From positions 1-64,000 of the forward strand of contig NZ_BOMH01000028.1 of NCBI RefSeq assembly GCF_016862095.1: a stretch of DNA of 64,000 bases, given 5' to 3'. This DNA comes from Actinoplanes cyaneus (lineage in GTDB: Bacteria > Actinomycetota > Actinomycetes > Mycobacteriales > Micromonosporaceae). The notes under the pieces were generated by a model that saw nothing but the letters and a program-made list of their open reading frames with translations, did not search any database and was not told the DNA's origin. The translations under genes were made by a program, and so were the position numbers. This document shows positions 1-64,000 of the stretch, piece after piece. Positions within the stretch are counted from its first letter, which is position 1, and every line of letters begins with the position of its first letter.

Positions 1-293
1 TGTTTCGCAACCGGATTTTCCGCACCGAGAAATCCCGCGACGCTAAATCGCGTGATCTTGTTGGCTAGGTTTCCTCCAGGACGGCCGCTCCGAGCCCCTT
101 GCGGGTCTCATTCGCTCGCCCGTCTCCCTGGCGGCTCGACAAACATTACCCTCCGTTCCCGGCAACGCCAAATCGGGGCGGCGCGACCACCGTCACAGCC
201 CGGAGAGACCGGAAAACCTCAGGTCAGCGCACCTATTGCCGCGATCGGGCCGAGGACGGGCAGGCCCGGTGGCAGGAACAAAACCGGACAGAA
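1..293. other. Intergenic region, no gene seen
   Basis: The first ~290 bases hold no convincing coding frame. The frames that cross it have no ribosome-binding site and no recognisable protein. No tRNA cloverleaf or rRNA stretch was recognised. It lies downstream of tyrS, beyond its terminator, and may belong to a gene outside the window. Confidence 0.5.
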
Positions 294-328
294 CACAAAA
301 GGCCCGGTCCCCCGAAAGGGACCGGGCC
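294..328 (-). terminator. Intrinsic terminator of tyrS
   Basis: A perfect 11-bp inverted repeat (GGCCCGGTCCC at 301-311 and its complement at 318-328) with a 6-nt loop starts 13 bases past the tyrS stop codon. On the minus strand it is followed by a short T run (TTTTGTGTT). This is a classic rho-independent terminator for leftward transcription. Confidence 0.85.
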
Positions 329-341
329 GCGACGAAGAACC

Positions 342-1598
342 TCAGTCGGTGACCTCGACGCCGGCAAACGTCCGCTTGCCGCGCCGCAGGACCAGGAACC
401 TGCCGTGCAGCAGCGCCGATTCCGGCACGATCGCCTCACCGTCAGTGATGCGCTCGTTGTTCAGGTAGGCGCCGCCCTCGCTGATCGTCCGGCGAGCCTC
501 GTTCGCGCTCGCCACGAGACCGGCGTCCTTCAACAGCGTGCCGACGGGCGGCAGCTCGCCCCGTACGGAAAGCAGGTTTGCCTCGGCCAGAGCGGCGCGC
601 AAGGTGTCGGCGGAGAGCTCGTCGAGCGAACCTCGCCCGAAGAGTGCCTGGCTGGCGGCGATCGCCTGGCGGGCCGCCTCCTCGCCGTGCACCAGGGCGG
701 TGAGCTCCTCGGCGAGGGCACGCTGCGCGAGACGGGCCTGCGGGCGCTCGGCGGTGGCCTTCTCCAGCTCCTCCAGCTCCTCGCGGGTCTTGAAGCTGAA
801 GTACCGCATGTACTTGCTGACGTCGCGGTCGTCGCTGTTGATCCAGAACTGGTAGAAGCTGTACGGACTGGTCATGGTGGGGTCGAGCCACACCGCGCCG
901 CCCTCGGTCTTGCCGAACTTGGTGCCGTCGGACTTCAGCACCAGCGGGGTGACGAACGCGTGCACCGGGCCGGCGCCGCGACGCCGGATGAAGTCGACGC
1001 CGGCGGTGATGTTGCCCCACTGGTCGGAGCCGCCGAACTGCAGCAGGCACCCGTTGCGCACGTGCAGTTCGTAGAAGTCGTTGGACTGCAGCAGCTGGTA
1101 GCTGAACTCGGTGAAGCTGATCCCGCTCTCCAGCCGGTTCCGCACGACGTCGCGGGCCAGCATCTTGTTGACCGGGAAGTGCTTGCCGACGTCGCGCAGG
1201 AAGTCGACGACCGACACCGTGCCGGTCCAGTCCAGGTTGTTGACCAGGGTCGCCGCGGTGTCCCCGGTGTAGGTGACGAACGGGGAGAGCTGCTCGCGGA
1301 TGCGCTGGACCCAGCCCTCGACCACCTCGGGCGGGTTCAGCGTGCGCTCGGCGGACTCGCGCGGGTCGCCGATCTGGCCGGTCGCGCCACCGACGAGCAG
1401 CAGCGGCTTGTGCCCGCCCTGCTGCAGGCGCCGGGCGGTGCAGACCTGCATGAGGTGACCGACGTGCAGCGAGGCGGCGGTCGGGTCGAAGCCGACATAG
1501 AACGTGATCGAGCCGCCGTCGAGTGCCTTGCGCAGCTCGTCGGGGTCGGTCGAGTCCTGGATCAGTCCGCGCCACATCAAATCGTCTACGAGAGTCAC
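342..1598 (-). CDS. tyrS: Tyrosine--tRNA ligase
   Basis: Cytoplasmic class Ic aminoacyl-tRNA synthetase that charges tRNA-Tyr with tyrosine. The 418-residue length is normal for bacterial TyrRS. The HIGH-type signature appears as HVGH in ...AASLHVGHLMQ, and the KMSKS loop as KFGKT, the usual TyrRS form. The tyrosine-pocket and connective regions (FGGSDQWGNI, QLLQSNDFYEL) are present, and the C-terminal part looks like an S4-type RNA-binding domain (AYLNNERI). The start is taken as GTG at 1598 (MTLVDDLMWRGL), with GGGAG about 11 nt upstream. It is divergent from ppk2, with 60 bases between the starts. Confidence 0.95.
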   Translation of the reverse strand: MTLVDDLMWRGLIQDSTDPDELRKALDGGSITFYVGFDPTAASLHVGHLMQVCTARRLQQGGHKPLLLVGGATGQIGDPRESAERTLNPPEVVEGWVQRIREQLSPFVTYTGDTAATLVNNLDWTGTVSVVDFLRDVGKHFPVNKMLARDVVRNRLESGISFTEFSYQLLQSNDFYELHVRNGCLLQFGGSDQWGNITAGVDFIRRRGAGPVHAFVTPLVLKSDGTKFGKTEGGAVWLDPTMTSPYSFYQFWINSDDRDVSKYMRYFSFKTREELEELEKATAERPQARLAQRALAEELTALVHGEEAARQAIAASQALFGRGSLDELSADTLRAALAEANLLSVRGELPPVGTLLKDAGLVASANEARRTISEGGAYLNNERITDGEAIVPESALLHGRFLVLRRGKRTFAGVEVTD

Positions 1599-1658
1599 CC
1601 ACGGATTCTCCCGCACCGCTCGATGCGGATCACACCGGGTTTCGGGGATGCTGAGCGG

Positions 1659-2408
1659 ATGGGTCACCTGGGAAGCGCGAAACCGCCGATCGAGATCAGC
1701 AAGAAGAAGGCCGAGGCACGTCTGGAGGAGGCACAGCAGCGGCTCCTGCGGTTGCGGCTGATGCTCGGCGGGCAGCTCGGGGACAAGAAGATCGGGCCGC
1801 CGTTGTGCGTGCTCTTCGAGGGCTGGGACGCGTCCGGCAAGGGTGGGGCGATCAAGCGTCTCGTGGCTCCGCTGGATCCTCGTCACGTGCGGGTCTCGCA
1901 ATTCGCCGCTCCGACGTACGACGAGAAACGCCACCATTTCCTCCAGCGTTTCTGGAAGGTGCTGCCCGGCTCCGGCGGGATGACGGTGCTGGACCGCTCC
2001 TGGTACGGGCGGGTGCTGGTGGAACGGGTCGAGGAGTTCGCCACTGCGGATCAGTGGGGGCGGGCGTACGACGAGATCAACGAGTTCGAGCGCATGCTGA
2101 CCGCGGAGGGGACGATCCTGATCAAGTTCTGGATGCACGTCTCGGACGCCGAGCAGCTGAAACGGTTCGAGGACCGGAAGAACGATCCGTTGCGGGCGTG
2201 GAAGCTGACCGACGAGGACTGGCGTAACCGGGAGAAGCGCAAGGCCTATCGGGAGGCCATCGAGGACATGCTTTCCCGCACGGATCAGCCGCGCGCCCGC
2301 TGGCACGTCATCCCCGGCGACGACAAGGCGTACGCCAGGCTCGCCGTCGTCGAGCAGGTCTGCCACGTGATCGAGAAGCGGCTCGCCAAGCTCGGGCTAT
2401 TGGAGTGA
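1659..2408 (+). CDS. ppk2: Polyphosphate kinase 2 family protein
   Basis: PPK2 enzymes move phosphate between polyphosphate and nucleotides in the cytoplasm. Visible motifs are the family Walker A GWDASGKGG (residues ~55-63), Walker B with LDRSWYGR (~111-118), and the lid arginines in FEDRKNDPLRAWKLTDEDW. At 249 residues it is a single-domain, short PPK2. The motifs do not settle class I (GDP/ADP) against class II or III (AMP). The ATG at 1659 is preferred, with a purine-rich GGGATGCTGAG upstream; an in-frame ATG at 1623 would add 12 residues. It is divergent from tyrS. A link to stringent or energy stress is inference only. Confidence 0.92.
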   Translation: MGHLGSAKPPIEISKKKAEARLEEAQQRLLRLRLMLGGQLGDKKIGPPLCVLFEGWDASGKGGAIKRLVAPLDPRHVRVSQFAAPTYDEKRHHFLQRFWKVLPGSGGMTVLDRSWYGRVLVERVEEFATADQWGRAYDEINEFERMLTAEGTILIKFWMHVSDAEQLKRFEDRKNDPLRAWKLTDEDWRNREKRKAYREAIEDMLSRTDQPRARWHVIPGDDKAYARLAVVEQVCHVIEKRLAKLGLLE

Positions 2409-2438
2409 TTAGACGCTTTTGCCCGATATTCTGACGGC

Positions 2439-3047
2439 ATGAGTAAGTTGCTGTTGAGTCTTGCCGCCGTGGTGGCGGGCGTGACAGGCGCCGCCGGGGC
2501 CGCTGTCGCGACCGAGCCCACGCCGCAGGTTACGGCCGCACCACCGGCCGCGGCCGCGCCCGCCGCGCCGCACGCAGAAGCCCCAACGCAGGCAGAAGCC
2601 CCCACGCAGGCGAAGGCCCCCATGCAGGCCAACGCTCCGACGCAGGGAGACGCTCCGACGCGGGCGAAGGCCCCGACCCGGGTGAAGGCTCCGGTCAAGG
2701 GCAAGAAGGCGGTCGCGGTCGTCGTCGTCCGCACCCGCTCCGGGGAGACCGGCCAGTCGGTGTTCACCCTGGTCGGCTCGTCCACCAGGCAGGAGGCCGA
2801 CATCCTGCGGCTGGCCTCCACGCCGGCTTTCCAGACGTTGCGCCCGAAGTACGTGGCGGCGAACACGCGCGGCCGGTACACGTACAACCTGGAAGTCGGC
2901 TTTCAGGACAACAGCAAGAAGCGGGTGATCGTCGTGGAGGGCGCCAGGGGCACGCCGAAGGTGGCTCTGGACCTGATCGGGATGATGACGAACCTGGACG
3001 CACCGGACGTGTCGGTCAACTTCCCGCCGGGCTTCCCGTTCAGCTGA
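2439..3047 (+). CDS. Secreted Ala/Pro-rich protein, unknown function
   Basis: A 202-residue protein with an N-terminal hydrophobic signal-like segment (LLLSLAAVVAGVTGAAGAAVA). Residues ~45-90 form a low-complexity region of degenerate 5-residue units (EAPTQ, KAPMQ, NAPTQ, DAPTR, KAPTR), then KGKK. The ~110-residue C-terminal domain (VVVRTRSGETGQSVFTLVGSS... to PDVSVNFPPGFPFS) looks compact but I do not recognise it. An exported protein with a flexible stalk is the simplest reading. No ribosome-binding site precedes the ATG. A -10-like TATTCT lies 6 nt upstream, so the mRNA is probably leaderless. Confidence 0.75.
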   Translation: MSKLLLSLAAVVAGVTGAAGAAVATEPTPQVTAAPPAAAAPAAPHAEAPTQAEAPTQAKAPMQANAPTQGDAPTRAKAPTRVKAPVKGKKAVAVVVVRTRSGETGQSVFTLVGSSTRQEADILRLASTPAFQTLRPKYVAANTRGRYTYNLEVGFQDNSKKRVIVVEGARGTPKVALDLIGMMTNLDAPDVSVNFPPGFPFS

Positions 3048-3056
3048 GGGAGTGAC

Positions 3057-3081
3057 GGCCTCCGCCTGCGCGGCGGAGGCC
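3057..3081. terminator. Bidirectional terminator hairpin
   Basis: Perfect 10-bp inverted repeat (GGCCTCCGCC / GGCGGAGGCC) with a 5-nt loop between the convergent 3' ends of the secreted Ala/Pro-rich gene and ptsI. There is no U tract, as is common in high-GC actinomycetes. Confidence 0.65.
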
Positions 3082-3086
3082 GCCCG

Positions 3087-4703
3087 TCACCCCACGATCT
3101 TGCGCGCCGAGGCCGCGTCCGGCGCCGCCACCGCCAGCTCGGCGAGACGGCGGCATTCGTCGTACGTGTACCGGGCCAGCGAGGCACGGACAGCGGGAAT
3201 CGCCCGCGGCGACATCGACAGGCTGCCGATGCCGAGCCCGGCGAGCACCGGGGCGAGAGCCGGGTCGGCCGCCGCTTCCCCGCACACGCCGACGGGTTTC
3301 CCGCTCTCCCGGCCGGCCTCCCCGCAGATGGCGATGAGCTGCAACAACGCCGGCTGCCACGGGTCGAGCAGGTCGGCGAGGTCGCCGCACATCCGGTCGG
3401 CCGCGAAGGTGTACTGACTCAGGTCGTTGGTGCCGATGCTGAGGAAGTCGACGACTCCCAGCAGGTCCCGGGCTCGCAGCGCAGCGGCCGGCACCTCGAT
3501 CATCACGCCTGCTCTCGGCAGTCCCGCCTCGTGCACCGCCGCCGCGAAACCGGCGGCCTCGGTCAGCGTCGAGACCATCGGCGCCATCACCCAGACGTCG
3601 GCGCCGGTGTCCGCGGCCGCCGCCGCGATCGCCGCCAGCTGCGTGGTCAGCACCTCGGGCCGCTGCCGGGCCACGCGCAGGCCCCGGACGCCGAGCGCCG
3701 GGTTCGGCTCGCCGTCCTGGTTCAGGAAGGGCAGGGGTTTGTCGGCGCCGGCGTCGAGCGTCCGGATCACGACCCGCCGCCCGGCCATCCCGCGGAAGAC
3801 TTCGCGGTACGCCGTGACCTGCTCGTCCCTCGCCGGCTCGGCGGTGCGGTCGAGGAAGAGCAGCTCGGTGCGGAACAGCCCGACTCCCTCGGCGTGAGCC
3901 TCGTCTGCCGCCGGCACGTTCTTGGCCGATCCCACGTTGGCCAGCAGTTTCACCGCGTGCCCGTCCGAGGTCGCCCCCGGGCCGGTCAGCTCGGACTTCG
4001 CGGCGTGCGCCGCCCGCCGGACCGTGAAGTCCCCGATCTCCACGAGCCCGGTGGCGCCGTCCACCTGCACCTTCGTGTGCTCCGGAAGCTCCAGCACGCC
4101 CCGGCACGCGACGACCGCGGGCAGTCCGAGCGCCCGCGCCAGGATCGCGGTGTGACTGGTCGGCCCGCCCACCTCGGTCACCAGCGCGAGCACCTGGGAC
4201 GGGTCGAGGTCGGCGGTGTCCGCGGGCGCGAGGTCGCGAGCAGCCAGGATGTAGGGGTGCCCGGGCTGCGGCACGCCCGGCATCGGCAGGCCGAGCAGCA
4301 CCGCCACCGCCCGGTCCCGCAGATCGTCCAGGTCCGCGACCCGCTCCGCGAGGTAGCCGCCGGCCTCGGCGAACATCTCCCGGAACGTGCCGAACGCGGC
4401 GGCGATCGCGTGCGGCGCGTCGGTGCCATCCTCGATCTGTTCCCGGACGGCGTCGCGCAACTCCTCGTCGTCGGCCATCAGCGCCTCGGCCCGCAGCACC
4501 TCGGCGACGGTCGCCTCGGAGGCCCGGTCCGCGCGCCGTCCGAGTTCCGCCACGACCTCGGCGAGCGCGGCGAACGCCCGGTCCACCTCGGCCCCGGCGT
4601 CGGTGACCGGGGCCGGCGGGGGCAGGGCCGGGGCCGCCGCGATCCGCAGCAGCGGACCGGCGGCGACACCCGCGGACACCCCGATCCCCGAGAGGTCAGG
4701 CAT
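3087..4703 (-). CDS. ptsI: PTS Enzyme I (PEP-protein phosphotransferase)
   Basis: Takes phosphate from phosphoenolpyruvate and passes it to HPr, the entry step of the sugar phosphotransferase system. The order is an N-terminal HPr-binding/phosphohistidine domain with active-site His ~184 in GGPTSHTAILA, then the PEP-binding TIM barrel with DFLSIGTNDLSQYTFAADR and the catalytic cysteine region VGVCGEAA. At 538 residues it is slightly shorter than E. coli EI (575). The start overlaps the ptsH stop by 8 bp, so the two are probably translationally coupled. It is the last gene of the minus-strand PTS locus. Confidence 0.96.
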   Translation of the reverse strand: MPDLSGIGVSAGVAAGPLLRIAAAPALPPPAPVTDAGAEVDRAFAALAEVVAELGRRADRASEATVAEVLRAEALMADDEELRDAVREQIEDGTDAPHAIAAAFGTFREMFAEAGGYLAERVADLDDLRDRAVAVLLGLPMPGVPQPGHPYILAARDLAPADTADLDPSQVLALVTEVGGPTSHTAILARALGLPAVVACRGVLELPEHTKVQVDGATGLVEIGDFTVRRAAHAAKSELTGPGATSDGHAVKLLANVGSAKNVPAADEAHAEGVGLFRTELLFLDRTAEPARDEQVTAYREVFRGMAGRRVVIRTLDAGADKPLPFLNQDGEPNPALGVRGLRVARQRPEVLTTQLAAIAAAAADTGADVWVMAPMVSTLTEAAGFAAAVHEAGLPRAGVMIEVPAAALRARDLLGVVDFLSIGTNDLSQYTFAADRMCGDLADLLDPWQPALLQLIAICGEAGRESGKPVGVCGEAAADPALAPVLAGLGIGSLSMSPRAIPAVRASLARYTYDECRRLAELAVAAPDAASARKIVG

Positions 4704-4971
4704 CGTCGGCGTCCAGGTCCTTGGCGAGCAGCGCGGCGAGCCCGTCCAGGGCCTGATCCGCGCCGTCGCCGTCGGCTTCCAGGATGACCTCGGTGCCCTG
4801 CTTGGCGCCGAGCGCGAGCACTGACAGCATGCTCCTGGCCGGGACCGGCTTCTTCTCGCCGACCCGGATGGTGACCTTCACCGGGGCTTTCGCCGCCGCC
4901 TCGACGAAGATCTTGGCGGGACGGGCGTGCAGCCCGCTGGCGGAACCGACCGCGACCGTACGCGTGGGCAT
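4696..4971 (-). CDS. ptsH: PTS phosphocarrier protein HPr
   Basis: Small cytoplasmic phosphocarrier (91 residues) between Enzyme I and EIIA. His15 in SGLHARPA is the phosphorylation site. A serine at about position 47 (PARSMLSVLALG) sits where Gram-positive HPr is regulated by HPr kinase, but no such kinase lies in this window and actinomycetes usually lack it. A GGAGG-like site (GGAGGGTCC) precedes the ATG. It lies 9 bp after the zinc dehydrogenase and overlaps ptsI by 8 bp, so it belongs to the operon rather than standing alone. Confidence 0.96.
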   Translation of the reverse strand: MPTRTVAVGSASGLHARPAKIFVEAAAKAPVKVTIRVGEKKPVPARSMLSVLALGAKQGTEVILEADGDGADQALDGLAALLAKDLDADDA

Positions 4972-4980
4972 GGACCCTCC

Positions 4981-6021
4981 TCAGGGCTCGATGGTGACCT
5001 TGATGGCCTCGCCGCGCTCGACGATGCCGAACGCGTCGATGGCGCCGTCCAGCGGCAGCCGGTGCGTGATCAGGTCGGCGACCGGCACCGCGCCGGTGGC
5101 GACCAGGTCGAGGGCCTGCTTGTTGTGTGCCGGGCTCGACCCGTTCGCGCCGATGATCATCAGCTCGCGGTAGTGCACGAGGTTCGAGTCGCAGGTGATG
5201 GTCGGCTTGTCCTTGGGCAGCCCGCCGAAGAAGCTGATCCGGCCCTGCCGCGCGGCCATCTGGATCGCCTGCTCCTGTGCCTTGCCGGAGGCCGCGGCCG
5301 TGATGATCACGTCGGCGCCGCGCCCGCCGGTGAGCTCGAGGACCGCCTCGATCGGGTCGACCTCGGCCGCGCAGATCGCGGCGTCCGGCTTGACCAGGTT
5401 CGCGGCCATCTCCAAGCGCTGCCGGCTGAGCTCGACCAGGAAGACCCGGGCGGCGCCACGGGCCCGGGCGAGCCGGACGTGCAGGCAGCCGATCGGGCCG
5501 GAGCCGATCACCACGACGTCGTCGCCCTCACCGACCCGGGCGAGATTCTGCGCGTTGAGCGCACAGGCGAGCGGCTCGGCCACCGACGCCTCGGCGAACG
5601 ACACTCCCTCCGGGATCCGGTTCAGGCCATCGACCTTCAGGACCTCCTTGGGTACGACCATGAACTGCGCGAAGCCACCCTCGAAGTGATAGCCCATCGA
5701 GACCTGGTTCGGGCAGATCGTCATCCGTCCGCGCCGGCACTCGTCGCATTCGCCGCAGGGGATCGCCGCGATCACCTGCACCCGGTCGCCGGGCGCCCAC
5801 CCGTCGACGCCGTCGCCGACGGTCACGATCTCGCCGGCGATCTCGTGGCCCATCACCCGTGGCGGGTGGATGTGGTGGTGACCGAACTTGGAGATCTTCA
5901 CGTCGGTGCCGCAGGTGGAGCAGTTCCGGACCCGGATCTTCACCTCGCCCGGGCCGGCCTCGGGCTCCGGAACGTCCTCGAAGCGGACGTCGCCGGGGGC
6001 ATGGAATCGCACGACCTTCAT
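4981..6021 (-). CDS. Zinc-dependent medium-chain dehydrogenase, probable polyol-phosphate type
   Basis: A 346-residue MDR-family alcohol/polyol dehydrogenase. Catalytic-zinc residues are C37 (STCGTD) and H59-E60 (GHE). The structural-zinc cysteines are C89, C92, C95 and C103. The Rossmann NAD-binding loop is VIGSGPIGCLHV. Its place between EIIA (4-bp ATGA overlap) and HPr implies it oxidises the imported, phosphorylated substrate. MDR members known with PTS systems include galactitol-1-phosphate and arabitol-phosphate dehydrogenases, whereas classical mannitol-1-phosphate dehydrogenase (MtlD) belongs to a different family. The substrate is not settled by sequence. Confidence 0.88.
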   Translation of the reverse strand: MKVVRFHAPGDVRFEDVPEPEAGPGEVKIRVRNCSTCGTDVKISKFGHHHIHPPRVMGHEIAGEIVTVGDGVDGWAPGDRVQVIAAIPCGECDECRRGRMTICPNQVSMGYHFEGGFAQFMVVPKEVLKVDGLNRIPEGVSFAEASVAEPLACALNAQNLARVGEGDDVVVIGSGPIGCLHVRLARARGAARVFLVELSRQRLEMAANLVKPDAAICAAEVDPIEAVLELTGGRGADVIITAAASGKAQEQAIQMAARQGRISFFGGLPKDKPTITCDSNLVHYRELMIIGANGSSPAHNKQALDLVATGAVPVADLITHRLPLDGAIDAFGIVERGEAIKVTIEP

Positions 6022-6467
6022 GAGTTGCTGTCCTCTTCCTTCAACGCCCCGAGCAGCCGGATCACGGTGTCGGGATCGGTGGCCTCGCGCAGTTCGCGGG
6101 CCGCGTCCTCGTCGAGCAGGATCTCGGCGAGGGCGGCGAGCAGCTCGACGTGCCCGTCGCCGTTGGCGGCGATGCCGACGCAGAGCGTCACCGGCTCGCC
6201 GTCCCAGTCCACGGTCTCCGGGAAGCGCAGCACCGACAGCGCGTCCCGGTTCACCAGTTGCTTGCCGCCGAGGGTGCCGTGCGGGATCGCGACACCCTCA
6301 CCGACGTACGTGGAGATCGACTGCTCGCGGGCGAGCATCGTGTCGACGTAGCCGGGCTCGACCGCGCCGATCTCCACGAGCGCCTGTCCGGTGCGGCGGA
6401 TCGCCTCGGTCTTGTCCGCCGCCTTCTCGGCTAGCCTGATCGCCCGGCGGTCCAGCAGCTCAGACAT
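6018..6467 (-). CDS. PTS EIIA component, mannitol/fructose type
   Basis: A 149-residue free-standing EIIA that receives phosphate from HPr and passes it to EIIB. The active His is ~63 in GVAIPHGT, the hallmark of the mannitol-fructose (PTS_EIIA_2) family. It corresponds to MtlF-type proteins in which EIIA is a separate polypeptide. Its start overlaps the EIIB stop by 8 bp, and its stop overlaps the dehydrogenase start by 4 bp. Confidence 0.93.
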   Translation of the reverse strand: MSELLDRRAIRLAEKAADKTEAIRRTGQALVEIGAVEPGYVDTMLAREQSISTYVGEGVAIPHGTLGGKQLVNRDALSVLRFPETVDWDGEPVTLCVGIAANGDGHVELLAALAEILLDEDAARELREATDPDTVIRLLGALKEEDSNS

Positions 6468-6768
6468 TGAGGTCGGTGCCCTGCTGGATGGCCTTGACCA
6501 CCTTGGTGACCGCCGGGTCGCCCAGGAAGATCTGGAACGGCACGATCGGCGTGCCGGGCGCGATCGAGCGGGCCCGCGCGGCCAGCCCGTTGTGGCAGAT
6601 GACCAGGTCGGCGTCGGCCGGGATGGAGTTCACCGGGGTGTGCTCCACCGAGACGCCGCTCTTGCCGAGCTGTTTGCGCAGGGTGCTGGCGAGCATCACG
6701 CTGCTGCCCATGCCGGCGTCGCAGGCGACGACGAGCTTGTGAATGTCCTTGCCGTTGATGGTGGCCAT
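6460..6768 (-). CDS. PTS EIIB component, mannitol type
   Basis: A 102-residue separate EIIB domain. The phospho-accepting cysteine is C16 in LVVACDAGMGSSVM, the mannitol-type P-loop. In E. coli this domain is fused to EIIC in MtlA; here it is its own gene. The ATG at 6768 has a strong GGAGG ribosome-binding site 7 nt upstream and lies 23 bp after the EIIC stop. Confidence 0.93.
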   Translation of the reverse strand: MATINGKDIHKLVVACDAGMGSSVMLASTLRKQLGKSGVSVEHTPVNSIPADADLVICHNGLAARARSIAPGTPIVPFQIFLGDPAVTKVVKAIQQGTDLNV

Positions 6769-6791
6769 GGCCGGACCTCCGTTCGTGGTGG

Positions 6792-7961
6792 TTAGGCGGT
6801 TTGTTCCTTGGCGGTGGTGGTCGCCTCCGAGGCGGCGGCCGGGTGCTGGGTGCCGGCCGTCTCGGCGGCGAGGATGGCCTCGTCCGACTCGGCCTCGTCG
6901 ATCTCCTGATCGGACTTCAGCTTGCCGAAGCCGAGCAGCAGCGACGCGACGCCGAAGGTGACCGCGGCGGCGATGACGACGCCGAGGATCATGCCGACGT
7001 AGCCGTCCTTCGCGGTGACCGCGAAGTAGGCGAAGATGCTGCCGGGGGCCGGGGTGGCGACCGTGCCGGTGCCGGTGATCATGAAGGTGGCCACGCCGGA
7101 CATGCCGCCGGCGATCATGGCGAGGATCAGGCGGGGCTTCATCAGCACGTACGGGAAGTAGATCTCGTGGATGCCGCCGAGGAAGTGGATGATCATCGCG
7201 GCCGGGGTGCTGGGACGCAGCGACTTCGGGCCGAAGAACAGGTACGCGGCGAGCAGGCCCAGACCGGGGCCGGGGTTCGACTCGATCATGAACAGGATCG
7301 ACTTGCCGTGCTCCTGCACCTGCTGCACGCCGAGCGGGCCGAACACGCCGTGGTTGATGGCGTTGTTCAGGAAGAGCACCTTTGCCGGCTCGACCAGGAT
7401 CGACGCGAGCGGCATGAGGCTGTGGTCGAGCAGCCAGTCGACCGCGTTGCCGGCGCCCTTGGTCAGGCCGTCGACGACCGGGCCGATCGCCAGCTTGCCG
7501 AGGATCGCGAAGCCCGCGCCGATGATGCCGGCCGAGAAGTTGTCGATCAGCATCTCGAAGCCCGGCTTGACCTTGCCCTCGATCGCGCCGTCGAAGAGCT
7601 TCAGCACGTACGCGGTCAGTGGCGCGATGATCATGGCACCGAGGAACATCGGCACGTCCGCGCCGACCACGACGCCGAACGTGGCGATCGCGCCGACGAC
7701 GGCGCCGCGCTGCCCGTGGACGATCCGGCCACCGGTGTAACCGATGAGGACCGGCAGCAGGTACTTGATCATCGGGTCGACGAGCTGGGCCAGATTCTCG
7801 TTCGGGATCCAGCCGACCGGGATGAACAGGGCGGTGATCAAGCCCCACGCGATCAGGGCGCCGATGTTGGGCATCACCATCCCGGCGAGGTAGCCGCCGA
7901 GCTTCTGCACCGAAGCCCGGAAACCGCCGCCGGCGACCTCGGGGGTGTACGAAGAGGCCAT
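6792..7961 (-). CDS. PTS EIIC membrane component, mannitol type (MtlA-like)
   Basis: Membrane transport subunit of the sugar PTS, 389 residues with about eight hydrophobic segments. The signature GGIHEIYFPYVLM (with substrate-contacting His-Glu) is diagnostic of the mannitol-type EIIC family, as is NNAINHG. The ~50-residue C-terminal tail is acidic and low in hydrophobicity, in the place of the fused EIIB of E. coli MtlA. The start is ATG at 7961 (MASSYTPE), supported by GGAG 6-9 nt upstream; an upstream ATG at 7973 has no such site. A 136-bp gap separates it from the kinase gene and may carry an internal promoter. Confidence 0.93.
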   Translation of the reverse strand: MASSYTPEVAGGGFRASVQKLGGYLAGMVMPNIGALIAWGLITALFIPVGWIPNENLAQLVDPMIKYLLPVLIGYTGGRIVHGQRGAVVGAIATFGVVVGADVPMFLGAMIIAPLTAYVLKLFDGAIEGKVKPGFEMLIDNFSAGIIGAGFAILGKLAIGPVVDGLTKGAGNAVDWLLDHSLMPLASILVEPAKVLFLNNAINHGVFGPLGVQQVQEHGKSILFMIESNPGPGLGLLAAYLFFGPKSLRPSTPAAMIIHFLGGIHEIYFPYVLMKPRLILAMIAGGMSGVATFMITGTGTVATPAPGSIFAYFAVTAKDGYVGMILGVVIAAAVTFGVASLLLGFGKLKSDQEIDEAESDEAILAAETAGTQHPAAASEATTTAKEQTA

Positions 7962-8097
7962 GAGGATCTCCATTCATATGGACTGGGGTCGTGCCGGTCC
8001 CCCGTACTGAAATCGGTTTTTGTTACTGCATTTCGGGTTTGCTGGGGGTAGAGCTGTGCCGCGACCTTGCGGCCGCTGATCCATTGCCGGGGGTACG
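7962..8097 (-). promoter_or_regulatory. Possible internal promoter/operator before EIIC
   Basis: 136-bp gap inside the PTS locus. On the minus strand an A-rich stretch reads AGCAAACCCGAAATGCAG then TAACAAAAACC, out of keeping with the GC-rich surroundings. It carries CAAA-like elements resembling those upstream of the deoR gene, so it may be a second operator of that regulator. Confidence 0.4.
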
Positions 8098-9039
8098 TCA
8101 GTGCGGGCTGATCGGCCGGGACGGGTCGGGGTGCGTGTCGAGGCGGACGGTCGTGCGGTCCAGATCCTGTGGTCGTGGCATCCGGCTGCCGGGCAGGCTC
8201 ACCGCGGCCGCGCCCCAGGCCAGGCCCTCGATCAGCGCCGTCTCGCCGCGCGCGCCGGCCGCGAGGAACCCGGCGAGCAGGGCGTCACCGGCACCGACCG
8301 TGCTGCGCGGCGTGGTGACCGGGGAGATGCCGGCGAGCACGCCGGACTCCTCGACGAGCACCGCGCCGTCCGCGCCGAGACTGGCCAGCACGGTCCCGGC
8401 GCCGGCCTTGCGCAGCCGGTCGCAGGCGTCCAGCACGTCGCCGAGCGTGGTGAGCTCCGCGCCGACCGCCTCGGCCAGCTCCTCCCGGTTCGGCTTGACC
8501 AGGGCCGCGCCGGCGTCGACCCCGGCCAGCAGCGCCGGGCCGCTCGAGTCGACGGCGAGCCGCGCGCCGGCCGAGACCAGCCGCTCGCACAGCGCCGCAA
8601 ACGCCCGCACCGACGGGCCGGGCGGCAGGCTGCCGCAGATCACCACCCAGTCCGCCTCCAGCGCGGCGGCCAGCACAGCGTCGCTGACCTGCGCGAACTC
8701 GGCGGTGGAGAGCACCGGGCCGGCTTCGTTGATCTTCGTGACCGTGCCGTCCGGCTCGGCCACCGTGATGTTGGAACGTGTCCGTCCGGTGATCGGGACG
8801 GCCACCAGGTCGACGCCCTCCCCCTTGAGGAGGTCGACCAGTTGCTCGCCCTCGGCACCGCCGGCCGGCACGACCGCGGTGGAGCGGACGCCGTTGGCCA
8901 GCAGCGCGCGGGAGACGTTGACGCCCTTGCCGCCCGGGTCGATGTGCGAGTCCGCGGCCCGCAGGACGGCCCCGCGGAGCAGCTCGTCGACTTCGAGCGC
9001 CCGGTCGACACTGGGGTTGAGGGTGACGGTGAGGATCAT
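8098..9039 (-). CDS. PfkB-family sugar-phosphate kinase, 1-phosphofructokinase type
   Basis: A 313-residue ribokinase/PfkB-fold kinase of the 1-phosphofructokinase / tagatose-6-phosphate kinase branch. Both PfkB signatures are visible: GGKGVNVSRAL near residue 40, and STVGAGDALLAGF, with the catalytic Asp, near the C-terminus. The reaction is ATP-dependent phosphorylation of a ketose monophosphate to the bisphosphate. It overlaps the upstream DeoR regulator by 4 bp (ATGA). The fru arrangement (regulator-kinase-EII) is familiar, but the EII here is mannitol type. The true substrate could be fructose-1-P or tagatose-6-P. Confidence 0.9.
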   Translation of the reverse strand: MILTVTLNPSVDRALEVDELLRGAVLRAADSHIDPGGKGVNVSRALLANGVRSTAVVPAGGAEGEQLVDLLKGEGVDLVAVPITGRTRSNITVAEPDGTVTKINEAGPVLSTAEFAQVSDAVLAAALEADWVVICGSLPPGPSVRAFAALCERLVSAGARLAVDSSGPALLAGVDAGAALVKPNREELAEAVGAELTTLGDVLDACDRLRKAGAGTVLASLGADGAVLVEESGVLAGISPVTTPRSTVGAGDALLAGFLAAGARGETALIEGLAWGAAAVSLPGSRMPRPQDLDRTTVRLDTHPDPSRPISPH

Positions 9040-9797
9040 GCCTTCACCAGCCGGACTCCGGTGGCCTCGACCTCGGCGGCCAGCTCGTGGTCCAGCCCGT
9101 TGTCGGTGATCAGCAGGTCCAGCTCGGCGAGGCCGCCGAACCGGGCCAGATAGTCGTTGCCGATCTTCGTGTGGTCGGCGAGCAGCACCACCCGGCGGGC
9201 CGCGGCGATCATCGCGCGCTTGACCGCCGCCTCGGCCGGGTCGGGAGTGGTCATGCCGCGCTCGACGGTGCAGCCGTTCGTGCCCATGAACGCGACGTCG
9301 ACGTACATCTCGGACAGTGGCCGCATCGCCCAGTCGTCCACCGTCGCGAGGGTCTTGCCGCGGACCCGGCCGCCGAGCAGCAGGACCGTCAGGTTCGGCT
9401 TGATGCCGAGCATCGCGGCCAGCACCGGGGAGTTGACCACGACGGTGAGCTCCCGGTCGGCGGGCAGCAACTGGGCGAGCCGGGCGGTGGTCGTCCCGGC
9501 GTCCAGGATGATCGCGCCGTCCTCCGGGATCTCGGCCAGCGCGGCCTTCGCGATCCGCTCCTTCTCGCTGATCAGCACGGCGTCGCGGGCGGCGAGGGCG
9601 GGCTCGAAGCCGAGCCGCTCGACCGGGATCGCTCCACCGTGCACCCGGCGCAGCACGCCGGCCCGTTCCAGCACGGTCAGATCCCGCCGGATCGTCTCGG
9701 CCGTGACCGTGAAGCTGTCCGCCAGCGCCACCACGTCGACCCGGCCCTCGGCGCGGGCGCGCCGCACGATCTCCTGCTGCCGTTCCTCCGCGTACAT
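9036..9797 (-). CDS. DeoR-family transcriptional regulator of the PTS locus
   Basis: A 253-residue DeoR/GlpR-type repressor. An N-terminal winged helix (VDVVALADSFTVTAETIRRDLTVLERAGVLRRVHGGA, residues ~20-55) is followed by the sugar-phosphate-sensing DeoR C domain (DAGTTTARLAQLL, LLADHTKIG). It is the first gene of the PTS operon and overlaps the kinase by 4 bp, so it probably represses its own operon and responds to a phosphorylated sugar. A run of CAAA-type repeats just upstream is its likely operator. Confidence 0.93.
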   Translation of the reverse strand: MYAEERQQEIVRRARAEGRVDVVALADSFTVTAETIRRDLTVLERAGVLRRVHGGAIPVERLGFEPALAARDAVLISEKERIAKAALAEIPEDGAIILDAGTTTARLAQLLPADRELTVVVNSPVLAAMLGIKPNLTVLLLGGRVRGKTLATVDDWAMRPLSEMYVDVAFMGTNGCTVERGMTTPDPAEAAVKRAMIAAARRVVLLADHTKIGNDYLARFGGLAELDLLITDNGLDHELAAEVEATGVRLVKA

Positions 9798-9813
9798 CCA
9801 TTCACCGCCCTGG

Positions 9814-9840
9814 CTTTGATTTTGCTTTGTCTTTGTTTAC
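9814..9840 (-). promoter_or_regulatory. Putative DeoR operator: TTTG direct repeats
   Basis: Four TTTG units at about 9815, 9821, 9826 and 9832 (CAAA on the coding strand), spaced 5-6 bp, lie 18-43 bp upstream of the deoR start. Short CAAA-type direct repeats are a known operator style of DeoR sugar regulators. The patch is strikingly AT-rich in this genome. Confidence 0.65.
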
Positions 9841-10201
9841 GCCCGCTTCTGTCCGAGCGCAATATGTCAAAGAGATTTCGGTCTCCTTACATGGGAAGTC
9901 GTGGGGGACAAATCCGGCGCATATGGCTATCTCCCCCGCACCCGGCGTAAGCCTCGGCGATGCCCGCTTGTGTTGGTTTCCCCAAGAGACGGACGTCGGC
10001 CGGCTCCACGGTCGGGAAGCGGCTCCATCGCGTCCCTCGACGCCAGCCGGATACGGGGTGCGCCCCAGCCGCGACTCACGCTTGCCGGCTGGCGCTCACG
10101 GTCGTGAAGCGGGCCTCGAAACAACCACCAGTGCCAGCCGGGGCCTCGCGCTGTGCGACGGAGGCCGACCGACGCCCCGGCCGGCGCTCATGGGTTCGGG
10201 G
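9841..10201. other. Intergenic region with repeat copies
   Basis: About 360 bases without a coding frame. A TTGACA-like hexamer on the minus strand (9865-9870) lies upstream of deoR, but no well-spaced -10 follows it. The right half holds a degenerate (10000-10050) and a better (10085-10141) copy of the dispersed palindromic repeat. No RNA gene was recognised. Confidence 0.5.
10085..10141. repeat. Dispersed palindromic repeat, copy A
   Basis: Imperfect inverted repeat: CCGGCTGGCGCTCACGG at 10085-10101 pairs with CCACCAGTGCCAGCCGG ending at 10141, about 16 of 21 positions matched across a 15-nt loop. It lies downstream of the lysR stop. A further decayed copy lies at about 10000-10050. Confidence 0.7.
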
Positions 10202-11107
10202 TCAGGCGGTGGTGAGGGTGGCGACGGTGGAGCGGACCTGGGAGCGGAGCCAGGCGTGGGCGCCGTCGGCCTCGTAGCGCTGGTGCCAGGCCATGGCGAT
10301 CTCCTTCGACGGCAGGTCGATCGGGGGATCCAGCGCGACCAGGCCCAGGGCCTCGACCGCACGACTGCCCAGGAGCGCGGGCATGAGACCGACGAGATCG
10401 GTCCGGGCCACGACGATCAGCGCGGCGCCGAACGTCGGGACGGCGAGGGCCACCTGACGGGACAGCCCCAGCTCGGCCAGGGCGTCGTCGATCGGGCCGG
10501 TCAGCTTGCCCCGGCGGGAGGCGCTGACGTGTGCCGCTGCCGCGTACCGCTCCGGGGTCAGCCGGCCGGAGGTCAGCGGATGGCCGGCCCGGACGACGGC
10601 GGCCATGCGATCGGTGAACAGGGGCTCGACGACGATCTCCGGCGGGGCGTCCTGCACCACACCGATGTCCAGGTCGGCCTGGCCGTCACGGAGCTGCGAG
10701 CTGCCGTCGGACGCCGGATCCTCGCCGAGGAACCGCAGGCTCACGCCGGGCGCCTCGCCGCGGACGCGGGCCAGCAGCTCCGGGCCGAGCGCGGTCGCCA
10801 CGTCGTCGGCGAGGACGGTGAAGACCCGCCGCAGCGTGCCGGGATCGGGCGGACCGGGTGGCGTGAAGACCGCGCGGGCGCGTTCGACCAGGGCGTGCAC
10901 CTCGGTGCGCAGCTCCTGGGCGCGCGGGGTGAGGACCATCTGACGGCCGGCGCGGACCAGGATCGGGTCGCCGATCGCCGTCCGGATCCGGCCCAGGGCG
11001 CGGCTGGCCGCCGGCTCGGACAGGTGCAGGCGACGGGCGGCGCCGCCGACGCTGCCCTCCTCCAGCAGGGCGTCGAGCGCGGTCAGGAGGTTCAAGTCCA
11101 GATTCAT
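10202..11107 (-). CDS. LysR-family transcriptional regulator
   Basis: A 301-residue LysR regulator. The N-terminal winged helix-turn-helix (MNLDLNLLTALDALLEEGSVGGAARRLHLSEPAASRALGRIR in pieces across residues 1-42) is followed by a periplasmic-binding-protein-like effector domain. It is divergent from an MFS exporter gene, the standard arrangement for LysR control of an efflux gene, so that MFS gene is the likely target. No effector can be inferred. Confidence 0.93.
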   Translation of the reverse strand: MNLDLNLLTALDALLEEGSVGGAARRLHLSEPAASRALGRIRTAIGDPILVRAGRQMVLTPRAQELRTEVHALVERARAVFTPPGPPDPGTLRRVFTVLADDVATALGPELLARVRGEAPGVSLRFLGEDPASDGSSQLRDGQADLDIGVVQDAPPEIVVEPLFTDRMAAVVRAGHPLTSGRLTPERYAAAAHVSASRRGKLTGPIDDALAELGLSRQVALAVPTFGAALIVVARTDLVGLMPALLGSRAVEALGLVALDPPIDLPSKEIAMAWHQRYEADGAHAWLRSQVRSTVATLTTA

Positions 11108-11144
11108 ATGCGCCGCACGCAACCTTTCCCTGCAAAGCATGCAT

Positions 11145-11173
11145 TTGACGTTAGGTATGGCCGATCCTAGCGT
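11145..11173 (+). promoter_or_regulatory. Promoter of the MFS gene (leaderless)
   Basis: TTGACG (11145-11150), a 17-bp spacer and TAGCGT (11168-11173) lie just before the ATG at 11181. The 7-nt gap puts the predicted transcription start on or next to the start codon, which supports a leaderless mRNA and fixes the start. The site is inside the lysR/MFS divergent region, where LysR would bind. Confidence 0.7.
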
Positions 11174-11180
11174 CGATCGC

Positions 11181-12569
11181 ATGAGACGTGAGAACCCGAC
11201 ACTGGCCCTGATGTGCCTGACGGTGCTGGCCCTCCAGTCGCTGGTCGCGGGCATCAACCTGGCCATTGCGCAGCTCGCCGCGAGCGACCTGCACCCGGAC
11301 GCGAGCGACCTGGTCTGGATCGTCGACGCGTACGTGCTGGCCTTCGCGGGGCTGCTCATCCCGGCCGGCGCGCTCGGCGACCGGCTCGGCCGCAAAGGCG
11401 TGCTGATCGCCGGGCTGGCGCTGTTCGGCGTGGCTAACCTGATCAGCGCCCTCGCCCCGAACGTCGCCGTGCTCCAGGCCGGCCGCGCGCTCGGCGGCGT
11501 CGCGGCGGCGCTCGCCCAGCCGGCCACCCTGGCGCTGCTGCTGCAGACGACCCGGCCGGAACGGCGTCCGTACGCGATCGCCCTCTGGACCGCCTGCATG
11601 GGCTTCGGCGGGATGGCCGGCAACCTGATCGCCGGTGCGGTGCTGCAGTACTTCGACTGGCCCGCCCTGTTCCTCACCTTCGTCCCGGTGGCCGTGCTGC
11701 TGGTGGCCGGCGTGGCGGCGTACGTGCCGCGTGTCCCCCGCCACGACGCGCCGACCGACCCGATCGGCACGGTGCTGCTGACCGGAGGGTTGTTCGCGCT
11801 GCTCTACGGCATCATCGAGGGCCCGGGGAAGGGCTGGAGCGACCCCGTGGTGCTGGTGTCCTTCGCCGCCGGGCTGCTCCTGCTCGCGGCGTTCACGCTC
11901 TGGTCGCTGCGAGCCCGCAAGCCCCTGCTCGACCCACGGATCTTCAGGATTGCGACGGTACGGGCCGGGGCGCTCGGCGTCGGCGCCACGTTCTTCGCGC
12001 TGTTCGGGCTGTTCTACGTCAACGCGCAGTTCCTGCAAGGCGTCAAGGGGTACTCGCCGCTGCTCACCGGCGTGGCGATCGGTCCCCTGGCGATCGGGAT
12101 GGGAGTGATGTCGCGGCGGGCCGTGCCACTGGTCCAGCGGTACGGGCCGCGGCCGGTCATCGCCACCGGGCTGTCCGTGATCGTCGTCGGGCTGGCGCTG
12201 CTCTCCATGGTGGACGCCGGCACGCCGTACCCGGTGTACGCCGTCTGCCTGCTGCTCATGGCGGCCGGGATGGGACTGTGCGCGCCGGCGCTGACCGGTG
12301 GGATCCTCGCCGGGCTGCCGGCCGGCAGCGCCGGGCTGGGCTCGGGGCTGAACTCGGCGGCGCGGGAGGTCGGGGCGGCGCTCGGCGTGGCGGTGATCGG
12401 CACGGTGCTGAACGCGCACCACGCGCTGCGCTCGGCGGACGACTTCCTGGCCGGTCTCGCCGTCGGGTACCGGGTGCTGGCCGGAGTGCTCGTGGTCGCG
12501 ACGGTGCTCGTGGTGACGATGTGGCCGGCGCCCGCCCGCGACCCGGAGAAGGTGTCCGCGCCGGCCTGA
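11181..12569 (+). CDS. MFS drug-efflux-type transporter (DHA2-like)
   Basis: A 462-residue membrane transporter with about 14 hydrophobic segments, typical of the DHA2 14-TM drug:H+ antiporters. Visible are the motif-A-like loop GALGDRLGRKGVL between TM2 and TM3, and motif-C-like glycine-rich stretches (ACMGFGGMAGNLIAGAVL). The substrate cannot be told. The start at ATG 11181 (MRRENPTLAL) is preferred over a 14-codon longer form because of the promoter position. It is probably controlled by the divergent LysR gene. Confidence 0.92.
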   Translation: MRRENPTLALMCLTVLALQSLVAGINLAIAQLAASDLHPDASDLVWIVDAYVLAFAGLLIPAGALGDRLGRKGVLIAGLALFGVANLISALAPNVAVLQAGRALGGVAAALAQPATLALLLQTTRPERRPYAIALWTACMGFGGMAGNLIAGAVLQYFDWPALFLTFVPVAVLLVAGVAAYVPRVPRHDAPTDPIGTVLLTGGLFALLYGIIEGPGKGWSDPVVLVSFAAGLLLLAAFTLWSLRARKPLLDPRIFRIATVRAGALGVGATFFALFGLFYVNAQFLQGVKGYSPLLTGVAIGPLAIGMGVMSRRAVPLVQRYGPRPVIATGLSVIVVGLALLSMVDAGTPYPVYAVCLLLMAAGMGLCAPALTGGILAGLPAGSAGLGSGLNSAAREVGAALGVAVIGTVLNAHHALRSADDFLAGLAVGYRVLAGVLVVATVLVVTMWPAPARDPEKVSAPA

Positions 12570-12647
12570 GCCCGGACGCCGGCCCGCGGGCGGAGGTTCG
12601 CGCCCTGCCGCCCGGCCGGCTCACCCCGCGCGTGGGGAGGGTGGTGG

Positions 12648-12673
12648 CCCGGCGACGCCGGAGGGTCGCCGGG
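12648..12673. terminator. Bidirectional terminator hairpin
   Basis: Perfect 9-bp inverted repeat (CCCGGCGAC / GTCGCCGGG) with an 8-nt loop in the 200-bp gap between the convergent MFS and adenylate-kinase genes. A second GC-rich dyad lies near 12730. Nothing else was seen in this gap. Confidence 0.6.
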
Positions 12674-12769
12674 CGGGCCGGCACCGGGAATGGCTCGCGT
12701 CCGTGGACCGGGGACGGGTGAGTGTGGTCGGCGGCCGGACCGGCCGTACCGCCGACTGATTCTGATCTT

Positions 12770-13429
12770 CTATCGGTCCTCGGCCGGGACGTAGAGAGGC
12801 AGGCCGAGGGTCTTGCGGATGGCGTTCTGGACCTCGTCGACCGGCGGGCGTCCGTCGACGTCGTGGACGACTTCCTTGCGCCGGAACAGTTCGAGGACCG
12901 GGCGCGTCTTCTCGTGGTAGTCGCGCAGCCGCGCCTCGAGCGCCTCGGGCGTGTCGTCGGCGCGGGTGATCAGCTCGTGGCCGCAGATGTCGCAGCAACC
13001 CTCGTGTTCCGGGCGGTCGGCGATCAGGTTGTAGTCCATGCCGCAGTTCGGGCAGAGCCGGCGGCTGAGCACGCGGCGGCGGACCTCGTCGTCGGGCAGT
13101 TCGAGGTGGATCACGGCGTCGATGTCGTAGCTCTCCATGAAGAACTCGGCCTGCCGGCCGTTGCGCGGGAAGCCGTCGATGATGAAGCCGAAGTTCCAGT
13201 CGTGCTGCTCCAGGCGGTCGCGGACGACCGACTCAACGACGTCGTCGCCGATCAGCTCGCCGGACGCCATGACCCGGCGGACCTGGGCGCCCATCTTGGT
13301 GTGGTTGCGGACGTTCCAGCGGAAGATGTCGCCGACGCCGATGTGGACGAGGCCGAGGTCCTTGGCGAGCAACTGGGCCTGGGTGCCCTTGCCGCTGCCC
13401 TGAACCCCCATGATCACGTACTTGCGCAT
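12770..13429 (-). CDS. Adenylate kinase family protein with zinc-binding LID
   Basis: Nucleoside-monophosphate kinase of 219 residues (AMP + ATP to 2 ADP is the family reaction). The P-loop is GVQGSGKGTQ (residues ~8-17), the NMP-binding region follows, and IIDGFPRN carries the catalytic lid arginine. The LID has four cysteines (CPNCG ... CDICG), a structural zinc site found in Gram-positive Adk. Actinomycetes usually carry adk by secY, so this copy, far from ribosomal genes, is probably a paralogue. GAGGAGG overlapping the stop of the upstream gene serves as its ribosome-binding site, so the two are probably co-transcribed. Confidence 0.88.
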   Translation of the reverse strand: MRKYVIMGVQGSGKGTQAQLLAKDLGLVHIGVGDIFRWNVRNHTKMGAQVRRVMASGELIGDDVVESVVRDRLEQHDWNFGFIIDGFPRNGRQAEFFMESYDIDAVIHLELPDDEVRRRVLSRRLCPNCGMDYNLIADRPEHEGCCDICGHELITRADDTPEALEARLRDYHEKTRPVLELFRRKEVVHDVDGRPPVDEVQNAIRKTLGLPLYVPAEDR

Positions 13430-13442
13430 GTGGCTGGCCTCC

Positions 13443-14018
13443 TCAGTCAGCCGCGCCGATCCGCAACGGGCCGGGCGCGGGGCCGGTCAGGGTGGTCGGG
13501 TCGATGCTCCAGGCCGCGGCGACCCGGAACACGTCCCGCTCGGAGACCAGGATCGTGGACTCCTCCGGGTCGAACTCCCCCGGCAGGCCGGCCTCCCGCT
13601 CCGCCGGGCCGGGCTCGCCGAACCAGGAGGTGACCTCCCCGGTCTGCCCGACATACCCGAAAGCGCGAACGAGATCACCTTTCACCGCGCGCTGCCATCG
13701 ATGCAACTCCGTTACCCGATGTGTGGCGAAGTACTGCACCTCGGTGCCGAGTGTGGCGGAGAGCGTCACCACGTCCGGGCCCGGCGTCATCAGCCACCGG
13801 CCCGGGGCCAGCACCCAGGACGTGCCGCGGGCGCCGGGCAGCGGCGGGGTCACCGCCACCCGGTCGTCGTTGAGGTGGGTCACGTCCAGGCCGTCGCGCC
13901 AGCGGATCGTGCCGAGGTCGCGCAGGCCGAGAGCGGCGAGCACGGCCTCGGGCCGCGCGTCGGCGACCGCCAGCCACGCCTGCTTGCCGCCGAAACCGGT
14001 CATGACGTCCGTATCCAT
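13443..14018 (-). CDS. Conserved-looking hypothetical protein
   Basis: A 191-residue cytoplasmic protein that I do not recognise. It has no signal peptide or membrane segment and is of mixed alpha/beta composition (GTSWVLAPGRWLMTPGPDVVTLSATLGTEVQ in two pieces). It ends 13 bp before the adenylate-kinase gene on the same strand, so the pair is probably an operon. The start at 14018 is supported by a leaderless -10, TAGCGT on the minus strand at 14026-14031, 7 nt upstream. In-frame codons further upstream are not supported. Confidence 0.7.
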   Translation of the reverse strand: MDTDVMTGFGGKQAWLAVADARPEAVLAALGLRDLGTIRWRDGLDVTHLNDDRVAVTPPLPGARGTSWVLAPGRWLMTPGPDVVTLSATLGTEVQYFATHRVTELHRWQRAVKGDLVRAFGYVGQTGEVTSWFGEPGPAEREAGLPGEFDPEESTILVSERDVFRVAAAWSIDPTTLTGPAPGPLRIGAAD

Positions 14019-14044
14019 GGCAGCAACGCTATCCGGTTGTCCGA

Positions 14045-14569
14045 TTATGCCCAGCCGTAATCGCGGCGGAGCGTGTCCGCCACCCGGTCGAAGCGACCCC
14101 GGTCGAGGATCGCGCCCTCGCGGCGGATGCCGTCCTCCTCGATCTCCAGGACGCGGTCGAGGCGCAGCCAGCTCGGGCGCCCCGTGCGGTCCCAATCGCC
14201 GGCGCCGAGAGCGAGCCAGTTGCGCTGACCGTCGCGCTCGCTCTGGCTGGAGAGCATCAGGCCGAGGAGGGTACGGCCGTCGCGGCCGATCACCAGCACC
14301 GGGCGGTCCTTGCCCTGGCTCGGGTCGTCCTCGTAGGGCACCCAGAACCAGACGATCTCCCCGGGGTCGGCGCCGCCGTCGAGGTCGGGGGCGTAGGAGA
14401 TGGTGCGGCCACGGTCCCGGGTGGGGACGTGCCGGGGCGGCCGGGGTTTCGTGGCGGTGGGCCGGGAAGCGGTGGGCTGGGGGGCGGCCGGCCGGGTGGT
14501 GCGGGCCGTGGACTTGGGGGCCTCCCCGCCGAACAGCCGGCGAAGGAAGGAGATCAGCGTTTCGAGCAC
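14045..14569 (-). CDS. PemK/MazF-like toxin-fold protein
   Basis: A 174-residue protein with a C-terminal PemK/MazF-like domain (residues ~65-174) recognised from GEIVWFWVPYEDDPSQGKDRPVLVIGR. This resembles the MazF start (GxIvwv..p...g..kxRPvlVi). The first ~65 residues are a basic, Pro/Thr/Arg-rich low-complexity region with a short amphipathic start (LETLISFLRRLF). MazF toxins are mRNA interferases with a small antitoxin gene next to them. None is seen here, so this may be a domesticated or non-toxic member. The start codon is GTG. Confidence 0.75.
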   Translation of the reverse strand: MLETLISFLRRLFGGEAPKSTARTTRPAAPQPTASRPTATKPRPPRHVPTRDRGRTISYAPDLDGGADPGEIVWFWVPYEDDPSQGKDRPVLVIGRDGRTLLGLMLSSQSERDGQRNWLALGAGDWDRTGRPSWLRLDRVLEIEEDGIRREGAILDRGRFDRVADTLRRDYGWA

Positions 14570-14594
14570 CGCTGCACCTTACGGCCTGCCCAGA

Positions 14595-14625
14595 ACTGTA
14601 CGGCCATACAGTATGGCGATACAGT
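14595..14625. promoter_or_regulatory. Operator-like triple half-site between mazF-like and ureohydrolase genes
   Basis: Three half-sites: ACTGTA (14595-14600), TACAGT (14607-14612) and TACAGT (14620-14625). The first two form an inverted repeat around 6 bp. They lie 37-67 bp upstream of the ureohydrolase start, where a TetR-type repressor would bind. The TetR gene at the other end of the ureohydrolase gene is the obvious candidate. Confidence 0.55.
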
Positions 14626-14661
14626 CCCCGGCGGCATCGTCAGCCCGGAAGGATGCAGGAC

Positions 14662-15696
14662 ATGACGCGTTATGGACCGATGTTCGGGCCGGACCACACG
14701 TTCCTCGGCGTGCCCGCGTGCGACTGGCGGGAGCCGTCGTCCTACGCCGACGCCGACGTGGTGATCATCGGCGCGCCGTTCGACGGCGGCACGTCGCACC
14801 GCCCCGGCGCCCGGTTCGGCCCGCAGGTCATCCGCGGCACCGACTACCTGGCCCACGACGGCACCCGCCCGCACCTGGCGATGCGCGTCGACGCGCTCGG
14901 CGCCGACCTGACCGTCAAGGACGCCGGCGATCTGGAGGTGTTCAGCGGCGAGATCCAGCGCAGCTGCACCGCCATCGAGGAGGGCGTCGGCTTCATCGCC
15001 CGGCACGGCGCGATCCCGCTGACCCTGGGCGGCGACCACACCGTGACCTGGCCGGACGTGGCCGGCGTGGCGAGCGCGCACGCCCCGCAGCGGATCTCGG
15101 TGATCCACTTCGACGCGCACGCGGACACCGGGGACATCGAGTTCGGCTCGCTCTACGGCCACGGGCAGCCGATGCGGCGGCTGATCGAGTCCGGCGCGGT
15201 GCGCGGCGACCGGTTCCTGCAGCTGGGGCTGCGCGGGTACTGGCCCGGCCCGGAGGTTCTGGACTGGATGGCCGACCAGCGGATGAACTCGTTCCACATG
15301 AGCGAGATCGTCGAGCGCGGGCTCGACGCGGTGCTGGACCGCGCGTTCGAGATCGCGATGGACGGATGTGACGGCGTCTTCCTGTCGGTCGACATCGACG
15401 TCTGCGACCCGGGGCACGCGCCGGGCACGGGCACGCCGGAGCCGGGCGGGTTCACCGCGCGGCAACTGCTCGACAGCGTCTCCCGGATCTGCCACGAGCT
15501 GCCGGTCGTCGGCATGGACATCGTCGAGGTGTCGCCGCCGTTCGACCACGCGGAGATCACCGCGATGCTCGGGAACCGGGTGGTGCTCGAGGCGCTGTCC
15601 GGGATGGCGCGGCGGCGCAAGGACGGTGACGGGCCGCGGTGGAAGCGCTCGACCCCGCTGCTAGAGGGCCGCGGGACGACCCAGCAACCGGGCTAG
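14662..15696 (+). CDS. Agmatinase/ureohydrolase family protein
   Basis: A 344-residue manganese ureohydrolase. All metal-binding motifs are present: GGDHTVTW, HFDAHADTGD and SVDIDVCDPGHAPG. The family splits guanidino compounds into urea and an amine (agmatine to putrescine, guanidinobutyrate to GABA, and others). The substrate is not decided by these motifs. ATG 14662 is chosen because GGAAGG lies 10 nt upstream; the ATG at 14653 would overlap that site. The last 36 bp overlap the convergent TetR gene. Confidence 0.87.
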   Translation: MTRYGPMFGPDHTFLGVPACDWREPSSYADADVVIIGAPFDGGTSHRPGARFGPQVIRGTDYLAHDGTRPHLAMRVDALGADLTVKDAGDLEVFSGEIQRSCTAIEEGVGFIARHGAIPLTLGGDHTVTWPDVAGVASAHAPQRISVIHFDAHADTGDIEFGSLYGHGQPMRRLIESGAVRGDRFLQLGLRGYWPGPEVLDWMADQRMNSFHMSEIVERGLDAVLDRAFEIAMDGCDGVFLSVDIDVCDPGHAPGTGTPEPGGFTARQLLDSVSRICHELPVVGMDIVEVSPPFDHAEITAMLGNRVVLEALSGMARRRKDGDGPRWKRSTPLLEGRGTTQQPG

Positions 15697-16218
15697 CGCG
15701 TCTTCCAGCAGGTCGCGGGCGGCGGCCCGGTCGATCGCCGGGTCGCCGAGGACCACCGGCAGGGCGAGCCCGTCGATGAGGGCGAGGATCTGCCGGGCGG
15801 TGCGCATCGGGTCGCCGGTGGTGATGTTCCCGGCGAGCAGCTCGCGCCATCGGGTGTAGTCGCGCAGGACGTCAGCCCGCACCTCGGCGTCACGCGACGC
15901 CCATCGCCAGCTCTCCACCCAGAGGCGCCACGTGGTGTCGTTGCCCAGGTGCGTGGCAATCGCGAGCAGCCGCTCCCACGGGTCGGTCAGCGTGGCAAGG
16001 CGTTCACCGACCAGCGCGAAGTCCCGCTCGGCGGCGTGCCGGAAGACCGCGATGAGCATGTCCTCGCGGGTGCCGAAGTAGTACTGCAAGGTGGAGACGC
16101 CGACGCCGGTGGCCGCGCTCACGTCGGTGAACCGGGTCGCGTCGGCGCCGCGCGCCGCGACCACCTCACCGGCCGCCGCGAGCACCTCGACCCGCCTGGC
16201 CGCCGACCGCCTCACCAC
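15661..16218 (-). CDS. TetR-family transcriptional regulator
   Basis: A 185-residue TetR repressor. The N-terminal HTH (ADATRFTDVSAATGVGVSTLQYYFGTREDML in two halves, residues ~24-54) is followed by a ligand-binding domain with TetR_C-like helices (WESW-like VESWRWASRDAEVRADVLRDY). The start codon is GTG. It is convergent with and overlaps the ureohydrolase by 36 bp, so it probably controls that gene through the ACTGTA/TACAGT sites upstream of it. This is inference. Confidence 0.9.
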   Translation of the reverse strand: MVRRSAARRVEVLAAAGEVVAARGADATRFTDVSAATGVGVSTLQYYFGTREDMLIAVFRHAAERDFALVGERLATLTDPWERLLAIATHLGNDTTWRLWVESWRWASRDAEVRADVLRDYTRWRELLAGNITTGDPMRTARQILALIDGLALPVVLGDPAIDRAAARDLLEDALARLLGRPAAL

Positions 16219-16255
16219 CGGCCATGTCTACCACCCGGACCGGCCGGCCGGGTCG

Positions 16256-16999
16256 TCAGCCGACGAAGTCCTGGGTCATCCAGGTCACGCCCTTGCTGTC
16301 GCGCACGATGCTCAGGCCGATCCGGGTGAAGCCCTTGCTGAGCAGGTTCTTGCGGTGCCCGTCGTTCGGCGGGGTCTCGGCCAGCATCGAGTCGGTCAGC
16401 CCGTTGGCCGCCTTGATCATCGCGGCGGCGCTGCTGCCGCTGGAGCCGAAGCCGATGTTCTCGCCGGCGCTGCTCCACCTGACGCCCTGCGCGCTGAACC
16501 GCTTGCCGATGTCGCCCTCGCCGGAGCACTGGTGCGACAGCCCGCAGCCGTTGATCATCAGCTTGTTGTGCAGGGCGGACGCCCGGGAGAGGTCGTCGTC
16601 GAGCTGGAGCGCGGCCAGCCCCTCGGCCTTGCGGGCGGCGTTGATGTGCGCGAGCACCTCTTCGACGATCTGCTCGTCGGTGGACGGCGGGGACTGCGTG
16701 GACACCTTCGTCGTCACCGGCTTCCTCGTCGGGGTCGCGCTCGTCCTGGTCACCGATGGTGACGGCGACCGCGATGGTGACGGCGACAGTGACGGTGCCG
16801 GGGCAGCCGACGTCAGCGCGACCGACGGGAGGGGGACGACGCTCGGGGAGGCCGGGGCGGCGAGGGGGATCTCGGCCGGCCGCGGCTCGGCGGAAGCCTG
16901 CTGACCCAGGCCCATGACGATCATTCCGGCGCCGAGGGCTACTGCCGCCGATCCCGTCACGACGGTGTATCGAAGACGGCGGGCAGCGGGGAGCGACAC
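16256..16999 (-). CDS. Secreted CAP-domain (SCP/PR1-like) protein
   Basis: A 247-residue exported protein. An N-terminal hydrophobic signal/anchor (residues ~12-33) is followed by a Ser/Pro-rich linker (SPSPSRSPSPS) and a C-terminal CAP domain (~115-247). CAP signatures are ALHNKLM, SAGENIGFG and GHRKNLLSKGF. Bacterial CAP proteins of this small class are extracellular and mostly of unknown role. The start is GTG with GAGGTGA upstream. A 12-bp perfect palindrome (TTCCTTAAGGAA, 17086-17097) lies ~90 bp upstream and could be an operator. Confidence 0.88.
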   Translation of the reverse strand: MSLPAARRLRYTVVTGSAAVALGAGMIVMGLGQQASAEPRPAEIPLAAPASPSVVPLPSVALTSAAPAPSLSPSPSRSPSPSVTRTSATPTRKPVTTKVSTQSPPSTDEQIVEEVLAHINAARKAEGLAALQLDDDLSRASALHNKLMINGCGLSHQCSGEGDIGKRFSAQGVRWSSAGENIGFGSSGSSAAAMIKAANGLTDSMLAETPPNDGHRKNLLSKGFTRIGLSIVRDSKGVTWMTQDFVG

Positions 17000-17135
17000 G
17001 GGACATTCACCTCGGGTGGCCGGACAGGGGGACGACGCCCCATGACTATGCGCGACCGGCCGGGTGACCGCAGTGCCGGAAAGGATTCCTTAAGGAACGG
17101 CTCACGGACTCATAAAGGTCGAGTCCGGACAGAGA

Positions 17136-17348
17136 TCAGCGACCGCCGAGATCGAACTCGCCGGCTCGAACCCCGTCGATGAAGGCGGCCCACTCCGCGC
17201 GGGTGAAGACCAGGACCGTCCCGTCCGGATCCTTGGTGTCGCGCAGCGCCACGATGCCCGGAAGGTTGCCGGCCACCTCGACGCAGTCGCCCCCGTTGCC
17301 GCCGCTCCGGGTGCTCTTGTGCCAGACGGCACCGGTCAGGTCAGCCAT
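17136..17348 (-). CDS. DUF397 protein
   Basis: A 70-residue protein of the actinomycete DUF397 family (VWHKSTRSGGNGGDCVEVA... VLVFTRAEWAAFIDGVRAGEFD). The family almost always sits next to an XRE regulator with a DUF5753-like effector domain, as here. Some pairs control development or secondary metabolism, and a toxin-antitoxin-like role has been suggested for some. Its start overlaps the XRE gene stop by 8 bp. Confidence 0.9.
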   Translation of the reverse strand: MADLTGAVWHKSTRSGGNGGDCVEVAGNLPGIVALRDTKDPDGTVLVFTRAEWAAFIDGVRAGEFDLGGR

Positions 17349-18216
17349 CGCTCTCCTTGATGATCGCGCCGATGAGGTCGTCGGAAGCGGACTGGCTCAG
17401 CGCTGTCGCATCGAGCGCGGCCCAGATGTTCTCGTAGGACTCGACCTCGGTGAGCTTATCCAGGTAGAGCGCGCCGGTGAGGTTCTCGCAGTAGATGGTG
17501 GTCGGCTCCGGCGACGCCGTCCCGACAGCCGGGAACTCCAGGACCGTGAACTGCCCGGAGCTGGACGCCTGGTGCGGGCCGGCCGCGAACGGGACGACCC
17601 GGACGCTGATGTCCGGCCAGGTGGAGACGTTGACCAGATGGGCGAGCTGCTTCTGCATGCCCAGCGTGTCCGGCACCGCGCGGCGCAGCACACCCTCGTC
17701 GATGATCACTTCCAGTCGTGGCGCCCTGGGCCGGCTGCGAGCCAGCAGGGACTGGCGTTCCAGCCGGACGGCCACCGCGTTCTCCACCGCGGCCGGATCG
17801 TCGCCGAGCCAGCGGCCGAAGACGAACTCCGCGTACTCCCTGGTCTGCAACAGGCCCGGGATCACGCTCGGCGCGTACTGCCGGAGACGGGACGCGGCCT
17901 GTTCCATGCCGACGTAGAGCTCGAACCAGGCGGGGACGACATCGCCGTACGCATGCCACCAGCCCTTCGCCTTGGACTCCTGCGCCAGGCCGATCAGCAC
18001 CTCGGTCATGTGACTGGGAGCCCCGTACACCCCGCACATCGCGATCACGTCGTGCTTGCGGACCGGAACCTCACCGTTCTCGATCCGGTACATCCGCGCG
18101 CGGGAGAACTCCAACTCCTGTGCCGCCGCCATGAGCGAGACGCCGGCCTGCTCGCGCAACTGCTTGAGCAGCCGCCCGACCTGCCGCCTCGGTACCGTCG
18201 ACCCCGTCTCGGACAT
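17341..18216 (-). CDS. XRE-family regulator with DUF5753-type C-terminal domain
   Basis: A 291-residue protein. An N-terminal XRE helix-turn-helix (LREQAGVSLMAAAQELEF, SRARMYRIENGEVPV) is followed by the large actinomycete-specific domain (FELYVGMEQAASRLRQYAP ... VIPGLLQTREYAEFV). This is the standard partner of DUF397. The ATG at 18216 (MSETGSTVPRR) has GGAGG 8 nt upstream; an 8-codon longer form lacks such a site. Two palindromes in the upstream gap are candidate binding sites. Confidence 0.9.
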   Translation of the reverse strand: MSETGSTVPRRQVGRLLKQLREQAGVSLMAAAQELEFSRARMYRIENGEVPVRKHDVIAMCGVYGAPSHMTEVLIGLAQESKAKGWWHAYGDVVPAWFELYVGMEQAASRLRQYAPSVIPGLLQTREYAEFVFGRWLGDDPAAVENAVAVRLERQSLLARSRPRAPRLEVIIDEGVLRRAVPDTLGMQKQLAHLVNVSTWPDISVRVVPFAAGPHQASSSGQFTVLEFPAVGTASPEPTTIYCENLTGALYLDKLTEVESYENIWAALDATALSQSASDDLIGAIIKESDG

Positions 18217-18323
18217 GCCGGCGACCTCCTCCCGTCGCACGCCGCCCCGCCTGACCGCGTGCCCATCGCCTGCGGCGGCCCGCCCGCGTCACGGAGCCGG
18301 ACCGCCCGCCGCGGCCCCGGGGT

Positions 18324-18386
18324 GTCTCGAACGAGACGATCCGAACGACTGCATCGAGACGACGAGAATCCATTCGCGGGATTCTC
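18324..18386. promoter_or_regulatory. Two palindromes in the XRE / small-Cys-protein divergent region
   Basis: GTCTCGAACGAGAC (18324-18337) is a perfect 14-bp palindrome. GAGAATCC (18364-18371) and GGATTCTC (18379-18386) form a perfect 8-bp inverted repeat with a 7-nt loop. They are 42 bp apart (centre to centre about 44.5) in the gap between two divergent genes, as expected for an XRE autoregulatory operator. Confidence 0.5.
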
Positions 18387-18466
18387 GCCACCGCGGCTTG
18401 AGCCCGAGCCTAAAGCACGGAACTCTCCATTGTGTAGTCGTCACACTGCGGAAGGTAAGGGTCGAC

Positions 18467-18718
18467 ATGCTCGTGCCGCGGACCGAACACGTCGGCGAGC
18501 GCCCCGCGTGGGACTGCCGGGTCTGCGGCCTGCCGTGGCCGTGCGCCACCGCCAAGGTGGAACTCGCCGAGCAGTACCAGAAGTTCCCCCACGGGCTCGC
18601 CGTCTACCTCGGGTCGTGCCTGATCGAGGCGATCGACGACTGCGCGGCCGGCTCCGGCGGGCCGCCCGCCGACCTCTACGACCGCTTCCTGGGCTGGGCC
18701 GGGCCCGGGGCGCCCTGA
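18467..18718 (+). CDS. Small cysteine-motif protein next to XRE/DUF397
   Basis: An 83-residue protein with WDCRVCGLPWPCATAK near residue 15-30. The CxxC...C arrangement suggests metal binding or redox activity. Similar small proteins commonly sit beside XRE/DUF397 pairs in actinomycetes, but I know no function for them. GGTAAGG lies ~10 nt upstream of the ATG. It is divergent from the XRE gene, and its 3' end overlaps the convergent gene by 43 bp. Confidence 0.72.
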   Translation: MLVPRTEHVGERPAWDCRVCGLPWPCATAKVELAEQYQKFPHGLAVYLGSCLIEAIDDCAAGSGGPPADLYDRFLGWAGPGAP

Positions 18719-19491
18719 ACCACCTTCGCCTGCAACGCCCGGTAGAGCTGGGCGTCGTCGACAGTGGTGTAGAGCGTGGAATCGGAACCGGTCAGCACCA
18801 CCCACGGGCAGGTCTTCGCGGCGCCGTTCAGGGTGGACTCGACGACCTTGCGGCCGGTGGCGACCTCGTACACGGTGAGCCGGTACCGGCCGACCATCAG
18901 CGGCATCTTCGGGGAGGCGGCGAGATCGGTCGCGCAGTCCTTGACCTTCGTGCCGCCACCGATCAGATCCAGACACGCGACGAGCTGGGCCTGCTTGGCA
19001 GCCGGGGCCCAGGCCTTCTTCGCGGCCGGCGACCCCGAGTAGGCGTACCGGTTCAGCGTGCGGGCCGAGCGGTCACCGAGGTCCAGACGCTCCTTCGCGC
19101 TGATGACGACCGGGTGCGGGCCCTTGCCGGCATACTTCGGCGCGGCCGGATAGTAGGTGTTGCCGCACACCGCGTCGAGGTCGGTGACAGCGCCGACCGG
19201 CTTCGCAGCGGGCTGCGCGGCGGTGGCCGACGGGGAGGCGGCCGTCGACGCCGCGTCGGAGGCCGACGGTGACGCCGCCTGCGGGCCGGGCGGGTCCGAG
19301 GTGAAGACGCCGCTGCAGGCCAGGCAGAAGAGCACGACCACGACCGACGCGAGGCCGCCGGCGACGAGGGCGGTGCGGCGGGTCGCGAATCTCCCGATCT
19401 TCCCGGTACGGAGGAAGCCCCGCCCGCTGTCCGCCGCGTCCCCCGCCGACGCGGGCTCGTCGTTCTCCCGCGGCTCCCCTGCCTGCACCAT
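18676..19491 (-). CDS. Membrane-anchored hypothetical protein
   Basis: A 271-residue protein. A basic cytoplasmic N-terminus (~35 residues) is followed by one membrane segment (TALVAGGLASVVVVLFCLACSG, residues ~40-60), an Ala/Ser/Pro/Thr linker and an extracellular domain with several cysteines (CGNTYYP, VACLDL, VKDCATDL, KTCPWVVL). I do not recognise the domain. Three of the cysteines could form disulphides. A promoter-like pair (GTGACG-N17-TATAGT on the minus strand, 19524-19552) lies upstream. Its 3' end overlaps the small Cys-protein gene by 43 bp. Confidence 0.75.
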   Translation of the reverse strand: MVQAGEPRENDEPASAGDAADSGRGFLRTGKIGRFATRRTALVAGGLASVVVVLFCLACSGVFTSDPPGPQAASPSASDAASTAASPSATAAQPAAKPVGAVTDLDAVCGNTYYPAAPKYAGKGPHPVVISAKERLDLGDRSARTLNRYAYSGSPAAKKAWAPAAKQAQLVACLDLIGGGTKVKDCATDLAASPKMPLMVGRYRLTVYEVATGRKVVESTLNGAAKTCPWVVLTGSDSTLYTTVDDAQLYRALQAKVVQGAPGPAQPRKRS

Positions 19492-19523
19492 CGCCAGCCC
19501 CCAGCCCGTCCCGATGGCGGCGA

Positions 19524-19552
19524 ACTATACCGACCGGTAACACGCTCGTCAC
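19524..19552 (-). promoter_or_regulatory. Predicted promoter of the membrane-anchored protein gene
   Basis: GTGACG (19552-19547) and TATAGT (19529-19524) on the minus strand with a 17-bp spacer, about 33 bp upstream of the ATG at 19491. A GGGG-rich site between them can serve as ribosome-binding site. Confidence 0.5.
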
Positions 19553-19580
19553 CAGGAGCGCGCCACCGGTCCGGAAGGGA

Positions 19581-19955
19581 TCAGAACGACCAGGGCCCGA
19601 ACCGGCCCCAGGCGACCACCGCGGAGAGCAGCAGCAGGACCAGGCTGGGCAGCACCGCCTGGTTCTCCTTGCGGCGCACGTGCACCACGATCGCCCCGAT
19701 CATCGTGATCGCCAGGCCGGTCGCGGCCAGCGGGACCAGCACCGGGGCGACGTCCAGCAGCGCCGGGAGGATCAGGCCGATCGCACCGAGCGCCTCCACC
19801 AGGCCGATCAGCTTGACCTGGCCGTCACCGAAGTCAGCGGCCCAGCCCATCCCGGACGCGATCAGCTTCTCCTTCGGCTGCAGCATCTTCATCACGCCGG
19901 CGGCCAGGAAGGCAGCCGCGAGCAGACCCGCGATGATCCACAGTACGACGTTCAT
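19581..19955 (-). CDS. DoxX-like membrane protein
   Basis: A 124-residue protein with four hydrophobic segments, matching the small DoxX/DoxX-like family (AAFLAAGVMKMLQPKEKL ... GLVEALGAIGLILP). The family has no single established role; some members act in quinone- or thiol-linked redox stress. It is divergent from a MarR regulator with operator-like dyads between them, so MarR probably controls it. Confidence 0.88.
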   Translation of the reverse strand: MNVVLWIIAGLLAAAFLAAGVMKMLQPKEKLIASGMGWAADFGDGQVKLIGLVEALGAIGLILPALLDVAPVLVPLAATGLAITMIGAIVVHVRRKENQAVLPSLVLLLLSAVVAWGRFGPWSF

Positions 19956-19965
19956 GATTCCTCAA

Positions 19966-20046
19966 TTCACTTCAACAGTTGAGTGAAAGCTAGCTCGGAT
20001 CACTTAAGCGTGCAAGCGTCTGGCGGTTAAACGCTTGAGCTATCCT
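19966..20046. promoter_or_regulatory. MarR operator candidates and marR promoter
   Basis: An imperfect palindrome (TTCACTTCAA / GTTGAGTGAA, 19966-19987) lies in the doxX leader. A second dyad (CTTAAGCG at 20003-20010, CGCTTGAG at 20032-20039) lies before marR. TATCCT at 20041-20046, 6 nt before the marR ATG, looks like a leaderless -10. The layout suits a MarR protein that shuts off both genes. Confidence 0.55.
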
Positions 20047-20052
20047 CGGGGC

Positions 20053-20550
20053 ATGGAGACATCCGAGCCGCAGTGGCTGAGCAGCGAGGAACGCGAAGCC
20101 TGGCTGGTCCTGCTGAGCCTCTTCATGCGGCTCCCGTCGGCACTCGACACGCAGCTGCAGCGCGACGCGGGGCTGAGCAACTTTGAGTACGGAATACTCG
20201 CCGGCCTCTCCGAGTCCCCCGGCCGGACACTGCGGATGAGCGAGCTGGCGGTGCTGGCCGAGGGATCGCTGGCACGCCTGTCCCAGGCCGTCGGCCGCCT
20301 GGAGAAACGTGGCTGGGTGCGGCGGACACCCGACCCGGACGACGGGCGGTACACGCTCGCGATGCTCACCGACGACGGCTGGGACAAGGTGGTGGCGACC
20401 GCTCCGGGACATGTCACCGAGGTCCGCAACCTGGTCTTCGACCAGCTGACCAAGGCGCAGACCCGGCAGTTGCGCGACATCGGCCGCCGCATCATGCGCG
20501 CCGTCGACCCCGACGACCCGTGCGGCGCCACCCGCGTCACCTCCGGCTGA
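20053..20550 (+). CDS. MarR-family transcriptional regulator
   Basis: A 165-residue winged-helix MarR protein: dimer helices, then LRMSELAVLAEGSLARLSQAVGRLEKRGWVRR in two parts (recognition helix and wing with DPDDGRYTLAML, the family DxR wing motif). It probably represses itself and the divergent DoxX gene. The ATG at 20053 is preferred because TATCCT lies 6 nt upstream, the position of a leaderless promoter. Confidence 0.92.
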   Translation: METSEPQWLSSEEREAWLVLLSLFMRLPSALDTQLQRDAGLSNFEYGILAGLSESPGRTLRMSELAVLAEGSLARLSQAVGRLEKRGWVRRTPDPDDGRYTLAMLTDDGWDKVVATAPGHVTEVRNLVFDQLTKAQTRQLRDIGRRIMRAVDPDDPCGATRVTSG

Positions 20551-20605
20551 CCGCCCACCCGGACCCGCCGACGCGATCCGGCCGGGGCTGCGGCCGCGAC
20601 GTGCG

Positions 20606-20668
20606 GTTCCGGCTGGTTCTCATGGGCGTTATGAGGCACGAATAACGCCCATGAGAACCAGCCGGAAC
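20606..20668. repeat. Dispersed palindromic repeat, copy B (perfect 27-bp arms)
   Basis: A perfect inverted repeat: arms of 27 nt (20606-20632 and 20642-20668) around the 9-nt loop GAGGCACGA. The core is GGCTGGTTCTCATGGGCG. The loop is the reverse complement of that in copies C and F, so this copy lies in the opposite orientation. It is 56 bp past the marR stop. Confidence 0.92.
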
Positions 20669-20769
20669 GGGGAGGCGCGCCGGGACCTTGCGTGGGCAGC
20701 CGGTCGCGGACGTTCACGGGCGGGCGAGTCCTGCCGGCTCGGCACGCCACCGGCACTGCCGCCCGGCGC

Positions 20770-20841
20770 GTGACCGGGTCTGCGGCTCGGCCGGTGACCG
20801 GGTCTGCGGCTCGGCCGGTGACCGGGTTTGCTGCTTTGACC
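20770..20841. repeat. 24-bp tandem repeat, three copies
   Basis: GTGACCGGGTCTGCGGCTCG-type units of exactly 24 bp begin at 20770, 20794 and 20818. The first two are nearly identical; the third is diverged (GGGTTTGCTGCTTTGACC). The unit length, a multiple of three, keeps several frames open, which explains the false open frames here. Confidence 0.8.
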
Positions 20842-21037
20842 GTGCCCATCCATGGAGATCGCCCTTTCGGGGTGAGCGTTCTGGGCGCGCCAGCGCCCTG
20901 CTCGGCCCGGAAGGGTCCCCGCGGGAGCAGCGGAGAGGGACCACAGCGGACCTGGGACATGAGGATCTTGAAGTTGATCTTCTGGGGTCGGGGTGGGGTC
21001 GCCGGGGCGGGCGTGGGGGTTGTGGTTGGGTGGGGTG

Positions 21038-21691
21038 GTGACTTACGGGTGGATGGAGTTGCCGGCCGAGGCGGTGGACACGGCGGCTCGGGAGTTGCTG
21101 GGCTGGAGGCTTTCCGCGAACGGGGTGACGGTCCGGCTGACCGAGGTCGAGGCTTACAGCGGGCTCGGCGCCGACCCGGCCAGCCACGCCCACCGTGGGG
21201 TCACGAACCGGAACGCGGTGATGTTCGGGCCCGCCGGTCGGCTCTACGTCTACCAGATCTACGGCATGCACTTCTGCGCGAACATCGTCTGCGGCGAGGA
21301 GGGCCGGGCCGCGGCCGTGCTGCTCCGCGCCGGTGAGGTGGTCGACGGGCTCGAGACGGCTCGCGAGCGCCGGCCCGCCGCCCGTGACGACGCCGGCCTG
21401 GCCGCCGGGCCGGCCAAGTTGATGCAGGTCCTGGCGTTGAACCGGGCCGCCAACGACACCTCGGTGATCGACGGGAGCGGCCCGGCCACGCTCAGCCCGC
21501 CGGCCACCGAGCCGGGTGCGATCGAGGCGGGGCCGCGCGTCGGGGTCACGTCCGCGCACGACGTCCCGTGGCGTTTCTGGATCTCCGGAGACCCGACGGT
21601 CAGCGCGTACCGGCGTCACATCCCGAAGGTCCGCCCCGCGGTCAGGAGATCATCACGCCCCAGTCCTCCTCGCGACGGGCGCGGTGGGTGA
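21038..21691 (+). CDS. 3-methyladenine DNA glycosylase (AAG/MPG family)
   Basis: Base-excision repair enzyme that removes alkylated purines. About 217 residues, the usual size for bacterial AAG/MPG proteins. Family hallmarks: LTEVEAYSG with the catalytic Glu, the ASHAHRG and TNRNAVMFGPAGRLYVYQIYG stretch in parts, and HFCANIV. The start is GTG 21038 (MTYGWMELP) or ATG 21053 (MELPAEAVD); neither has a clear advantage. The 3' end overlaps the convergent hypothetical gene by 50 bp. Confidence 0.88.
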   Translation: MTYGWMELPAEAVDTAARELLGWRLSANGVTVRLTEVEAYSGLGADPASHAHRGVTNRNAVMFGPAGRLYVYQIYGMHFCANIVCGEEGRAAAVLLRAGEVVDGLETARERRPAARDDAGLAAGPAKLMQVLALNRAANDTSVIDGSGPATLSPPATEPGAIEAGPRVGVTSAHDVPWRFWISGDPTVSAYRRHIPKVRPAVRRSSRPSPPRDGRGG

Positions 21692-22025
21692 CCGCGATGA
21701 TCGTGACGAGGTTGGATTCGATCAGGAACTCCAGCTCGTCGTACGTCTTCGACGTCAGCGCCGTGGCCGCCGTCGCGAGGTGCGGCAGGTGGGCGAGCAG
21801 CAGCCCGCACTCCCGCAGGAACGCGAGCGTCTCCTCGGGTGGCACCAGCAGGTTCCGGTCGGCGAGCCGCGGCAGATAGGTGGCGCCCAGCGCGCGGACC
21901 GCCGCCGACGAGTACAGCCACTGGCGACTGCCCTCCCCTCCGGCGGACGAGTTGAACCCGGGCAGGTCGACCATGTCGAACGAGCCGTCCGGCAGGATGC
22001 GGCAGGGATAGACGTCAAGACTCAT
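21642..22025 (-). CDS. Hypothetical protein downstream of helR
   Basis: A 127-residue soluble protein that I do not recognise. It has no signal or membrane segment. Its start overlaps the helR stop by 11 bp on the same strand, so it is probably co-translated with helR. Its 3' end runs 50 bp into the convergent glycosylase gene. Confidence 0.7.
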   Translation of the reverse strand: MSLDVYPCRILPDGSFDMVDLPGFNSSAGGEGSRQWLYSSAAVRALGATYLPRLADRNLLVPPEETLAFLRECGLLLAHLPHLATAATALTSKTYDELEFLIESNLVTIIAVTHRARREEDWGVMIS

Positions 22026-24279
22026 CGACGTCGACCTTAACGGTGAACACTCCCAGCCGACGGGTCGGCCGGGTCAGCGCCACGTAGAGGTCGTTGGCGC
22101 CGCGCGGCGAGCCGGTCAGGATGCGGGCCGGGTCGACGACCACGACGGTGTCGAACTCCAGTCCTTTGGCCTGGGCGACGGTGAGCAGCACCGCACGGTC
22201 CTCCAGATCCGGCGACGGGCCGGTGGTCAGCGCCGGGAGGGCCGTGGCCAGGGCGGGGACGAGGCCGTCGGGGGCGATCACGGCGAGGCGGCCGTCGTCG
22301 ACGGAGGCGATCTCCCGGGCGACGCACGATGCCAGGGCGGTGAGCGTGCCGGTCGCCTCCCACGGTTCGACGCCGGTGGAGCGGACCGGCTTCGGCGCGA
22401 CGATCGGCGGGTCGGCGTCCGCGAGGGCACGCTCGGTGTAGTCCATGATCTCGGCCGGCGTGCGATAGCTGACCGTGAGCTCGGCCAGCCGCCACCGGTC
22501 CGCGACGTAGGGCGACAGCACGTCGGCCCAGCTCGCCGGGGCCCCGAGCGCGCCGCTCTGGTCCAGGTCGCCGACGACCGTCATGGAGCGGCTCGGGCAG
22601 CGCCGCATCAGCAGGCGCCACGCCATCGGGGACAGCTCCTGCGCCTCGTCGACGATCACGTGGCCGAAGACCCAGTTCCGGTCGGCGGCGGCGCGCTCGG
22701 CGGCCGTGCGGAACTCCCGCTCCTCGAGGTGTTCGGCGAGCATGTCGGCCTGCATGATGTCGGCGATGTTGGGGATCGCGGCCTCGTCGTCGTCCTCCAG
22801 CTCGTACGCTTTCGAGCCTGCCGTGATGTCCAGAACGCCCTGCGCGTACGCCAGGCGCCGCCCCCGCTCCCGGACCGCCGCCGCGTGGGCCGCCCGGTTG
22901 TCCTCCCCGAGCAGTTCGGCCGCCTCGTCGAGCAGCGGCACGTCAGCCGGCGCCCAGTCCTCGCCCGGCGCCCGACGCAGCAGCACCGCCTCGGCCGCGG
23001 GGAGCAGGCCGGAGGCCGCCGATTCCAGGGCGCCCGCCACGCCGTACAGGTCGATCAGCAGTTCAGCGGGGGTGAGCACCGGCCAGAGCGAGTCGATGGC
23101 GGCCGTGACCACCGGATCGGCGGCGAGGTCGCCGCGGATGTCAGCACGGTCGCTCTCGCCGAGCAGGTTGGGTGAGGTCAGCGCGTCGTCCTCGCCGAGC
23201 GGATCGTCCCAGAACGGGTCGTCGCCGATCCGGTCGGCGACCTGGGCGGCGAGCACGTCGAGGACGCCGGCGACGAAGATCGGGCGGGCCAGGTTGTGCG
23301 GCAGTCCGGAGTCGCGGGCGCGCCGCCGGGCCGGCTCGCAGTCGCCGGCGGTCAGCCGGAGCACGTTCCGGTCGACCTCGATCTCGAGGGGTTGCGCGGG
23401 CACCCGCTGCCGGTCGCGGACGGCCGCGGCGAGCAGGCCGGTCATCACGGCGCGACCCTTGATCTCGGTCACCTCCGGGGCCTCGGCGTGACGCGCCGTG
23501 ATCCCGGGGTAGAGGTCACCCATCGTCGCGAGCAGCACGCCGGTCTCCGCGAGCGAGGGCAGGACCTGGGAGATGTAGCGCAGGAAGGTGGCGTTCGGCC
23601 CGACGATCAGCACCCCACGGGCGGAGAGCTGCTCACGGTACGTGTACAACAGGTACGCCGCGCGGTGCAGCGCGACAGCGGTCTTCCCGGTGCCGGGGCC
23701 GCCCTGGACGACGAGCACGCCGCCCGCCTCGGCCCGGATCACGCGGTCCTGCTCGGCCTGGATGGTCTCGACGATGTCGCGCATCCGGCCGGTCCGGTTC
23801 GCGCTGAGCGCGGCGATCAGCGCGGCCTCCCCGACGATCGAGGCGCCGGGCGAGGCGGCGTCCAGGTCCAGGATCTCGTCGTCGAGCGCCACGACGGTAC
23901 GGCCCTTGGTGCGGATGTGCCGCCGTACCGTCACGCCGAACGGGCTGATCGCGGTCGCCACGTAGAACGGCCGCGCGGCCGGCGCCCGCCAGTCGACGAG
24001 CAGCGGCTCGCCGGTGTCGTGGATGCCGATCCGCCCGATGTGCAGGCGCCCGCCGTCGCGCAGGTCCAGCCGGCCGAAGCAGAGTCCTTCCTCGACGGCC
24101 TCGTACTGGGCGAGGCGCTCGGCGTACGCGTAGATGGTCGCGTCCCGCTGGAACAGCTCACCGGCGCGGAGGCGGGCCTCGGCGAGCCGGCCCCGGACCT
24201 GCTCCCGGAGCTCGTCGAGGCGGCCGTAGATCACGCCGAGGCAGGATTGTTCCTCGGCGAGGCTTGACAGACTTGACAC
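22015..24279 (-). CDS. helR: HelD/HelR-like RNA polymerase recycling ATPase
   Basis: A 754-residue UvrD/Rep-like motor protein of the HelD class. The N-terminal coiled-coil arm (LAEEQSCLGVIYGRLDELREQV) precedes the 1A domain with Walker A GGPGTGKTAVALHRAAY (~193-200). Later are Walker B (HVIVDEAQELSPMAWRLL), motif III (VVGDLDQSG), motif IV-V (SYRTPAEIM, VTVAQAKGLEFDTVVVVD) and motif VI (YVALTRPTRRLGV). HelR-type proteins pull stalled or rifamycin-bound RNA polymerase off DNA and can give rifamycin tolerance. The start is GTG 24279, with GGGGG 5 nt upstream. Assignment as HelR rather than another HelD class is likely but not certain. Confidence 0.88.
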   Translation of the reverse strand: MSSLSSLAEEQSCLGVIYGRLDELREQVRGRLAEARLRAGELFQRDATIYAYAERLAQYEAVEEGLCFGRLDLRDGGRLHIGRIGIHDTGEPLLVDWRAPAARPFYVATAISPFGVTVRRHIRTKGRTVVALDDEILDLDAASPGASIVGEAALIAALSANRTGRMRDIVETIQAEQDRVIRAEAGGVLVVQGGPGTGKTAVALHRAAYLLYTYREQLSARGVLIVGPNATFLRYISQVLPSLAETGVLLATMGDLYPGITARHAEAPEVTEIKGRAVMTGLLAAAVRDRQRVPAQPLEIEVDRNVLRLTAGDCEPARRRARDSGLPHNLARPIFVAGVLDVLAAQVADRIGDDPFWDDPLGEDDALTSPNLLGESDRADIRGDLAADPVVTAAIDSLWPVLTPAELLIDLYGVAGALESAASGLLPAAEAVLLRRAPGEDWAPADVPLLDEAAELLGEDNRAAHAAAVRERGRRLAYAQGVLDITAGSKAYELEDDDEAAIPNIADIMQADMLAEHLEEREFRTAAERAAADRNWVFGHVIVDEAQELSPMAWRLLMRRCPSRSMTVVGDLDQSGALGAPASWADVLSPYVADRWRLAELTVSYRTPAEIMDYTERALADADPPIVAPKPVRSTGVEPWEATGTLTALASCVAREIASVDDGRLAVIAPDGLVPALATALPALTTGPSPDLEDRAVLLTVAQAKGLEFDTVVVVDPARILTGSPRGANDLYVALTRPTRRLGVFTVKVDVDES

Positions 24280-24342
24280 CGTTGCCCCCAAGACGTATTC
24301 TGAGAGTGGTTCTCTCGGCCTTCTAGCTGAAATGTGCGGCAA

Positions 24343-24355
24343 CTAGCCAGGCTAG
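24343..24355. promoter_or_regulatory. 13-bp palindrome between helR and MBL genes
   Basis: CTAGCCAGGCTAG is a perfect palindrome (6-bp arms, 1-nt centre) in the divergent region, 64 bp from the helR start and 39 bp from the MBL start. It could be an operator for either. The published rifamycin-associated palindrome that precedes many helR genes was looked for and not found. Confidence 0.45.
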
Positions 24356-24393
24356 CAGAGTTTCGCCGTGTCCCGCACGGGTAGCCGCGCGTC

Positions 24394-25173
24394 ATGACAG
24401 CGACCGTCACCTTCATCGGTAACGCCACCACTCTGCTGCGGCTGGGCGCGTTCACGCTGCTCACCGACCCCGCCTTCGGATCCGCTGGCAGCCGGGTCTA
24501 CCTCGGCAAGGGGATGTGGACCAAGCGTCTGACCGACCCCGCCTCGGCGTACGCGGACCTCCCCGCCCCGGACGCGATCCTGCTCTCCCACCTGCACGGC
24601 GACCACTTCGACCGTGCCGCCCGCCGGGCGATCCCGCGCGACCTGCCGATCCTCACCACCCCGCAGGCGCAGCGGCGACTGCGCCGCTCGTGGTCGAAGG
24701 CCCAGGGCCTGCCGGTCTGGGACGCCCAGGAATGGCAGCGCGCCGGCGAGACCCTGCGGGTCACCGCGCTCCCCGGCCGCCACGGCCCCGGCCTGCTCGA
24801 CGTGATGCTGCCGGACGTGATGGGCTCCCTCGTCGAGTGGGAGCGCGACGGCGAGCCGATGCTGCGCCTCTACATCACCGGCGACACCCTGTACCGGCCG
24901 TTCCTCGGCGAGATCAAGCAGCGCTGCGGGGACATCGACGCCATGCTGATCCACCTGGGCGGCACCCGCGTCCTGGGCATGCTGGTGACCATGGACGGGC
25001 GGCAGGGCGCGGCGCTCACCGAGCTGATCCGGCCGAAGGTGGCGCTGCCCATCCACTACGACGACTACCGGGTCATGAAGTCGCCGCTCAGCGACTACCT
25101 GACGCGCTGCCGGGAAGGCGTGCACCCGCTGGTCCGCGGCGATACGTACGACCTGCCGGTGCGGGTGCGCTGA
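24394..25173 (+). CDS. MBL-fold metallo-hydrolase (UlaG-like)
   Basis: A 259-residue metallo-beta-lactamase-fold hydrolase. The zinc motif is LSHLHGDHFDRAA (HxHxDH), with further ligands in GRHGPG, ITGDTLY and PIHYDDY. It resembles the UlaG (L-ascorbate-6-P lactonase)/RomA branch, whose bacterial members mostly lack a known substrate. A TAGCCG hexamer 6 nt upstream of the ATG may be a leaderless -10. It is divergent from helR. Confidence 0.88.
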   Translation: MTATVTFIGNATTLLRLGAFTLLTDPAFGSAGSRVYLGKGMWTKRLTDPASAYADLPAPDAILLSHLHGDHFDRAARRAIPRDLPILTTPQAQRRLRRSWSKAQGLPVWDAQEWQRAGETLRVTALPGRHGPGLLDVMLPDVMGSLVEWERDGEPMLRLYITGDTLYRPFLGEIKQRCGDIDAMLIHLGGTRVLGMLVTMDGRQGAALTELIRPKVALPIHYDDYRVMKSPLSDYLTRCREGVHPLVRGDTYDLPVRVR

Positions 25174-25213
25174 AACGGTCCCGCGGCCCCCGGGCGGGCA
25201 CTAGCGTCTGTCG

Positions 25214-25726
25214 GTGATGATGTCGCGTCGTGGGCTGCTGCTGTACAGCGTGCTGTGCGGGGCCGGGGTGCTGTGGTCGGGCGGGCTGATCGTGGCGCTC
25301 GCGCTGGGCCACCGGCCGGTCGACAAGGTCGTCGCCGTGGGGCTCGCCGCGCTGCTGACCGTCCCCGGCTTCGCGTCCGGGATCCTGTCCAACCGCCGCG
25401 GTTACCGCACCAGGCAGCCCCGCCGCCTGTGGGCGCTGGCCTCCTGGGTGCCGCCGCACGTCCCGGTCTGGGCGGCGATCGCGGCCGGGGTGGTGTTCTT
25501 CGGCTTCTGGCTGGCCATCGTGCTCGCGTTCGTCACCTTGAAGGGCAATCCGGGGGTACGGCCGGACGGCACCTACATCCTGGACGAGACCACCGTCGTG
25601 AGCCGGGAGACGTACGAGCGCCAGGTCGATCACCAGCAGCAGATCTCGCTCGGGGTGCTGGGCGCGTTCGCGGTCGGCGGCGCGTTCCTCTGCGCGGCCC
25701 GGGCCACCGACCACGAGCCCGCCTGA
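25214..25726 (+). CDS. Hypothetical membrane protein
   Basis: A 170-residue protein with about four hydrophobic segments (~7-30, ~40-58, ~80-108, ~148-162) and a polar loop between the third and fourth containing VSRETYERQVDHQQQ. I do not recognise the family. It begins with a run GTG-ATG-ATG. TAGCGT (25202-25207) lies 6 nt before the GTG at 25214, favouring that codon and a leaderless transcript. Confidence 0.72.
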   Translation: MMMSRRGLLLYSVLCGAGVLWSGGLIVALALGHRPVDKVVAVGLAALLTVPGFASGILSNRRGYRTRQPRRLWALASWVPPHVPVWAAIAAGVVFFGFWLAIVLAFVTLKGNPGVRPDGTYILDETTVVSRETYERQVDHQQQISLGVLGAFAVGGAFLCAARATDHEPA

Positions 25727-25796
25727 ACGCTGCCCCTCCCCGTCCCGATCGGCTCAGGCTCGCCCGAACCGCATGGCAGGACCTAGAGTCACCGGC

Positions 25797-26660
25797 ATGC
25801 GATGGCGGCCTGCCCTTCTCGTGACGTGCGCTGCCGTGCTGCTCGCCCTCGCCGCGGCGGTTGCCGTCCGGGCCGGCGCCGGCCCCGAGCCCGGCCCCGA
25901 GCTGCATCTGACCGCCACCGCCGAGCAGTGGCGCGTCCACGAGGTCAACCGGCAACTCGCGATCGCCCTGCACAACAACGGTGACGTGCCGGTCCACGTG
26001 ACCCGGGTCGAGCCGGTGCTCCCCTCCTTCGACGGCGAGAGCGGCGTCGACACCGACGCGTTGCTGCCGGTCGGCGGGCTGCGGGTCGACGTCCCGGTCC
26101 CCTACGGCACCGGTTCCTGCGTGGCTGCCGCCGCCGCGTCGCACGTCGTGGTCGACGCCCGCGCGGAAGGCTCCACCGTCGTCGAGCGGCTGACCCTGCC
26201 GCTGCCCGACCCCAACCCCCTGCTGGACAAACTGCTCCGCGCCGACTGCGCGACCCAGCGGATCGAGCAGAGTGTGACGCTGCGCTTCGGCCCGTGGACC
26301 GACGCGGGCGCCTCCGGCCTGCGCGGCAGCCTCGTCGTCGAGCGGACCGCGGCCGCGACCGGCACGATCACGGTCCACGAGCTGGACGGCAACGTGATGT
26401 ACGCGTTGCGGCTCCCGGCCCGTACCCCGCTCGCCTCGGTCACCGCCGCCGCGCCCACGGCCTCGGTGCCGCTGACGGCCACGCCGGGCCGCTGTGACCC
26501 GCATGCGCTCGCCGAGATCAAGAAGCCGTTCGAGTTCCTGGCGACGGTCACCCTGGACGGCGGCGACAAGCTGGTCACGGACGTCCCGGTGCCCGACGCC
26601 GACAGGAAGACCCTCGACACGATGCTGCGCCGCATCTGCAAACTCCCACCGGCCGGCTGA
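25797..26660 (+). CDS. Secreted or membrane-anchored hypothetical protein
   Basis: A 287-residue protein with an N-terminal signal/anchor (PALLVTCAAVLLALAAAVAV). The exported part looks all-beta, with paired cysteines (GTGSC, RADCAT, GRCDP, RRICK). No known domain was recognised. It starts at ATG 25797 (MRWRPALL). A leaderless -10 (TAGAGT, 25784-25789) lies 7 nt upstream. It ends before the palindromic repeat copy C. Confidence 0.72.
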   Translation: MRWRPALLVTCAAVLLALAAAVAVRAGAGPEPGPELHLTATAEQWRVHEVNRQLAIALHNNGDVPVHVTRVEPVLPSFDGESGVDTDALLPVGGLRVDVPVPYGTGSCVAAAAASHVVVDARAEGSTVVERLTLPLPDPNPLLDKLLRADCATQRIEQSVTLRFGPWTDAGASGLRGSLVVERTAAATGTITVHELDGNVMYALRLPARTPLASVTAAAPTASVPLTATPGRCDPHALAEIKKPFEFLATVTLDGGDKLVTDVPVPDADRKTLDTMLRRICKLPPAG

Positions 26661-26790
26661 CCACCCCCGCCACCGGCCTTCCTTCCCCGGTACGGCGGTA
26701 GGCCCGCTCCCGGTAGGTCGCCGGCGACCCGGTCGGCCGGCTGACGCGAGGCCGTGCCGACTCACCCGGGCGGCGCGGCTCGCTGTTCCG

Positions 26791-26843
26791 GGCTGGTGCT
26801 CACGGTTGTCATTCGTGCCTCATGACAACCGTGAGCACCAGCC
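26791..26843. repeat. Dispersed palindromic repeat, copy C
   Basis: A perfect 22-bp inverted repeat (26791-26812 and 26822-26843; core GGCTGGTGCTCACGGTTG) around the 9-nt loop TCGTGCCTC. It sits between two convergent genes, 130 bp past the secreted-protein stop and 23 bp before the phoD stop. Nothing else was seen in the 206-bp gap. Confidence 0.92.
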
Positions 26844-26866
26844 GGGATCGTGAGTCGCGCCGCGGG

Positions 26867-28495
26867 TCAGGAGGGGGCGGACTCCTTGCGGATCTTGGCG
26901 GAGCCGCGGCCGACCGACCAGCCCTGGACCCACTTCGCGGCGGTGTCCTTCCTGGTGCGGTCGGCCAGGTGGTACCAGTCCATCCGGCAGCGGGTGCGGG
27001 TGATGTCCAGCACGCCGAAGCCGTGCCCGTCCGTCTCGACCCACTTGACGTGCGGGTTCGTGGACCTGATCAGGCCGGCCGCGAGCAGGCTGAGCGGGCC
27101 GCCGGCGCCGGTGCCGAGGTAGTCGTTGATGTTGTCGCTGGTCACCGACGGGACGACGAACTCGGCGGCGGCCGGGTCGGCGGTTCCGGTGTCCTTGGTG
27201 GTCAGCTCGTTCGCCCACGAGGTGTGGATGTCGCCGGTGATGAAGACGACGTCCTTGGTCCGGTGCGCGCGCAGCGTGTCGACGAGACGCTCGCGGTCGG
27301 CGTTGTAGCCGTCCCACTGGTCGGCGTTGAGGACGACACCGTTCTGCGGAACCCCGATCAGCTCGCCGAGCGGGCCGAGCAACCAGGCCGGCAGCGCGAG
27401 CACGTCGAGGCGGGAGATCATCACCGGGTTGCCGACGATCTTCCACAGCGCGGTCGAGTTGACCAGGCCGTCGGTGAGCCAGGACAGCTGCGCGGCGCCG
27501 GCGATCGTGCGGGCCGGATCGTCGACGCCGGCGCCGTCGGCCTGCTCCGAGCGGTACGTCCGCAGGTCCAGCATGGAGAGCTCGAACAGGTCGCCGTAGC
27601 GCAGCCGCCGGTAGATGTGCCCGTCCGCGGCGAGGCGCACCGGCATCCACTCGGCGTACGCCTGGCGCGCCGCCGCGACCCGCGTGGAGAAGTCCCCCTC
27701 GGCGCCCGGCGTGTGGTTCTCCGCGCCGCCGCTCCACATGTCGTTGGCCACCTCGTGGTCGTCCCACGTGATGATCCACGGAACGGATGCGTGCAGCGCC
27801 TTCAGATCCGGATCGGTCTTGTACTGCGCGTGCCGGGTCCGGTAGTCGGCCAGTGACACCGTCTCGTGCTCCGGGGCGGTCTTGCGGACCACCTTGCCGG
27901 CCGCGCCGAACTCGCCGGTGCCGTACTCGTAGAGGTAGTCGCCCAGATGCACGACCAGGTTGAGGTCGCCGCGCTCAGCCAGGTGCCGGTATGCCGCGAA
28001 GTACCCGGCCTCCCAGTTCGCGCAGCTGACGACACCGGCCCGCAGCCGCGCGACGGCGTCGGTGGCGGCCGGTGCGGTCATCGTCCGGCCGACGGACGAC
28101 CAGGTGCCGGCCAGGCCGAAGCGGTACCAGTACGTGGTGGCCGCGCTCAGCCCGCTCACGTCGACCTTGACCGTGTGGTCGCGGGCCGGGCCGGTGCTGA
28201 CCGTGCCGGACTGCACGACCCCGGCGAACCCGGCGTCGGTGGCGACCTGCCAGGTCACGTCGACCTGGGGGCCGGCGCCGGAGGCCGGGATCGACTCGGG
28301 CGTCGGCGTGACCCGGGTCCAGAGCAGGATGCCGCCAGGGAGCGGGTCACCGGAGGCGACCCCGTGCTGGAAGTACGTGTCGGCGGCGGAGGCGCCGACG
28401 GGCAGTGCGGCGGCCGCGACCGCGCCGGCGCCGGCGGACAGACCGGCGAGCAGCACGGTACGGCGGTCGACCGCAGAGCGGGGGAGGACAGTCAT
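26867..28495 (-). CDS. phoD: Secreted alkaline phosphatase D
   Basis: A 542-residue PhoD phosphodiesterase/alkaline phosphatase, exported by the Tat pathway. The signal has a twin arginine (VDRRTVLLAGLSAG) and ends near ASAADTYF. After an N-terminal Fn3-like domain (to ~140) comes the metallophosphatase domain with NWEAGYF, LGDYLYEYG, WDDHEVANDM, PVMISR and FITGDIHTSW, which supply the metal ligands. It would release phosphate from extracellular phosphodiesters. It would be expected under phosphate control, but no clear PHO box was identified upstream. Confidence 0.94.
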   Translation of the reverse strand: MTVLPRSAVDRRTVLLAGLSAGAGAVAAAALPVGASAADTYFQHGVASGDPLPGGILLWTRVTPTPESIPASGAGPQVDVTWQVATDAGFAGVVQSGTVSTGPARDHTVKVDVSGLSAATTYWYRFGLAGTWSSVGRTMTAPAATDAVARLRAGVVSCANWEAGYFAAYRHLAERGDLNLVVHLGDYLYEYGTGEFGAAGKVVRKTAPEHETVSLADYRTRHAQYKTDPDLKALHASVPWIITWDDHEVANDMWSGGAENHTPGAEGDFSTRVAAARQAYAEWMPVRLAADGHIYRRLRYGDLFELSMLDLRTYRSEQADGAGVDDPARTIAGAAQLSWLTDGLVNSTALWKIVGNPVMISRLDVLALPAWLLGPLGELIGVPQNGVVLNADQWDGYNADRERLVDTLRAHRTKDVVFITGDIHTSWANELTTKDTGTADPAAAEFVVPSVTSDNINDYLGTGAGGPLSLLAAGLIRSTNPHVKWVETDGHGFGVLDITRTRCRMDWYHLADRTRKDTAAKWVQGWSVGRGSAKIRKESAPS

Positions 28496-28597
28496 GCCGT
28501 TCTATGTAGCAAGAGCCCGGCACGGCCCGGAACGCGAACCGGCAGATGTTCGGCCGGGCTTCATCTTGGTTAACTCGCCGGCAGCTTCACCGGAAGC

Positions 28598-28870
28598 TCA
28601 GCAGGCGGTCTCGCGGAAGGTCACGGGTGTCACGCCGCGGGCCGGGTCGCCGGCGCCCGGCAGAGCGGTCACGGCGGCGAGGTCGCCTCGGGTGGTCTCG
28701 CCGATCGCGTCGCCGGCCGACGCCGCGAACTCCTCGGCCGCGTCGATCGCCTCGACGACGATGCCGCGCCGCTCCCCTGGGCGGACGCATCGCGCGGCGG
28801 CCAGCTCGGCGCGCAGCGCCATCAACCTGGTGACACAGTCATCCAGCAGGCCGATCACCTGATCGTGCAT
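28598..28870 (-). CDS. Small helical hypothetical protein
   Basis: A 90-residue, mostly alpha-helical acidic protein with three cysteines (C12, C28, C90). The family is not recognised. Similar small Ala-rich helical proteins occur across this window (30660-30860, 61453-61683). No neighbour suggests a function. Confidence 0.5.
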   Translation of the reverse strand: MHDQVIGLLDDCVTRLMALRAELAAARCVRPGERRGIVVEAIDAAEEFAASAGDAIGETTRGDLAAVTALPGAGDPARGVTPVTFRETAC

Positions 28871-29167
28871 GGCGGCGCCTCCCGTTGCGACCTACCGCGA
28901 TCGGGCCGGCGTCGGCACGGTGGCGACCAGGAGCGCGTCACTTCGTGTCCTGCTTCGCCATGGGTCGTCCCTCCCGGCCGGCGGTGACGACCGGCTCGAT
29001 CGCAGGCTCGCCATCGAGCCGGCGAAGTCCTTTGGTCACCCATGGTCGATCCTACGTTTACTTTTTGTTCTCCCGGTTAGGTGTTCGTGAATTCCCGTTT
29101 CGCGGGACGCATGACCACAGCGCGGACACCGCGCGCCCTGTGGTGTGCTGAAGAAGGCCGGGCCGGG
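28871..29167. other. Intergenic region with strong stem-loop
   Basis: About 300 bases without a supported gene. A perfect 10-bp inverted repeat, CCGGCTCGAT (28991-29000) and ATCGAGCCGG (29013-29022) with a 12-nt loop, dominates it. On the minus strand a 7-codon frame (MAKQDTK, 28938-28961) has a good GGGAGGG site upstream but is too short to judge. A 5-bp TCCCG/CGGGA stem lies near 29090-29105. Confidence 0.5.
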
Positions 29168-29539
29168 TCAGGAGAGAGCCGCCTCGACGGCGTCCCCGGT
29201 GGACGGCGCATACAGGTTGTCGTCGCTGCGCGGGCACAGGCCGGTGGCCTCGAGCGCCCGCCGGACGTGGCCCTCGGCGTTCACCACTTCGTACCCGTGA
29301 CCGGTACGCATCGCCCGGGTGTAGCCGACCAGCAGCACCTCGATGCACTCGCTGCCGATCAGGTCCACCCCGGCCATGTCGACGACGACCCGGGCGCCGC
29401 GCGCCCGATCGAAGGCCTGCCGCAGCTCACGGCGCAGGTCCCCGCTGGAGCCGCGGTCGAAGCAGCCGTCCAGGTGCAGGAAGACGGTCGAGCCGGTCTT
29501 GCCCGGATTGCGGTGGATCACACAGCGCACTTCGCCCAT
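29168..29539 (-). CDS. STAS-domain protein (anti-sigma-factor antagonist-like)
   Basis: A 123-residue single STAS domain (TVFLHLDGCFDRGSSGDLRRELRQA, then ARVVVDMAGVDLIGSECIEVLLVGY). Proteins of this size act as anti-anti-sigma factors that are switched by phosphorylation of a Ser in the D-[ST]-S-G loop. Here that loop reads GVDLIGSECIEV, with a Ser at the expected place, so regulation by an anti-sigma kinase is possible. No anti-sigma kinase gene is adjacent. ATG 29539 is used; upstream extension is unsupported. Confidence 0.82.
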   Translation of the reverse strand: MGEVRCVIHRNPGKTGSTVFLHLDGCFDRGSSGDLRRELRQAFDRARGARVVVDMAGVDLIGSECIEVLLVGYTRAMRTGHGYEVVNAEGHVRRALEATGLCPRSDDNLYAPSTGDAVEAALS

Positions 29540-29662
29540 ACCGACTGGTTTACCGAAGAGATGTGTACATACGACCAACAGCGCGATAAGACACCGTCCT
29601 CCGCCCATGAGGCCTGCGTCACTGTTCGCACCCGGCTGGGCCGGGCCGTCTACCGTGTGGCG

Positions 29663-30673
29663 GTGGAGATCGAACTCGGGTCGGTGGTCGCCGAACCGGA
29701 GGCGCTCGCCCTGGCCGGCCCGGGTGCGACGCTGCTGACCGGGGCGGATGCGGCGTTCGCGATCGGCACGGACACCATCGTGGTCGTCACCCCCGCGGCC
29801 GGCGACGCGGGCGAGCTGACGCTGCCCGGGCCCTTCCCCGACGTGGTGGAGCAACGCCTGGCCGCGGTGCTGCGGCCGCCGGTGCGCGCGTTCGCCCGGC
29901 TGCCCGACGGTTGCCTCGCCCTGGGGGTGGCCCGGTCGGCGGAGCTCGGTTACCGGCGCGGAGCGCTGCACGACATCCGGCTGACCTTCGAGGCGCCGGT
30001 GCCGCCCGGCCTGCTCGGCCGGGTCGCGCCGGGGCTGGACTGGCTGGCGCAGGTGGGCTCCGACCCGGCCGGGGCGATGGAGAGGTTCATCGCCGGGTGG
30101 TACCAGGACGTACCGATGAGCGGCGCTTATCCGGTGGTGACCGGTCCCCCGGCGCTGCAAGCGTTCTACCGGGCGGCAGCGGGCCGGCCGGAGGTGCTCG
30201 GCTCCTCCTCGCGGATCCTGCCCGAGCCGGTTGCCGGACGGCCCGACAGTCTGATCACTTTCGGCCAGGAGGGTGACGGCGTTTTCACCCTCGTCATGGA
30301 GCCGGACGAGCAGGACCCGCGGATCTGGTACGACGGGTTGAGCGACACCCTCCTGGAGGAACGCGAACGTCTCAGCGGCCACCTGTTGCAGTCCACCCTC
30401 GCGCGAGCCGCCATGGACGGCCCGCTCGGCGGGATGGCGTTCGTCGACCGGCCCCAGGCGCGCCGGGTCGTCGCCCCGCTGCGCCGGGTGCCGTTGCGCC
30501 CGATGCGCTGGCCGTCGCTGGTCACGCGCTGTTACGCCGGCCCGGGCACGGTCGTCCTGCTCGGCGAGGACGACGCTGACTGGTTCGAGATGTTTGTCGG
30601 CGTCCGCCATCCGGGCCTGCTCCGCCGGCTGCGGAAACTGGGCCTGGACTGGGAGTCGTTCACCGACTCCTGA
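29663..30673 (+). CDS. Hypothetical cytoplasmic protein, unrecognised
   Basis: A 336-residue protein with no signal or membrane segment. Near residues 155-240 it contains ALQAFYRAAAGRPEVLGSS, PDSLITFGQEGDGVFTLV and DPRIWYDGL. This is loosely like SMI1/KNR4 (SUKH) proteins, but too weak for assignment. GTG 29663 is chosen because TACCGT (29651-29656) lies 6 nt upstream, a leaderless -10. The longer upstream frame overlaps the divergent STAS gene and is not supported. The 3' end overlaps the next minus-strand gene by 14 bp. Confidence 0.7.
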   Translation: MEIELGSVVAEPEALALAGPGATLLTGADAAFAIGTDTIVVVTPAAGDAGELTLPGPFPDVVEQRLAAVLRPPVRAFARLPDGCLALGVARSAELGYRRGALHDIRLTFEAPVPPGLLGRVAPGLDWLAQVGSDPAGAMERFIAGWYQDVPMSGAYPVVTGPPALQAFYRAAAGRPEVLGSSSRILPEPVAGRPDSLITFGQEGDGVFTLVMEPDEQDPRIWYDGLSDTLLEERERLSGHLLQSTLARAAMDGPLGGMAFVDRPQARRVVAPLRRVPLRPMRWPSLVTRCYAGPGTVVLLGEDDADWFEMFVGVRHPGLLRRLRKLGLDWESFTDS

Positions 30674-30860
30674 CGAGCAGCCCGTCCCGGGCCGAGGTCA
30701 GCTCCTCGATCGCCGCGGTCAGCTTGTCGGCGCCCGGCCCGTCGCCGGCCATCTCCCGGGCCATGACGAGCAATCGCAGCGTGTCGGTCATGTTCGCGGC
30801 GGCGGACTCCACCCGGCGGGTCAGGTCGTCACGCATCATGTGCAGCAGAGGCTCATCCAC
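30660..30860 (-). CDS. Small helical hypothetical protein
   Basis: A 66-residue, entirely helical-looking protein (MMRDDLTRRVESAAANMTDTLRLLVMAREMAGDGPG in pieces). Not recognised. It overlaps the convergent 3' end of the upstream-strand gene by 14 bp. Coding status is plausible from composition but otherwise unsupported. Confidence 0.5.
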   Translation of the reverse strand: MDEPLLHMMRDDLTRRVESAAANMTDTLRLLVMAREMAGDGPGADKLTAAIEELTSARDGLLVRSR

Positions 30861-30985
30861 GGAGAGTCACATCGGCTGCCGCGCGGGCGACTGAAGGAAC
30901 CGCGGCTTCCCACGTCCCGGGAATCTCGACAATCTCAACTGATTTAGTAGACAAGGTGGGCGATGGTCGAGCAGAATTCCTGCCC

Positions 30986-31870
30986 ATGGACCCGACCATG
31001 GCGCTCGCGGGCCTCGGCGTCGGGATCATCGTCGGTCTGACCGGCATGGGCGGCGGTGCCCTGATGACCCCGATCCTGGTGCTGCTCTTCCACGTCAACC
31101 CGGTCGCCGCGATCGGCAGCGACCTCGCGGCCAGCGCGGTGATGAAGCCGTTCGGCGGCGCGGTGCACGCCCGGCGCGGCACGGTGAACTGGAAGCTGGT
31201 CGCCTGGCTCTGCGCCGGCAGCGTGCCGAGCGCGTTCCTCGGCGTTCTGCTGCTGCGCCTGCTCGGTGACGACGAGAGCGTCCAGCACGTCGTTAAGATC
31301 AGCCTCGGCGTGGCGCTGCTGCTGGCCGCCGCCGGCATGGCCGCGAAGGCGTGGATCGGCCGCCGCAACGGCGACGGGCCGCCCGCCGAGATCGTCGTCA
31401 AGCCGCTGCCCACCCTGCTCATCGGCGTGATGGGTGGCCTCGTGGTGGGCCTGACCTCGGTCGGCTCCGGTTCGCTGATCATCGTGGCGCTGCTCGCCCT
31501 CTACCCCCGGCTGCGCGCCAACGACCTGGTCGGCACCGACCTGGTGCAGGCGATCCCGCTGGTCACCGCGGCCGCGCTTGGGCACGCGATCTTCGGCGAC
31601 CTGCACCTGGACATCGCCGGGGCGGTGGTGCTCGGCTCGATCCCGGGCGTGCTGATCGGCTCCCGCATCTCCTCACGGGCGCCGGGCGGCCTGGTCCGCT
31701 CCGCGCTGATCATCGTGCTGCTGGCCAGCTCGCTGAAGCTCTTCGACGTGTCCACCCTGCTGGTGGGCGTGATCACCGGCATCGCGGTCGTCGTCGCCGT
31801 CGCCGTGGGGCTGACCGGCAGGAGGAAGTCCGCCGCCGTGGAGCGCGAGCGGGAGACCGTCTCCGTCTGA
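30986..31870 (+). CDS. TauE/SafE-family membrane permease
   Basis: A 294-residue integral membrane protein with about eight segments. It shows the duplicated family hallmark: GIIVGLTGMGGGALMTPILVLL near the N-terminus and VVGLTSVGSGSLIIVALL in the second half. Members export sulfite, sulfoacetate or related sulfur or organic anions; the substrate is unknown here. It starts at ATG 30986 (MDPTMALAGLGV). The short Arg/Glu tail (GRRKSAAVERERETVSV) is cytoplasmic. Confidence 0.9.
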   Translation: MDPTMALAGLGVGIIVGLTGMGGGALMTPILVLLFHVNPVAAIGSDLAASAVMKPFGGAVHARRGTVNWKLVAWLCAGSVPSAFLGVLLLRLLGDDESVQHVVKISLGVALLLAAAGMAAKAWIGRRNGDGPPAEIVVKPLPTLLIGVMGGLVVGLTSVGSGSLIIVALLALYPRLRANDLVGTDLVQAIPLVTAAALGHAIFGDLHLDIAGAVVLGSIPGVLIGSRISSRAPGGLVRSALIIVLLASSLKLFDVSTLLVGVITGIAVVVAVAVGLTGRRKSAAVERERETVSV

Positions 31871-31975
31871 CCCGGCGATCAGGCGCACCGCCGGTTCTCC
31901 CGGGAGCCTCGCCGGCCTCCCGGCGCGCACTCATCTCCGGGCGGCTCCTGCCGATCTTCACCAGTGGGAGGTCGG

Positions 31976-34390
31976 ATGAGCGTTCGACGGAAGCTGCTGG
32001 CCGGATACCTGGTGGTGGCCTGCCTCGTCATCGCCACCGCGGGCGCCGCCTGGTATGCCGACCTGTACTCGGCGCGCCGTGCCGCCGCCAAGGAGGCCGC
32101 GCAGGTGGCCCGGGGCATCGGCAAGGACATCGCCCTCGGCCTGCCGATCGACACCCCGGGCGAGGACGTCGAGCCGCTGTACAAGAGCCCGAGGTCGCTC
32201 GCCAACTACATCGAGCGGCTGCACGACACCCAGCACCGGGACGTCGTCGCGGTGGACACCGGCAAGCGGATCCTCGGCGACGCCGTGCCGGAGAACGTCG
32301 GCTCGCTCTTCGACCACGACACCGGCGACGAGATCGGCCGGAGCATCGCCGACGGCGAGTCCCGGATCTTCGTCGAGAAGAGCGTGGACTACCCGGCCGG
32401 CATCAAGCAGGTCGTGGTGCCCATGCAGAACGCCGCCGGGACGACGATCGGCGCGGTCGTCCTGGAGTACACCCCGCTCTACGACGACATGCTCGCCACC
32501 GCGCGGCAGACCCAGATCATCGTCATGGTCGTCGCCGCTGTCGCCTTCGTTCTGGTCCTGCTGGTCGGGCACCTGCTGGCCCGTTCGCTCACCCGGCGGA
32601 TCACCTCGCTGACCACAGCGGTCGACGTGGTCCGCACCGGCGACTACTCCCACCGGGTGCCTACCGACGGCGACGCCGACGAGATCAGCCGCCTGGCGAC
32701 GGCCTTCAACGCGATGGCCGAGCAGCTGGACTCGTCGGCGCGGGAGATCCTGGCCAAGGAGTACACCGACAGCATCCTGGCCAACGCCGGGGAGGGCATC
32801 TGCGGCGTCGACCCGGCCGGGCGGATCACGTTCGCCAACGCGGCCGCCGGGCGGATCACCGGGCTCGGCGTCAGCGGGCTGCTCGGGCGGGAGGCCACCG
32901 CGGTCCTGCCGGACGCCGGGGACGGGCTGACCCCGGGCACCCGCGAGGTGGCCCTGCAGCGGCCGGACGGCACGAGCGTGCAGGTGGAGTACACGGCCAG
33001 CGAGATCGAGAAGGCCGGTCGCCCGATCGGCGCGGTGATCGTGCTGCGGGACGTCAGCCGGCAGCGCGCCCTCGAGCACGACCTGCGGCACCAGGCCCTG
33101 CACGACGGGCTGACCAACCTGCCCAATCGCAAGCTGCTGCTGGACCGCCTGGAGCACGCGCTCGCCCGGGCCCGGGCCACCGGTGGGCCGCTCGCCGTGC
33201 TCTACCTCGACCTGGACGGTTTCAAGCGGGTCAACGACAGCCTCGGCCACAACGCCGGTGACCTGCTGCTGCGCACCGCGGCCGAGCGGCTCACCCACGC
33301 GCTGCGCCCGCAGGACACCGTGGCGCGGCTCGGCGGGGACGAGTTCGCCGTACTGCTGGAGGACGCCGACCCGGAAACGGTCGAGCGGCTCGCCCGGGAG
33401 TGCCTGACGGTGCTGGCCCGGCCGTTCCTGATCCACAACCGGGAGTCGCTGGTCTCGGTGAGCGTCGGCGTGGTCCCCGACGCGGCCCGGTACGGCGACG
33501 CCGACGAGGTGCTGCGCAACGCCGACGTGGCCATGTACGCGGCCAAGGAGCAGGGCAAGAACCGGTTCCTGACCTTCGAGACCCAGATGCACGAGCAGTT
33601 GCTGAACCGGCTCGACGAGGAGGCGCGGCTGCGCGACGCGGTGCGCCGGGGCGAGCTGCGGTTGCACCTGCAACCCGTGGTCGGTGTGCCGGCCGGGCAG
33701 ATGGCCGGCGCCGAGGCCCTGGTCCGCTGGCAGGACCCGGAGCGGGGGCTGCGGATGCCCGGCTCGTTCATCCCGCTCGCCGAGGAGACCGGCGTGATCG
33801 TGGACATCGACCGGTGGGTGCTGTTCGAGGCGTGCCGCGCGGTCAAACGCTGGCAGGACGACGACCCGGCCACCGCCCCGGCCTGGGTGAGCGTCAACCT
33901 CTCCGCCGCGCACCTGGAGGTGCCGGATCTGACCGACCAGGTGGCGTACGCACTGTCCAGCACCGGTCTCTCCGCACAGTGCCTGGTCCTGGAGCTGACC
34001 GAGACCGTGATGATGCGTGACCTGGCGGTGACCTCGGTCCGCCTCGAGGAACTGCGCGAACTGGGGGTGAAGATCGCCATCGACGACTTCGGGACCGGGT
34101 ACTCGTCGCTGGGGTACCTGCGGGACATCCCGGTGGACGTCCTCAAGATCGACCGCTCGTTCATCGACGGGATGGCCGGCAACGGGCGTCAGCAGGAGCT
34201 GGTGAACGCGGTGATCCAACTCGGCCACACGCTCGGGCTGCGGGTGGTGGCCGAGGGGATCGAGGACGCCTCGCAGCTGAGCCTGCTGACCGTGATGGGC
34301 TGCAAGTTCGCCCAGGGTTACCACCTGGGCCGCCCCGAGCCGGCCGAGGCCCTGATCAGCCGCCTGTCCACCCCCAGCCTGCGCGCCTGA
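31976..34390 (+). CDS. Membrane-bound GGDEF-EAL c-di-GMP enzyme with PAS and HAMP
   Basis: An 804-residue two-TM protein. TM1 is ~8-30, an extracellular sensor runs ~31-178, TM2 ~180-200, HAMP ~201-255, PAS ~260-360, GGDEF ~370-530 and EAL ~550-800. The synthesis motif GGDEF is intact (453-457), as is the inhibitory I-site RPQD exactly 5 residues before it (444-447). The hydrolysis motifs are intact too: EALVRW (580-585), NLSAAHL, LELTETVMM, IDDFGTGYSSL (702-712), KIDRSF and VVAEGIED. It may thus make or break c-di-GMP. ATG 31976 has GGGAGG 4 nt upstream. Confidence 0.95.
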   Translation: MSVRRKLLAGYLVVACLVIATAGAAWYADLYSARRAAAKEAAQVARGIGKDIALGLPIDTPGEDVEPLYKSPRSLANYIERLHDTQHRDVVAVDTGKRILGDAVPENVGSLFDHDTGDEIGRSIADGESRIFVEKSVDYPAGIKQVVVPMQNAAGTTIGAVVLEYTPLYDDMLATARQTQIIVMVVAAVAFVLVLLVGHLLARSLTRRITSLTTAVDVVRTGDYSHRVPTDGDADEISRLATAFNAMAEQLDSSAREILAKEYTDSILANAGEGICGVDPAGRITFANAAAGRITGLGVSGLLGREATAVLPDAGDGLTPGTREVALQRPDGTSVQVEYTASEIEKAGRPIGAVIVLRDVSRQRALEHDLRHQALHDGLTNLPNRKLLLDRLEHALARARATGGPLAVLYLDLDGFKRVNDSLGHNAGDLLLRTAAERLTHALRPQDTVARLGGDEFAVLLEDADPETVERLARECLTVLARPFLIHNRESLVSVSVGVVPDAARYGDADEVLRNADVAMYAAKEQGKNRFLTFETQMHEQLLNRLDEEARLRDAVRRGELRLHLQPVVGVPAGQMAGAEALVRWQDPERGLRMPGSFIPLAEETGVIVDIDRWVLFEACRAVKRWQDDDPATAPAWVSVNLSAAHLEVPDLTDQVAYALSSTGLSAQCLVLELTETVMMRDLAVTSVRLEELRELGVKIAIDDFGTGYSSLGYLRDIPVDVLKIDRSFIDGMAGNGRQQELVNAVIQLGHTLGLRVVAEGIEDASQLSLLTVMGCKFAQGYHLGRPEPAEALISRLSTPSLRA

Positions 34391-34414
34391 CCGCAGGTAC
34401 CCGGCTCGCACCCT

Positions 34415-34470
34415 CCGGCTGGCACTCACGGTTCACAAAACGGGCGCGGGCAACCCTCAACGCCAGCCGG
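34415..34470. repeat. Dispersed palindromic repeat, copy D
   Basis: An imperfect inverted repeat, CCGGCTGGCACTCACGGTT (34415-34433) against CAACCCTCAACGCCAGCCGG (34451-34470), between the convergent GGDEF-EAL and amylase-pullulanase genes. The loop is a GC-rich 17 nt instead of the conserved 9 nt, so this looks like a decayed copy. Confidence 0.7.
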
Positions 34471-34526
34471 CCCCGCCCTCCCGGGTTGATCGGGTGAGCG
34501 GGGCCGGGGATCCGGTCCGTGCGTTC

Positions 34527-37500
34527 CTAGCTCTGGACGAAGGCCGAGACGGTACGCGCGGGGACTGTGAACGTACCGGACGCCGGGGTGAACGACGCGG
34601 TCCGGACCAGCGGGTCGGCCGAGGACTGCTGCACCGGGTGTACCGCGATCCTCGCCCCGGCCAGCGACGGCACCCGCTGCGTGGCGGCCGAGGCCGTGGA
34701 GTTGAAGACCACGGTGATCGACTTCCACTTCCCGTCGAGGCCGCGGGCGTCCAGCGTCATCGTGATCACGCCGGGCGTCTCGTCCTTGCCGGAGAGCGGG
34801 AACGCCACCCGCCGCTGCACCTCGGCAGCGGTGGCCAGGCCGAAGACCGGCGACGACCGGCGGATTCTCAGCAGCTCCTGGTAGCGGCTGTCGGCCAGGC
34901 CGATCGCCGCGCAGTCCGGTGTGAGGGCCGGGTCGGCGAGCAGCGGCTTCGCGTACTGCCATTTCGCCTGGTTGTCGGCCGCGGGCGGCAGTCCCCTGCC
35001 GAAGCCGTTGCCCCGGGTGCAGTCCCATTCGATCTCGTTGAACCAGTCCCCAGAATTGAACGAGTTGCGGTCGAGCGACTTGGAGCGCAGCCGCTCGCTG
35101 CCGGCCGCCACGAACCCGACGCCCTGCCCGAGGACGGTGGTGGCCAGCGCCACCGACTGCGAACGGGCCCGGTCGGTGGCCGGGGTCGCCTGCGGCAGCT
35201 TGTACGCCATCGCGTCGTACAGGATCTCGTTGTCGTGCGCGTCCACGTAGGTGATCGCCTCGTCCGGCGCGGCGGTGTAACCCGCCGGTGAGCCGTTGTA
35301 GTCGACCTGCGACCCGGTGACGACGGTGCCGGACGAGTCGGTGAACGAGTACCCGGCGAGGTTGCCGGTCAGACCGACCTTGATCAGGTCCTGGTAGTGC
35401 CGCAGCCGCGCCCGGTCCGCGCTCGAGGAGCTCTCGGCCAGCCCCGACGCGAAGCCCTGGACGCGCGGGTCCTCGTCGAACGGCCCGCCGCCGCGGACCG
35501 CGTCCCGGAGCCGGTCGTTGAACGTGCCGATCCCGGTGCCGGCCATGTTGACCTGGGTGGCCTGGACGAAGCGGGCGTTGTTCGCCACCTCGCCGAAGTT
35601 CCAGCCCTCGCCGTAGAGGTAGATGTTCTTGCCGTCGACGCCGTCACGTGCCGGGGTGAGCTTGTCCAGCGCCTTGCGGACGGCCAGGATGTTCGCCTTC
35701 GGGTGGTGGCCCATCAGGTCGAAGCGGAACCCGTCGACCTTGTACTGCTTGGCCCAGGTCACGATCGAGTCGACGACGAGCTTGCCCATCATCGCGTTCT
35801 CCGGCGCGGTGTTGGCGCAGCAGGTCGAGTCGGCCACCGTGCCGTCGGCGAGCAGCCGCTGGTAGTAACCGGGGACGATCTGGTCGAGCACCGACTTGTC
35901 GTCGACCCCGGCCGCCGACGTGTGGTTGTAGACGACGTCCATCACCACGCGCAGGCTGGCGTTGTTGATCCCGGCGACCATGGTGCGGAACTCCCTGGTG
36001 CGCCCGGCCGGGTCGACCGCGTAGCCGCCCTCGGGGACCGTGTAGTGCAGCGGGTCGTAGCCCCAGTTGTAGCCGTCCCGGTCCGCGACCTTCGCGATGC
36101 ACGCCTGCTGCTGATCGGAATCGGGCGGCAGGGAGGCCAGGTCACACGGCGGCTGGGCCTGGTCCGCACGGTTCTCGGGGATGGTCGCGAAGTCGAACAC
36201 CGGCAGCAGGTGCAGGTGCGTGACGCCGGACCTCCCCAGGTCCGCCAGGTGTTTCATGCCCGCGGAAGAACCCGTGAACGCCGCGTACGTGCCCCGCTGG
36301 GCAGCCGGCACCGACGAATCGGAGATGGAGAAGTCCCGTACGGACAATTCCTGGATCTGGATCTTCGCAGGCGCGGTGGCGGCCGGCTTCTTCAGCGAGC
36401 TCCACCCCGCCGGGGCCAGCGCCGGGTCGTTCAGATCGGCGAACCGGCTCAGCCGGGAATCCGTCGACAGGGCCACCGAGTACGGGTCGGTCACCGACGC
36501 CGTGACGATCCTGTCGACGGCGGGCTGCCAGGCCGTGACCCGGAACTTGTAGTACTTGCCGTAGGTCGCGCGGGGAACGGGCAGGGACCAGACGCCGGTC
36601 CGGTCGTTCCTGGTCATCGGCGTGACCACGGGATTCGCCCCCACGGCGTCGTAGACCTCCAGGTCGACGCTGCGAGCGGTCGGCGCCCAGACGGACACCT
36701 TGCCGTTGACGTAGCCGAGGTCCGCGTCCACGGCCGGGGAGTAGACGTCGTCGAGCACGCCGGCGGTCTGCACCCCCGTCGCGGCGAGCAGCTTGCCGGT
36801 GGCGTCCCGCTCGGTGACCACGACCTGACCGCGCAGGATGTCCTGGATGCCGGACGGCGGAACCGTGAAGGCGCCGTACTGCCAGAGGTGCGGGAAGCGG
36901 GAACGCTGCGCCTCGGTCAAGCCGTTGCGTCGCGCGCTCAACCGCACCGAGGAGAACGAACCGGTCAGCTCACCGTCCGCGACGCCGATCCCGCCGGTCG
37001 GCGAGTGGACCAGGTCGTAGACCTTGCCGTCGGTCCCGGCGCCGACCTCCTGCAGCGTCGTGCCGGTGCTGGTCTTCCAGGCGATCGTCGAGCGGTCCAT
37101 CCAGACCGCCGACTCCTTGGTCACGTCGATCGTCCCGCCGCCGCCCGCGCTCTTGACCAGTGGCAGCAACCGGTTCGCCTGCCCGGCGAGCAGCCAGACC
37201 TCGTGTCCCGACTCGGCGAAGGTGAGCCGCTGATCCGTGGGCAGATCCTTGGTGTCGCCGTTGTGGAGGATGTAGTTCAGCCCGGCCGCGCCTTCGGCGA
37301 GAGGAACCTCGAAGACCGCGCCGTACGAGTCGATCCGCGCCGGCTTCAGCGGGCTGCCCCAGTCCGTGCCGGTCGCCGCGCCGTCCCAGACGTGCAGGCC
37401 CCAGCCGTCGTAGTTCCCGTCCGCCTTACGCCAGTGGATGACCGCTTTCGATCGGTCCTGTTCCACTGCCGGCGGGGTCGTGTAGACGGCGGGGTCGCCC

Positions 37501-39905
37501 TGCTTGAGCCACACCTCCGGGTTCTTCGCCGGATCCAGTGCACGGTCGGCGTCGGTGTCCTTCACGCCGTCCTTGCTCACCACGACGAACCCGACGCTCT
37601 TGGCGTTCGGGGCGAGCTTGACGTACGCGAAGCGGCCGTACGCGTCCTCGCCCGCGAAGGGCTGACCGGCGGGCCACGTGGTGGACATCGACGGGTCCAC
37701 GTCGCCCCAGGTGTAGAGGCCGTAGTCGTCGTAGCCGCCGGCCGGGCGCTGGTAGTGCACGATCGCGTAGTCGACGGTCGAGGGTGCTGCCGCCGTACCC
37801 ACCGTGATGGTCGTGGCCGAGGAGGCGAGGCGCCCCTTGCTGTCGCGCACCACCGCTTTGTACCGCACGGGCGTGCCGCCGGCCAGACCGTCGAGGTCGT
37901 GGTAGATCCGGTACGGCGCCTTGTCCGCGGTGCCGAGCAGCTTCCACGGGCCGTTGCCGGCCTGCGCCGCGAAGGTCACCGTGGCGAGCGGGTCGCCGGT
38001 GGTCTCCGCGGTGAGCTCGGTGCGGGTCGCGACCGGGGTGCCGGCGGCGGGCTTGAGGCTCACGGTCGGCGCGGCGGCGCTTTTCTCCACCGGGGTGCCG
38101 GCGCGGAGGACGAGCGTGCCGAGGGCGGGCACGGTGATCGTGATCCGGCCGTCGGCCCCGGCGGTCACCGGCGACGACGCGCCGTAGAGGCCGGTGAAGG
38201 TGGCGCCCGGCGACGAGGTCGCGAAGCTGACCGTCCGGGCGGTGGTGGCGTTGTTGGCCGCGACCACGTACTCGGCCCGCTTCGACGTGTCGGTGCGCGA
38301 GACCGCGAAGACGCTCCCGGACGCGTAGCGGGTCGTCTGTACGCCACTGACCAGGGCCGGGTTCGCCTTGCGGAGCTTCGCGAGCGACGCGATCGTCCGG
38401 TAGAGCGGGTGCGAGGTGTCGTAGTTGTCCACCGCGTGCGTGCGGTCGGTGCCGATCAGGTCGTCGTCCAGGTAGTCCGCGGACTTGCTGGCGAACATGT
38501 CCTGACGGGCGTCCTTGTCGCCGCCCGGCCCGGTGAAGCCCTGCTCGTCGCCGGAGTAGACGACCGGCTGCCCGCGGGTCAGGAACATCAGCTCGTGTGC
38601 CAGTCGGTCGCGCTGGAGCTGGGTGTCGGCGGTCGCGGTGCTCGCGATGAACGAGCCGATCCGGCCCATGTCGTGGTTGCCGAGGAACGTCGGCAGCCGA
38701 TCGGCACCGGTCGTCGCGGTGGTGTAGAGGTCGTCCTTGGCGTAGACGTCCGACAGCGCTGTCGCGGTGCCGGCGCCGGCGACGAACGCCTGCGCCGCCG
38801 CCTGGAACGAGAAGTCCAGCGTGGCGGGGAGCTCACCCTGCCGTACGTAGGTGGACTCGATCTCCTGATCGGCGCTGTAGACCTCGCCGAACATGAAGAA
38901 GTCGTCCTTGCCGGCCTTCTTCGCGGCCTTCTGGATGCCCTGCGAGAACTGCGGCCAGAAGTCCAGGTCGGTGTGCTTGACCGTGTCGAGGCGGTAGCCG
39001 TCGATGCCTGTCGAGCCGATCCAGTCGGCGTAGATCTTCGTCATCCCCCGGACCACCTCGGGACGTTCGGTCCACAGGTCGTCGAGGCCGTAGAAGTCGC
39101 CGTACTCGCTGTTCTCGCCGGAGAACGTGGAGTCGCCGCGGTTGTGGTACATGTTCACGTCGTTCAGCCAGGCCGGGACCTTCGCCGTGGCGTCCGATTT
39201 GTTCGCGAAGATCGGCGTATAGGGGTAGCTGGTGACATCGGTGTGCGGGAATCGGCCCGAGGAGGCGTAGTTCCGGTCCTCGAACGGCTGGCCCTCGGTG
39301 TCCGTGTACGGCGAGGTCGTCTTGTCGACGTACGAGTACTTGTTCTCCTGGTACTTGATCACGTCAGCCGTGTGATTGACGATGATGTCCAGGAAGATCT
39401 TCATGCCCCGCCGGTGCGCGAGCGTGACCAGCCTCTTCAGGTCGGCATTGGTCCCGAAGTGCGGGTCCACCTGCGTGAAGTCGGTGATCCAGTACCCGTG
39501 GTAACCGGCTGAGATGTCGTTGCCGCTGCCCTGCACCGGACGGTTCTTGAAGACCGGCGCGAGCCAGATCGCGGTCGTCCCCAGCCCCTGGATGTAGTCG
39601 AGCTTGTCGATCACACCCTTGAGGTCACCGCCGTGGTAGAAGCCCTTGTCAGCAGGGTCGTAGCCGGTCGCGAGCCGGTCGCCGGCGAGCCCGCCCCGGT
39701 TGTTGGCCCGGTCACCGTCGGCGAACCGGTCCGGCAGGACGAAGTAGTACTGCTCGCTGGTCGCGGGCCGGTCGGAGCCCCAGTTGGCGATGACCGACGC
39801 GCTGGGCTCCGCGGGAGCCGCGGTCGCCTCGCCCGCCGGGACCACGAGAAGTGGGAGGAGAAGGCTGAGCAGCGCGGTTCCCCACCGCGATGGACTCGAT
39901 GCCAC
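34527..39905 (-). CDS. Secreted bifunctional alpha-amylase/type I pullulanase
   Basis: A 1792-residue exported enzyme with two GH13 catalytic units. Signal peptide 1-29. GH13 domain 1 ~45-500 has nucleophile D307 ([10 protein letters not shown]), acid E341 (MFGEVYS), NHD 410-412 and a beta-sandwich to ~605. A spacer domain spans ~610-705, and two CBM41/PUD-like starch-binding modules lie at ~712-810 and ~820-910. The pullulanase N-domain and CBM48 span ~925-1130. GH13 domain 2 ~1180-1640 has the type I pullulanase motif YNWGYDP (1279-1285), D1396 (DGFRFDL), E1433 (YGEGWNF) and VDAHDNE 1554-1560; the C-terminal domain ends at 1792. It would cut alpha-1,4 and alpha-1,6 links in starch or glycogen. 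GTG start with GGAAGG upstream; the last gene after malEFG, 55 bp beyond malG. Confidence 0.93.
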
Positions 39906-39960
39906 TATGCACCCTTCCGATCGGGAGTTCTTCCATGTCGATACATCAATCGGTGCGGGC

Positions 39961-40806
39961 TCATCCTTTCACCGCGCCGGCGCTCAGGCCCTCCACGATG
40001 TAGCGCTGCAGATACAGGAAGACGCCGACGGTCGGGATCGCGGTGAGCAGCGTGCCGGCGCAGAACATCCCGAAGTTGGTGTTCCGGTCCGAGCCCTGCA
40101 CCAGGCCGTAGAGGCCGACCGCGAGGGTCTTCGAGGCGCCGTCCCGCAGGAACAGGTTGGCCAGCAGGAACTCGTTGATCGTGCCGATGAACGCGAGCAG
40201 CCCGGCGACCGCGATGATCGGCGAGACCAGTGGCAGCAGGATCCTGAAGAAGATCCCGGTGTGCGAGGCGCCGTCCACGGTGGCCGACTCGTCGAGCTCC
40301 TTCGGCACGGTGTCGAAGAAGCCCTTCATCAGCCAGGTGTTCACGCCCAGCGCGCCGCCGAGGTAGAGCAGGATCATGCCCCACCAGGTGTTGAAGCCGA
40401 TCCCGGGCCACAGGTCGGTGATCTCGGAGAAGATCAGGAACAGCGCGACGACGGCCAGGAACTGCGGGAACATCTGGATCAACAACAGGAACAGCAATCC
40501 CGTACGGCGTCCCGTGAACCGCCGCCGGCTGAACGCGAACGCCGCGAGCGCGGAGAGGAAGATCGACGTCAGGCTGGCCAGCCCGGCGATCATCACCGAG
40601 TTGAGGAACCAGTGCGGGAAGCTCGTGCCGGAGAGCAGCCGGGTGAAGTTGTCCAGCGACGCCCCGCTCGGGACCAGGGTGCTCGACGACAGCGTGCCCA
40701 GCGGGTTCAGCGCCGCCGACAGCACGAACAGGATCGGCCCGAGCGAGAAGATCACCGCCAGCACGGCGACCAGATGACGCCACCCGGTGTCACGAAACCA
40801 CTTCAT
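39961..40806 (-). CDS. malG: Maltose/maltodextrin ABC transporter permease MalG
   Basis: A 281-residue inner-membrane permease with six hydrophobic segments. The ABC-interaction (EAA-type) loop reads ELDESATVDGASHTGIFFRILLPL. It starts at ATG 40806 with GGAGG upstream and overlaps malF by 4 bp. With MalF it forms the channel for malto-oligosaccharides. No ATPase gene (MalK/MsiK) is in the cluster; actinomycetes often use a shared MsiK encoded elsewhere. Confidence 0.94.
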   Translation of the reverse strand: MKWFRDTGWRHLVAVLAVIFSLGPILFVLSAALNPLGTLSSSTLVPSGASLDNFTRLLSGTSFPHWFLNSVMIAGLASLTSIFLSALAAFAFSRRRFTGRRTGLLFLLLIQMFPQFLAVVALFLIFSEITDLWPGIGFNTWWGMILLYLGGALGVNTWLMKGFFDTVPKELDESATVDGASHTGIFFRILLPLVSPIIAVAGLLAFIGTINEFLLANLFLRDGASKTLAVGLYGLVQGSDRNTNFGMFCAGTLLTAIPTVGVFLYLQRYIVEGLSAGAVKG

Positions 40807-42350
40807 GAATACACCTCCTCCTGCGCGCGGGTGCGGCGGAAGCTCACCGTGGAGACCACGGCCACGATCAGGAAGATGAAGATCGAGATGGCGGCGGCGA
40901 AGCCGTACTGGGCGCCGGAACCACCGAAGGCCAGCCGGTACGTGTAGGTGATCAGCAGGTCGGTGGCGCCCGCGTTCGGGTTGTCGGCCGGGAACGGGCC
41001 ACCCTCGGTGGTCAGGTAGATCGCGTTGAAGTTGTTGAAGTTGAACGCGAACGACGAGATCAGCAGCGGCGTCAGCGCGACCAGCAGCAGCGGCAGCTTG
41101 ATCGCCCGGAACGCCTGGAACGGGCCGGCGCCGTCGACCTTGGTGGCGTCGGTCAGCTCGGCCGGGATCGCCTGCAGCGCCCCGGTGGTCACCAGGAACA
41201 TGTACGGATAGCCGAGCCAGAGCTGGACCAGCAGCACCGCCAGCTGCGCGGTGATCGGTGTCCCCAGCCAGTCGACGTGGATGCCGAGCACGTTGTTGAT
41301 CAGGCCGAAGTCGGTGTTGAACATGTCCCGCCAGACGAGCAGCATCGCGAACGACGGCATGGCGTAGGGCAGGACCATCAGGATCCGGTACAGCCCGCGG
41401 AACCGCATCCGGGTCGACTGCAGCGCGATCGCGCAGCACATGCCGAGCAGGAACGTGCCGCCGGTCGAGCCGATCGCGAACACGAAGTCCCAGATCAGCG
41501 TGCCCAGGAACGACGACGCGATGGTGTCGTCGGTGATCACCCGGGTGAAGTTGGCCAGCCCGACGCCGACCTTCCAGCCCTGCGCGAGCCGGTCACCGTC
41601 CTCGGCGACGAACGCGCCGATCGCGTCGTCGGCCTTCCACACCTTGCCGGTGGCCGTGTCCCTGATGCTGTCCGAGGCAGGATCAAAGGCACGAACAGCC
41701 TTTCCCTCGTACGCGCGGGAAAGCCCCGACGACCGGATGGCGCCCGTGCTGGTCGGCACCGCGAAGTCGGTGATCTCCCTGCTCCGGGCGCTCGCCTGCC
41801 CGGCGGTGAGCACCGTCCAGCCCGTCGGCGGGTTCTCGCCGACCGGCTTCAGCCCGGTCGCGTCACCGATCGACACCTGGCCGGACTTCGGATCGGTGAT
41901 CAGGAACGCCAGCGCGTCACCCTTGGTGATGATCTTGAGCTGGTACTCGGTGGAGCCGGGCACCCGGGTCACCGAAGCGGTCTGGATGGCGGTGATCGCT
42001 TCGGCCTTGCTGCCCCGGTGACCGTCCCCGAAGTTGGTGAACGCGGTGCTCGCCGTGTAGAGCACCGGGAAGATCTGGAACACGACCAGGAAGATCGTGC
42101 CCGGGACCAGGTACTTCGCCGGGACGTGCCGCGGCGTGAGGTACAGGTAGAGCAACCCGGCCGTGGCCGCCACCAGCAGGCCCAGACCGGCCCAGTACTC
42201 GGCCTGCACCAGCGGGAACGCGGCCCAGACGGCGATCGCGACGACAAGGCCGAGCAGGACGATCTTGATGCCCTGGCCCAGGGCCGAGGCACTCTTCTCG
42301 TCGGGGGCGGGAAGGGCCCGCGTGGCGGGCCCCTCGAGCAGCGTCGTCAT
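40803..42350 (-). CDS. malF: Maltose/maltodextrin ABC transporter permease MalF
   Basis: A 515-residue permease with eight hydrophobic segments and a large extracytoplasmic domain between TM3 and TM4 (GKAVRAFDPASDSIRDTATGKVWKADD and neighbouring beta-rich sequence), as in E. coli MalF. The EAA loop is ELTDATKVDGAGPFQAFRAIKLPLL. ATG 42350 (MTTLLEGP) overlaps the malE stop (TAATG). The in-frame extension upstream runs through malE and is not real. Confidence 0.94.
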   Translation of the reverse strand: MTTLLEGPATRALPAPDEKSASALGQGIKIVLLGLVVAIAVWAAFPLVQAEYWAGLGLLVAATAGLLYLYLTPRHVPAKYLVPGTIFLVVFQIFPVLYTASTAFTNFGDGHRGSKAEAITAIQTASVTRVPGSTEYQLKIITKGDALAFLITDPKSGQVSIGDATGLKPVGENPPTGWTVLTAGQASARSREITDFAVPTSTGAIRSSGLSRAYEGKAVRAFDPASDSIRDTATGKVWKADDAIGAFVAEDGDRLAQGWKVGVGLANFTRVITDDTIASSFLGTLIWDFVFAIGSTGGTFLLGMCCAIALQSTRMRFRGLYRILMVLPYAMPSFAMLLVWRDMFNTDFGLINNVLGIHVDWLGTPITAQLAVLLVQLWLGYPYMFLVTTGALQAIPAELTDATKVDGAGPFQAFRAIKLPLLLVALTPLLISSFAFNFNNFNAIYLTTEGGPFPADNPNAGATDLLITYTYRLAFGGSGAQYGFAAAISIFIFLIVAVVSTVSFRRTRAQEEVYS

Positions 42351-43603
42351 TACTTGGTGATCGCGGCCGAGATGGTCTTGGCCGCGGCGTCGACAGTGGC
42401 CTTGGCGTCGGCGCCACCGATGACGGCGGCCTCGGCCTTGCCGAACGGCTCCCAGATGGCGGCCATCTCGGGGATCGCCGGCAGCGGAAGGGCGTTCTTC
42501 CCGGCGTCGGCCCACTTCGCCACGTCCGGGTCGGTCGCCTTGACCTGGTCGAGCGCGGTGGTCAGCGCCGGCGGGCGCGGGTCCGCCTGGTAGAGCGCGA
42601 CGGCCAGCTCAGGGGTGGTCACGTAGTTGGTGACGAACTCCTGGGCGAGCGCCTTGCTCTTGCCCTTCGCCGCGACGTAGAAGGTCTGCACGCCGAGGAA
42701 CGGGGTGGCCTCCTTGCCGCCGGCGAACGGCGGGACGGCGCTGATGTCGTACGCGATGCCGGCCTTCTTGGCGTCCGCGGTCGCCCACGGGCCGGAGACC
42801 AGGAACGCGCACTTCTTGCCGGTGAACGTGGCGACCGCGTTGTCCGGGGTGATCGAGCGCTTCAGGGCGCCGTCACCCTTCTCCCCCAGCGACCGCAGCT
42901 TCTCGAACGCGGCGACCGAGCCCGGCTTGCCGACCCCGAGGTCCTTGGCGTCGTAGTCGCCGCTGGAGGTGGTGCCGAACAGGTAACCGCCGGCCGAGGC
43001 GTAGAGCGGGTACGCGTGGTAGGCGTCCCCGGTCGGGCCGGACTGCAGGCAGAGGATCTCGGAGGCTTTCTTCGCCGCCACCAGCTTCTTGCCCTGCGCG
43101 ACCAGGTCCTCCATGGTGGCCGGGGCGGCCGGGGCCAGCTCGGTGTTGCGGATCAGGCCGAGGTTCTCGGTCGCGTAGGGCACGCCGTACGTCTGGCCGT
43201 TGAAGGTGACCGCCTTGAGCGCGCCCGCCTGCAGGCCGGTCTTCTGCGCGTCGGTCAGCTGGACCGGGTCGATGGCGCCGTTCTGCACCAGGTTGCCGAT
43301 CCAGTCGTGCGCGCCGACCATCACGTCCGGGCCGCTGCCCTGCTGGGAGGCGGTGAGGAAGGTGGTCTGCTGGTCCTTCGAGATCGCCTGGATCTTGACG
43401 GTGACGCCGTTCTCCTGGCCGAACTTGTCGGCGAACGGCTTGAGGGCGGCCGAACGCTTGTCGTCGGCCCAGATCACCAGCTCGCCGCCGGCCTTGTCGG
43501 CGGACGGGGTGCTGCTGGGCGTCTCTGTGCTGTCGCCACAAGCGGCGGCGCCGACCAGGCAGAGCAGGCTGGCCGCGATCACTCCGGCGGTGCGGATGCG
43601 CAT
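42350..43603 (-). CDS. malE: Maltose/maltodextrin-binding lipoprotein MalE
   Basis: A 417-residue extracytoplasmic binding protein anchored by a lipid: signal with lipobox VGAAAC (Cys at ~22), then a Ser/Thr-rich tether. It is typical of the family-1 solute-binding fold, with ELVIWADDKRSAALKPFADKF, GPDVMVGAHDWIG and AFLVSGPWA. It captures malto-oligosaccharides for MalFG. It is the first gene of the malEFG-pullulanase operon; MalR-type sites lie upstream. Confidence 0.94.
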   Translation of the reverse strand: MRIRTAGVIAASLLCLVGAAACGDSTETPSSTPSADKAGGELVIWADDKRSAALKPFADKFGQENGVTVKIQAISKDQQTTFLTASQQGSGPDVMVGAHDWIGNLVQNGAIDPVQLTDAQKTGLQAGALKAVTFNGQTYGVPYATENLGLIRNTELAPAAPATMEDLVAQGKKLVAAKKASEILCLQSGPTGDAYHAYPLYASAGGYLFGTTSSGDYDAKDLGVGKPGSVAAFEKLRSLGEKGDGALKRSITPDNAVATFTGKKCAFLVSGPWATADAKKAGIAYDISAVPPFAGGKEATPFLGVQTFYVAAKGKSKALAQEFVTNYVTTPELAVALYQADPRPPALTTALDQVKATDPDVAKWADAGKNALPLPAIPEMAAIWEPFGKAEAAVIGGADAKATVDAAAKTISAAITK

Positions 43604-43700
43604 GGTGAAGCTCCCGTTCTTATACGGATTCAGCGCTACAAAAGGGATGACCTGGGCGCGAAGACAGCTCAGCGCCCACAGGATGGGTAAGGTGACGTCC

Positions 43701-43782
43701 TTGTTGCGGGGACGTTAGCAAGCTCTTGCAGTCAATGGAAGAGCTTGCAGAGCGCTGACCGGAAACGGCGCGGCACTACAGT
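43701..43782. promoter_or_regulatory. MalR operators and malR promoter
   Basis: CTTGCAG occurs at 43726-43732 and 43744-43750, exactly 18 bp apart. The first is part of a perfect palindrome, GCAAGCTCTTGC (43719-43730). CTTGCAG-type repeats are the known site style of Streptomyces MalR (Reg1). A promoter for malR, CTGACC (43755-43760), 16 bp, TACAGT (43777-43782), ends 6 nt before the ATG, implying a leaderless malR mRNA. Confidence 0.75.
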
Positions 43783-43788
43783 GGCACC

Positions 43789-44838
43789 ATGCGTGCACGG
43801 ATGGCGGACATCGCCCGTCAAGCCCAGGTCAGCGAGGCGACGGTCTCTCGCGTCATCAACGACCGTCCCGGCGTCTCCGCCGAAACCCGGCAGGCGGTCC
43901 TCACCGCTCTCGACGTGCTCGGCTACGAGCGCCCCGAGCGGCTGCGCAAACGCAGCGCCGGCCTGGTCGGCCTGGTCGTGCCCGAGCTGGACAACCCGAT
44001 CTTCCCGGCGTTCGCGCAGGTCATCGAGTCGACGCTGGCCCAGCAGGGCTACACGCCGGTGCTCTGCACCCAGTCCCCCGGCGGCGTCACCGAGGACGAG
44101 TACGTGGAGATGCTGCTCGACCGGCAGGTCTCCGGCATCGTCTTCGTCTCCGGCCTGCACGCCGACACCACCATGGACGTCGAGCGCTACCACCGGCTGA
44201 TCGAGCGGCCCCTGCCGATCGTGCTGGTCAACGGGCACACCGACGGCATCGCCGCCCCGTTCGTCTCCTGCGACGAGCAGATGGCCGGCGACCTCGCCGT
44301 CCGCCACCTCGCCTCCCTCGGCCACCGCCACATCGGCATGATCTCCGGGCCGCACCGGTTCAGCCCCGTCCAGCGCAAGCTCGCCGGGTACCGCGCCGCC
44401 ATGCAGCGCGAGCTCGGCATCCTCTCCTCCGAGGCGGACGACCTGGTCGAGCTGACCCTCTTCGGCGTCGAGGGTGGTGAGGTCGCGGCCGAGCGACTGC
44501 TGACCAAGGGCGTCACCGGCATCATCTGCGGCTCCGACCTGATGGCGCTCGGCGCGATCCGGGCCGCCCGCCGGCGCGGGATGGACGTGCCCGGCGAGGT
44601 CTCGATCATCGGGTTCGACGACTCGCCGCTGATGGCGTTCACCGACCCGCCCCTGACCACCCTGCGCCAGCCGGTGGCGGCCATGGCGGTGGCGGCGGTC
44701 CGCTCGCTGGTCGACGACATCAACGGGCACGGTTCGCCCAGGTCGGAGTACCTTTTCCGGCCCGAGCTGGTGGTGCGCAACTCGACGGCGATGGCGCCGG
44801 CCCGGCGGGCCCTGACCGCCGACATCTCCGCAGCCTGA
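43789..44838 (+). CDS. malR: LacI-family repressor of maltose utilisation
   Basis: A 349-residue LacI/GalR repressor. The N-terminal HTH (MADIARQAQVSEATVSRVINDRPGVS, split) is followed by a hinge helix and a sugar-binding domain (GLVGLVVPELDNPIFPAFAQVIE, ICGSDLMALGAIRAARRRG, VSIIGFDDSPL). It is divergent from malEFG and resembles Streptomyces MalR/Reg1, which releases its CTTGCAG sites when maltose products are present. Ligand assignment is by context. Confidence 0.93.
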   Translation: MRARMADIARQAQVSEATVSRVINDRPGVSAETRQAVLTALDVLGYERPERLRKRSAGLVGLVVPELDNPIFPAFAQVIESTLAQQGYTPVLCTQSPGGVTEDEYVEMLLDRQVSGIVFVSGLHADTTMDVERYHRLIERPLPIVLVNGHTDGIAAPFVSCDEQMAGDLAVRHLASLGHRHIGMISGPHRFSPVQRKLAGYRAAMQRELGILSSEADDLVELTLFGVEGGEVAAERLLTKGVTGIICGSDLMALGAIRAARRRGMDVPGEVSIIGFDDSPLMAFTDPPLTTLRQPVAAMAVAAVRSLVDDINGHGSPRSEYLFRPELVVRNSTAMAPARRALTADISAA

Positions 44839-45254
44839 GCCCCGCCGATCCGGCCGGCGGCGGGTCGCCCTCACCCGCCTCCTGCGCGACATGCCGACCG
44901 TCGGCACTCGGCCGCCCTGCGTCGTCTTTGGAAGAAACTTGCTGCAAGTTCTTGCGCGAAATGCGTGATCAACATGACGGACGCGCGGGAGAGCGTGTTC
45001 TTGGACTCCTTCACGCGACCACCATCATCGCAGCCCGCGCCCCTTCCCGCCGGAAACAGCCCCGGGATGTACGACGTTTCCGGTCATCCACCGCAAGGAC
45101 ATGCGCTCCGCTTGCAACGCGGCGCAGGGCGAACGAGCCGTGGGCAGCACTGTTCACGGATTGTTGATGTGACCCGCGCCACTGCGCGTCCCGGGTGTTG
45201 ATAAGCGAGCCATAAGGGCGACGCTGACGCGGAGCGGACAACCTGATCCACAGG
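44839..45254. other. Intergenic region with an orphan MalR-type operator
   Basis: 416 bases between malR and ddl. A strong palindrome, AACTTGCTGCAAGTT (44936-44950), is followed directly by CTTGCGC (44951-44957) and is of MalR-site type. No gene starts clearly behind it: short frames at 44965-45201 (GTG) and 44928-45167 (ATG) have no recognisable protein and look non-coding. The right end holds TTGATA/CATAAG elements that may be the ddl promoter. Confidence 0.55.
44936..44957. promoter_or_regulatory. Orphan MalR-type operator
   Basis: AACTTGC-T-GCAAGTT is a perfect 15-bp palindrome with a further CTTGC half-site immediately downstream, matching the CTTGC/GCAAG core upstream of malE. It lies ~98 bp past malR and 300 bp before ddl, with no recognisable starch gene in between. 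Confidence 0.6.
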
Positions 45255-46274
45255 ATGACCGGCATGCACAGATCTGCGGGCAGGACCCGAGTCGCGGTGA
45301 TCTTCGGCGGGCGCAGCGCGGAGCATGACATCTCCTGCGGGTCCGCCGCGTCGGTGTTGCGGTTCCTCGATCGCGGCCGGTACGAGGTGCTGCCGATCCG
45401 GATCGCCCGCGACGGGGTCTGGCAGATCGGCACGGACACCGGCACGTCCGCGGTCTTCCCGGCCGGCTCCACCTCACCGCTGACCAGCATGATCGCCGCC
45501 CTCGGCGCGCTGCGCACGGCCGACGTCGCGTTTCCGGTGCTGCACGGGCCGTTCGGCGAGGACGGCACGGTGCAGGGTCTGCTGGAGACGGCCGGCATCC
45601 GGTACGTCGGCAGTGGTGTGCTCGCCAGCGCGACCGGCATGGACAAGCAGTTCACGAAAACGATCGTGGCGGCCGAGGGCGTCGCGGTGGCCCCCGGCGT
45701 CGTGCTGCGCGACGGGGACGACGACGTGACCGATCCGGATCGGGAACGGCTCGGGCTGCCGGTCTTCGTCAAACCGGCCCGTGGTGGCTCCAGCGTCGGG
45801 GTCTCCCGCGTCGACGACTGGGCCGACCTCGAGCAGGCCCTCGTGCTGGCCCGTAAGCACGACACGAAAGTCCTGGTGGAAGCCGCGGTCGACGGCCGGG
45901 AGGTGGACCTCGCGGTGCTGCAACGCACGGACGGGACGCTCGACGTCGGGCCGGCGCTGGAGATTCGTCACGGGGCGTCGTTCTTCGACTTCGACGCCAA
46001 GTACACGCCGGGCGCCGCCGAGTTCGTCATCCCGGCCGATCTCGATCAGGTTCAGCGGGGGCAACTCGAGGACGCGGCGCGGCGGGTGTTCACGGCGCTG
46101 GGCTGTGCCGGGCTCCTGCGCGCCGACTTCTTCCTGACCGCGGGCGGAGTGGTGCTGAACGAGGTCAACACGCTGCCCGGGCTGACCGAGCTGTCCCAGT
46201 TCCCGCGGATCTGGCGGGCGGCCGGGATGCCGTACCCGGAACTGCTCGACCACCTGCTGAGCACCGCTCGATGA
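45255..46274 (+). CDS. ddl: D-alanine--D-alanine ligase
   Basis: A 339-residue ATP-grasp ligase making the D-Ala-D-Ala end of peptidoglycan precursors. Motifs: FGGRSAEHDISCGSA (N-terminal), HGPFGEDGTVQG, VKPARGGSSVGVS, FFDFDAKYTPGAAEF (omega loop with Lys-Tyr, as in D-Ala-D-Ala ligases rather than VanA-type D-lactate ligases) and NEVNTLPGLTELSQFP. ATG 45255 or 45264. It overlaps alr by 4 bp. Whether it is the main or a second ddl cannot be told; pairing with alr away from the mur genes is unusual. Confidence 0.93.
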   Translation: MTGMHRSAGRTRVAVIFGGRSAEHDISCGSAASVLRFLDRGRYEVLPIRIARDGVWQIGTDTGTSAVFPAGSTSPLTSMIAALGALRTADVAFPVLHGPFGEDGTVQGLLETAGIRYVGSGVLASATGMDKQFTKTIVAAEGVAVAPGVVLRDGDDDVTDPDRERLGLPVFVKPARGGSSVGVSRVDDWADLEQALVLARKHDTKVLVEAAVDGREVDLAVLQRTDGTLDVGPALEIRHGASFFDFDAKYTPGAAEFVIPADLDQVQRGQLEDAARRVFTALGCAGLLRADFFLTAGGVVLNEVNTLPGLTELSQFPRIWRAAGMPYPELLDHLLSTAR

Positions 46275-47428
46275 CCCGCGCGGTCATCGACCTGAACGCG
46301 ATCGAGCACAACACCGCACTGCTGCTGCGAGCCGCCGCGGGCGCCGGCGTGATGGCCGTGGTCAAGGCGAACGGATTCGGTCACGGCAGTGTCGAGGTGG
46401 CCCGCGCGGCACTGGCCGGCGGCGCGTCCTGGCTGGGCGTGACGTCCTGGGCCGAGGCGCGGGAGCTGCGGGCCGCCGGGATCCGGGCGCCGATCCTCAT
46501 GTGGTTGTACGGGCCGGACGACGTACCCCCCGACGCCGACGTCGATCTCTCGGTCAGCTCGACGCTCGCGCTGGAAGCCGTGGCCCGCGCCGCGCGACGC
46601 CGTGGCCGGCCGGCGGTCGTGCACCTCAAGGCGGACACCGGGCTCTCCCGCGGCGGCGCCACCGCCGCCGAGTGGCCACATCTGCTCACGGTCGCCGGCA
46701 AGCTTCAGGCCGAAGGATCGATCACGGTACGCGGGGTCTGGTCCCACCTCGCGACCGCCGAGGACCCGGCCGACCCCGGGCTGGCCCGTCAACTGATCGC
46801 CTTCGGTCACGCCCGCGCCCAGGCCGCCGCGGCGGGCTTCGACCGGCCACTGGTTCACCTGGCCAACTCCGCGGCCGCGCTCCAGGTGCCGCAAGCGCGC
46901 TTCGATCTCGTCCGGGCGGGGATCGCCCTCTACGGCGTCGAGCCGGTGCCCGGGCGCACGTTCGGGCTGCGGCCCGCGATGACCTGGGAATCCACTGTCA
47001 TCCTCACGAAGCGGGTCGGCCCGGGCGCCGGGGTCTCCTACGGTCACGACCATGTCGTCGGCCGTGAGACCACGCTCGCGCTGGTGCCGGTCGGATACGC
47101 GGACGGCGTGCCCCGGCGGGTGGCCGGGCGTGCCGAGGTCGCCGTGCACGGCCGGCGATGCCCGATCGTCGGGCGGATCGCCATGGACCAGGTCGTCGTG
47201 GACGCCGGGGACCTGCCGGTGCGCGCCGGGGACCGGGTGGTGCTGTTCGGGCCGGGAACCGGCGGGGAGCCCACGGTGGCCGAGTGGGCGCGCTGGGCGG
47301 AGACGATCCCGCACGAGATCCTGACCGGCATCGGGCCGCGCGTCCGGCGCGTCACCCGGCCGGGTCCGGCGGCTGCCGGTCGTCGTGCAGAGCCCGCTGG
47401 ACCACCCAGTAGACCTGGTCGGCGGTGA
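46271..47428 (+). CDS. alr: Alanine racemase
   Basis: A 385-residue PLP enzyme converting L- to D-alanine for the ligase before it. The PLP lysine is in VVKANGFGHG (usually VVKANAYGHG). The second catalytic residue is the Tyr in GVSYGHDH, and the C-terminal beta domain has VPVGYADGVPR and GRIAMDQVVVD. ATGA overlap with ddl suggests coupled translation. The last ~77 bp overlap the convergent gene, and the Pro/Arg-rich tail is probably disordered. Pairing with ddl makes a D-Ala supply module. Confidence 0.93.
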   Translation: MTRAVIDLNAIEHNTALLLRAAAGAGVMAVVKANGFGHGSVEVARAALAGGASWLGVTSWAEARELRAAGIRAPILMWLYGPDDVPPDADVDLSVSSTLALEAVARAARRRGRPAVVHLKADTGLSRGGATAAEWPHLLTVAGKLQAEGSITVRGVWSHLATAEDPADPGLARQLIAFGHARAQAAAAGFDRPLVHLANSAAALQVPQARFDLVRAGIALYGVEPVPGRTFGLRPAMTWESTVILTKRVGPGAGVSYGHDHVVGRETTLALVPVGYADGVPRRVAGRAEVAVHGRRCPIVGRIAMDQVVVDAGDLPVRAGDRVVLFGPGTGGEPTVAEWARWAETIPHEILTGIGPRVRRVTRPGPAAAGRRAEPAGPPSRPGRR

Positions 47429-47870
47429 GGCCGTAGCGGTAGGCGATCGCGTTCACGTCGTGACCGTCCGCATACTCGGCGACGACGGCGTCCTCGCACG
47501 GAAAGGCGGGCGGCGGCTGCGCGGTGTAGGGCTGAGCCGGCTGATAGACCTGCGCGGGCTGACCGGCCGGCGGGGGCTGGGGCGGGTAACCAGGAGGCGG
47601 CTGTTGCGGGTACCCGGCCGGAGGGGGCTGTGGCGGGTAACCGGGCGGCGGCTGTGGCGGATAGACCGGCGGCGCGTAGTAACCCGGTGGCGCGTAGTGG
47701 GGCGCGGCCGGCGGATACTGCGCCGGGGCGGCGGGGCCCACCTCGCCCTGGACCACCGCATACACCTGCGCCACGGTCAGGCCGTACCGCGCCGCGATCG
47801 CTTCCACGGGGTGACCGTCGCCGAACTCGGCGACGATGCGGTCCGCCCAGCTCGCGTCTGCTTCGGTCAC
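47352..47870 (-). CDS. Protein with duplicated HTH-like ends and Pro/Tyr linker
   Basis: A 172-residue protein of three parts. An N-terminal HTH-like segment (9-43, ADRIVAEFGDGHPVEAIAARYG then LTVAQVYAVV) is nearly repeated at the C-terminus (126-160, EDAVVAEYADGHDVNAIAYR then YGLTADQVYWVV), with about 22 of 35 positions identical. The linker (44-125) is built of PPGYPPQPP-type repeats. The segments resemble the small helix-turn-helix of resolvase-like or sigma-like proteins, so DNA binding is possible but unproven. It overlaps the 3' end of alr by 77 bp on the opposite strand. Confidence 0.72.
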   Translation of the reverse strand: MTEADASWADRIVAEFGDGHPVEAIAARYGLTVAQVYAVVQGEVGPAAPAQYPPAAPHYAPPGYYAPPVYPPQPPPGYPPQPPPAGYPQQPPPGYPPQPPPAGQPAQVYQPAQPYTAQPPPAFPCEDAVVAEYADGHDVNAIAYRYGLTADQVYWVVQRALHDDRQPPDPAG

Positions 47871-47950
47871 GTCGTCAACCTACTCGGCGCGCACCACCGC
47901 CGTACCGGAGCAATCGCGGCCGCGAGCAGGGCGGACCGTGAGGGGAAAGG

Positions 47951-49009
47951 TCAGCTCAGCCAGGTTGTCAGATTGTGCAGGGCCGTGCGAATCTCCGGAA
48001 CCGGGACGAACTCGCCGTCCGTGTGGGCGAGCAGCGGGTCGCCGGGCCCGTAGTTGACGGCGGGGACGCCCAGCGTCGCGAAGCGGGACACATCCGTCCA
48101 GCCCAGCTTGGCCTGCGGCTCGCGGCCGACGAGCTCGACGAACTCCTTGGCGGCCGGCTGGTCGAGGCCGGGACGCGCGCCCGGGGCCCGGTCGGTGACC
48201 TCCAGCTCGAACCCGGCGAAGACCTCGCGGAGGTGGGCCTCGGCGGCGTCGGTGTCCCGATCCGGCGCGAAACGGTAGTTCACGAAGATGGTGCACAGGT
48301 CCGGGATGACGTTGCCGGCGATCCCGCCCTCGATCTTCACCGCGTTGAGCCCCTCGTGGTACTGCAGACCGTCGACGATCGGCTGCCGCGGCTCGTAGGC
48401 CCGCAGGATGTCGAGGACCCCACCGGCCGAGTGGATCGCGTTGCTGCCACGCCACGAGCGGGCGGCGTGCGCGGCCACGCCCGGCACGGTGATCTTGACG
48501 CGCATGGTGCCCTGGCAGCCGCCCTCGACGGTGCCGTCGGACGGCTCGCCGAGGATCGCGAAGTCGCCGGCCAGCCACTCCGGATGATGGCGGACGAGAC
48601 GGCCCAGCCCGTTCAGCGCGGCGGCGACCTCCTCGTGGTCGTAGAAGACATAGGTGACGTCGTAGCGCGGCGCGGTCAGGACAGCGGCAAGCTGGAGCAT
48701 GACGGCGACGCCGGCCTTCATGTCGACGGTGCCGCGGCCGCGCAGGAGCTCACCGTCCTCGACGACCGGCAGGTTGTTCGCGATGGGCACGGTGTCGAGG
48801 TGACCGGCGAGCACCACGCGGGTCGGGCGGCCCAGCGTCGTCCGGGCGACCACGGCGTCACCGTCGCGCAGCACCTCCAGGTGGGCGAAGCCGCGCAGCG
48901 CGCTCTCGACAGCGTCGGCGAGCTGCTTCTCGTCGCCGCTGACCGAGGGGATGTCGCAGAGGACGCGGGTGAGGGCGACCACGTCGCCGGTGAGATCGAG
49001 ATCAGCCAT
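47951..49009 (-). CDS. dapE: Succinyl-diaminopimelate desuccinylase
   Basis: A 352-residue M20 metallopeptidase-fold deacylase of lysine/diaminopimelate synthesis (N-succinyl-LL-DAP to LL-DAP). Metal-ligand motifs: VLAGHLDTVPIANN, GRGTVDMKAGVAVML, FYDHEEVAAALNGLG (catalytic Glu pair) and GEPSDGTVEGGCQGTMR; the dimer domain has GVAAHAARSWRGSNAIH. The actinobacterial DapE type is likely, and ArgE is the alternative. However, argJ here makes a separate ArgE unnecessary. It is divergent from argH. Confidence 0.9.
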   Translation of the reverse strand: MADLDLTGDVVALTRVLCDIPSVSGDEKQLADAVESALRGFAHLEVLRDGDAVVARTTLGRPTRVVLAGHLDTVPIANNLPVVEDGELLRGRGTVDMKAGVAVMLQLAAVLTAPRYDVTYVFYDHEEVAAALNGLGRLVRHHPEWLAGDFAILGEPSDGTVEGGCQGTMRVKITVPGVAAHAARSWRGSNAIHSAGGVLDILRAYEPRQPIVDGLQYHEGLNAVKIEGGIAGNVIPDLCTIFVNYRFAPDRDTDAAEAHLREVFAGFELEVTDRAPGARPGLDQPAAKEFVELVGREPQAKLGWTDVSRFATLGVPAVNYGPGDPLLAHTDGEFVPVPEIRTALHNLTTWLS

Positions 49010-49011
49010 GA

Positions 49012-49044
49012 TGTAATATTATCAGAGACGAAGAATTATTATGC
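49012..49044. promoter_or_regulatory. Tandem ARG-box-like sites between dapE and argH
   Basis: A 33-bp AT-rich patch holds two box-like elements: TGTAATATTATCA (49012-49024) and GAATTATTATGC (49033-49044). Their centres are about 20-21 bp apart, the spacing of paired 18-bp ARG boxes with a 3-bp gap. The second matches the ArgR pattern (half-site, four A/T, half-site ATGC). Likely ArgR control of argH. Confidence 0.55.
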
Positions 49045-49131
49045 GTACGGTCCCGGCCCGGGCCCCGCGGTGGCATCGCCGCGGCGATAGGGTCTTGGGG
49101 CCCGCGCGAAGCGAACGAACGAGGAGTAGGT

Positions 49132-50562
49132 GTGCCGGAGAGTGACGAGCCGACCCGGCTCTGGGGTGCCCGTTTCGCCGGTGGGCCGGCGGAAGCCCTG
49201 GCCCGGCTGAGCGTCAGCGTCCAGTTCGACTGGCGGCTGGCGCCGTATGACCTGCTCGCCTCCCGGGCCCACGCCCGCGTGCTGGCCAACGCGGGCCTGC
49301 TCGACGCGGAGGAGCTGGGCAGGATGCTGGCCGCGCTCGACGACCTGGAGCAGGCGTGCGCGACCGGCGAGTTCCGCCCGACGATCGAGGACGAGGACGT
49401 CCACACCGCCCTGGAGCGCGGCCTGCTGGAGCGTCTCGGCACTCTCGGCGGCAAGCTGCGCGCCGGCCGGTCCCGCAACGACCAGGTCGCCACCGACCTG
49501 CGGCTCTACCTGCGCGATCACGCCCGCGGCGTGGCCGTTGCGCTGATCGAGCTGGCCGACGCGCTCACCGAGCAGGCGGCCCGCAACGTCGACACCCCGG
49601 CGCCCGGCATGACCCACGTGCAGCACGCCCAGCCGGTCAGTTTCGGCCACTGGCTGCTGGCGCACGTGCAGCCGCTGCTGCGCGACCTGGAGCGCCTGCG
49701 GGACTGGGACGTGCGCACCGCGATCAGCCCGCTCGGCTCCGGCGCGCTGGCCGGCTCGTCGCTCCCCCTCGACCCGGCCGCCGTCGCCAAGGAACTGGGC
49801 TTCTCCGCCCCCGCGGCGAACTCGATGGACGCCGTCGCCGACCGTGACTTCGTCGCCGAGTTCCTCTTCACCACCGCCCTGATCGGCGTCCACCTGTCCC
49901 GCCTCGGCGAGGAGGTGGTGCTCTGGACCTCCACCGAGTTCGGCTGGGTCGAGCTCGACGACGCGTTCGCCACCGGTTCGTCGATCATGCCGCAGAAGAA
50001 GAACGCGGACATCGCCGAGCTGGCCCGGGGCAAGAGCGGGCGGCTCATCGGTGGCCTGGTGGCCGTGCTGACCATGCTCAAGGGCCTCCCGTTGACGTAT
50101 GACCGGGACATGCAGGAGGACAAGGAGCCGGCCTTCGACGCGGTCGACACCCTGGAGCTGCTGCTTCCGGCGCTGGCCGGCATGATCTCCACGATGACCG
50201 TCCGGGTGGACCGCCTCGCGGCCGCCGCCCCGGTCGGCTTCTCCCTGGCCACCGAGGTCGCCGACTGGCTGGTCCGCCGGGGGGTGCCGTTCCGCGACGC
50301 CCACGAGATCACCGGCAAGCTGGTCGCCCTCTGCTCGGCGCGCGAGTGCGAGCTGGAGGATCTGACCGACGACGACCTGACGACGGTCAGCGACCACCTC
50401 GACCCGTCGGTGCGCGAGGTCCTCTCCGTCTCGTCCGCGCTGGCGGCCCGCACGACGCCGGGCTCGACCGGCCCGGGCCCGGTCCGCGATCAGCTCGCCA
50501 CCGTGCAGCACAAGCTGGACACCTGGCGGCAGTGGGCGGTCGAGAAGGCCGTTCCGCGCTGA
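49132..50562 (+). CDS. argH: Argininosuccinate lyase
   Basis: Last step of arginine synthesis: argininosuccinate to arginine and fumarate. A 476-residue fumarase-superfamily protein with the signature GSSIMPQKKNADIAEL and the conserved RSRNDQVATDLRLYLR and THVQHAQPVSFGHWLL segments. GTG start with GAGGAG 5-10 nt upstream. Unlike in many actinomycetes it is not next to argG; it lies ~2 kb past argG, on the opposite strand, divergent from dapE. Confidence 0.96.
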   Translation: MPESDEPTRLWGARFAGGPAEALARLSVSVQFDWRLAPYDLLASRAHARVLANAGLLDAEELGRMLAALDDLEQACATGEFRPTIEDEDVHTALERGLLERLGTLGGKLRAGRSRNDQVATDLRLYLRDHARGVAVALIELADALTEQAARNVDTPAPGMTHVQHAQPVSFGHWLLAHVQPLLRDLERLRDWDVRTAISPLGSGALAGSSLPLDPAAVAKELGFSAPAANSMDAVADRDFVAEFLFTTALIGVHLSRLGEEVVLWTSTEFGWVELDDAFATGSSIMPQKKNADIAELARGKSGRLIGGLVAVLTMLKGLPLTYDRDMQEDKEPAFDAVDTLELLLPALAGMISTMTVRVDRLAAAAPVGFSLATEVADWLVRRGVPFRDAHEITGKLVALCSARECELEDLTDDDLTTVSDHLDPSVREVLSVSSALAARTTPGSTGPGPVRDQLATVQHKLDTWRQWAVEKAVPR

Positions 50563-50578
50563 CGTCCGCTCGTCCGGT

Positions 50579-50607
50579 GGGCCTCGGCGTTCGTCACGCC
50601 GGGGCCC
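50579..50607. terminator. Bidirectional terminator hairpin
   Basis: GGGCC-t-CGGCG (50579-50589) pairs with CGCCG-g-GGCCC (50597-50607) around the loop TTCGTCA, between the convergent argH and membrane-protein genes. It overlaps the last codons of the latter. Confidence 0.55.
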
Positions 50608-51364
50608 GCTCCCGTCCACGGCCGGCAGTGTCTGCGTCCACCAGCGCGCTGAAGGACAGCCACAGGCAGAGCAGGCCGGCGGGCATGACGACCAGTCGCG
50701 CGACCGGGCCGACGGTGGTGTCCGCGGAGATCAGCAGCAACCCCAGCACGGCGAGAACCGTGGTGCCGGGCCGGACCCGGTGCAGGACGGCCAGCTGGAC
50801 GAAGAGCGCGACCAGACCGGCGATCAGCAGGAGCGGCCCGAAGCCGTACAGCACGGGGTGCACGCCGGGAATCCGGAACGCCTGCTCGAACAGCTCGTTC
50901 ATCCGGGCCCGGTCTGGCGCGGCGACCCCGACGACGATGTCCACGACCATTTGACCGAGAACGGCCAGCAGCCCGGCGGCCGCGACGACAGCGCCCGCGG
51001 TCGCGGCCACGGCGGCCCGGCCCGACCCTCCAGCCCGGCCGGCTGGGTTATGCCGGGCTGGAGCTGTCGGAGCCGACGACTCTCCAGCCCGGGGTGACCC
51101 TCCAGCCGGGCGCGACCCTTCCGCCCGGGGTGACCCTCCAGCCGGGCGGGACCCTCCGGCCCGGCGCCACAACTCGGTGATGATCAGGCCGAACAGTCCC
51201 CACCCGACGATCCACACCGCATGTGCCGCGACCCAGCCGGCGCCGGCGCTGCGGCTCCCGCCCAGCCGCATGATCGCCCAGCCGGCGAGGACGCCGACCG
51301 GCGCGAGCAGCAGCGCCGTGCCGGTCGGACCGGGCCGGGCCCGAGCCACCAGGGTGAGGCTCAC
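50594..51364 (-). CDS. Hypothetical multi-pass membrane protein
   Basis: A 256-residue protein with about seven hydrophobic segments. Between TM2 and TM3 lies a low-complexity polar loop of GGSRPAGGSPRAE-type repeats (residues ~70-95), encoded by a repetitive GC-rich stretch (51080-51160). The family is not recognised. Third gene of an HTH-regulator / one-TM coiled-coil / membrane-protein operon, overlapping the preceding gene by 4 bp. Confidence 0.78.
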   Translation of the reverse strand: MSLTLVARARPGPTGTALLLAPVGVLAGWAIMRLGGSRSAGAGWVAAHAVWIVGWGLFGLIITELWRRAGGSRPAGGSPRAEGSRPAGGSPRAGESSAPTAPARHNPAGRAGGSGRAAVAATAGAVVAAAGLLAVLGQMVVDIVVGVAAPDRARMNELFEQAFRIPGVHPVLYGFGPLLLIAGLVALFVQLAVLHRVRPGTTVLAVLGLLLISADTTVGPVARLVVMPAGLLCLWLSFSALVDADTAGRGRERAPA

Positions 51365-51618
51365 TCGGCGTCCTTGAGGATGCGCTCCACGGTGGCGACC
51401 CGCACGTCCATCTCGGCGAGCTGGTTCGTGACCTGGGCCAGGCGGCCCGCTGTCTCCTCCTGGGTCGCGACGGCCCGCTCGGCGATCTGCCGGAGCTCGG
51501 TGTCGCGCGCCATCGCGGCCTTGGCGCGGCGGCTCGCCCCGAACTGCCAGATCACCACCACCGTGATGGCGCCGACCACCAGGAGGAGCGCCATTTCTTC
51601 GACAAGGTAACTGGGCAT
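51361..51618 (-). CDS. Small one-TM coiled-coil protein
   Basis: An 85-residue protein with an N-terminal membrane segment (ALLLVVGAITVVVIWQFG) and a long helical, coiled-coil-like cytoplasmic tail (ELRQIAERAVATQEETAGRL, then AQVTNQLAEMDVRVATVERIL). It starts 4 bp after the HTH-regulator gene and overlaps the next gene by 4 bp. It may be an oligomeric scaffold for the membrane protein. Unknown family. Confidence 0.78.
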   Translation of the reverse strand: MPSYLVEEMALLLVVGAITVVVIWQFGASRRAKAAMARDTELRQIAERAVATQEETAGRLAQVTNQLAEMDVRVATVERILKDAE

Positions 51619-51622
51619 TCTG

Positions 51623-51955
51623 CTAGTCCTTTTCGACGTCGTTCGGATCGGTCAGTGTCAGGGCCGCGGCGGCCAGCGCTTGTGGGGTCAGGTGCAGCTC
51701 GAACGGCGTCACCTCGTAGAACTTCATCGCCTTGCCGTCCTCGGAGAGCTCGAGCGTGGCCGAGACCAGCCCGGCCTTCTCCAGCCGCTTGAGGTGCACC
51801 TGCAACAAGGCTCTGCTGATGCCGAGCTCGCGGGCCAGCTGACTGACGTAGTTGCGGCCGCCGGCCAGGGCGGCCAGGACCCGCATCCGATGTGGGTTGG
51901 CGAGGGTGGCCAGCACCCCTACCAGGTCGTCACCGGTCAGATCGTCCGTCTGCAT
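51623..51955 (-). CDS. Winged-helix transcriptional regulator (ArsR-like)
   Basis: A 110-residue winged-helix protein: LVGVLATLANPHRMRVLAAL, NYVSQLARELGISRALLQVHLKRLEKAGLV, then a wing and C-terminal beta strand (GKAMKFYEVTPFELHL). This is ArsR-type fold without metal-binding cysteines. It heads an operon with two membrane proteins and is probably their regulator. ATG 51955 is fixed by the strong promoter upstream. Confidence 0.85.
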   Translation of the reverse strand: MQTDDLTGDDLVGVLATLANPHRMRVLAALAGGRNYVSQLARELGISRALLQVHLKRLEKAGLVSATLELSEDGKAMKFYEVTPFELHLTPQALAAAALTLTDPNDVEKD

Positions 51956-51977
51956 AACTGCTCTCGGCACGTGCAAA

Positions 51978-52006
51978 AGATTATTGGCAGGTGCTAGAAG
52001 TGTCAA
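51978..52006 (-). promoter_or_regulatory. Consensus promoter of the ArsR-like operon
   Basis: On the minus strand TTGACA (52006-52001), exactly 17 bp, then TAATCT (51983-51978), close to the vegetative consensus. The predicted start is ~7 nt further on, giving a leader of about 15 nt. It is the best-looking promoter in the window. Confidence 0.75.
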
Positions 52007-52027
52007 CTGTGGACGTCGATGTTTGTT

Positions 52028-52166
52028 GCTTGCCAGGCGGGCCCCCGCGCTGGTCCCTGTTGCTGCCGCCAGTCGCGGTGGCTCGATGGTTGCGGCGGCT
52101 TGCCAGGCGGCCCCCGCGCTGGTCGCTGTTGCTGCCGCCGGTCGAGGCGGGCGGATGGCTAGCCTG
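52028..52166. repeat. 70-bp direct repeat, two copies
   Basis: GCTTGCCAGGCGGGCCCCCG begins at 52028 and a near-copy (GCTTGCCAGGCGGCCCCCG) at 52098, each followed by CGCTGGTC(C/G)CTGTTGCTGC and a more diverged tail. Period 70 bp. No protein is encoded in any supported frame. Confidence 0.75.
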
Positions 52167-52194
52167 CTCCAGCGGTACGCCGGTGAGCGCGCAA

Positions 52195-52249
52195 CCGGCT
52201 GGCGCCTACGGTCGTATCCGAGCCGCGAAACAACCGTGAGCACCAGCCG
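52195..52249. repeat. Dispersed palindromic repeat, copy E1
   Basis: CCGGCTGGCGCCTACGGTCGT (52195-52215, given in part) against a right arm ending CACCAGCCG at 52249, about 16 of 20 positions paired, loop 14 nt (ends CGCGAA). Confidence 0.7.
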
Positions 52250-52257
52250 CGACCGCC

Positions 52258-52311
52258 CAGCTGGCACTCACGGTCGTAACTGCACCGCGAAACGACCGTG
52301 AGGGCCAGCTG
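52258..52311. repeat. Dispersed palindromic repeat, copy E2
   Basis: CAGCTGGCACTCACGGTCGT (52258-52277) pairs with ACGACCGTGAGGGCCAGCTG (52292-52311), 19 of 20 positions. The 14-nt loop ends CGCGAA, as in E1, so E1 and E2 share a second loop type distinct from copies B, C and F. Confidence 0.8.
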
Positions 52312-52319
52312 CGGGCGGT

Positions 52320-52402
52320 CGGCTGGTGCTCACGGTTGGAACGTGGGACTGAAACAGCCATCAGCGCCAGCCGCTGACGTCGGGCTGGCGCTGATGGCTG
52401 TT
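52320..52402. repeat. Dispersed palindromic repeat, overlapping copies E3/E4
   Basis: E3 spans 52320-52373 (CGGCTGGTGCTCACGGTTG against CAGCCATCAGCGCCAGCCG, imperfect). Its right arm is also the left arm of E4, a perfect 20-bp inverted repeat (52353-52372 and 52383-52402, GGCTGGCGCTGATGGCTGTT) around a 10-nt loop. Two alternative hairpins can form. Confidence 0.8.
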
Positions 52403-52444
52403 GTGCGGGCTCGGAACGCCCGGCGGCGAGGAGCTGGCGGCGGG

Positions 52445-53683
52445 CTACTCGGCGGGGTGGGCGGCGAGGCGGGCGATGCTGCCGGGCATGGCGTACATGT
52501 GGGCGAACGCCCGGGCCTGCTCGCCGGTCCAGGCCGACGAGCCGTGGCCGTAGACGATGCCGGCGCGGGTGGCGGCGTCCAGCAGGCTGTACGGGCTCTT
52601 GCTGCCCAGCAGCACGATGGTGCCCTTGTGCAGCAGCACCCGGACGGTGCCGGTGACGCGGGTCTGGCTGGAGTCCAGGAACGCGCGGAAGTCGTCCATG
52701 ATCGGGTCGAAGTAGACGGCCTCGTGGAGCAGGTCGCCGTAGGTGTTGCCGAGCGTCGCCTTGGTCGCCTGCTGACGGTTGGAGAGGACGAGTTTCTCCA
52801 GCTCACGGTGGGCGGCGATGAGGATCAGCATGCCGGGCGCCTCGAAGCCGACGCGGGCCAGGTTGCCGACCATGGTGGAGCCCATGTGGATGCCGCGGCC
52901 GACGCCGTGCTCGCCGCCGAGGACGTTGAGCGCCTGCAGGATCGCGTAGTTCGGCGCGTCCGCCTCGACCAGCGAGTCGCCACCGGCGTAGGTGGCCGTG
53001 ACGACCTCGCCCTTCTCGAAGGTCAGGTGCAGCTCGACACCCTGGTCGGGGGCGTCGGCGATCGACCTGGTGTAGGTCCAGGCGTCCTCGGGGAGATAGT
53101 CCCAGCTCCCGTACGTCTCCTCGCCGCCGATCGAGGTGCCGATGAGCCCCTCGTTGATCGAGTACTTCTTGACCTTCTCGCTGACCGCGAAGCCCCGGCT
53201 GCGCAAGAACTCGGCCTCCTCCTCGCGGACCAGGCGCTCGTCGCGTACCGGCGTGATGATCTCCAAATGCGGCGCGAGCGCCCGGATCACCGCGTCGTAG
53301 CGGACGTGGTCGGCGCCGGCGCCGGTCGAGCCGTGCGCGACCGCGTCCGCCCCGACCTGTAGGGCGACCTCGACGACCTTCTCGGCCTGGATCAGCCGCT
53401 CGGCGCCGACACACGACGGGTAGGCACCGTTGCGCAGGTAGTTCGCCTTGATCGCGTACGTGACTACGCGGTCGTACAGCTCGGAACGCGCGTCGACGAC
53501 GTGGTGCTCGACGGCGCCCAGCTCCTCGGCGCGGGCGGACACGACCTCGGCCTCACCGCTGTGCAGGCCACCGGTGTCGATGTTGGCGGTCACCACGTCC
53601 CAGCCCTTCTCGCGGAAGTCCACGAGGGCGTACGAGGTGTCCAGCCCACCGGAGAAGGCGAGAACGATCTTGCGCTTGGTCAT
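52445..53683 (-). CDS. argG: Argininosuccinate synthase
   Basis: Joins citrulline and aspartate (ATP-dependent) in arginine synthesis. A 412-residue protein with the N-type PP-loop FSGGLDTSYALV at residue ~10 and the conserved AHGSTGAGADHVRYD and NIDTGG-type segments. Its start overlaps the upstream unknown gene by 4 bp. It is the last gene of the arg block, before a cluster of palindromes. Confidence 0.96.
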   Translation of the reverse strand: MTKRKIVLAFSGGLDTSYALVDFREKGWDVVTANIDTGGLHSGEAEVVSARAEELGAVEHHVVDARSELYDRVVTYAIKANYLRNGAYPSCVGAERLIQAEKVVEVALQVGADAVAHGSTGAGADHVRYDAVIRALAPHLEIITPVRDERLVREEEAEFLRSRGFAVSEKVKKYSINEGLIGTSIGGEETYGSWDYLPEDAWTYTRSIADAPDQGVELHLTFEKGEVVTATYAGGDSLVEADAPNYAILQALNVLGGEHGVGRGIHMGSTMVGNLARVGFEAPGMLILIAAHRELEKLVLSNRQQATKATLGNTYGDLLHEAVYFDPIMDDFRAFLDSSQTRVTGTVRVLLHKGTIVLLGSKSPYSLLDAATRAGIVYGHGSSAWTGEQARAFAHMYAMPGSIARLAAHPAE

Positions 53684-54576
53684 CGGGACAGTTCCTTCTG
53701 GAGAATCGGCACGTACGTCTTCCCGTCCTGGCGGACGTGGCCGGGCGGCAGGACATAGAACTCACAGTCCCCCGCCTCAATGGCCTTCTGCATCGTCTGC
53801 TGCCGTTCGTAGTCGAACGGGTCGAGCAGGAACGAAGGCTCGGGAAGCACCGCGCCGGCGGGCAGGGTGAGGTCGGACTGGTAGACGAACGAGCCCGGCG
53901 AGGTGTGGAACGGGACGGTCGCGACCAGGACCTTCAGCGCGCCGAACTCGGTGTGGACCTTCAGCGCGCTGTTGTCGTACTGGGTGACGCCGTCGAGCTT
54001 CTGCGCCCGGTACGCCGAGAGCGCGAGCGCCTTGGCCGCCTTGCCCAGCCCGACCGCCGGCATCAGCGACCACAGTGACCAGCCGACCCAGCGGCCGGGC
54101 TCGGCCGAGGGCGCCGCGCAGTACCCGCCGACCGGCACCGGCCCGGTGTACCCGCTGGCCCGCATGTCCTCCTGCACCTTGCGCAGCAGCTGCTTGACGT
54201 CGGTGTCGAAGCGGAACGTGGACCGCTCGACCATCGCCGCGAACTCCTGCTGCGGCAGGCTCGCGATCAGCGCCGCGGCCGGCATCAGGATCAGGTCGAC
54301 CATCACCCACTGCGGCATCGGGATGCCCCGGTCACCGAACGCGATGCCGTTGATCACGTTGAACAGGTTCAGGAACTCCCGGACCGACCAGTCGCGCTCG
54401 GACGTGTCGGTGAAGTCGAGCCAGTTCAGCTTGTAGCCGTACGGGAGCTCGTTGAGCTGCGGCCGGACCGTCTCGTTCGAGGCGAGGAAGAACTCCACGC
54501 CGAGCCCGGCGAGCTTGCCGGTGTGATCGGCGAAATCCGGGAACCGGGTCTCCACCGAGGGCGGGAAGATGGTCAT
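53680..54576 (-). CDS. Unrecognised protein inside the arg operon
   Basis: A 298-residue soluble protein, no signal or clear membrane segment. It has two distinctive stretches: [20 protein letters not shown] at residues ~43-62, and [20 protein letters not shown] in the C-terminal half, near [20 protein letters not shown]. No family was recognised. It overlaps argR by 4 bp at its start and argG by 4 bp at its end (ATGA at both), so translation is coupled on both sides. A role connected with arginine synthesis or ArgR is suggested only by position. It may instead be a recent insertion. Confidence 0.8.
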
Positions 54577-55073
54577 CGGTCCTCCAGGTTGTTGTCCGCC
54601 CGGCTCCAGTTGTCGAGCTTCGCGGCGAGGGCGGCGCCCGACGTGGGCCCGGCGTCACGGGCCACGACGAGGATGGTGTCGTCGCCGGCGATGGTGCCGA
54701 CCACGTCCGAGAGCCCGGAGCGGTCCAACGCGCTGGCCAGGAACTGCGCGGCGCCGGGCGGCGTGCGCAGGACCGCGATGTTGCCGCTCGAGTCGACACC
54801 CGTCAACAGTTCCCGCAGCAGCCGGATCAGCCGGGCCGGGCCCTGACCGGTGGTCTCGCGCAACGGCCGTTTGCCGTCCTCGGGGATCAGGTAGGCGCCG
54901 CTGACCTTGACCGCGTTCAGCTCCTCCAGGTCGCGGGAGAGCGTCGCCTGGGTGACCTGCACGCCTTCGGCGGCGAGCAGGTCGGCCAGTTCGGTCTGGG
55001 AGTGCACAGTGCGGCTCCGGATCAGCTCCACGATCCGGGCGTGCCGCCCCGCGCGTGTGACCGGAGAGCTCAT
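54573..55073 (-). CDS. argR: Arginine repressor
   Basis: A 166-residue ArgR. The N-terminal winged helix ([38 protein letters not shown]) is followed by the oligomerisation and arginine-binding domain ([37 protein letters not shown]). It would repress the arg genes when arginine is plentiful. Its place inside the block points to self-regulation. It starts 73 bp after argF; ARG-box-like elements lie near argC and argH. Confidence 0.94.
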
Positions 55074-55146
55074 CGCGCCGCCCCGCTTCGCTCCGCGCCG
55101 GGACGAGCCTGGAAACCGAGCCCGATGACGGGCTCCCCGCCGCCGC

Positions 55147-58089
<2,943 letters not shown>

Positions 58090-58093
<4 letters not shown>

Positions 58094-59259
58094 GAGGAGT
58101 ACGCCGAGTTCTCGTGGACGTAGGCGTGCGAGAGATCCGTGGTCCAGATGGTCGCGCTCATCTCGCCCTCGCGCAGGTTGACCACCACCTTGACGTCGCG
58201 CCCGGAGAGGTCGACCTTCGTCCGGTCCTCGGCCGCGGCGCCGTTCTTGCACACCCAGACGCCGTTGATCGCGACGTCGATCCGGTCCGGCTCGAAGGCG
58301 GCCGACGTGGTGCCGACCGCGGCGAGGATCCGGCCCCAGTTCGGGTCGTTGCCGAAGAACGCCGTCTTCACCAGGTTGTTTCCGGCGATCGAGCGGCCCA
58401 CCTGCACCGCGTCAGCCTCGCTCGCGGCGCCGGCCACCTCGATGGCGATGTGCTTGGTGGCGCCCTCGGCGTCGGCGATCAGCTGCTGGGCCAGGTCGTG
58501 GCACACCTCGGTGACCGCGGCGGTCAGCTCGGCGAGCGTGGGCTGCCGGTCCGAGGCGCCGCTGGCCAGCAGCAGCACGGTGTCGTTCGTCGACATGCAG
58601 CCGTCGGCGTCGATGCGGTCGAAGGTGACCCGGGTGGCCGCGCGCAGCGCCGCGTCGAGGGTCTCGTTGTCCGCCGAGGCGTCCGTGGTGATCACCACGA
58701 GCATGGTGGCCAGGGCCGGGGCGAGCATGCCGGCGCCCTTGGCGATGCCGCCGACCGACCAGCCGTCGCGCTGGGCGACCGCGTTCTTGGCCACCGTGTC
58801 GGTGGTCATGATCGCCTCGGCCGCCCTCGGGCCGCCGTCCGCGGACAGGGCCTTGACCGCGGCGTTCACGCCCGGGAGCAGTTTGCCCATCGGGAGCAGC
58901 TCGCCGATCAGGCCGGTCGAGCAGACCGCGATGTCACCGGGGCCGATCATCAGCTTCCGCGCCGAGCGCAGCACCGACGCGGTGTGCTCGGCGGTGGCGT
59001 GCGTGTCGCGGAAACCCTGCGAGCCGGTGCACGCGTTCGCGCCGCCGGAGTTGAGGACGACCGCGCGGATCACGCCGCCCTTGAGCACCTGCTGGCTCCA
59101 CAGCACCGGCGCGGCCTTGACGCGGTTGCCGGTGAAGACGGCGGCGGCGGTGTAGTCGGGGCCGTCGTTGACGACCAGGGCGACATCGGGGTTCCCACTG
59201 GTCTTGAGCCCGGCGGCGACGCCGGAAGCCTTGAAGCCCTTGGGATGGGTGACGGTCAC
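58090..59259 (-). CDS. argJ: Glutamate N-acetyltransferase / amino-acid acetyltransferase
   Basis: Recycles the acetyl group from acetylornithine to glutamate, and may also start the pathway from acetyl-CoA. 389 residues. ArgJ cleaves itself before a Thr in [16 protein letters not shown], visible here as [17 protein letters not shown] and the C-terminal [16 protein letters not shown] are conserved. GTG start overlapping argC by 4 bp. Confidence 0.96.
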
Positions 59260-60257
59260 GGGGCCACTCCGAAGACGCTGAGGCCGGCCGTCTCGGGCAG
59301 GCCGACCATGATGTTGGCGTTCTGCACCGCCTGGCCGGCGGCGCCCTTGCCGAGGTTGTCGAGCGCGCTGACCACGATGATGCGGCCCGAGTCGACATCG
59401 ACGGTGGCTTGCAGGTGGCACGAGTTGGAACCGGCGGTGGCGGCGGTGTGCGGCCAGACGCCCTCGGGCAGGACGTGGATGAACGGCTCCTGCGCATACG
59501 CCGCCTGCAGCGCCTCGCGCGGGTCGCCGCCGTTGAGCCGCCTCGCCGTGATCGTCGCCAGGATGCCGCGCGGCATCGGCGCCAGGATCGGGGTCATCGA
59601 CAGCGACGCGGCGCCGGTGGCCTGCTTGATCTCGGCGACGTGCTGGTGCGCCCCCACCTTGTAGGGCGACAGGTCACCCATGATCTCGCTGGCCAGCAGG
59701 TTCACCCTGGCGTTGCGCCCCGCGCCGGACGTGCCGGAGCTGGCCACCACGACCACGTCCTCCGGGTCGGCCACGCCGGAGGCGATCAGCGGGGCGAGGG
59801 CCAGGATGATCGTGGCCGCATAACAACCCGTGTTGGCCACCCGGTCGGAGGCCTTGATCGCCTCCCGGGCGCCGGGCAGCTCGGGCAGCCCATAGGTCCA
59901 CGTGCCGGCGTGGCCGCCGCCGTAATACCGCGTCCACTGCTCGGCGCTCTCCAGCCGGAAGTCGGCGCCCAGGTCGACGACCTTAACCCCGGCCGGCAAC
60001 TGGGCCGCGACCGCACCCGACTGCCCGTGCGGCAGGGCCAGGAAGACCAGGTCAGCCTCACCGAGCGTGGCCGCGTCGGTGGTGCCGAGGGTCAGGTCGA
60101 GCCCGGCCAGCTGAGGGTGCACGGACGTCACGTGCTGACCGGCCTGACTGTGCGCGGTCGCCGCGATCAGGTCGAACCCGGGGTGGCCGGCCAGCAGGCG
60201 CAGCAACTCCCCGCCCGCGTAACCACTTGCCCCGGCGACCGCTACCCGGACTCCCAT
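59256..60257 (-). CDS. argC: N-acetyl-gamma-glutamyl-phosphate reductase
   Basis: NADPH-dependent reductase forming N-acetylglutamate semialdehyde. 333 residues. Rossmann GASGYAGGELLRLL, catalytic Cys in VANTGCYATII, and GTSGAGRNARVN are present. The start at ATG 60257 follows GGAGGTAGG; a 10-codon longer form starts inside the regulatory region. First gene of the arg block. Confidence 0.96.
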   Translation of the reverse strand: MGVRVAVAGASGYAGGELLRLLAGHPGFDLIAATAHSQAGQHVTSVHPQLAGLDLTLGTTDAATLGEADLVFLALPHGQSGAVAAQLPAGVKVVDLGADFRLESAEQWTRYYGGGHAGTWTYGLPELPGAREAIKASDRVANTGCYAATIILALAPLIASGVADPEDVVVVASSGTSGAGRNARVNLLASEIMGDLSPYKVGAHQHVAEIKQATGAASLSMTPILAPMPRGILATITARRLNGGDPREALQAAYAQEPFIHVLPEGVWPHTAATAGSNSCHLQATVDVDSGRIIVVSALDNLGKGAAGQAVQNANIMVGLPETAGLSVFGVAP

Positions 60258-60268
60258 AAGAACACCTA

Positions 60269-60309
60269 CCTCCGCATGACTATGCAAAGAACCGTATCAA
60301 CTCGCATAG
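60269..60309 (-). promoter_or_regulatory. ARG-box-like region before argC
   Basis: GCAT-GACT-ATGC (60274-60285) is a perfect dyad with the 4-nt centre of an ARG box. CTATGC (60280-60285) and GCATAG (60304-60309) form a second, wider inverted repeat. The region lies 12-52 bp upstream of the argC start. A second box at 21-bp spacing is degenerate. Confidence 0.55.
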
Positions 60310-60380
60310 CCCACGGCAACCATGGCGTGCCGGGGGTCACGATCGCGCCGTCAGGCGCCTCCGGGCGGAGGAATGCGGAT

Positions 60381-61370
60381 TCAGCGGACCTGATCGGCCC
60401 AGGCCGACCAGGCGTCACGCCACAGGTCGCCGGTCTCCGGGCGGGCGGTCTGCGGGCGGATGCCCTGCCGCTCCAGCCAGGCCTCCTGCGCGGGACGACT
60501 CGGCACGTCCTCGGACAGTCCGGTCGCATACAGCAGGGTCTCGCTGATCGCCCGCTCCCGCAGCCGCTCGTCCTCACGGAACCAGGCGGCATCCGTCTGC
60601 AGGCTGGTGAGGTGCGACAACAGGCTCTGGACCGCGACCTCCGCGACCGCCTCGGACTCGCCGGACAGCTCGGCCTGACGACGGATCGCCGACCGCCAGA
60701 TCTCCGGCCAGGCCTGCGGCTGGCGCGGCGACGGACCACCCTCGTCGAGCCAGACGAGCGTCTCCCGGGCACTGCGCAGGACCGAGTGCACCAGCCGGCG
60801 ATGCGGTTCACCCCCGGGATCCGCCGGCTCCCCCGCCGGCTCCGGCACCGGCCACTGCTGCCGGACCAGGGGCGCGTTCAGCATCGTCGCCACCATCGCG
60901 TCCGGCAGGGTGACAACCCGGAGATCAATCTCTGTCCGGTACGCCGTGAGGCCCACCTCGATGTCATCGAGAACCGCCCGAGCCGCCCACCAGTCGTCAC
61001 CGGCGCGCACCACCCGGGCGGGCAGCTCCCGCCCGTCCAGGGTGATCGACGCCTCGGACTCGGTCCACGTCACGTCCGCGAACCGGATCCCGGCGATCCG
61101 CAGGTGATCCTTCAACGTCTCGCGCAGATCGGGCGTCGACCGGATCGTGCCCGTCCAGCACGCCGCCTCGACGCCGAGCCAGGACTCCTGCGGATCGCCG
61201 TACTCCACGGTCACCGCGATCAGCAGCTCGCCCGAGCTCTCCCACCCCTGGAACCGGGCATCCCCGCGGTCCGGCACCCCGAGCACCGGCAGCCGGCCCT
61301 CGGCGAGCCCGCGCCGCAACTCGGCACGCAGGTCCCGCCACCCGGGCTGCCGCGGCGCATCGAACCTCAT
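60381..61370 (-). CDS. Hypothetical protein upstream of argC
   Basis: A 329-residue acidic, soluble protein, no known domain. The N-terminal half is beta-rich (SGELLIAVTVEYGDPQ, EASITLDGRELPARVV, DWWAARAVLDDIEVGLTAY in pieces), the C-terminal half helical and tryptophan-rich (GDLWRDAWSAWADQVR). ATG 61370 (MRFDAPRQPGW) has GGAG 7 nt upstream. It is on the arg strand but 123 bp before argC with ARG-box sequences between, so it is probably a separate unit. Confidence 0.75.
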   Translation of the reverse strand: MRFDAPRQPGWRDLRAELRRGLAEGRLPVLGVPDRGDARFQGWESSGELLIAVTVEYGDPQESWLGVEAACWTGTIRSTPDLRETLKDHLRIAGIRFADVTWTESEASITLDGRELPARVVRAGDDWWAARAVLDDIEVGLTAYRTEIDLRVVTLPDAMVATMLNAPLVRQQWPVPEPAGEPADPGGEPHRRLVHSVLRSARETLVWLDEGGPSPRQPQAWPEIWRSAIRRQAELSGESEAVAEVAVQSLLSHLTSLQTDAAWFREDERLRERAISETLLYATGLSEDVPSRPAQEAWLERQGIRPQTARPETGDLWRDAWSAWADQVR

Positions 61371-61452
61371 GGCTCCATCCTCACGGATGATGCGAGCGGC
61401 GTCACCCTCCCCGCGGTCGACATCACCGCCCGGAAACGGGTAAGCCGGACGC

Positions 61453-61683
61453 ATGACCGACACCACCATCATCACGCTGCGCCAAGCCTCGTCCGCCTAC
61501 GCCGAGGCCGTGCGCACCACCCAGCGCTTCTTCGACCGGCTCGAGGACACCGACGACCCGGCCGTCCTCGCGGAGTACGCCGCGCTCGCCGAGCAGGAGA
61601 AGATCGCCGCGGAGAACCGTCTCGACGCGCTGGAGGCGGCGGGCATCGCGGCTCCGAGCATCGACAACAGCCCCGACGAGTAA
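61453..61683 (+). CDS. Small coiled-coil hypothetical protein
   Basis: A 76-residue helical acidic protein (VRTTQRFFDRLEDTDDPAVLAEYAALAEQEKI in two pieces), likely coiled coil. TAAGCC lies 6 nt before the ATG, at the position of a leaderless -10 but with a poor match. Family unknown; supported mainly by codon composition. It ends 51 bp before palindromic repeat copy F. Confidence 0.55.
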   Translation: MTDTTIITLRQASSAYAEAVRTTQRFFDRLEDTDDPAVLAEYAALAEQEKIAAENRLDALEAAGIAAPSIDNSPDE

Positions 61684-61734
61684 GAGCCCGCGACCCCACG
61701 CCGGGCTCAGCCCCAGCAGCGCGTCACGGTTCGA

Positions 61735-61785
61735 GCTGGTCCTCATGGACGTTATTCGTGCCTCATAACGTCCATGAGGACCAGC
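61735..61785. repeat. Dispersed palindromic repeat, copy F
   Basis: A perfect 21-bp inverted repeat (61735-61755 and 61765-61785, core GCTGGTCCTCATGGACG) around the 9-nt loop TCGTGCCTC, identical to copy C and the complement of copy B. Convergent intergenic, between the small coiled-coil gene and egtD. Confidence 0.92.
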
Positions 61786-61869
61786 CGGAGACGGTGAGCC
61801 GCGGTTCGAGCCCGGCCCGCGGCGGGCCTCGCGCGAGTTCGCACGGGCACGCGGGTGGTCACGGGCGGC

Positions 61870-62856
61870 TCACGGCCGTACGCGCGGAATCGTCTCGGCC
61901 TGGGCCAGAGCGAGGCCGAACCAGTCCTGCGGGTCGGACCACCAGTGCCGCAGGGCGAAGCCCGACGCGGCGAGTTCCGCGGTCAGCCCGGCCCGGCGGA
62001 ACTTCGCGGAGATCTCGGTCCGCATCTCCTCACCCTCGGCGAAGGCCACGTCAAGATCAAGGTCCTTCACGTGTACGACCTGGTCCCGCCCCGAGCGCAG
62101 CCGCATCTCGATCCACTCCCGCTCCGGGTCCCAGACCGCGACGTGCTCGAACGCCGACGGATCGAAATCGGCCCGCAGCTCCCGGTTGATCACGCGCAGC
62201 ACGTTCTTGTTGAACTCGGCGGTCACCCCGGCCGCGTCGTCGTAGGCGGGCACCAGCGTCCCGGGGTCCTTGACCAGGTCGGCGCCGAGCAGCAGCCACT
62301 CCCCCGGGTGCAGCGCCGAGCGCAGGTCGCCGAGGAACGCGGCGCGTTCGGACGGGACCAGGTTGCCGATCGTCCCGCCCAGGAACGCCACCACCCGGTT
62401 GTCCCCGTCGGGCAGCTGCCGCAGGTGGCGGGTCATGTCGCCGACCACGCCGGTGATCGCCAGGCCGGGGTAGGCGACGCCCAGCGCGTCGACCGCCTCG
62501 CGCAGGGCGGATTCGGACACGTCGAGCGGGACGAACGAGCCGAGCGTGCCCTGGCGCAGCATCGCGTCGAGCAGCAGCCGGGTCTTCTCCGACGAGCCGG
62601 AACCGAGCTCCACCAGGGTCTTGGCGTCGGTGAGCCGGGCGATCTCCGCCGCTGAGGACGCGAGGATCGCTCGTTCGGTCCGGGTCGGGTAGTACTCCGG
62701 CAGCCGGGTGATGTCCTCGAAGAGCCGGCTGCCCCGGGCGTCGTAGAACCACTTCGGCGGCAGCCTCTTCGGGGTGGCGGTGAGCCCGTCGCGCACGTCG
62801 GCGCGCAGCGATCGGGCCAGGTCACGCTCGTCGAGGTGCTTCTCCAGCGAGGTCAC
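61870..62856 (-). CDS. egtD: L-histidine N(alpha)-methyltransferase EgtD
   Basis: Trimethylates histidine to hercynine with S-adenosylmethionine, the start of ergothioneine synthesis. 328 residues, the family size. YFDARGSRLFEDITRLPEYYPTR in part (FYDARGSRLFEDITRLPEYY), SAM site VELGSGSSEKTRLLL, and FLGGTIGNLVPSERAAFL are present. It overlaps egtC by 4 bp. Confidence 0.95.
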   Translation of the reverse strand: MTSLEKHLDERDLARSLRADVRDGLTATPKRLPPKWFYDARGSRLFEDITRLPEYYPTRTERAILASSAAEIARLTDAKTLVELGSGSSEKTRLLLDAMLRQGTLGSFVPLDVSESALREAVDALGVAYPGLAITGVVGDMTRHLRQLPDGDNRVVAFLGGTIGNLVPSERAAFLGDLRSALHPGEWLLLGADLVKDPGTLVPAYDDAAGVTAEFNKNVLRVINRELRADFDPSAFEHVAVWDPEREWIEMRLRSGRDQVVHVKDLDLDVAFAEGEEMRTEISAKFRRAGLTAELAASGFALRHWWSDPQDWFGLALAQAETIPRVRP

Positions 62857-63593
62857 AGTTCTCCCATGGTCACGTCGGATCCGGTGGCGGTCAGCAGATG
62901 CCGGTCGGGCACCGGCCGCCAGGCGGGATGGTCGTCGAGCGGTTCGGAGGCGATCAGGACCGAGCCGGGCAGCACCCGGATCGACAGCGAGTGGCCGGCC
63001 GTGGTCGCCACGATGCGCTCGCCGTCGGTGAGCAGCAGGTTCAGGCGCGAGGTGGGCGAGATCCCGGAGATGTCGCCGACCAGCGAGCCGATCGCGTCCT
63101 CGGCGCTCTTGCCCGCGCGCAGCCGATGCCGGACGAGCGCGAACAAGGCCGCCGAGTCGGTCGGAGCGTCCAGGGTCAGCAGATCTTCGACCGGCAGCGC
63201 GGCGGCCGGCCCGGCGAGCGCACCCGGGAAGCCGCGCACGACGCCGTTGTGGCTGAACAGCCAGCGGTCGTGCCGGAAAGGGGCGGCAGCGGTCTCGACC
63301 ACCGGCATGCCGGCCGTCGCCGAACGGACCGCGGCCAGGATCGCCCCCGACGTCGTCGCGGCCGCCAGCGCGGGCAGCGCCGCATCACTCCAGATCGGCA
63401 TCGCCGACCGGTAACGGATGGGCTGATCGGAGCCGGGCGGGAACCAGCCGACCCCGAAGCCGTCGGCGTTGATCGTCCCGCCGCCGCGCATGTCCCGCGG
63501 CGCCCACGCCTGGTGGGCCAGCCCGTGCTCCGGGTCGAAGAGCAGCGACGACAGCGGCACGGGCGGACCCAGGTAGGCCAGGTGACGGCACAT
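62853..63593 (-). CDS. egtC: Ergothioneine amidohydrolase EgtC
   Basis: A 246-residue class II glutamine-amidotransferase-type Ntn hydrolase that removes glutamate from gamma-glutamyl-hercynylcysteine sulfoxide. MCRHLAYLG puts the nucleophile Cys2 at the N-terminus after Met removal. ADGFGVGWF and SHNGVVRGFPG are also typical. ATG overlaps the egtB stop (TGATG) and the 3' end overlaps egtD (ATGA). Confidence 0.94.
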   Translation of the reverse strand: MCRHLAYLGPPVPLSSLLFDPEHGLAHQAWAPRDMRGGGTINADGFGVGWFPPGSDQPIRYRSAMPIWSDAALPALAAATTSGAILAAVRSATAGMPVVETAAAPFRHDRWLFSHNGVVRGFPGALAGPAAALPVEDLLTLDAPTDSAALFALVRHRLRAGKSAEDAIGSLVGDISGISPTSRLNLLLTDGERIVATTAGHSLSIRVLPGSVLIASEPLDDHPAWRPVPDRHLLTATGSDVTMGEL

Positions 63594-64000
63594 CAGGCGA
63601 GGGACCGGGCGCAGCGGAAGCCGCTGAAGATCTGCCGCCGGATCGGATGGTCCCAGTTGCGGAACGTCCCGCGGACGGCCGCCGCGTCGGTGCCGAACGA
63701 GCCGCCGCGCAGCACCTTGTAGTCGCCGCCGAAGAACACCTCGGAGTACTCCGCGTACGGGAACACGCAGAACCCCGGATATCCGTGCCAGTCCGACGAC
63801 GTCCACTCCCAGACGTCGCCGATCAGCTGGTGCACGCCGAGCGGCGACGCGCCCGCCGGGTACGCCCCGACCGGCGCGGGCGCGAGGTGCCGCTGTCCCA
63901 GGTTGGCGTGCTCGGGGCCGGGCGGGTCGTCACCCCACGGGTAGCGGCGGGAGCGTCCGGTCTCCGGGTCCCAGCGGGCCGCCTTCTCCCACTCCACCTC
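63593..64000 (-). CDS. egtB: Hercynine oxygenase EgtB (5' part beyond the window)
   Basis: The last 135 residues of a formylglycine-generating-enzyme-like domain: [36 protein letters not shown] and [21 protein letters not shown]. EgtB is the iron-dependent enzyme that joins gamma-glutamylcysteine (or cysteine) to hercynine. The N-terminal DinB-like iron-binding domain lies outside, past position 64000. The stop overlaps the egtC start. The assignment is firm because egtC and egtD follow. Confidence 0.93.

Follow-up and report, generated by a model that had tools for sequence, protein, structure and literature searches.

Gene X and its place in the arginine locus

The window, that is, the whole 64,000-nt stretch of Actinoplanes cyaneus DNA analysed here, contains a block of arginine genes (Table 1) in which an ORF of no recognised family, here called X, stands between argR and an argG that we refer to as argG2. 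X is read from an ATG start codon, encodes 298 amino acids followed by a stop codon, and shares an ATGA with each of its neighbours (54576-54573 with argR, 53683-53680 with argG2); an earlier note on this DNA had described a 298-residue protein locked between argR and argG by such overlaps, and both were located. The same note had called argC, argJ, argB, argD, argF and argR standard, and all six match Pfam/NCBIfam models. The true start of argF probably lies near 56076, since its domain starts only near residue 106. Neither argH nor the dapE-like gene beside it figures in the note, which also remarks nothing particular about argG. argH runs opposite to the other arg genes of the block in the window genome and in L099, and is co-directional with argG2 in the other X loci of named genomes that reach argH. 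The window genome also has a second ArgG-like gene (L216:6865-7938; G000:C75), whose nearest model is argG_rel, below its cut-off.

Table 1. Features of the arginine locus in the window, with the basis of each assignment
Feature	Coordinates	Strand	Basis and remarks
M20 deacylase, dapE type, adjoins argH	47951..49009	-	orthologue in L104 matches TIGR01900 with 522 bits; putative role
argH, argininosuccinate lyase	49132..50562	+	opposite strand in window genome
argG2, argininosuccinate synthase of Bacteroidota type, altered substrate pocket	52445..53683	-	TIGR00032, tree, residues
X, unrecognised family, translationally coupled on both sides	53680..54576	-	ORF and family searches
argR, arginine repressor	54573..55229	-	Pfam/NCBIfam; longest ORF, true start uncertain
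argF, ornithine carbamoyltransferase	55147..56391	-	longest ORF; TIGR00658, 365 bits, over cut-off
argD	56076..57350	-	longest ORF; family model
argB	57227..58252	-	longest ORF; family model
argJ, bifunctional by model name	58090..59421	-	longest ORF; family model
argC	59256..60287	-	longest ORF; TIGR01850, 364 bits

X was present in 46 of the 67 genomes of Actinoplanes sensu lato (Actinoplanes, Paractinoplanes, Winogradskya, Amorphoplanes, Couchioplanes and others). A. rectilineatus (L108) is a further named genome with X outside these 46; the scan of the named genomes' contigs used strict peptide patterns, by which only close relatives are detectable. None of the matches in the 46 genomes has an internal stop (a seeming split of X in G032 comes from a stretch of N in its assembly), the 28 of the 46 orthologues that were aligned are 66-95% identical to the window protein, and dN/dS lies between 0.09 and 0.34 (15 pairs of 6 sequences), from which X is under purifying selection. 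Given these homologues, uninterrupted frames, identities and dN/dS values, X is a real gene, with a product of about 291-300 amino acids. As the earlier note had stated, it belongs to no recognised family: there was no match at E <= 1 in Pfam and NCBIfam, a single weak match in PHROGs to a PHROG of unknown function (E 0.15), nothing significant among PDB sequences (best E 0.42), and nothing but weak single-member matches when the 28 orthologues were compared with Pfam. Nor was gene X found in the available literature on Actinoplanes argininosuccinate synthase, argG and argR. As judged by its sequence, X is a new protein family, so far represented in one genus and one distant genome.

The distant member, X', came from a profile search of 346 genomes in which two gave a match, the window's own and G534 (E 1e-14). 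In G534, which belongs to another actinobacterial class and measures 1.8 Mb, argG (410 aa) is followed by argH and then by X' (273 aa), which overlaps argH by 8 nt; argF, over its family cut-off, lies elsewhere in that genome. X and X' are 29% identical over 204 alignment columns (E 5e-16). Since X' is adjacent to arg genes in G534 too, the arg link is present in two far-apart lineages. Among the residues invariant between X and X' are Asp82, Asp94, Ser157, Ser167, Lys182, Ser187, Tyr189, Gln199, His208, Thr209 and His224, which would be in keeping with an enzyme or a binding site. Beyond these lineages the searches were negative: X' occurred only in G534 among 58 genomes of its order and in 1 of 296 genomes of its class sample, the drawn, partly overlapping samples of phylum, order and classes gave homologues only in G534 and the window's own genome, plasmids had no match to X or X', phages none to X', and viral contigs no homologue. 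A weak match (G008:C23) was not recovered by tblastn at 1e-4.

A divergent ArgG with an altered substrate pocket

The window ArgG2 passes the cut-off of the argininosuccinate synthase family (TIGR00032, 287.6 versus 268.2 bits). Copies in 6 of the 46 X genomes fall just under it, and the ArgG2 of G032 is split by an assembly gap into two pieces that are both under the cut-off. In an 85-row ArgG tree, for which the tree program flagged meeting long branches, ArgG2 (15 rows) grouped with the ArgG of G534 and six Bacteroidota ArgGs, all from plasmid records, with support of 100/97; together with one Xanthomonas sequence this clade reached 100/100, apart from the canonical actinobacterial ArgG. 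Scores against ArgG2 run the same way: the ArgG of G534 reached 291 bits as opposed to at most 227 bits for the other 28 non-own matches listed in the sample, and the six Bacteroidota ArgGs 260-283 bits as opposed to at most 237 for the other 25 plasmid records. Identity alone is a poor means of separating ArgG types, as it amounts to 42% with G534, 35-40% with the other actinobacterial ArgGs listed (212-226 bits) and 32-33% with the canonical ArgG of Actinoplanes sensu lato; shared residue changes are the clearest sign. By these signs the window argG differs from canonical actinobacterial argG and is of a Bacteroidota-like type.

We placed the numbering of human argininosuccinate synthase on the ArgG sequences by motif. 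The P-loop AFSGGLDTS is kept in 46/46 X genomes, and Tyr87, Thr119, Asp124, Arg127 and Ser180 are kept in all 15 ArgG2 rows. The same 15 rows, however, all carry Lys121->Ala, Asn123->Ala, Asp182->Asn, Glu191->Gly, Glu270->Gly and Tyr282->Phe, six positions at which the ordinary ArgGs (62/62 in the 85-row alignment) keep the residue. Across all 46 X genomes the motifs around 87-92, 121-125, 270 and 282 do not vary, except for V/I before GR in five, and those that contain positions 123 and 270 are altered in every one of the 46. Five of the changes (Lys121, Asp182, Glu191, Glu270 and Tyr282) extend to all 23 rows of ArgG2, G534, Bacteroidota and Xanthomonas, with replacements that are not always identical in the last three. 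Asn123 is kept in all 70 non-ArgG2 rows, including G534, the six Bacteroidota and Xanthomonas, and its loss is thus restricted, among the 85 rows, to ArgG2. In the part available of a study of the human enzyme, Asn123, Glu191 and Glu270 are described as contacts with the substrates at which substitution is especially poorly tolerated (PMC13289927); names of the human motifs are also given in the available text of PMC7601404.

The role of the Bacteroidota protein BT3760 in arginine synthesis is backed by genetic data, according to the accessible part of the GapMind work (PMC7311316). Since Bacteroidota ArgG has the five pocket losses, X was not seen in the six Bacteroidota loci, and these BT3760 data exist, the five losses need no X. 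The pocket remodelling common to loci L130, L176 and the Bacteroidota loci L169-L174 (Xanthomonas, Bacteroidota and G534) was noted as a feature of its own, and the five-residue change would be worth relating to the N-acylated pathways of Xanthomonas and Bacteroidota.

Linkage of X to argG2

With the window ArgG as query, a match at E <= 1e-80 was obtained in 46 of the 67 genomes, exactly those with X, while the 21 X-less genomes all have other ArgGs. In 46/46 X loci the distance between the end of X and the start of argG2 is -4 to +42 nt, and 45 of them have a potential start codon for X no further than 80 nt from the argR stop codon. This co-occurrence suggests that X and ArgG2 work as a pair. 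Furthermore, in 38 of the 46 X genomes ArgG2 is the one ArgG match above 30 bits, so it is presumably the working enzyme by which they make arginine.

The X-less genomes reveal what else may occupy the place. In 13 of the 20 that were fetched, canonical ArgG follows argR directly; this canonical argCJBDFR-argG-argH arrangement shares locus and flanks with the window, yet it lacks X and its ArgG is the type that is only 32-33% identical to ArgG2. In the other seven, argR is followed by argH without an intact argG between them, although a C-terminal piece of canonical argG remains in one (L059), and the 21st X-less genome (G003) likewise has argR, then argH, and no canonical argG at that place. 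The ArgGs of these eight genomes are encoded elsewhere and form one separate tree branch, of which the sole member compared with the PDB (L085) best matched the E. coli-type structures 5us8 and 1k92; the corresponding loci are L085-L088 and L090-L093, and L049, L051, L056, L059, L062, L064, L065 and L213.

A tree built from argB/D/F for 48 genomes, 28 of them with X and 20 without, requires the X label to change five times, and five changes are also forced by its well-supported branches, with the caveat that argB/D/F can themselves recombine. These changes indicate that X and argG2 were repeatedly gained or lost as one unit at the same place. Distances between X sequences follow those of argF (0.88) slightly better than those of argG2 (0.86).

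Operons can carry unrelated genes, and X might be a passenger whose role lies outside arginine synthesis and whose coupling to argG2 came about by chance, which would agree with its lack of a detectable family. Throughout the 67 genomes, however, X never occurs without argG2, the two are gained or lost together, and the distant X' is arg-linked as well; we thus regard a passenger as improbable.

The earlier note had suggested either a new arginine-pathway accessory or a partner of ArgR. The first part stood, with coupling to argG2 in 46/46 loci, argR upstream and an arg-linked X'. The second was not supported and was rejected: argR occurs in 67/67 genomes irrespective of X, and X' lies beside argH instead of argR. 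X tracks one ArgG type, not ArgR, and the order argR-X is explained by the native argFR-GH order. The note had also asked for the argR-X-argG order across Micromonosporaceae, which proved not to be conserved (of the 44 genera in a family sample of 300 genomes, one has X); strain-specificity with scattered homologues free of any arg link, which it had named as speaking against such a role, was not seen.

X as a possible partner, acyltransferase or substrate modifier

A further suggestion comes from the neighbourhood of the related ArgGs. In Bacteroidota, a gene for a GNAT precedes argG directly in 4/4 annotated plasmid records, and the same layout was read from ORFs in two unannotated ones. X would thus be akin to the GNAT of this arrangement (the BT3761-BT3760 type) in standing just ahead of an ArgG that belongs to the same subfamily and, with regard to the two of the four records, both from Bacteroidales, in which argR precedes the GNAT, directly after argR. 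Unlike X, which has about 291-300 residues and for which no significant relation was found, the Bacteroidota GNAT is recognisable and has 185-231; its ArgG, moreover, keeps the Asn123 that ArgG2 is without. The BT3761 GNAT is probably an N-succinylglutamate synthase that takes part in arginine synthesis, as given in the GapMind account to the extent available (PMC7311316), and in Caldithrix, in the accessible portion of its description, the same kind of enzyme comes first in argAGCBEH, again right before argG (PMC5317091). X could accordingly be a diverged GNAT N-acylglutamate synthase resembling BT3761 that supplies the first step of the pathway alongside ArgJ and was simply transferred together with argG2.

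Several observations bear on such a descent. By eye, the predicted order of strands and helices in the C-terminal half of X is like that of a GNAT, and the best profile alignment of X with the Bacteroidota GNATs places GLGK over GLGK. The profile-profile comparison (hhalign) was nevertheless not significant (P 0.055, probability 1%): scores as high were given by 6 of 150 column shuffles for whole X and 7 of 150 for the C-terminal half, and the first 60 shuffles reached 25.9 versus the observed 19.7. When profiles were ranked against 4249 ORFs from the loci, that of X reached one GNAT, at no better than E 46, and X was absent among the best 30 rows for the GNAT profile. No match to the Pfam GNAT models was obtained for X, the 28 orthologues, X fragments or X'. 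The acyl-CoA loop motif of GNATs is Q/R-x-x-G-x-G/A; X has an invariant G176-x-G178, shared by X', without Q/R three residues upstream. AlphaFold models of X (two runs of 29 sequences each) had pLDDT values of 47.5 and 49.7, too poor for a fold call, and Foldseek with such a model gave no match at E <= 0.001 and 55 at E <= 10, with a few acetyltransferases and many other folds. GNAT homology, seen by eye and by synteny, was therefore unsupported by profile-profile comparison, shuffles, HMM ranking and Pfam searches with fragments, and X is possibly a diverged GNAT. As for the synthase function, argJ is present in 48/48 loci checked, so that an extra N-acetylglutamate synthase should not be needed, and the exact linkage to ArgG2 would be left unexplained; we consider this explanation unlikely. 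A substitute for a lost ArgJ was ruled out by the same 48 loci.

A different enzymatic scenario draws on the gene next to argH. A DapE-like gene adjoins argH in 31 of the 32 X genomes examined (27 loci of named genomes, the window, G010, G031 and G055, with G213 as the exception; G043 was left out since its contig ends). In 29 of those 31 it separates argG2 from argH; in the other two, the window and L099, it follows beyond the inverted argH. It was found in 0/21 X-less genomes within the 12-19 kb after argH, and it may be either a lysine gene or an arg-linked copy. Hence X might acylate citrulline, ArgG2 use the acylated substrate and the DapE-like M20 deacylase remove the acyl group, which would be in line with the loss of Glu191 and Glu270 in ArgG2, as in the Xanthomonas and Bacteroidota ArgGs. 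Their clusters include annotated N-acetylornithine carbamoyltransferase genes, or succinylated intermediates are described for them in the accessible part of the GapMind work (PMC7311316). In one X. sacchari plasmid record, for instance, an ArgG without Lys121, Glu191 and Glu270 is adjoined by a GNAT; there, in contrast to the window, the GNAT is downstream of argG and an N-acetylornithine carbamoyltransferase is upstream, whereas the window argF is an ordinary ornithine carbamoyltransferase. Moreover, ArgH is of one type with and without X (551-569 bits) and should thus take ordinary argininosuccinate, GapMind, in its available text, puts deacylation at citrulline and before ArgG (PMC7311316), G213 has X-argG2 but no DapE-like gene within about 45 kb around X, and the gene may simply be the lysine dapE. 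Altogether, we find acylation of citrulline by X very improbable.

The reading that we favour, tentatively and at slightly less than even chances, is that X serves ArgG2 as a dedicated partner at the step catalysed by argininosuccinate synthase. In much of Actinoplanes sensu lato, X and argG2 would form a two-gene cassette that occupies the site between argR and argH in place of the ordinary argG, and X would act in the conversion of citrulline to argininosuccinate, either as a second subunit or activator that compensates for the pocket residues absent from ArgG2, or as an enzyme serving ArgG2. It may descend from, or substitute for, the GNAT that precedes argG in Bacteroidota, which is plausible from its position and predicted secondary-structure order. 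The simplest reason for the strict linkage would be, we infer, that ArgG2 needs a helper. In favour of such a partner are the exact co-occurrence, the tight coupling, the joint gain and loss, the Bacteroidota-like ArgG2 and its altered pocket. Against it, the co-occurrence comes from one genus and one distant genome, and the specific loss is that of Asn123 only, yet G534, which has X', keeps Asn123. The stricter version, in which X and ArgG2 constitute a two-component argininosuccinate synthase and ArgG2, having lost Asn123, which touches both substrates in the human enzyme, and the two glutamates that bind citrulline, works only with X, which supplies a pocket function or prepares the substrate, seems to us rather doubtful.

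Among the enzymes of amino acid metabolism, argininosuccinate synthase is very conserved, and in humans it is linked to disease. If X is indeed its partner in these bacteria, an active site can be rebuilt with a partner despite the loss of contacts reported as intolerant to substitution in the human enzyme, and the uncharacterised X family would gain a testable job. For Actinoplanes sensu lato, at least three kinds of argG replace one another.
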